22,642 bases of DNA. It comes from a virus. A program made the position numbers and the translations under genes. Location of the stretch: IMG/VR virus record IMGVR_UViG_3300037580_000143, positions 1-22,642 of that record; one strand, written 5' to 3'. The notes beneath the pieces were generated by a model, which was not told the origin of the DNA, searched no databases, and saw only the letters and a program-made list of their open reading frames with translations. Shown one piece after another: positions 1-22,642 of this stretch. Every line of letters begins with the position of its first letter. Position 1 is the stretch's first letter.

Positions 1-1455
1 GTACGCCACGTAAGGCAGTGACGGCAGGCACCCGTCCATGACCTCCACGCTCGACAATGGTATCTCTACGTCGTCGGGGCAGAAGTCTGAAGTGGTGGCC
101 AGTATCTGTGTCGGCTTTGGCTCGTTGAAGACTTGCCACGCGCGCTCGAAGAACTTGATCTTGATTTCTTCGCCGCCCCGAATGATTCGAGGGAAGCCCC
201 AGCTATTGCACGCGGTAACGATGCAACTGGTAGCAGACTTGGAACACGAACCTGACGGATGTTGCCAGATCGTGGCACTGCCCGACTGGTAGCACGCGAT
301 ATCACTATTGGCCTTGGCCATGCGGGTCAGGCCAAACTCAGCTATCGCCTCGTACACGGCCATCGCCGACGAGGTTTCTTCTACCACCAAGACCGCCCAG
401 GTTTCTTCACCCGGTAGCATGAAGACGTTGATCGCCTCATTGCGCATCTTGACGTCCACGCCACTGTCAACCCACGCGGAACCATTCCACTGCAGCAGAT
501 CGAACGTGCCCAAGTCCGCAGGGTTGTAGCAGGACTTCGCCCGCAAGAAGCCCAACTTAGGACTCAGGGGAATCGCTTTCCATCTGCGATACTCAGGGTG
601 GTAATGCACGAAGACGCGATTGCCTACCTGCGGCGGCAGGCTCGTGGTACCCATCGTGTAGTAGCACGCCACGCGGTTGAATCCGCTGCCAGTGCCGGGG
701 CAAGTCTCGCCACCAGTGGACACGCCTATGTTGTCCCAGAACTCGACTGTGACGTTCAGGAAGCCAAGGTCGTTAGATCCGGCTACGGAGATGATCTTCC
801 CCTCGCGACGCAACCCTGCCTCTTGTACGGTGTCGTGCGACACGTCCCCGTAGCACTCAGACCAGAATTCCTCATTCGGCAACATGCACACACGGCCGAG
901 CGTGTCGCTCACGTCGATCGTTGTTCCTGTCTCAACCCAGTCGCTACCATCCCATCGCAGGATCTTGCATGGAACGGTATCACCCGGCCAGAGTGGAGTC
1001 TGCAGACACTTCACCCGCAGCAGCTTGTCAGCGGCCTTCGCCAGCACGTAGTCATCCGATCCAGGTGACCCCATGATGGCAACACCCTGCCGGCCCTTGG
1101 CGATCGAGTAGGAATCCTTCTGCGTTCCCCATATCTCCCCGTTCGCTGGCGTGTCTTCCTTGGAGTAGAGCACGTACGCAGGATAGTCGTTGGTGGCGAC
1201 GCGAGCACGCTTACCGACCTCGACCTCCGCTGGTCCGTTGATCAGGAACTCGCAGATACTGTCCTCGGTCGGACGCTTAACGTCGACCACGGTCGGTCCA
1301 CCTTGGCCGCCGAACGGAGGACTGCCCTTGTCGGGTCGACTGTAGCCAACGATCTCAACGATGCCGAACGGAGGGATCGTGGACCCACCAGCGTTCTGGA
1401 TTTCAATCCAACGCTGTTGTCGCATCTCGGCGCGTGGGTCCTGAGGGTGACTCAA
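1..1455 (-). CDS. Cys-rich tail/baseplate-like protein, cut by left window edge
   Basis: I read an uninterrupted minus-strand frame of 485 codons that runs off the left edge, so the C-terminus is missing. The best start is a TTG whose last bases overlap the TGA of the upstream gene (TTGA), with AGGA about 10 nt before it. An in-frame ATG lies ten codons later (1425). The N-terminus has QRWIEIQNAGG then TIPPFGIVEI, a beta-rich opening I associate with phage tail proteins. Two related segments follow, around residues 145-204 and 303-356. Each has LxWxGSxWV, then VxMLPxEExW (CMLPNEEFW; FMLPGEETW), which suggests domain duplication. The protein has about 14 cysteines, many in the second half, unusual for a cytoplasmically assembled tail protein. 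It sits last in the visible tail operon, after the hub-like protein. Its function is inferred from position. No catalytic motif is seen. Confidence 0.72.
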   Translation of the reverse strand, partial: MSHPQDPRAEMRQQRWIEIQNAGGSTIPPFGIVEIVGYSRPDKGSPPFGGQGGPTVVDVKRPTEDSICEFLINGPAEVEVGKRARVATNDYPAYVLYSKEDTPANGEIWGTQKDSYSIAKGRQGVAIMGSPGSDDYVLAKAADKLLRVKCLQTPLWPGDTVPCKILRWDGSDWVETGTTIDVSDTLGRVCMLPNEEFWSECYGDVSHDTVQEAGLRREGKIISVAGSNDLGFLNVTVEFWDNIGVSTGGETCPGTGSGFNRVACYYTMGTTSLPPQVGNRVFVHYHPEYRRWKAIPLSPKLGFLRAKSCYNPADLGTFDLLQWNGSAWVDSGVDVKMRNEAINVFMLPGEETWAVLVVEETSSAMAVYEAIAEFGLTRMAKANSDIACYQSGSATIWQHPSGSCSKSATSCIVTACNSWGFPRIIRGGEEIKIKFFERAWQVFNEPKPTQILATTSDFCPDDVEIPLSSVEVMDGCLPSLPYVAY

Positions 1456-3008
1456 GAGAACAACATCCTATTCGCGAGGTGGTTGGATCTCTGCTGACGA
1501 CGATGCTCGGAGTAAGCCTTGGTATGAATATCGAACTCCATGTGACATGACGCCCGTGTCGAGGCCGCACGGTCAGCGTAACAGCGCCATCGAATCTGTG
1601 CGATCTTGCCGCTTAACTTAATGGCACGCAATCCCTCCTGCCAGAAGTCGCAGGCTTCCTGACCGTCGTAGGTGCCGATGATAGCATCGCGGATGCGCTC
1701 CAACTCCTGCTGAGTCTCCGACGCTGTCCCGCCTGTTGGGCTCTCCCAGGCAGGGTCAATGATGTCCGTGGCCGTGAGGTAATCGAACCGGTCAACGCGA
1801 TCCTTGGTCGTGTACGTCACGCTTGGGATGTTGGCCGCCGACTCCATCACCACCGGGTTGCCGTCAGGATCGGTCAGCTCAAACGACGTGTAGAGGTCCA
1901 GTATCGGCTCCTTCGGGTTGTTCTCCTCGTCGAGCATGATCACAGGGTATTCAAACTTGACCAACTGCGCCTCAACGTCGATCTCGAACGGACCCGGAAA
2001 CCACGCGTCGGTCACGTTCTCAGGCCACATTGTGTAAGGGTAGAACGTACCCTTGACCCTCGGAGGTGCGCAGTAGAACTCACCCGTTGACCCCTCCATG
2101 ATCTCAGCCGTTATCGTGCGCAACTTGATCTGCTTCACCGAATCGATCGACACGCCAGCTATGGACTCGGGAGGGACGATCTCGAACCAACGCCACACCG
2201 TATCGAGCGCGTTGTGACGCTTGTCAGGCGGCACGTCAGTCAGCGTGGTTGGCCACTGTGACTCCCAGCCACCGGATGGCAGGTAGCTGAGAAGGTCGAT
2301 CTCCTCACGGTCGCCGCTGGCTTCAACGCCAACAGCCTTGAGCCTCAACTTCTGCTGAATGATAGTCGACCCTGATATCACCCTCTCACGCTTAGGCTTG
2401 ACCGTCAACCCGTACAGATACGTGCTGTGCAGATCATGCGACGTGGTGCCGATATTATCGCCCTTGCCGATAGCCTCAACGGCCGGCACGTCGCCCTTGA
2501 GCATGACAGCACATCCAAAGCGTTCAGCCAAGTGACCGAGTTCCAGGCTGGCACGCGACTCACTCCAGTTGACGTAAGGGAACACGTCGGGGATGTAGGT
2601 GAGTTCAAACGGGCTCTCTCCAAGTGCATTGAACAGAAGCGTCAGAAGTTCCTTGAGCGTCTTCTTGTTAGCCGGGTCAAGCGAACCATCGCACCGACGC
2701 TTGTTGTACTCACCACTGATGGTTGGGTAACGCCAACGCCAGCGGCGGTCAAAGATTTGCACGGACCAGACATGACCCTTGCGAAACTTGTGGATGCGCA
2801 GGGTGGTTGGAGATATCGCACATTCCTTCAGAGACACCACCTTGCCCTGAAATCTGAAATCCAATTGACCAACAGCTTTTGGCAAGGTCTTCATCGGAAT
2901 CATCGTGATGATTGCGCTGCTCGGCTCGATGCCCCACGACATCGTCATCTCACCACCGATGATGTGGTCGTTGGGAATAGTCGAGAAGGTAACTAGACCT
3001 TGATCCAT
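1452..3008 (-). CDS. Putative tail hub/baseplate-type structural protein (518 aa)
   Basis: This long beta-rich protein lies at the distal end of the tail cluster. The N-terminal 100 residues alternate short hydrophobic strands with basic and aromatic residues, including IFDRRWRWRYPTISGEYN near 85-102. That pattern, followed by a helical LKELLTLLFNALGE stretch near 117-130, resembles the entry domains of tail hub or tail-associated proteins. The middle and C-terminal parts are acidic and strand-rich, and the last 40 residues are basic. I see no lysozyme or peptidase motif. The start is an ATG with a weak AGG two bases upstream. The stop overlaps the TTG start proposed for the next gene. The role as hub or baseplate component is inferred from position and composition. 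It could also be a receptor-binding adaptor. Confidence 0.7.
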   Translation of the reverse strand: MDQGLVTFSTIPNDHIIGGEMTMSWGIEPSSAIITMIPMKTLPKAVGQLDFRFQGKVVSLKECAISPTTLRIHKFRKGHVWSVQIFDRRWRWRYPTISGEYNKRRCDGSLDPANKKTLKELLTLLFNALGESPFELTYIPDVFPYVNWSESRASLELGHLAERFGCAVMLKGDVPAVEAIGKGDNIGTTSHDLHSTYLYGLTVKPKRERVISGSTIIQQKLRLKAVGVEASGDREEIDLLSYLPSGGWESQWPTTLTDVPPDKRHNALDTVWRWFEIVPPESIAGVSIDSVKQIKLRTITAEIMEGSTGEFYCAPPRVKGTFYPYTMWPENVTDAWFPGPFEIDVEAQLVKFEYPVIMLDEENNPKEPILDLYTSFELTDPDGNPVVMESAANIPSVTYTTKDRVDRFDYLTATDIIDPAWESPTGGTASETQQELERIRDAIIGTYDGQEACDFWQEGLRAIKLSGKIAQIRWRCYADRAASTRASCHMEFDIHTKAYSEHRRQQRSNHLANRMLFS

Positions 3009-3031
3009 AACCTGAACGCGTCCCTAAGAGT

Positions 3032-4390
3032 TTACGAGAGGGAGTACGTACGATCGGGACCGACGTCCATCGTTCCACTCCCTGATGCCAAGTTGAAGCC
3101 GTTGGCCTTGATCCCACCACTGAACGTGACCACCGAATGAGGATCCTTGATACTGCCACCGTCAAACAGGTTGACCACGTTGGTCACGGTCACTGTCCTG
3201 ATGTCGCCTGATCGATCCCACGTCGCACCAGCTTGCACCTTCAGCGTCGTGATTGTTCCGCTGCTGTTGTACTTGCAGGTGGAACTCGGACGCAAGTCGA
3301 TGCTGGCATGCGCCGTCGTACCATACACGGTGAGCACCCCGGTACCACTGACCACAATCGTTCCGCTGCTGGTCGTGCTGTCAATGGACAGCGTGCCGCC
3401 GTTCTGTTCGATCGCCGCGTTGGTGATGTCAACGCCACCTCCGCAGATCACAGTGGCGTTACCCGTCTCACCGTCACCAACTCGAAGCGTGGCGATGTGA
3501 GCCGCTTCACCCTCAAAAAAGGAAATGCCAAGGTCGCCTTGAGGGATGTTGAACACGTTGGTTGTACTCGTACCAAGGAACAAGCACGTTGGCTGACCGG
3601 TGATCAGGCGTGTGCCAGATCCATACTGGTTCCAGATCACAACACAGTCGGCCGCGTTGATCCGAACAAGCTTGGATCCAACTCCTACTTCACCACCTTC
3701 CAGGTCGATCGTTGTGACTGCGGTGCCAACGTCGCTCGACCACAGCCAGTATTTCGCTCGATACTCAGGATATGGCTTGGAGGTGGTGTCTTCGTTCGTC
3801 TGAGCCAGTCCGATCTTGCCGGTGTAGTTCCGAGTCTTGATGAACTGCGACGGCTGGATCAACAGGGCACCGAGATTGAATACCGCGTCGATCGCACCCT
3901 CGTCAAAGATGACCACGTCGTCATCGACTGGGAGAGTGTCGCTGGACCAGTTGTCAGCGTTGTTAATGTGATGCGGACCAGTGGCGGCGGTCGCGGTTGC
4001 CTCAACGGATGTTCCGCTACCGGCCGTCACTTCAACCACTGACATCGTGAACGGCTTGTCACTGTATCCAGTCTGGCCACCTGTCACGGTGACTACACTG
4101 CCGCTGACCGTTGCAATCAGCTCATCAAACTGATTAAGCCCCTGCCCGCCGCTGTCAGCGATTGTTGGAGATACTGTCGCCGTGGTGTCTGTCACGGTTG
4201 AACCATTGATCGCCTGCGAAAGCGTGGTGGCAACCTGCGCAGTGGTCGTATTGGCACCGATCGTTACGACGAGGTCAATCCCGTCAATGGTGATCGTGCA
4301 GGTATCTGACGTTGCCCAAGTGTTGGCGATAGTGATGGTATCGACCTGTCGGACAGCCTTGGCTTTTCCTAGCCATCTGCGATTGGCCAT
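3032..4390 (-). CDS. Beta-rich virion protein, probable tail fibre or tip component (452 aa)
   Basis: It begins MANRRWLGKAKAVRQVDT, an opening I recall from virion proteins of uncultured and planctomycete-associated phages (recollection, not a search). Residues about 15-135 are Thr/Val-rich and look like an immunoglobulin-like domain (TITIDGIDLVVTIGANTTTA). The segment near 140-155 reads GPHHINNADNWSSDTLP, followed by VDDDVVIFDEG. From there to the C-terminus short Gly/Thr/Ile strands repeat (IVVSGTGVLTVYGTTAH; ITTLKVQAG; TVTVTNVVNLFDG), as in a right-handed parallel beta-helix of a tailspike or fibre. No catalytic residues for a glycan lyase are recognisable. GGAG six bases before the ATG supports the start. 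It lies between two tail proteins in one operon. Structural is fairly sure; fibre or spike is inference. Confidence 0.72.
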   Translation of the reverse strand: MANRRWLGKAKAVRQVDTITIANTWATSDTCTITIDGIDLVVTIGANTTTAQVATTLSQAINGSTVTDTTATVSPTIADSGGQGLNQFDELIATVSGSVVTVTGGQTGYSDKPFTMSVVEVTAGSGTSVEATATAATGPHHINNADNWSSDTLPVDDDVVIFDEGAIDAVFNLGALLIQPSQFIKTRNYTGKIGLAQTNEDTTSKPYPEYRAKYWLWSSDVGTAVTTIDLEGGEVGVGSKLVRINAADCVVIWNQYGSGTRLITGQPTCLFLGTSTTNVFNIPQGDLGISFFEGEAAHIATLRVGDGETGNATVICGGGVDITNAAIEQNGGTLSIDSTTSSGTIVVSGTGVLTVYGTTAHASIDLRPSSTCKYNSSGTITTLKVQAGATWDRSGDIRTVTVTNVVNLFDGGSIKDPHSVVTFSGGIKANGFNLASGSGTMDVGPDRTYSLS

Positions 4391-4402
4391 GAGTAACTCC
4401 GA

Positions 4403-5167
4403 TCAATGTTGAGTTGGTATGTAATCCCGTTTGACGTTGGACGTCATTCGGTAGAGCCATCGCATCGTGTAATGGCTGTATTTGCGACCCCGAAACACTG
4501 GCCCGATGCGTTCGAGTTCCATCGCCTCGCTGTGGTTTTCGGTTGGTGACACAGGGGGAGGTACACGAATCTCTGGCCACCCCTCGTACCCAGTCACAAA
4601 ACCAGACTGAACGATGTGCTGAATCTGAAACTGTGAGAATAGCTGAACGCGGGCTGGTCCACGCTGGACGACAATGTGTTTCCATGTAGGGCCAGCATCG
4701 CCGACGTTGTGAATCTCGTCATGGTAGGCGAGGATCTGGGAATCAACCTCGGCGTAGATCGCACCGAACGTGATCGAGAACTTCCTGAACGTGGCGTACT
4801 CGGCAGGGTCACCAGTCGGCCACGATCTGGCGAGGATCTGCACGCCCGTCATGTTATTTCCCGTGACTCCAGCCTCAAGGAGTGCATGCCTAGTCAGCGT
4901 GCCGTTGTCCTCGAACAGACCAACGTCCTTGTGGTCGTACGCGTAGGCAGTGATGAGGTCTTGGATCTTCTCGGATAGCAGTGACTGCGAAGTCTGAGGA
5001 GTGGTTGCCGTCGTATTCTGTAACTCACCGTCGACCGTCATTCGATACAAAGTCTCGAACCGCAGGTTGCGTCCACCCGGCCCGCTGCTGAAGCGCGGAA
5101 TCTGCTCGAAGCTCCGTAGTTGAACCTCGTCGTTCGGGTGCTGATGTGAACCGTATCGGAAGAACAT
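4403..5167 (-). CDS. Tail structural protein of unknown role (254 aa)
   Basis: The ATG overlaps the stop of the upstream gene (TAATG), so translation is probably coupled. The N-terminus MFFRYGSHQHPNDEVQL, then LYRMTVDGELQ and a helix with SEKIQDLITAYAYD (about residues 65-80), followed by GATGNN-like and YATFRKFSITFGAIYAE strands (about 125-140), matches a type of phage tail protein I have seen beside tail tube genes: one beta domain interrupted by a helix that indexes a position-dependent insertion. The C-terminal 60 residues are basic and aromatic (RGRKYSHYTMRWLYRMTS). No enzymatic motif is visible. Given its place between the tail tube and the hub-like protein it may be a distal-tail or tail-tube-cap component. 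That is inference. Confidence 0.68.
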   Translation of the reverse strand: MFFRYGSHQHPNDEVQLRSFEQIPRFSSGPGGRNLRFETLYRMTVDGELQNTTATTPQTSQSLLSEKIQDLITAYAYDHKDVGLFEDNGTLTRHALLEAGVTGNNMTGVQILARSWPTGDPAEYATFRKFSITFGAIYAEVDSQILAYHDEIHNVGDAGPTWKHIVVQRGPARVQLFSQFQIQHIVQSGFVTGYEGWPEIRVPPPVSPTENHSEAMELERIGPVFRGRKYSHYTMRWLYRMTSNVKRDYIPTQH

Positions 5168-5877
5168 TAGTAATTAACATCGGTGAGAGTATTCCTACCG
5201 CGCTCCAAACCCACCGTGAGGTCGTGGAGCGTGCGGTAGTCTGAAGCGAGATCGATCCCAACTAAGGCATTGAATCGTGACTGCGAGGACCGACTGTCAC
5301 GCTGGACCATCGATTGGAGAGTCTGCTCTGTGATCAGGTCATTGCGAACCGGGTCAAACTGTGCCTGTGTCGCAAGCATCTCACGAGCGCGCCCGTCTTG
5401 ACCGTAAGGGTCACGGGAAGAGAAGCCGCTGCCAGCCATGTCGGGCCGCGTCAGCGATGGTTCTTCCAGAAACACCTGACGCTCTGGCTGACGAGGGTAA
5501 TCTGGTACTTCTAGTGGCGCTGGCTCTTGTCGCCATGTTTGTTCCTGAGCACCCGCCGCTGGTGTGTGTGGCGAAGGCAACGGAATCTCGGTCGGCACCA
5601 CACCCGCGCCCGCCTGGGGTGCGTGAGCACTTGGTGATACGGAACGTACAGGTTCTTGAAGTTCGGCAAATGTGCTAACAGGAGGTCGAGGGGGTTCATT
5701 CAATGGTGCCTGCTGAGTTGGTTGCGGTTGCTCAAATACACTGCCTGCCTCCATCAGATCGACCTCTGGTGTTTGTGGAGGTGGCGCAGCGGCAGTGATC
5801 TGCTGGTTGATAGCAGAGCGAAGTATCTGCGCGATCTTACCGCTCAGTTTTTGTTCGAGTTCGTTAATTTCATCCAT
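5167..5877 (-). CDS. Pro/Gln-rich hypothetical tail-region protein (236 aa)
   Basis: It starts with an amphipathic acidic helix (MDEINELEQKLSGKIAQILR), then about 140 residues of low-complexity Pro/Ala/Glu/Gln that should be disordered. A compact C-terminal segment follows (about 165-236) containing QAQFDPVRNDLITEQTL and FNALVGIDLASDYRTLHDL. The architecture of helix, disordered linker and folded tail is typical of assembly chaperones or connectors rather than enzymes. It occupies the slot just downstream of the tail tube gene where siphoviruses usually encode tail assembly chaperones, but no slippery-sequence fusion to a second frame was recognised. The start has only a weak TAAGAA upstream. 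Function unknown. Confidence 0.66.
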   Translation of the reverse strand: MDEINELEQKLSGKIAQILRSAINQQITAAAPPPQTPEVDLMEAGSVFEQPQPTQQAPLNEPPRPPVSTFAELQEPVRSVSPSAHAPQAGAGVVPTEIPLPSPHTPAAGAQEQTWRQEPAPLEVPDYPRQPERQVFLEEPSLTRPDMAGSGFSSRDPYGQDGRAREMLATQAQFDPVRNDLITEQTLQSMVQRDSRSSQSRFNALVGIDLASDYRTLHDLTVGLERGRNTLTDVNY

Positions 5878-5883
5878 TGGTTC

Positions 5884-6825
5884 TTACGCGGTGTTGTCGT
5901 TGGTTACAACGAGTTCATTCGTCGACCCGACCTTACGGGCTTGGGCGTTTACGATCAACGGGACTTCTTGCTTGCCGTTGATGATTGGCGTCTCAATAGG
6001 CCACTGAAGCACGCCGAAAGTGAATAAGGTCGACTTGGTAGATGTCGTGAATTTAACCGTCGCCGTAGCCCCTGCCAGCGTGATGTTGTAGAGAGCTACG
6101 TTGCCTGAGTTCCAAGGCACCTGCGCACGGAACCCGATGTCGCGGTCACGAGGGATAAGCGAGTGAGGAACCAACGAGTTGACGTATCGAGCATAGATGT
6201 GATTGTCCCCGTAGATCATGAAGTTTTCGATGATCCGGGCTCCACCTTGGAGCGTGACAGCGGCGTCGCAGTCGGCGAACTGGTAGTACGTGCCAGTGTC
6301 CAGCGATGGAGCTGATCCAGGCCACGAGGTGCCCTTGGCGCTATCGCTGCCGATGATGTAGAGCCTGAGCATCAGCATGTCAGGTTCGCCGCGTTCGAGC
6401 AGTTCAGGTGCGCGACTACGCAACACCCACCGATCGACACAGCAGTTCTTGAACTCGAACGTGTCGTAGTCCATGTCGATCAGGATGCCGAAATACGGTT
6501 GCAGCTCAGTGAGCGAATGCACATCCCCCGACACGCTGTCACCGATCATGTGCGGCAGAAAGTCGGCGAACTGCTGGGAGCTGACCATCATGTCGATGTG
6601 GCCGGTGAAGTAGCTTGGGCCGTACCTCGCACGCTCGGAGCGATGCGAGCGACTGCCTGTGATGCCGTTGTCGGCACCAATGACGCGACCTGTCTCCTTC
6701 ATCGTGACGCTCGCGTACTCGATGATGGTTCCGTTTCCGGTGGAGTAGTCATGTGTATCGGTATCACCAGCCGCACTGATGATGACCTTGGTAAAAACGC
6801 CTTGTGAGTGTGATCCGGCCGTCAT
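5884..6825 (-). CDS. Major tail tube protein (313 aa)
   Basis: This is probably the subunit that polymerises into the tail tube of a long non-contractile tail. The N-terminal half contains TGSRSHRSERARYGPSYFTG followed by a hydrophobic strand (HIDMMVSS) and QFADFLPHMIGD (about residues 55-95), then LQPYFGILIDMDYDTFEFKNC. This matches the order I know for the Phage_tube_2-type family: a SRSH..ER element, a TG.I strand, a xxLLPxILG helix and a PYF...D strand. The second half repeats a strand pattern (FMIYGDNHIYARYVNS, LIPRDRDIGFRAQVPW) expected of a tube beta-sandwich. GGGAG seven bases before the ATG fixes the start. Neighbours are a repeat protein upstream and a Pro-rich protein downstream. 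The tail tube call is strong by family resemblance but has not been checked by search. Confidence 0.82.
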   Translation of the reverse strand: MTAGSHSQGVFTKVIISAAGDTDTHDYSTGNGTIIEYASVTMKETGRVIGADNGITGSRSHRSERARYGPSYFTGHIDMMVSSQQFADFLPHMIGDSVSGDVHSLTELQPYFGILIDMDYDTFEFKNCCVDRWVLRSRAPELLERGEPDMLMLRLYIIGSDSAKGTSWPGSAPSLDTGTYYQFADCDAAVTLQGGARIIENFMIYGDNHIYARYVNSLVPHSLIPRDRDIGFRAQVPWNSGNVALYNITLAGATATVKFTTSTKSTLFTFGVLQWPIETPIINGKQEVPLIVNAQARKVGSTNELVVTNDNTA

Positions 6826-6829
6826 TGGT

Positions 6830-7147
6830 TTACTCCCTGTTTGGAGTCCCTGGAGATTGCGGGGTATAGTCTACAGTCTTTCCCTTACTTCTGGGAACGT
6901 AACTCGCAGAAAGGCTCGTCACGCTTGGGGTGTATCCGGCCGCTTGGCCCTTAGTTAACGGCCGGTAGTCAATACTTGCACCCTTGCTTGAAGCGTTGTA
7001 ATCACTCGAATGGCCGGTGGTTCTCGGAATGTAGCGGGTGATAACGACGTTGGCGATGAGAACAGATGCTGAACCACGGAACACACCGCTAGCGAACACG
7101 TTCGCCGCGAATGTCTTGGCCTCGAATGTGTCTTTTGCACTAGCCAT
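6830..7147 (-). CDS. Small tail protein with six 11-residue tyrosine repeats (105 aa)
   Basis: The start codon lies inside the end of the fibre-like gene (ATGGCTAG overlap), so it is translationally coupled. Residues 1-37 are FEAKTFAANVFASGVFRG followed by a hydrophobic VLIANVVIT strand, like short tail or decoration N-termini. From residue 39 a strict 11-residue period begins. Tyr falls at 39, 50, 61, 72, 83 and 94, with consensus Y-x-P-x-[ST]-K-G-x-x-x-D (for example YVPRSKGKTVD and YRPLTKGQAAG). Copies have diverged, and the fourth lacks Lys and Gly. Such short Tyr/Pro/Lys repeats should form an extended or beta structure exposed on the virion. The role is unknown. Its place between fibre and tail tube suggests a tail-surface or linker protein. 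Confidence 0.72.
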   Translation of the reverse strand: MASAKDTFEAKTFAANVFASGVFRGSASVLIANVVITRYIPRTTGHSSDYNASSKGASIDYRPLTKGQAAGYTPSVTSLSASYVPRSKGKTVDYTPQSPGTPNRE

Positions 7148-8891
7148 ACACCACCGCTGTTCTATTTCCGCTGCTGTCTACCGTTACGGTGGCTCTAGTT
7201 GTCGCGCCGTCAAGCCCGACAAAGACCTCTGTTCCTCCTCCAGCACCAGATATCTCACCGCCGCAAATTGCTGCGATGATCTGCAGTGCGGCCGGCATGG
7301 TCTTGCCGTCCACGAGCACGAGGTCGAGTCCAGTCGACACGAGCGAGTACCCGGTTTTGGTTGTCGGGACGGCGTCGATCAGTGTCTTAAGCGCGCCAAG
7401 CCCATCTGTCCCGTTACTGAGATCAGTGTTCACTGTGTCGACCAGCGTTTTCAATGCTCCCAGTCCGTCAGTTCCGTTACTGAGATCAGTTTGGATTCCA
7501 TCCGCGACAGTGTCTAACGTGTCTATCAACGCCTTGAGTGCGCCTAGTCCGTCCGTGCCGTTACTGAGATCGGTCTGCAACGCGGCGATCTCGGTGGCTA
7601 TCGCGCCAAAACTACCGCCTGCAACATGTGAAGATTGGGTTTCGTCCCAAACTTGGTCAGCGATTGCGTTAGCTGTGGGTGGCGTGCCTGTATAGGCGCT
7701 GTCAGTACCGCGCATTGCTGTGGTTGGGATTGCGTCGATTAGGAGATCGAGACGACCGCCGTTGATCCAGTCGGTGCATGTAGCAAGACGAACTTCGGTA
7801 CACACAGAGGCAAGGGCGGCAGAGTCGGTGCCGCGCATGGCGGTAGTCGGGATGGCGTCTATTGCTGTTTTCAGCGCGGTGAGTCCATCAGAACCGTTCG
7901 CTAGTTCGTCCCTGATCGTATCGAGCAGGCTCGCGCCGTTCTCTTCGAGTTCGGTTTGAATTTGAGCTACGGTCGGTGGCGTTCCAGTATAGGCGCTGTC
8001 AGTACCACGCATGGCGGTAGTTGGGACGGCATCAATCAATGTCTTGAGCGCGCCTAGTCCGTCCGTGCCGTTGGCCAGATCAGCAATAATGGTGTCTTGT
8101 TTGGCTTCAGTGGCATCCCCACCACCACCACCACCGGATGGCGCTTGCTCCAATGCGTTGGTGGTGAATCTGGATACGCCTGAGTCACTCTCGACAATTT
8201 CATTTAGTAGTGCGGTCGACGTTCCTGGTTTGCTTGCGGGATCGTAGTTAACAGCCAACAGATGGTCTAAGTGAATGTCAGTCAAGGCTGTCGCCACGTT
8301 CGCTGGGGTTGCAGCGCTGTCAGTACCACGCATGGCTGTGGTTGGGACGGCATCAATCAATGTCTTGAGTGCGCCTAGTCCGTCCGTGCCGTTAGCCAGA
8401 TCAGCCATAATGGCGGCTGTATTGGTGGCGAGCGAGGACGCGGAAACTATGCTGCCACCACAGGCGATGAGATCCACTTTAGGTAAGCCTGCAATCGATG
8501 TGGCGACACATGCCGAACCGAGCCACTTAGTCACGTCAGCGGAACGTGCGCTCAGCGGGATCAACTGGGCTTCCGCTTTAACACCGGTAAAGAAAATGTG
8601 GATAATGACGTAGTCCCCGGCAGAGACAGCAGCGTCTGGTAGATCCAGTCGGTAAAGCCCCTTGGCATTAGTGGCGTCAACCTCCTTGAATCCCCCGTCT
8701 GCATGTAGGGACGAAGGGTTGCCAAGAGTAACCAAACTAATGGTCACTTCAGTACCGCGATTGCGAGTGTACGAGCACTTGACACCTGCCGAGTTGTAAA
8801 GCAGTCCTGTCTCTTCCAAGAACGTGGTGGAATCTACGAGCATAAAGTAGATCGTTACGTCCGTGTCACCGGCTACGATTCCGTAGTCCAT
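7140..8891 (-). CDS. Repeat-built fibre/baseplate-upper-like protein (583 aa)
   Basis: Residues 1-112 form a beta-rich domain ending in GGFKEVDATNAKGLYRLDLP, like the N-terminal domain of upper-baseplate (BppU-type) and fibre-anchoring phage proteins. Residues about 155-515 are repeats. NG[TS]DGL occurs at 167, 274, 332, 443, 472 and 493, and PTTAMRGTDSA at 183, 290, 348 and 389, joined by LKTLIDA helices. A Gly6 run at 253-258 and DATEAKQDTIIADL form hinges. The C-terminal 60 residues (KTMPAALQIIAAICGG, then VDSSGNRTAVVYG) look like a terminal cap. The helical repeats suggest a trimeric coiled shaft. The start is taken as the ATG in TGATG overlapping the previous stop, with a G-run before it; a GTG one codon earlier is the alternative. 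Receptor-binding or shaft function is inference. Confidence 0.78.
   Translation of the reverse strand: MDYGIVAGDTDVTIYFMLVDSTTFLEETGLLYNSAGVKCSYTRNRGTEVTISLVTLGNPSSLHADGGFKEVDATNAKGLYRLDLPDAAVSAGDYVIIHIFFTGVKAEAQLIPLSARSADVTKWLGSACVATSIAGLPKVDLIACGGSIVSASSLATNTAAIMADLANGTDGLGALKTLIDAVPTTAMRGTDSAATPANVATALTDIHLDHLLAVNYDPASKPGTSTALLNEIVESDSGVSRFTTNALEQAPSGGGGGGDATEAKQDTIIADLANGTDGLGALKTLIDAVPTTAMRGTDSAYTGTPPTVAQIQTELEENGASLLDTIRDELANGSDGLTALKTAIDAIPTTAMRGTDSAALASVCTEVRLATCTDWINGGRLDLLIDAIPTTAMRGTDSAYTGTPPTANAIADQVWDETQSSHVAGGSFGAIATEIAALQTDLSNGTDGLGALKALIDTLDTVADGIQTDLSNGTDGLGALKTLVDTVNTDLSNGTDGLGALKTLIDAVPTTKTGYSLVSTGLDLVLVDGKTMPAALQIIAAICGGEISGAGGGTEVFVGLDGATTRATVTVDSSGNRTAVVYG
7993..8413 (-). 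repeat. Near-identical ~100-bp direct repeats 321 bp apart inside the fibre-like gene
   Basis: Bases 7993-8092 and 8314-8413 align with only a handful of differences. They encode the two best-matched copies of the NGTDGLGALKTLIDAVPTTA and AMRGTDSA unit. The offset is exactly 321 bp, or 107 codons, so the frame is kept. Further shorter and more divergent copies occur near 7383-7420, 7440-7485, 7525-7575, 7696-7745 and 7825-7910. The high DNA identity (synonymous sites included) points to recent duplication or ongoing gene conversion. Confidence 0.85.
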
Positions 8892-9448
8892 CACATCCCC
8901 CCGCTAACTTGAAATCCACCGGACAGTTGCGAGTGTACTGGCGATCCTCCTGCTGGCGAACCCGCGTCTGGGCACTCAAACCATGCGCGATTAACATACG
9001 ACGTTATCATTGCGCCCCCACTCGTATCAGTTGCAGTAATCACCAGATTTAAGTCAGTATAATCAGTTAGCTCAGTGTCGATATCGGTTGAAGCCAAAAC
9101 CATCGTATAATCAGTCCCCGATTCATCTGCCGAATACGCTACGGAGAAATCCTGATTTTTAAGAGACGTGGTCCCCTGTTTCAAGTTGATATTAAGCGTG
9201 ACGCTTCCCGCATACTCATCGTCCACATAGGCATTAACCACCACCTTGTGGTTAGTGTGATCCGCTGGATCTGTTACGTTACCCAAGGTAAATGTAGCTT
9301 CTTCGCCAGAGTCGTCCGAGTGTGACACATATATGCTGTCCGTCCCTCCCGAAACCTCATCAATGGCTTCGTATAAATCACCCGACATTGCGCTGCTCGC
9401 CCAATTCCCAATAGCAGTGTCAGAATCTGGTCGTCCGTATTGTGTCAT
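8891..9448 (-). CDS. Tail/virion structural protein (185 aa)
   Basis: It opens MTQYGRPDSDTAIGNW, then SGDLYEAIDE and GGTDSIYVSHSDDSG. This RPxSDxxxxxW...LYxAIDE...D.IY pattern is one I associate with small virion proteins of aquatic phages. It is followed by a strand-rich domain that looks like one or two immunoglobulin-like or jelly-roll folds (KVVVNAYVDDEYAGSVTLNI; LNLVITATDTSGGAMIT). The C-terminus is Gly/Ser/Pro-rich and flexible. The stop overlaps the next gene's ATG (TGATG). The start ATG overlaps the stop of a 20-codon micro-ORF (ATGA). It probably coats or decorates the tail or neck. The precise role is unknown. Confidence 0.72.
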   Translation of the reverse strand: MTQYGRPDSDTAIGNWASSAMSGDLYEAIDEVSGGTDSIYVSHSDDSGEEATFTLGNVTDPADHTNHKVVVNAYVDDEYAGSVTLNINLKQGTTSLKNQDFSVAYSADESGTDYTMVLASTDIDTELTDYTDLNLVITATDTSGGAMITSYVNRAWFECPDAGSPAGGSPVHSQLSGGFQVSGGM

Positions 9449-9507
9449 ACTTGCACCAGCTCGTTTAAGATATTTACGCAGCTTGTCGATGTGATCGAAT
9501 CAGCCAT
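9445..9507 (-). CDS. Micro-ORF candidate, 20 aa, coupled to the 185-aa gene
   Basis: ATG to TGA encodes MADSITSTSCVNILNELVQV. Its stop overlaps the next start (ATGA), and GGTGA lies only three bases upstream of its own ATG. It fills the only noticeable gap in the tail operon together with a 15-codon ORF (9500-9547). It could be a leader peptide for translational coupling or a remnant of a decayed gene. There is no independent evidence that it is expressed. Confidence 0.25.
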   Translation of the reverse strand: MADSITSTSCVNILNELVQV

Positions 9508-9546
9508 GCGTCACCGCATCGCATTCGTCCGATGTTTCCCAAGCCA

Positions 9547-10014
9547 TCACACGTCCCGTGGTTCAAGAAAGTGCGTCCAAACCGTCCAACTGTAAACATC
9601 TACGTCTTTGTTACTGAACTCTGCTGGTGGCCTCGGCCCATCAGTGACCGTGGTTGTCTGCTCGTCGGTGCCAGTGTCCACGACTCCCGACATGACCCTT
9701 TGACGGTGGAACTTGCGAATCAGTAACTGCCTGAGGGCGTGAACGGCAATCAAGTCAAGGGACATCTTCATCTCGTGCGACTTACAAACGATCACGTGGC
9801 AAGGGTAGCTGTATTGATCACGCTCGTTGGTGCCGGATCCAGGGAACTCTTTCGGCATGTCCTCGAACCGGATAGTGACGCCGCCAACGTCAAAGATATT
9901 TCGCCAGTTCAGTCGCAGGACTTCTACCGCGTCCGTGCGCAGGCCCGTCTTGGTCAGCGCTTCAACCGCTGTCTTGACTTCATTAAGAGCTTGGACATAA
10001 ACGGGGTCTGCCAT
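9547..10014 (-). CDS. Probable neck / tail-completion protein (155 aa)
   Basis: A short mixed alpha/beta protein. The N-terminal helix MADPVYVQALNEVKTAVEAL is followed by strands (VGGVTIRFEDMP), a helix LDLIAVHALRQLLIRKFHRQ near residues 87-106, and a final strand pair (VDVYSWTVWTHFLEP). The size, the helix-first layout and the place between a connector-like protein and tail proteins fit the tail terminator or tail-completion slot of siphoviruses (gpU/gp17-like fold). The residue-level match is only general. AAGAG six bases before the ATG supports the start. No catalytic residues. The assignment is positional inference. Confidence 0.6.
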   Translation of the reverse strand: MADPVYVQALNEVKTAVEALTKTGLRTDAVEVLRLNWRNIFDVGGVTIRFEDMPKEFPGSGTNERDQYSYPCHVIVCKSHEMKMSLDLIAVHALRQLLIRKFHRQRVMSGVVDTGTDEQTTTVTDGPRPPAEFSNKDVDVYSWTVWTHFLEPRDV

Positions 10015-10022
10015 TTCAACTC

Positions 10023-11204
10023 TTACCGGGTGAAGCTGGAGTCAATGGAGTTAGCAATGTATGTCAAGTTGCCAGACTGGCCACCTGAGGAATTCGTCTG
10101 AATGACTCGGTCGTCAAATGCCCCTGCTCGCCGCAGGCATTTCTGCGAGTAAGCGAACCTGTCATCAAACGTGGATCGATCGAAGATGCGAGCACACTCT
10201 GCCTCGGCCAAGGCGTGAAGCGCTTCAAGCATGGACCCGGCCTCAATGTTGAGAGGATCAGAGATAGTGAACTTGGTTGACGATGCGATGTTGCCCGTAA
10301 TAGACGCATCGATAGTCAGTGTTGTTGTGTTGGATAACCCCGATATGATCCTCTGCTCAACAAACGGATTGTCCACACCAGCAACGTCGCCAATGACGCT
10401 AGTCGGCTCGTCTGTCGTGTCACCGAACCGCAAGACGGAACCGACCATGTGCTTGGTGAACGTGGTGCCAACCCCGGTTACGGTTGTACCCGAAGTTGAC
10501 ACAGTGCCGGTCGAGTACTTCTCAACTCGCAGCGAGTTACCCTCTCCTCGCATCATGTACTCGTACGTTCTGGCTGTTGCCGGTGGCTGTCCGAACCCAA
10601 TGGCCATCGTTCCGAAGTAGTTGTGATCACCGAAGATCGAGTAATACCACGGCTGACCTGTCGTCACGTACCCCAACTTACGTTGCAGGAACTCGTTGGG
10701 GTCAACGTACTCAAGGACCTTAGACACTGACGTCACGTCGATAATGTTGCCGGCCGTGATGAAGTTGATCGGCAGCGGATAAGAGTCTCGATACCACAGG
10801 TACGCCGTTGCCGCAACGTCAGCAGCAGGGTTGGAGTTCACGGACAGTGTCAACACTGTGTCGCTGACTCGTGTCTCCACCTCGTAATGCACCTGGGAAA
10901 TAATGACGTAACCAAATGCTGCATCACTTGGCCATGCACCCCCAGTGAGCGTGACCTCCCGTTCGTTGGTGCCTCCGGTGTGGTCATAGACAAGAGTCCC
11001 AGTCCCGTAAGACGCGGTCGTTTGAAGCGACCTCTTCTGCAGACTATGCGACCAATTGCGGGCTCGGTAGAGTGAACGATACCCGGCGAGCGCAGCACGC
11101 TTGGCACCACGCAGCTTTCTGCCTGCGCGACTGAGATCGAACACATCGAGCAAGTGCTCGACAAGGTCCTGAAACGTCCACAGTGCGGTTTCTGCGGCAG
11201 TCAT
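10023..11204 (-). CDS. Head-tail connector / adaptor-like structural protein (393 aa)
   Basis: The first 55 residues are basic and helical (VEHLLDVFDLSRAGRKLRGAK, ending in RSLYRARNWSHSL), the type of N-terminus that docks on a portal. A beta domain follows (residues about 60-140, TGTLVYDHTGGTNEREVTLT). A second strand-rich insert has TGTVSTSGTTVTGVGTTFTK, then HMVGSVLRFGD, a motif common in phage neck and tail-accessory proteins. It ends with a helix (LEALHALAEAECARIFDR) and a flexible Ser-rich tail. GAGGA just before the ATG supports the start. It lies 8 bases after the 123-aa gene. Connector or adaptor ring function is inferred from architecture and position. Confidence 0.68.
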   Translation of the reverse strand: MTAAETALWTFQDLVEHLLDVFDLSRAGRKLRGAKRAALAGYRSLYRARNWSHSLQKRSLQTTASYGTGTLVYDHTGGTNEREVTLTGGAWPSDAAFGYVIISQVHYEVETRVSDTVLTLSVNSNPAADVAATAYLWYRDSYPLPINFITAGNIIDVTSVSKVLEYVDPNEFLQRKLGYVTTGQPWYYSIFGDHNYFGTMAIGFGQPPATARTYEYMMRGEGNSLRVEKYSTGTVSTSGTTVTGVGTTFTKHMVGSVLRFGDTTDEPTSVIGDVAGVDNPFVEQRIISGLSNTTTLTIDASITGNIASSTKFTISDPLNIEAGSMLEALHALAEAECARIFDRSTFDDRFAYSQKCLRRAGAFDDRVIQTNSSGGQSGNLTYIANSIDSSFTR

Positions 11205-11211
11205 GAGTTCC

Positions 11212-11583
11212 TCATTCGGAGAGCGTTAGGAAGACATCGCCGTCGTTGTCACTCTGAATCTTGACGGCAGTTGCACCATGCAATTCTGGCGGGAGCAAGT
11301 AAGCCTTGGTCGCTGCAACGGTCTGGGTGATCGCTGTGCCACCTTCATCGTGAAGGGGAATGAACGTGCCACCCATCGACTCAGCTACGTGAAAGGTTAG
11401 CAATGTTATCGTCGATCCTGTTGGAATGATGATATGACCCAGTCGCATTCCAGCGAACGGGATCTCGGGAGTGTCAGCGACGACCGAGTCGAGCGTCTTT
11501 GATAGTTCTCGGCACGTGTGCCCGCCTGTTGGCGCGAGGACAACCCGATCTGTGTTTTCCATACCTAGTGCGTCTAAAGACAT
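11212..11583 (-). CDS. Small beta-rich structural protein (123 aa)
   Basis: Mostly short strands (HIIIPTGSTITLLTFHVAES, GTAITQTV) ending in SDNDGDVFLTLSE, with a GG-containing loop in the middle (SMGGTFIPLHDEGG). The composition resembles small head decoration or neck proteins. AGGGA about 10 bases before the ATG supports the start. The 49-aa gene ends 14 bases upstream, and the 393-aa connector-like gene starts 7 bases downstream. There is no recognisable signature. Structural is inferred from the operon. Confidence 0.6.
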   Translation of the reverse strand: MSLDALGMENTDRVVLAPTGGHTCRELSKTLDSVVADTPEIPFAGMRLGHIIIPTGSTITLLTFHVAESMGGTFIPLHDEGGTAITQTVAATKAYLLPPELHGATAVKIQSDNDGDVFLTLSE

Positions 11584-11597
11584 GGCTGGATGATTCC

Positions 11598-11747
11598 CTA
11601 TTCAATGCCCACCGACGCGGCGATCTTTCCGCCGATACTGTCGCCGTGCAGGCGTTTAAGCTGGATGACCTCTAGTTTGGTCAGTTTCATTGACGACGCT
11701 TTCTTGGCGGCGGGTTTCGCCGCTTTCTCGGCTTTTTCCTTACCCAT
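11598..11747 (-). CDS. 49-aa Lys/Ala-rich small protein
   Basis: ATG to TAG with a good AAAGGTGA Shine-Dalgarno seven bases upstream. The first half is strongly basic and Lys/Ala-rich (MGKEKAEKAAKPAAKKASS), histone-tail-like. The second half reads MKLTKLEVIQLKRLHGDSIG and ends with KIAASVGIE. The second half resembles a short helix-turn or coiled-coil peptide. It sits between two structural genes with 45 and 14 bases of spacing, so it is probably co-translated. It could be a DNA-interacting internal capsid peptide or an assembly factor. Function unknown. Confidence 0.62.
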   Translation of the reverse strand: MGKEKAEKAAKPAAKKASSMKLTKLEVIQLKRLHGDSIGGKIAASVGIE

Positions 11748-11792
11748 CGTAGGGTCACCTTTGCGTGGAATGACGGTCAGTTACTGGACGAT

Positions 11793-12329
11793 TTACGACG
11801 CGATGGCTTCAAGTTCAGTTAACTTGATGTCACGGTAGAAGACGCGAATCTTCAGCGGACTGTTACCCGTGGTGACTTCGCCGGAGAGGATGTGAACCAC
11901 GATAGCCGCATTGGCTACAGACGCGATCACGCTGGTCAGGTTGGTGCCACTGGGACCAACGAGGGCAAGCGAGTCTGAGGTCTGGTCAAGGAAACCAGTG
12001 GACTCAACCGTCTGCGAGACGTTGACGCCGGCAGCGTTAGTGTACTTGAACACAATATCCTCTCCACTAGCGATGCCTGCATAGGCCGCGCTGTTGTAGT
12101 CGATGAGGATTTGAGCGCCCAAGAACTCACGGTAGATGCCGGCACCTGGAGCGGCAGCGACCTCGATCGGAGTGGCGTACAGCGCCAGCACTTGGGCAGT
12201 CGTGATCAACTTGTCGACGTACTTTGCGCCTCCGGTACCGTCGAGAGTGTTGAGCACTTCCTCGCCGGCAGCAGCGTTTCCTAAGCCAACGAGAAGTGCG
12301 TTCCGTGTTTGTTGTGACATGAGAGTCAT
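11793..12329 (-). CDS. Head-region structural protein (178 aa)
   Basis: The N-terminus is a helix (SQQTRNALLVGLGNAAAGEEVL), then KYVDKLITTAQVLALYATP. Strands follow (YREFLGAQILIDYNSAAYAG, DIVFKYTNAAGVNVSQTVES) and a Ser/Ala/Val-rich C-terminal half ending in FYRDIKLTELEAIAS. This looks like a trimeric head decoration or virion surface protein of aquatic phages. No enzymatic residues. AAGGA six bases before the first ATG supports MTLMSQ as start; the fourth codon is an alternative ATG. It lies 35 bases after the 254-aa gene. The role is inferred from fold-like composition and position. Confidence 0.66.
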   Translation of the reverse strand: MTLMSQQTRNALLVGLGNAAAGEEVLNTLDGTGGAKYVDKLITTAQVLALYATPIEVAAAPGAGIYREFLGAQILIDYNSAAYAGIASGEDIVFKYTNAAGVNVSQTVESTGFLDQTSDSLALVGPSGTNLTSVIASVANAAIVVHILSGEVTTGNSPLKIRVFYRDIKLTELEAIAS

Positions 12330-12364
12330 GGCGTATTCCTTTTCGGACGTGAGGTCGTGAGTGG

Positions 12365-13129
12365 TTACTTCGTCTTTTTTCGGGGGTTCTTCTTTCGCTT
12401 AGTCTTCTTGAGGTCTTTACTTGTGAACGCTGGCTTGATGTCCGGTGCGTTCTCGAACTGACCGAATAGATCGGAGTCGGCCATGCCATGTCTCTGCTTC
12501 ATCGTCTGGGCGATTTCATCGATCGACGAGCCCTGCGCATCAGGGTTGGTCATCTTCTCGACCATCGCCAGCTCGCGTGAGCGGACGGGGTCAAGGTGTT
12601 TGCCGCTCGGAGTTCCTTCCTCGTGCCGGCTAAGGTCGGCGTTTGTCTTGACCATCCCGTCGCAGGACCAGTTGCGTTGTTCGCAGATCGCTTTGATGTG
12701 ACCTCGACCACCGGTCGCAGGAATGAACGCTTCAGGATCTCCCTCGAACCGTGCCAAGGCTGACGAGTACATATCGTGGATGCCGGGGTTATATCCGTGC
12801 GAACGTGCGATGCTGGCCAGATGGTTGAGCTGCGCCTCGCCACCTTCTCCGCTGAACTGTTTGTCGAGCGTGCCAATGTTCTCGAACAGTTCCCGGTCGG
12901 TGACTGCTGACGCGGACTGCTGACAGGCCGTCATCGCCGCCCACGCGTGCGCCACACCCTCAAGTCGCTGGCTGAAGTAGAACAGGAGCATGACCTCGTT
13001 GTCGGCTATCTGCGAGTCGCGGCATTCCGGGTACGTCTCAATGAGATCGTCGAGGTTGTGCGTGCCGTCCCGAAGCAGTTGAGCGACTTGCCGGGCACCT
13101 TCGAGGATGTATGGCATTTGAATTGGCAT
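12365..13129 (-). CDS. Hypothetical head-region protein with basic C-terminal tail (254 aa)
   Basis: The protein is largely helical. An N-terminal EGARQVAQLLRDGTHNLDDL, a central RSHGYNPGIHDMYSSALARF and the segment HIKAICEQRNWSCDGMV sit near residues 108-160. It ends with a strikingly basic tail, about 20 residues of KKTKRKKNPRKKTK type that could bind DNA or the inner capsid. HDMYSSALARFEGDP has a helix-loop look, but I recognise no family. The ATG overlaps the stop of the 23-codon micro-ORF (TAATG). It follows the portal gene, where some phages place internal core or ejection proteins. That role is only a possibility. Confidence 0.62.
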   Translation of the reverse strand: MPIQMPYILEGARQVAQLLRDGTHNLDDLIETYPECRDSQIADNEVMLLFYFSQRLEGVAHAWAAMTACQQSASAVTDRELFENIGTLDKQFSGEGGEAQLNHLASIARSHGYNPGIHDMYSSALARFEGDPEAFIPATGGRGHIKAICEQRNWSCDGMVKTNADLSRHEEGTPSGKHLDPVRSRELAMVEKMTNPDAQGSSIDEIAQTMKQRHGMADSDLFGQFENAPDIKPAFTSKDLKKTKRKKNPRKKTK

Positions 13130-13200
13130 TATGATTCTTTCACTATTTTCAAGAGGCGGTCGAGTTCTTCATCCGTTCTGTTGCCTGTTGCTTCTATCAC
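13129..13200 (-). CDS. Micro-ORF candidate linking portal and 254-aa genes (23 aa)
   Basis: A GTG start overlaps the portal stop (GTGA) and its TAA overlaps the next ATG (TAATG), so the frame exactly spans the gap. The peptide reads VIEATGNRTDEELDRLLKIV plus KES, an amphipathic acidic helix at its end. No clear Shine-Dalgarno is seen apart from the GA-rich portal end. It may serve as a coupling leader. A -1 slip at the portal end would add this helix to the portal C-terminus, but no classical slippery heptamer is present. Confidence 0.4.
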   Translation of the reverse strand: MIEATGNRTDEELDRLLKIVKES

Positions 13201-15437
13201 TTCTTCGCTTTCCCGTTGCTTGATCCATTGGAACTTGGCTTAGCGGCAGCGGCCTTCTTGGCCAGCGTGATCTTGGTTCGGTGAGATTCCTGCGCCTGCC
13301 TGATATCCTGATCGTGCTTCTCTTCGTCCTGATCGAAGTCCTGTGAGAACCGGCGCTTGCCCTGCAACATCTGGCCGACTTGTTCCATCGACCGCTGTTG
13401 ATGTGATTGGCTGGCCTGTTGCATACGCTGGCCGTGCTGTTCCGTGCTTTGTTGCATTCGCTGCTGATGCTGCTGTGCGGCCTGCTGCATATCCTGCTGC
13501 CGCTTCTGTGCTTCCTGCTCTGCTGCTGGATCCTCTTCTTTCTGCTCAGGTTGAGGAGGCTGGTAGAGCATCCCAGAAACGTCCTGATCGGACGCCTTGC
13601 CCCACAGGATCTTGGCACCGTTCATCGGGCCGAAGTCACCCGTCATCTGAGCGTACATCTGATCGAGCGGAGCGAAGTACTGCATGAGCTGTTGCAGGTT
13701 CTCGGCGTCGCGTCGCTTGTCTGGTCGGCGGGCACTGTTGGCCAGCACGGTCGCCTGCAGTTGTCGCGTGATTACATCGGTATCGGCCGATGTGACGTGC
13801 TTCTGCCACAGGTATTGCTCGACCGGGTTGAACAATCCACTGAGGTCTTTGGCTTGAACGAACCAGCGGGCACACATCTTTTCCATGCTCGCGCACACGG
13901 ACAAGGCGTCTTCCACCTTGCCGGCCATGTGCTCTGGTCGGATCTTAGTTTGGTCTGCTCGCTGTTTCACATCCTCGGCAACTCGCTGCACCTTGCCACC
14001 CTGCGACAAGCCGGCCATCAGCTCGGTCAAGCCAGTACGGCGATCGAACTGGTACATCAGTCGATCAATGATCTGCCAAGTGTCGGTGTTGAGCGTAGGG
14101 TACTCAAGGAACTTGACCTGTTTGTCAAGGTCGAGGTCATGGTCGTCCAGCTTGATGATGCTTAAGTCCTGTCCGCTCCGAATAAGTTGTTCATTGATAT
14201 CGCCAAGACTCTTACGCATGGCAACGAACGTACGCGAAGCGGTGTGAACGTGACTGGCCAACGCACTCATGAGGATGTTGATGTACGTCAGTTCGCCCAA
14301 GCCGGGCGCGAGTGGTGCAATAGCCCACGGGTCGTTGGGCTTGTTGTAGTAATCAAACAACACAACCGGCCACAGTCCGTCTTTCCAGTAAGGGATGGGC
14401 CACGCGAACCGCTCTGCGATCTCCGCGTCGGACGCTGACTTGATCAACTCGGTTGGAGCGTTCAAGAAGTAGTTACACTTGTCCGACACGACGCAGTAGG
14501 CGTAGTCGCCAACAACCTTGTCAAACGCTTCAGTGATTGGATCCGGCTCGACAGCCATGCCAGAGAGCCGTCCCCCGACGCCACCCTTGGACCATATCTT
14601 GTAGATGGTTCCCATGTCATACGAGACACCTGGCTTGCCACTGATCTGTGAGTCCCACTGAGAGTCACGACCTTCGGTACCACCTTGTCCGCTTGCGCTG
14701 GTGTGGGTTCCCTTGCCTCGCATGGTTCCCCTGGGAAGCGCAAACTCTCGTTCGATCTCCCACAGTGGTTTGGTTTCTTTCTTGATGATGTAGCGAGCGT
14801 CGTTGATCGTGGTGGCATCAGGATCGATAAACAGGTTGTCGACGCTGTCATAGAAGCAGCCGGTTAGCACGCGATCACTGCCCGGTGCAGCATAGGGCAT
14901 CGGCCACAAGCACCCTCTACCCTTCACCAGTGATTCAGTGATCGCTTGCTCGGCGTGCCACGCAAGTCCGTTCGGTTGCTCGGTCGGCGTGTAGTTGAGG
15001 TACGCTGACAGCAGCATCGAGATCATGCTGTGATCCATCTTCTGCTGCTGAGTCATCTGCTGCGCCATCTGGAACAACTGTTGCGCCTCAGGACCCTGAC
15101 CGAAGTGTTGCGGTTGGAGTTGGATCTCGGTGTCACGTGGATTGACGATGCGTATTGGGTTGCGCCAATAGAGCGTAGGGCCGAAGAGGGCAACCAGCTC
15201 GAACGCCTTGCAGATCGTTATCTTGAACTGAGGCGCTGGCACCGTTCCCAGAAACTCCCGCTTGAACTTCTCGTCATACATGAAGCCCATTGCACCAGAG
15301 AAGAATCCCATGCATTGATCAGCAACCTTTTGGAAAGGCTTCTTGTGCGTAATGCATTGCTGCAGTTTGCCCTTCCACTGCGATACCGCAGGGGACATGA
15401 CATCATGCGTGATTGTATCTCTTACGTACGCAACCAT
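13197..15437 (-). CDS. Portal protein (746 aa)
   Basis: Forms the dodecameric portal at the capsid vertex through which DNA is packed. The N-terminal region (WKGKLQQCITHKKPFQKVAD) leads to FELVALFGPTLYWRNPIRIV near residues 79-98, typical of large portals. The middle contains DNLFIDPDATTINDARYIIK, FAWPIPYWKDGLWPVVLFDY and a stem-like helix DRRTGLTELMAGLS followed by Gln- and Arg-rich packing segments. From about residue 622 the C-terminus becomes Gln-rich, with 11-residue repeats (QHQQRMQQ, QHGQRMQQ, SHQQRSMEQ), a long coiled coil and a Lys/Ala/Ser tail. The start is an ATG four bases downstream of the previous stop, with GTGGGAT ahead. It is longer than most siphovirus portals because of the tail extension. 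Confident by length, motifs and location after TerL. Confidence 0.82.
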   Translation of the reverse strand: MVAYVRDTITHDVMSPAVSQWKGKLQQCITHKKPFQKVADQCMGFFSGAMGFMYDEKFKREFLGTVPAPQFKITICKAFELVALFGPTLYWRNPIRIVNPRDTEIQLQPQHFGQGPEAQQLFQMAQQMTQQQKMDHSMISMLLSAYLNYTPTEQPNGLAWHAEQAITESLVKGRGCLWPMPYAAPGSDRVLTGCFYDSVDNLFIDPDATTINDARYIIKKETKPLWEIEREFALPRGTMRGKGTHTSASGQGGTEGRDSQWDSQISGKPGVSYDMGTIYKIWSKGGVGGRLSGMAVEPDPITEAFDKVVGDYAYCVVSDKCNYFLNAPTELIKSASDAEIAERFAWPIPYWKDGLWPVVLFDYYNKPNDPWAIAPLAPGLGELTYINILMSALASHVHTASRTFVAMRKSLGDINEQLIRSGQDLSIIKLDDHDLDLDKQVKFLEYPTLNTDTWQIIDRLMYQFDRRTGLTELMAGLSQGGKVQRVAEDVKQRADQTKIRPEHMAGKVEDALSVCASMEKMCARWFVQAKDLSGLFNPVEQYLWQKHVTSADTDVITRQLQATVLANSARRPDKRRDAENLQQLMQYFAPLDQMYAQMTGDFGPMNGAKILWGKASDQDVSGMLYQPPQPEQKEEDPAAEQEAQKRQQDMQQAAQQHQQRMQQSTEQHGQRMQQASQSHQQRSMEQVGQMLQGKRRFSQDFDQDEEKHDQDIRQAQESHRTKITLAKKAAAAKPSSNGSSNGKAKK

Positions 15438-15440
15438 TGG

Positions 15441-15992
15441 TTATCCCACTTCTTGCATCTCGGTAAGAACTTCGGTAACCAGTACTTTCGTCAGTCCCTT
15501 CGTTCCTCGGAAGCTTCTGAATATCTGCTCGGACGACCATTCCTCGTGTTGATTCGCTACATGAAGAATGGCGGCCTTGAGTTCTTCAAGGCTTGCCGGG
15601 GCTTCTTCAGGGCTTGCCGGGGCTTCTTCAGGTGCCTTCGGTTGTGTTGGCACCGTTGCTGCAGGGCTGTCGTTGAACACTGGAGTTGTTTGATCGTAAA
15701 GCGGTATCGACCTGGGGGCTTTCTTCTCTGGTACCGTGGCCTGCGACACCTCGGAGAACACACCGTCACGCTGCCGATTGTGGGGGTGGCGTTCGAGGTC
15801 TAGGTGGTTAGTGTGCTTGATGCCTTCTACGTAGCGCATCTGTCCACGTGACAGGATGGCCAAGTTGGCCACCGTTCCTTGCTCGTTGACACTGATGTCT
15901 TCTATCCACGCCACGCGGGCCTCGCTGTAGACGGGGTCGCCTTCAGGGTAGAAATAGACTTGTGAACCTTTGCGAAGGGGGGAATCGCTCAT
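15441..15992 (-). CDS. Unknown protein between terminase and portal (183 aa)
   Basis: The start MSDSPLRKGSQVYFYP is chosen because AAAGGA lies eight bases upstream. The frame is open further upstream to 16097, but that overlaps the end of TerL. Residues 8-70 look like a small barrel (KGSQVYFYPEGDPVYSEARV, GTVANLAILSRGQMRYVEG). A Pro/Thr linker (110-135) leads to a duplicated 7-residue PEEAPAS stretch, then a helical C-terminal domain (LEELKAAILHVANQHEEWSS) ending in EVLTEMQEVG. The stop lies 3 bases before the portal ATG. It may be a portal or packaging accessory. I do not recognise the family. Confidence 0.62.
   Translation of the reverse strand: MSDSPLRKGSQVYFYPEGDPVYSEARVAWIEDISVNEQGTVANLAILSRGQMRYVEGIKHTNHLDLERHPHNRQRDGVFSEVSQATVPEKKAPRSIPLYDQTTPVFNDSPAATVPTQPKAPEEAPASPEEAPASLEELKAAILHVANQHEEWSSEQIFRSFRGTKGLTKVLVTEVLTEMQEVG
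15591..15632 (-). repeat. 21-bp tandem direct repeat x2
   Basis: Two perfect copies of a 21-bp unit (15591-15611 and 15612-15632) encode the PEEAPAS repeat of the 183-aa protein. A degenerate third half-copy lies just to the left. The frame is preserved, consistent with replication slippage in a disordered linker. Confidence 0.9.
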
Positions 15993-16008
15993 TGGTCGTC
16001 CTTTCAAA

Positions 16009-17709
16009 CTAGGATGCAGGTCCACAGGTGACAGACATCCCCTGCTTATCCTTAGGTTGTCCACCCTTCCACATAGTGTGGAAGCTGGCGAAGACACTGT
16101 TCGGTGCCTGCGACGGTGGAGGTGGTGGAATGTATTTGAACTGTGCCATCGCCATGTACCGCGTCGTGTCCATCAAGTGATCTCGCTGACCCGTTGCTGG
16201 CCTCTCGTCAGCTTCAGAGCGGCCGACGTGCTTGCGGTATGTTTTGATTTCTCTGACCCAATCGGGGACGTGTTGCTCGATCACCTTGAGTCGTGGCTGG
16301 CCGGTGCGATTCTCAATGCCGAGCAACTCTCGAACGGCGAGGAGTCCTGTCTCAACGTCGTCGCTTCCGTACTCGAAGTTGGAACCCGTGTTGACGCACT
16401 TGATGCCCTGCCGATCGAACGCTTCGGCGTAAATCTGCCGAAACGTCTTGGCTAGACCGGCGATGCTCTGCCGGCCCATTCGACGATCCATCACCATCCT
16501 CTGGATCCACCGACCCTGCACCTTGGCTAGAACGGCCTTGGCTACCTGATCGGCATCTTTCATTCGCAGGTACAAGCAGTCGTAGAGGACAATGTGATCG
16601 ATGCGGTCAAAGTCCGTTGGTGGAGGCACGGCCCAGAAAGAGACGGCAGTGTAGGAGTGACCTGGGTCCATCGTCAGATAGAGGGTCCAGTCGTAGGGGA
16701 TCTGGTACTTCGTCGCGTGGAGGTGCAGCTCCAGCTTGGTCACGTCTGGATGTTCTGGTGGTCGTACCGCGTGAATGTCTCGACTGTAAGACGGGTACAT
16801 CAGCACGGACTCGGTGACGAACTCACCCTTGTCACGTGCGCGAAGCACGTCATTGCCGTAAGCGGACCAGTCGGCAAGGGTCTTGACCTTCTCGTCTGGT
16901 GGCATGTACGGGTTCTCGGAGAACCGGTACTGGAAGTAAACGACCAGTGGATCCTCTTCTTCCTCTTGCTCCTTCGCCCGGTCACGCATGGTGAGCAGTG
17001 CCGGGTTTGAGATTCGAGGCCAACTCGACCAGATCATCTTTCCGCTGTGCGCGGTGAGCCGAGCGTACCACTCGACCACGTAATCGGGGAACTGAATGTC
17101 TTCGTCGATCCAAATCAGATCGCACTGATCACCTTGCTTCACATCACCCTTGCTGGTGAACAGGCGAATGACGGTGCCGTTCTTGAGTTCCACTTTCTCA
17201 AGCAGGTTGATTGTCTTCTTATTCCAGCCCCACTTGGCGACGTCTGACTCATTGATCAACGGCGGCGACGGGATACGCTCTTTGGACAAATGCTTGTCGA
17301 CCGGGTCATCGAACCCACGCCATGCACGCCAGCGTTGCGTATCAGGGTCACGGACTATGGAGAACAGGCCGGGCTTGAACAGCTTGTCAAAGATCGTGTC
17401 AGCAAGGTGATCTTCACCAAGTCCGATGATCCAAATCAGCAGCGGCCACGGTCGCTCCTTCTTGCTCCAACAGAAGCCTGGGATCACCTTCCCGTCCGCT
17501 CCGTAGACTGGCCGGCGTAGTGCGGCCGACGCTGTCTCGACGGCGCAGACCGTGGTTTTGCCGGATTGGTTTCCTCCACCCGATAACCTCGTACGCGCGG
17601 GCGAAGAAAAGAATGGCTCTTGCCTGGGTTGAGCACGAAACAATTTCAGCGCATCGCGATCGCGGCGTTCAGCTTCGTCGGCGATTTGTTTGCGAAATAG
17701 CTGGCTCAT
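16009..17709 (-). CDS. terL: Terminase large subunit, ATPase and nuclease (566 aa)
   Basis: Packages phage DNA into the prohead and cuts the concatemer. The Walker A motif is GGGNQSGKT at 44-52. Walker B with the catalytic Glu is LIWIDED at 198-204 (D202, E203). A coupling-type SSWP follows at 228-231. The RNase H-like nuclease domain has acidic residues in LTMDPGHSY (D348), MVMDRR (D408) and RDHLMDTTRYMAMA (D514). All catalytic elements are present and the length is ordinary for TerL. The ATG overlaps the stop of the small-terminase candidate (ATGA), so the two are coupled. The C-terminal end is Pro/Gly-rich. It overlaps nothing else after the next gene's start at 15992 is accepted. High confidence. 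Confidence 0.95.
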   Translation of the reverse strand: MSQLFRKQIADEAERRDRDALKLFRAQPRQEPFFSSPARTRLSGGGNQSGKTTVCAVETASAALRRPVYGADGKVIPGFCWSKKERPWPLLIWIIGLGEDHLADTIFDKLFKPGLFSIVRDPDTQRWRAWRGFDDPVDKHLSKERIPSPPLINESDVAKWGWNKKTINLLEKVELKNGTVIRLFTSKGDVKQGDQCDLIWIDEDIQFPDYVVEWYARLTAHSGKMIWSSWPRISNPALLTMRDRAKEQEEEEDPLVVYFQYRFSENPYMPPDEKVKTLADWSAYGNDVLRARDKGEFVTESVLMYPSYSRDIHAVRPPEHPDVTKLELHLHATKYQIPYDWTLYLTMDPGHSYTAVSFWAVPPPTDFDRIDHIVLYDCLYLRMKDADQVAKAVLAKVQGRWIQRMVMDRRMGRQSIAGLAKTFRQIYAEAFDRQGIKCVNTGSNFEYGSDDVETGLLAVRELLGIENRTGQPRLKVIEQHVPDWVREIKTYRKHVGRSEADERPATGQRDHLMDTTRYMAMAQFKYIPPPPPSQAPNSVFASFHTMWKGGQPKDKQGMSVTCGPAS

Positions 17710-18206
17710 GAGTATGTCTTGTCGTCTACGATCGTTTCGGGTTGGACAAACTGGAGGTCAAATCTCTTGGCGAGTTCGATAATTATGTTGGGGTCAAAGT
17801 TTGGGATGCGCTCTACGATGTCCAGCAGCAGGGAATTCTCCTTGGTGATCGCCTCTACAAAAACTTCTGTGCTGAACATCACCTGCAACTGTTCGTGATT
17901 CTCTACTCCAGTGAAGTCCACTTGCGCGTCAGCTTCGTGCAACAGCGCCCACACTCGGAAGATGTCCTTGCAGGCGTTGACCGATCTAACAGACCCTTGT
18001 ACGTCCGCTGTCACCATCTCCTTGACTTGATTGGCCCAGAGTGCCACCAACCTTTCTATCCCGCCAAACTCCTTCTCGATTGCATTGGCAGCGCGCCGGA
18101 TGGAAGTGATCTGATCGCCACCGTCTTTAGCGGCGTTGATCATCTCCATCACGCGGGAGGTGGATACCTTCTCCCACCGTCGTTTTGTTTTTTCTCGTGT
18201 TGCCAT
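17706..18206 (-). CDS. Probable terminase small subunit (166 aa)
   Basis: It sits directly before TerL with an ATGA overlap, the normal place for the DNA-recognition subunit. The N-terminus is basic (MATREKTKRRWEKVSTSRV), then helices (MEMINAAKDGGDQITSIRRA, IERLVALWANQVKEMV). The C-terminal helix reads FVEAITKENSLLLDIVERIP. A mostly helical 166-residue protein with a basic N-terminus fits TerS, but no helix-turn-helix consensus was certain. The ATG directly follows the T-tract of an intrinsic terminator, with no Shine-Dalgarno. An ATG at codon 20 has no better site. The function is inferred mainly from position. Confidence 0.65.
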   Translation of the reverse strand: MATREKTKRRWEKVSTSRVMEMINAAKDGGDQITSIRRAANAIEKEFGGIERLVALWANQVKEMVTADVQGSVRSVNACKDIFRVWALLHEADAQVDFTGVENHEQLQVMFSTEVFVEAITKENSLLLDIVERIPNFDPNIIIELAKRFDLQFVQPETIVDDKTYS

Positions 18207-18245
18207 AAAAAGAAAGCCGCTTGCCGCGCGGGGCGGCGAGCGGCT
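18207..18245 (-). terminator. Intrinsic terminator whose T-tract abuts the next ATG
   Basis: On the minus strand AGCCGCT-C-GCCGC pairs with GCGGC-A-AGCGGCT across a five-base loop (CCCGC): 12 base pairs with one C/A mismatch. It is followed by TTTCTTTTT and then immediately ATG. On the plus strand the stem is followed by ATTCC, so it is directional. It ends the scaffold-capsid-decoration block and would separate its expression from terminase and portal, unless read-through occurs. Confidence 0.85.
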
Positions 18246-18275
18246 ATTCCCGTCGTGTAAGAAATAAAACGTGGG

Positions 18276-18818
18276 CTACAGGATGCCCTTCACGTTTGCC
18301 TTGAAGGCGGTGTTGGAAACACTAGCCGCTTCTTCGGCGATACCGGCCATCGACTCGACGTCGGCAACTGCTGGAGGATCGGCACTGGTTTTGAGTACCT
18401 GACCGTTCGCGGCCATGATGCACTCGTCATCGAATGCCACAGCGGTTCCACCGCTATGTCGTAGCAGCGTTGGACCGGCGACTACCATCAGGCAGTATTC
18501 GTCGTCGGCAACACCGGCTGCTGGAAGCCACGGATCAAGGAACCCGTCTGGCCGCTCGCCGGAACCAGCGTAGGCGTTGATCCCTAGCCCCGGCTTGAGG
18601 GTGTCAAAGACCACACCTCGTCCAGGCAGCAATGCACCACCACTGATGTTTCTGACAACCTTACATATTGTCGTTCGCCCATCGACATAGGCACCGCCAC
18701 TCTGCGAGCCATCGATTTGCATGTTTGGAAGTTCAAACATGCCACCGTAAACTCCATTGTTAAGGCGTGTAGGGTGTTCACCGATTGCAAGTCCAACAGC
18801 ATCCGAGCCAAGTGCCAT
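18276..18818 (-). CDS. Capsid decoration-like protein (180 aa)
   Basis: The start is MALGSDAVGLAIGEHPTRLN, chosen because AAGGAA lies just upstream. The frame continues up to 19166 but would overlap the capsid gene out of frame. The body is beta-rich with TTICKVVRNISGGALLPGRG (about residues 47-66), GSGERPDGFLDPWLP and DEYCLMVVAGPTLLRHSGGT (about 101-120). The SGGALLPGRGVVF-type turn followed by a Val-rich EYCLMVV strand resembles capsid-stabilising or decoration proteins (DUF2190-like layout, from memory). It follows the major capsid gene by 83 bases and is the last gene before the terminator. The assignment is inference, strong by position. Confidence 0.68.
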   Translation of the reverse strand: MALGSDAVGLAIGEHPTRLNNGVYGGMFELPNMQIDGSQSGGAYVDGRTTICKVVRNISGGALLPGRGVVFDTLKPGLGINAYAGSGERPDGFLDPWLPAAGVADDEYCLMVVAGPTLLRHSGGTAVAFDDECIMAANGQVLKTSADPPAVADVESMAGIAEEAASVSNTAFKANVKGIL

Positions 18819-18900
18819 GATTATTTCCTTTTTGAAAGTGCCTTTTAATGCTGCCGTGTTCGCAGATCGCCCGCGACCAATAAAGCAGTCCGTTTTTTGG

Positions 18901-20046
18901 TTATGACGATGCGTATGCGGAAAGTTTCGCGAAGTGCTTCGGGCGATAGCGGGCGTTGCCCCAGAATCCGACATAGAAGAGGTACGCACGGTCACGGATC
19001 GAGAAGTCAGGACCCTTGTAACCGAACAGGACCTTGTCCAGGCTGGCGAGTTCCATGTTCTGCACGTTGAACGCGTAACAGGTACCGGACGGCACCTCGA
19101 AGTCATAGGCCAAGGCCACGCCTTCTTGGTTGATGGCGTCTGCGAAACCCATTCCCTCGGACTCACGATGTGGAATCCGAATGCGCTGCTTGGCTTCCTG
19201 ATGGTTCAAGTAGCCAGCGTACAGCTCGTTGCTCATAAGGAACAACTTCGGACGACCCTTTTGACCACCACGATTGGTCAACCAGATCACGGTCTGTCGC
19301 AACGCTCGTTCGCAGTTGCTTTCCCACGTGTTGGTTCCGGTTCCCCACGAGGTGGACGACCAGTTCACCAGCAACGGGCTGATGTAGTCATACTTGACCG
19401 GACCATTTCCATGAGGCCAATCGTTGGCCAATGCGGCACTCGGGCGGTCAGCGGCGGCAAGGTCGGTCGACCACGTTCCACCTTCGGTTCCGAGAACAGT
19501 GCTATGACCGGCATAGCTATCGTTCGGTTGCGCGACAAGATCACCAACAACTGGAGTCGTCTCGGCAAGGAATGATTCGTTTCCGTGAATCCGGTTATCG
19601 TTGCCGGTCGCGTTACCATCGATGAACAACTCGCCGCCGAAATGATCGGTCATCGCTTCCATCAGAGATGGAATGATTTCACCGTAGCGATCGAGGATCC
19701 GGCCGGGGCCGGCGTTCATCAGCATTTCTTTGTCCGTCATCATGTCCGTGCCGACGTACCCACGCCAGTTGAGCATGGCTTGACGCTGCAGATCGTGCCG
19801 GTTGAACGTGAGCGTTCCTGAATCGCCAGCGGCCTGGATGGGCTGCTGATTGAACTTGATGTTCCACTGACACACGGGGCTATTCGCGCCCAACAGGATC
19901 CTGCCATTCTTTCGCAGGTGCGCCAGTAGTATCCGGTTGCGAATGGTTTCGTCAGCGTAACCGGAGAAGAACTTCGGCGCTTGTTCGTGAATGACGCCGA
20001 TCCATTCAGTGTCAAATGTTGAAAGTAGTGTGGCTGTGTTCGTCAT
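18901..20046 (-). CDS. Major capsid protein, HK97-type (381 aa)
   Basis: The shell subunit. The order of elements fits HK97-fold capsid proteins without a protease domain. An N-terminal arm (IHEQAPKFFSGYADETIRNR) leads to an extended loop region (CQWNIKFNQQPIQAAGD). A long spine helix includes MMTDKEMLMNAGPGRILDRY, then LMEAMTDHFGGELFIDGN near residues 130-148. A C-terminal domain contains RPKLFLMSNELYAGYLN and YDFEVPSGTCYAFNVQNMEL, with a final aromatic strand (LFYVGFWGNARYRPKHFA). An AAAGGGGA site is well spaced before the ATG. It lies between a scaffold-like protein and a decoration-like protein. Strong call, though no search was run. Confidence 0.88.
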   Translation of the reverse strand: MTNTATLLSTFDTEWIGVIHEQAPKFFSGYADETIRNRILLAHLRKNGRILLGANSPVCQWNIKFNQQPIQAAGDSGTLTFNRHDLQRQAMLNWRGYVGTDMMTDKEMLMNAGPGRILDRYGEIIPSLMEAMTDHFGGELFIDGNATGNDNRIHGNESFLAETTPVVGDLVAQPNDSYAGHSTVLGTEGGTWSTDLAAADRPSAALANDWPHGNGPVKYDYISPLLVNWSSTSWGTGTNTWESNCERALRQTVIWLTNRGGQKGRPKLFLMSNELYAGYLNHQEAKQRIRIPHRESEGMGFADAINQEGVALAYDFEVPSGTCYAFNVQNMELASLDKVLFGYKGPDFSIRDRAYLFYVGFWGNARYRPKHFAKLSAYASS

Positions 20047-20080
20047 CGGATTCCCCTTTGAGCGGAATTAAACTCGTTGG

Positions 20081-21535
20081 TTAATAGGCGTCGGGATGGA
20101 CTAGGCCACGAGCAACAGCGGATTGCCGTAGCGCAGCGCCGAAATTCTGACCGTGGTCCTGCGGAATGGCCGCGTTGTTTGCGGCGCTGGCAATCGTTCC
20201 GTTCGTCTGCGGCGTGAAGAACGCCGGGTTGTTAACGGCCTGATTGATGACGCCTGGTTGTTGAACCAAGGTTGGTTGCGGCGCTACTGCAGGCTGGGGA
20301 AATACCTGCGGTTGCGGCGCGGGAGCAAACTGTTGAACGGGTTGCTGACCCCATTGCTGGGGCTGGGGTGCTTGTGGTTGCTGCGAGGCCGCCGCTTCGA
20401 TCATCGGTTGCACAGCTTGCTTCAGGAGCCATTCGTCTGGTTGCGTTCCGTAGTTAACCTGGAACTCTGCGGCGAACTCCTGTTTCCGTTGCTCCACTGC
20501 TTGTCCGAGCTGTGTGGGCATTGGTTGATGGTTGTAAGGGCTGATCACGGCCTGACCTGTGTTCGGATCGATCTGCTGCAGGAGATGCTGATTGGCCGAA
20601 TAGAACTCCCTTGCCGAATTGACTGAATTACGTTCGGCTTCACGGTTGTCGATGATTCGCAGTATCCGTTCCTCGCGCGCATCGAGTTCTTCAGAGAGCC
20701 CGTTGTCGTTGATGTACGCGAACGGGTCGGCGACGATGGCCTCGGCGCGTTCTCGCTGAACTGCTTGTCGACGGTTGGCAACCTGTGCGATTTGGGCGGC
20801 GACGATTTCGTTACCCTGCTTGGGCTTGTAGAGTCCGTTGGCCGGATCGATTTCCAGAAGGGAACCCCACTCCTCATTCCACGGTTCCTCTTGTGTCGTA
20901 GGAGTCGCTGGCGCTGCTACTGGAGCCGGCCCCACTGGTTCCTGTGAGATCGCTTGGCGACCGATGTCGGCCAGTCGCCTGAGTTCGGTAGCTTCGTTGG
21001 ATGCATTCCCGATATCGCCCAGGAGCTGTTCATCGTTCAGGTAACTGGAAACCGGGTACCCCTGCTGGACCAACGTATCGCGTAGGTTGGTCGGCGATAC
21101 CATCGGCATGGTTGGCACGTTGGCCGGTGGTTGCTGGTAGACCTGTTGAGGCACCGGTTGTTGAACCGGGGCTTGCACGGGCTGCTGCAGCGGTTGTTGC
21201 ATGACCGGTTGTGGTTGCGGAGTTTGCGCTACCGCCGGCTGCTGTTGAGGTTGAATCTGCGGAGCTGGTGCTGGTGCCGGTTGGCCGCCACCCATTGGTC
21301 CACCGAGTTGAAGATTGTCTTTGAAGTCGTATGGCTGAGTCGTTTGAATCGACTGATCAACTGGCTGTTGCCCGTTGCCGTTGCCATTTGGGCTGTATTG
21401 TGGCCAGCTCGTGTCGGCCACTTGGCCGGTATCTGGAGCCATTGGGGTGCCCTGCGCTCCGGGGTTCATTGTTGGAGCGGGGGCACCGCCTATTCCACCA
21501 AAGCCTACTGGCGCGCCGCCAAGTGTAGTTGCCAT
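20081..21535 (-). CDS. Scaffold-like Pro/Gln-rich capsid assembly protein (484 aa)
   Basis: Probably guides procapsid assembly. It is immediately upstream of the major capsid gene. Residues 1-145 and 380-440 are Pro/Gln/Ala-rich and disordered. The middle (about 220-380) is a charged helical core: YKPKQGNEIVAAQIAQVANR, AVQRERAEAIVADPFAYIND and a coiled ELDAREERILRIIDNREAER. It ends with FGAALRQSAVARGLVHPDAY, a short basic and hydrophobic tail of the type that docks onto capsid subunits. A protease fold is absent, so it is not a scaffold-protease fusion. GGAG eight bases before the ATG supports the start. It is the first gene of the leftward operon. The role is inferred. Confidence 0.75.
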   Translation of the reverse strand: MATTLGGAPVGFGGIGGAPAPTMNPGAQGTPMAPDTGQVADTSWPQYSPNGNGNGQQPVDQSIQTTQPYDFKDNLQLGGPMGGGQPAPAPAPQIQPQQQPAVAQTPQPQPVMQQPLQQPVQAPVQQPVPQQVYQQPPANVPTMPMVSPTNLRDTLVQQGYPVSSYLNDEQLLGDIGNASNEATELRRLADIGRQAISQEPVGPAPVAAPATPTTQEEPWNEEWGSLLEIDPANGLYKPKQGNEIVAAQIAQVANRRQAVQRERAEAIVADPFAYINDNGLSEELDAREERILRIIDNREAERNSVNSAREFYSANQHLLQQIDPNTGQAVISPYNHQPMPTQLGQAVEQRKQEFAAEFQVNYGTQPDEWLLKQAVQPMIEAAASQQPQAPQPQQWGQQPVQQFAPAPQPQVFPQPAVAPQPTLVQQPGVINQAVNNPAFFTPQTNGTIASAANNAAIPQDHGQNFGAALRQSAVARGLVHPDAY

Positions 21536-21724
21536 TCCTGATTCTCCAGTGGGGGAACTGAGAGAGAAAAAGGATCCGGCAGGGCTAGTGATGAAACAAC
21601 TTTGGGAATCGGCTCACCACTAACCAACTGCCGATTCCCACCGTAAAAGTAGTGAAACCGTCTTCACGGTGCAACACCTTTCGCGTAGACTGTTACTTGT
21701 ATCGCACACAGGAGGAAATGACTG
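21536..21724. promoter_or_regulatory. Divergent intergenic region with promoter and operator candidates
   Basis: This 189-bp gap lies between the leftward structural operon and the rightward genes. A minus-strand promoter candidate is TTGCAC (21669-21674) then, 17 bases on, TACTTT (21646-21651); each box matches only three of six consensus bases. The spacer contains the dyad GTGAA...TTCAC (21652-21656 / 21663-21667). An alternative stem ACCGT-CTTC-ACGGT (21657-21670) overlaps it. For the rightward gene, TAGACT/TACTTGTAT-like stretches near 21686-21702 are only weak candidates. GGAGG at 21711-21715 is its ribosome site. Confidence 0.35.
21603..21640. repeat. 11-bp perfect inverted repeat in the divergent leader
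   Basis: TGGGAATCGGC (21603-21613) and GCCGATTCCCA (21630-21640) are perfect complements around a 16-base loop. No T-tract follows on either strand, so it is not a plain terminator. It could be a repressor operator or a 5' stem-loop of the leftward mRNA, since the candidate promoter would start transcription close to 21639. Confidence 0.8.
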
Positions 21725-22306
21725 ATGACCATTAAAACCTGCTTATATTGCAAGGAAAAGTACGACGATGACACGCACTGCGAGCCCTGCCCACACGTAA
21801 AAATGGCGGCAATGTACGGTCGTTCTGAACTGCCACTTAGTGGCGACGCGCTGCAGCATGCGATTGACGACGACTTCAATTCTGCGTCGGCCGAAAGCGA
21901 ATTAGATCGCCTTGCGAAGATTCCCAACTCACGTCCGCTCACTCTAGCGGACATCGTCGGCAACCCGAAACCAACGCCACCGGAAGACCCGGATGAGCTG
22001 GTCGACATCACGTTGATCGGCGGATTGTTCGATGGAGAAGTTCTTCGCATGAAAGCGATTCACGCGCATAATCTTGATGAGATCATGCCTCAAGTGAACG
22101 GCTCTGGAAAGACTCGTGTTGCCATCTACTGCAACAAGCACGACGGGACATTCGTGTTTGACCAGATGGGTGATCTTGAGGAGATCAAGGGAACGATCTT
22201 CGGTTCAGTTTCCAAGTCAGAAATCCCACAGGTGGAACCGGACGACGAGGAAGAAGACGAGGACGAGTACGGCCTGTTCAATGACACACCTTGGACAGAT
22301 AGCTAA
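21725..22306 (+). CDS. Putative zinc-ribbon-like protein with acidic C-terminus (193 aa)
   Basis: The first rightward gene. GGAGG nine bases upstream supports the start. The N-terminus has a candidate metal site: C6-x2-C9, then C19-x2-C22 and H24 (CLYCKEK ... HCEPCPHVK). A helical stretch (QHAIDDDFNSASAESELDRL) is followed by LVDITLIGGLFDGEVLRMKA, a beta-hairpin repeated in shape by TRVAIYCNKHDGTFVFDQ. The C-terminal 25 residues are almost all acidic (VEPDDEEEDEDEYGLFNDTP). Such acidic tails occur in DNA mimics and in accessory regulators. There is no match to a named family I can be sure of. It might be an early or non-structural gene. Moderate confidence that it is real. Confidence 0.7.
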   Translation: MTIKTCLYCKEKYDDDTHCEPCPHVKMAAMYGRSELPLSGDALQHAIDDDFNSASAESELDRLAKIPNSRPLTLADIVGNPKPTPPEDPDELVDITLIGGLFDGEVLRMKAIHAHNLDEIMPQVNGSGKTRVAIYCNKHDGTFVFDQMGDLEEIKGTIFGSVSKSEIPQVEPDDEEEDEDEYGLFNDTPWTDS

Positions 22307-22315
22307 CGCCCCGGT

Positions 22316-22369
22316 GGCGGCGGGTCAGTGGCCGATTCGCTCCCGGCCTCACTCCAACGGCCCGCCGCC
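22316..22369 (+). terminator. Large GC-rich stem-loop between the two rightward genes
   Basis: GGCGGCGGG (22316-22324) pairs with CCCGCCGCC (22361-22369), extended by a T-G and a C-G pair. An inner stem (GGCCG with CGGCC) is separated by a small bulge. Only a short CTCTTT follows, so termination would be partial. It could instead protect or process the mRNA. Confidence 0.5.
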
Positions 22370-22396
22370 CCTCTTTAATCCTAATGAGGAGACACT

Positions 22397-22642
22397 ATGT
22401 TTGAAGAACGACGAGGTCTTGTCCTGTCACGAGTTATTGAGCTGGCAGTTTCCGGCAAGCACCGCGAGATTGCCATCTTATTTGTGGACAAAGCGCAGGC
22501 CGAACGGGCGCTCAACTACTTGGCAAGGAACCTGGAAGCGCAGCGCAACGACACCAAGGACACGTTGCTTTGGCTGGACGGCGACGTCACTATTCACTTT
22601 CTCGTGCATGATCATGAGCAATCTTGGCCACCCCTACGACAA
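22397..22642 (+). CDS. Hypothetical protein, cut by right window edge (82 codons seen)
   Basis: ATG with GAGGAG five bases upstream; open to the window end with no stop. The visible part begins MFEERRGLVLSRVIELAVSG, then a helix-rich REIAILFVDKAQAERALNYL and LLWLDGDVTIHFLVHDHEQS. The mixed helix then strand pattern is a compact alpha/beta start, with no recognisable catalytic motif. It follows the acidic-tail protein and the stem-loop. The function cannot be said. Confidence 0.65.
   Translation, partial: MFEERRGLVLSRVIELAVSGKHREIAILFVDKAQAERALNYLARNLEAQRNDTKDTLLWLDGDVTIHFLVHDHEQSWPPLRQ

Follow-up and report, generated by a model that had tools for sequence, protein, structure and literature searches.

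Two aromatic ladders in a small phage protein, a putative variant of a recurring kind encoded next to a fibre-like gene

Stacked aromatic ladders are common in solenoid proteins. The small phage protein analyzed here can be compared with the pentapeptide repeat proteins, which form a right-handed quadrilateral beta-helix, and with arrays of Y-N-P-x-x-P-G-N-x-x-x units in large phages. It shares with the former an aromatic centre every five residues in its N-terminal 25 residues, and its four pentads would equal one coil. It differs in having one coil's worth only, no Asp or Asn at position i-1, and an 11-residue array unlike theirs. Multiple 20-residue A(D/N)LXX coils are absent, and the pentapeptide repeat profile of Pfam gave no match at E 0.1. 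The arrays of large phages (L006 to L011, L020, L021, L033, and L038) have Tyr, Pro, and Gly equally placed in units of 10 or 11 residues, although these three residues were chosen by the search pattern and the proteins are bigger and carry another N-terminal domain. These arrays are long and come after an N-terminal YGKxxVxVSGxGxPG region. L009, the one protein of this kind that was searched, had no match in Pfam, PHROG, or the phage records.

The window is a virus record of 22.6 kb, with recognizable terminase (phrog_2, E 5e-16), portal, and major head genes upstream of the locus (Table 1). The plus strand at 6830-7147 is closed; it is the minus strand that carries the gene, a point absent from the original prediction. 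The 105-aa protein had no significant match in Pfam, PHROG, NCBIfam, or PDB sequences. No known family was clearly matched, and the original prediction likewise knew of no named repeat family with the pattern. There was no significant homologue in annotated phages and plasmids either, and the literature search yielded nothing on the pattern. The record IMGVR_UViG_3300037555_000192 was discarded as an independent relative: with 2 mismatches in 16.6 kb and an identical gene, it represents one and the same virus and so gives no dN/dS.

Table 1. Coordinates of the features of the locus in the window
Feature	Positions	Strand	Remarks
Gene of the 105-aa protein with two aromatic ladders	6830..7147	-	ORF on the minus strand; 8-base overlap with the stop of the upstream gene; ATGGCTAG
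N-terminal aromatic pentads, residues 7-25 (F8, F13, F18, F23)	7073..7129	-	Homologous to the N-terminus of the L260 protein
Array of six units of 11 residues (residues 39-104), each opening with Tyr; Pro at position 3 in five	6836..7033	-	
Upstream partner, 584 aa, fibre-like: Ig/BppU-like N-terminal domain, internal repeats (GTDGLGALKTLIDAVPTTAMRGTDSA), conserved C-terminal domain adjoining the small gene	7140..8894	-	
Downstream neighbour	5884..6825	-	Weak match to the minor tail family phrog_290, E 9e-6

The protein has six tyrosines in all, at residues 39, 50, 61, 72, 83, and 94, which confirms the regularity first noticed. Equal spacing of six Tyr in 105 residues is expected by chance with a probability of 6.5e-7. 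The 16 identities counted at lag 11 in residues 39 to 105 were matched by none of 100,000 shuffles, and none of 300 window-wide shuffles gave a run of at least six using every copy of one residue. The units are YIPRTTGHSSD, YNASSKGASID, YRPLTKGQAAG, YTPSVTSLSAS, YVPRSKGKTVD, and YTPQSPGTPNR. The consensus originally given for them, Y-x-P-x-[ST]-K-G-x-x-x-D, describes them on average: Pro and the Gly of position 7 are each present in five of the six units, but the Lys of position 6 and the Asp of position 11 in three only. The DNA of the units is strongly divergent, as had been claimed, with 10 to 18 of the 33 bases alike in pairwise comparisons (30 to 55% identity). Identical residues other than Tyr share a codon in just 10 of 38 unit pairs, synonymous codons being mixed, and Tandem Repeats Finder detected no DNA-level tandem repeat at the gene. 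The diverged DNA units, the mixed codons, and the lack of a DNA array indicate a repeat that is either old or rebuilt at the protein level, in line with the original view of an ancient repeat kept at that level.

The N-terminal domain of the partner has 278 relatives in viral contigs and was modelled with confidence (pLDDT 88.9). Its comparison with solved structures gave nothing at E 0.001 or better and some weak Ig-like resemblances, one of them to a baseplate chain of phage 80alpha (E 0.07). Among predicted viral structures there were seven better matches, mostly uncharacterized, and proteins annotated as BppU rank lower. The internal repeats of the partner (e.g., 7993-8092 versus 8314-8413, minus strand) reach 95% DNA identity over 100 bases and are thus recent, in contrast to the old 11-residue array beside them. 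Because the partner has an Ig/BppU-like domain and the downstream gene shows a weak match to a minor tail family, gene context makes a tail or fibre association of the small protein likely. Its initial description as a tail protein is thus plausible, although in L042 the equivalent gene pair sits between portal and capsid genes. In L260, the small gene is placed between the partner and neck/tail genes.

The 105-aa protein directly follows the conserved C-terminal domain of the partner and opens with four aromatic pentads, a second ladder of period 5 on which the original prediction was silent. In phages and prophages, the gene after this C-terminal domain usually encodes a small protein opening with four aromatics at period 5. 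The loci with the N- or C-terminal domain of the partner were collected independently of the pentad pattern. At least three period-5 aromatics were found at the start of the next gene in 5 of 8 C-terminal-domain loci versus 4 of 352 control genes (P = 1.4e-7, a value to be taken as indicative, since the eight loci were hand-assembled from those with a readable next gene). The next frame of L354, in which Y recurs at period 5 to give four copies (GYFPNRYFPSGYWADRYW), would make a sixth locus. Wherever the pentad run occurs at this syntenic position, it has a length of four: in the window, L042, L043, L044, L048 (second gene), L056, L060 (twice four), L084, L260, L311, L354, L356, L359, and L360. 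The ladder of L362 has period 4, and those of L353 and L355 are partial. The enrichment holds for the C-terminal-domain set; in the broader collection based on the N-terminal domain, with an automatic next-gene rule, it was not significant (2 of 62 versus 4 of 352), and the idea that pentads accompany each relative of that domain was dropped. L357 and L358 were set aside as weak matches without the gene pair. Many next genes of the N-terminal-domain set are filled by other short repeats, and those seen after the partner in L054, L058, L080, L099, and L101 include GxYxLxGTAAAG, LTSGAxLR, RLGxxGGxRPxYxSFxGK, NAxATGLxAxV, and ETDTAxAL. L060 encodes a 304-aa protein (5878-6792, plus strand) whose W/Y pentads come in two sets, each of exactly four (RYWSANYWGTRYWPDGYW and AYWPTGYWPTGYWKEGYF). 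In L048, a long gene (6263-8155, plus strand), peptidase-like by eye, lies between the partner and the pentad gene.

Two loci, L260 and L184, proved informative among those retrieved by the pattern scans. Most other Y-period-11 matches in viral contigs were low-complexity or non-coding readings, and L235, retrieved by an N-terminal match, turned out to be a tail-type protein, long and repetitive, instead of a homologue. The small gene of L260 (IMGVR_UViG_3300009788_000282; MASSKDTFESGTFLANTFACGTFRG...) is, as judged by its alignment, a true N-terminal homologue of the 105-aa protein: it is 54% identical over 39 residues and has the four F pentads. The alignment stops exactly at Y39 versus F40, the residues from which the aromatic arrays start, and L260 then continues with aromatics at period 10 (F40, F50, and Y60), three units, and other filler residues. 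The C-terminal domain of its partner is 70% identical to that of the window, compared with 58% in L084 and 52% in L311. In L260, unlike in the window, the partner is separated from the small gene by an HNH-type homing endonuclease-like gene (6455-7078, minus strand; identified by eye).

In L184 (extended as L349; IMGVR_UViG_3300006754_000025), a 106-aa gene begins before the stop of the preceding partner-type gene (925 aa), which has the internal repeat motif of the window's partner (48% identity over 42 residues). Its product carries six Y-x-P units (YMPRKQARTD, YVPGTTLAMDA, YSPGRVGDVDD, YAPGTAAGDSP, YDPRRQPRPSE, and YKPRRERD), spaced by 10, 11, 11, 11, and 11 residues. The position after a partner-type gene, the six units of mostly 11 residues, and the similar length are as in the window, whereas the N-terminus lacks aromatic pentads, the filler residues are unlike, and the first spacing is 10. 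Beyond Tyr and Pro, the likeness of the two arrays is no greater than that of permuted columns (P = 0.34). Since L184 was located by a search for Y and P at the period, these shared residues are partly selected; the gene position was not part of the search, and it is the independent evidence. The arrays could be convergent, because there is one outside example and no likeness beyond Tyr and Pro. L184 was the one 11-residue array found at this syntenic position outside the window virus, which makes such arrays rarer than pentads. The original prediction would have been refuted by a match to a known repeat family or by a period not conserved in homologues, and neither clearly came about. The 11-residue period recurs in a comparable array of a syntenic gene but gives way to period 10 in the true homologue L260 and is not strictly conserved.

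The arrays of the window and of L184 have one consistently hydrophobic position per 11-residue unit (position 1), and both are predicted by charge-hydropathy to be disordered. The single-sequence AlphaFold prediction (pLDDT 57), which is weak evidence of disorder, left residues 40 to 105 without secondary structure; it placed a helix at residues 4 to 39 with low confidence, which fits poorly with the Gly- or Pro-rich relatives in that part. The original prediction had suggested either a short beta-solenoid or a linear binding array. We favour the latter because of the single hydrophobic position per unit, the predicted disorder, and the lack of AlphaFold structure. All six tyrosines are 11 residues apart and a similar six-unit array occupies the matching gene position of a distant phage, which suggests spaced "sticky" residues docking on a neighbouring part of the virion, rather than a folded domain. 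We tentatively propose, as a reading that may well be right, that the protein is a small accessory virion protein whose two linear aromatic ladders act as a modular "sticker" binding the partner or a virion ring. The pentads (residues 7-25) would be the probable anchor, docking on the partner, most likely on its C-terminal domain. Residues 39 to 104 would form six extended flexible units, mostly Y-x-P, exposing one tyrosine per about 30 to 36 angstroms. The tyrosine would be the contact residue of each unit, and the array may hold on to repeated sites, either of an adjacent virion structure (fibre or tail/neck ring) or of the host surface.

The same array might also be a flexible linker or surface decoration, i.e., a low-complexity tail whose regularity results from ancient duplication more than from position-specific binding. 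We consider this unlikely, though it deserves attention: the composition is rich in P, S, T, G, and K, unrelated Y-N-P-x-x-P-G-N arrays of 10/11 residues were matched in large phages, and other short repeats occur in many genes at the same syntenic place. Yet all six units kept their Tyr despite turnover at synonymous and other positions, and the array is the C-terminus of the protein and so links nothing. Still less probable is a short beta-solenoid, in which each unit would be a coil, with the tyrosines stacked on one face and Gly, Pro, and Asp in the turns, giving a small spike, perhaps only when oligomeric. The strict spacing, the constant places of the turn-forming residues P, G, and D, and the frequency of aromatic ladders in solenoids are consistent with it. 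Inward hydrophobics would be expected at several positions per coil and we found one consistently hydrophobic position in 11, no strands were predicted, and one spacing of L184 and the period of L260 are of 10 residues. A single chain running around a hexameric ring with one Tyr per subunit is very improbable, since the six units of the window and of L184, and a span of about 36 angstroms estimated for 11 extended residues, are set against two examples only and three units in L260.

Taken as a whole, the 105-aa protein is one variant of a type of small phage protein that recurs but has no name. A broader reading, to which we give little credence, would make these a widespread and previously undescribed class of small aromatic-ladder virion proteins, with four aromatics at period 5, sometimes followed by an array of period 10 to 11, docking on the Ig/BppU-like fibre protein, the six-unit form being a linear ribbon that would fasten a virion ring of six-fold symmetry in the manner of a staple. 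Four pentads equal one quadrilateral beta-helix coil and both 11-residue arrays have six Tyr units, which invites an explanation by symmetry from few examples. The position after the conserved fibre-like gene is a recurring site, in viral contigs and bacterial genomes, for tiny proteins with regularly spaced aromatics, none of which has a named family. The outcome is a conserved gene pair together with a sequence feature that can be counted, and the recurrent four pentads, with the six units of two phages, provide a testable tie between sequence period and particle symmetry. Should these proteins serve as virion adaptors, they would offer a simple means, encoded by repeats, to attach or cap fibres.
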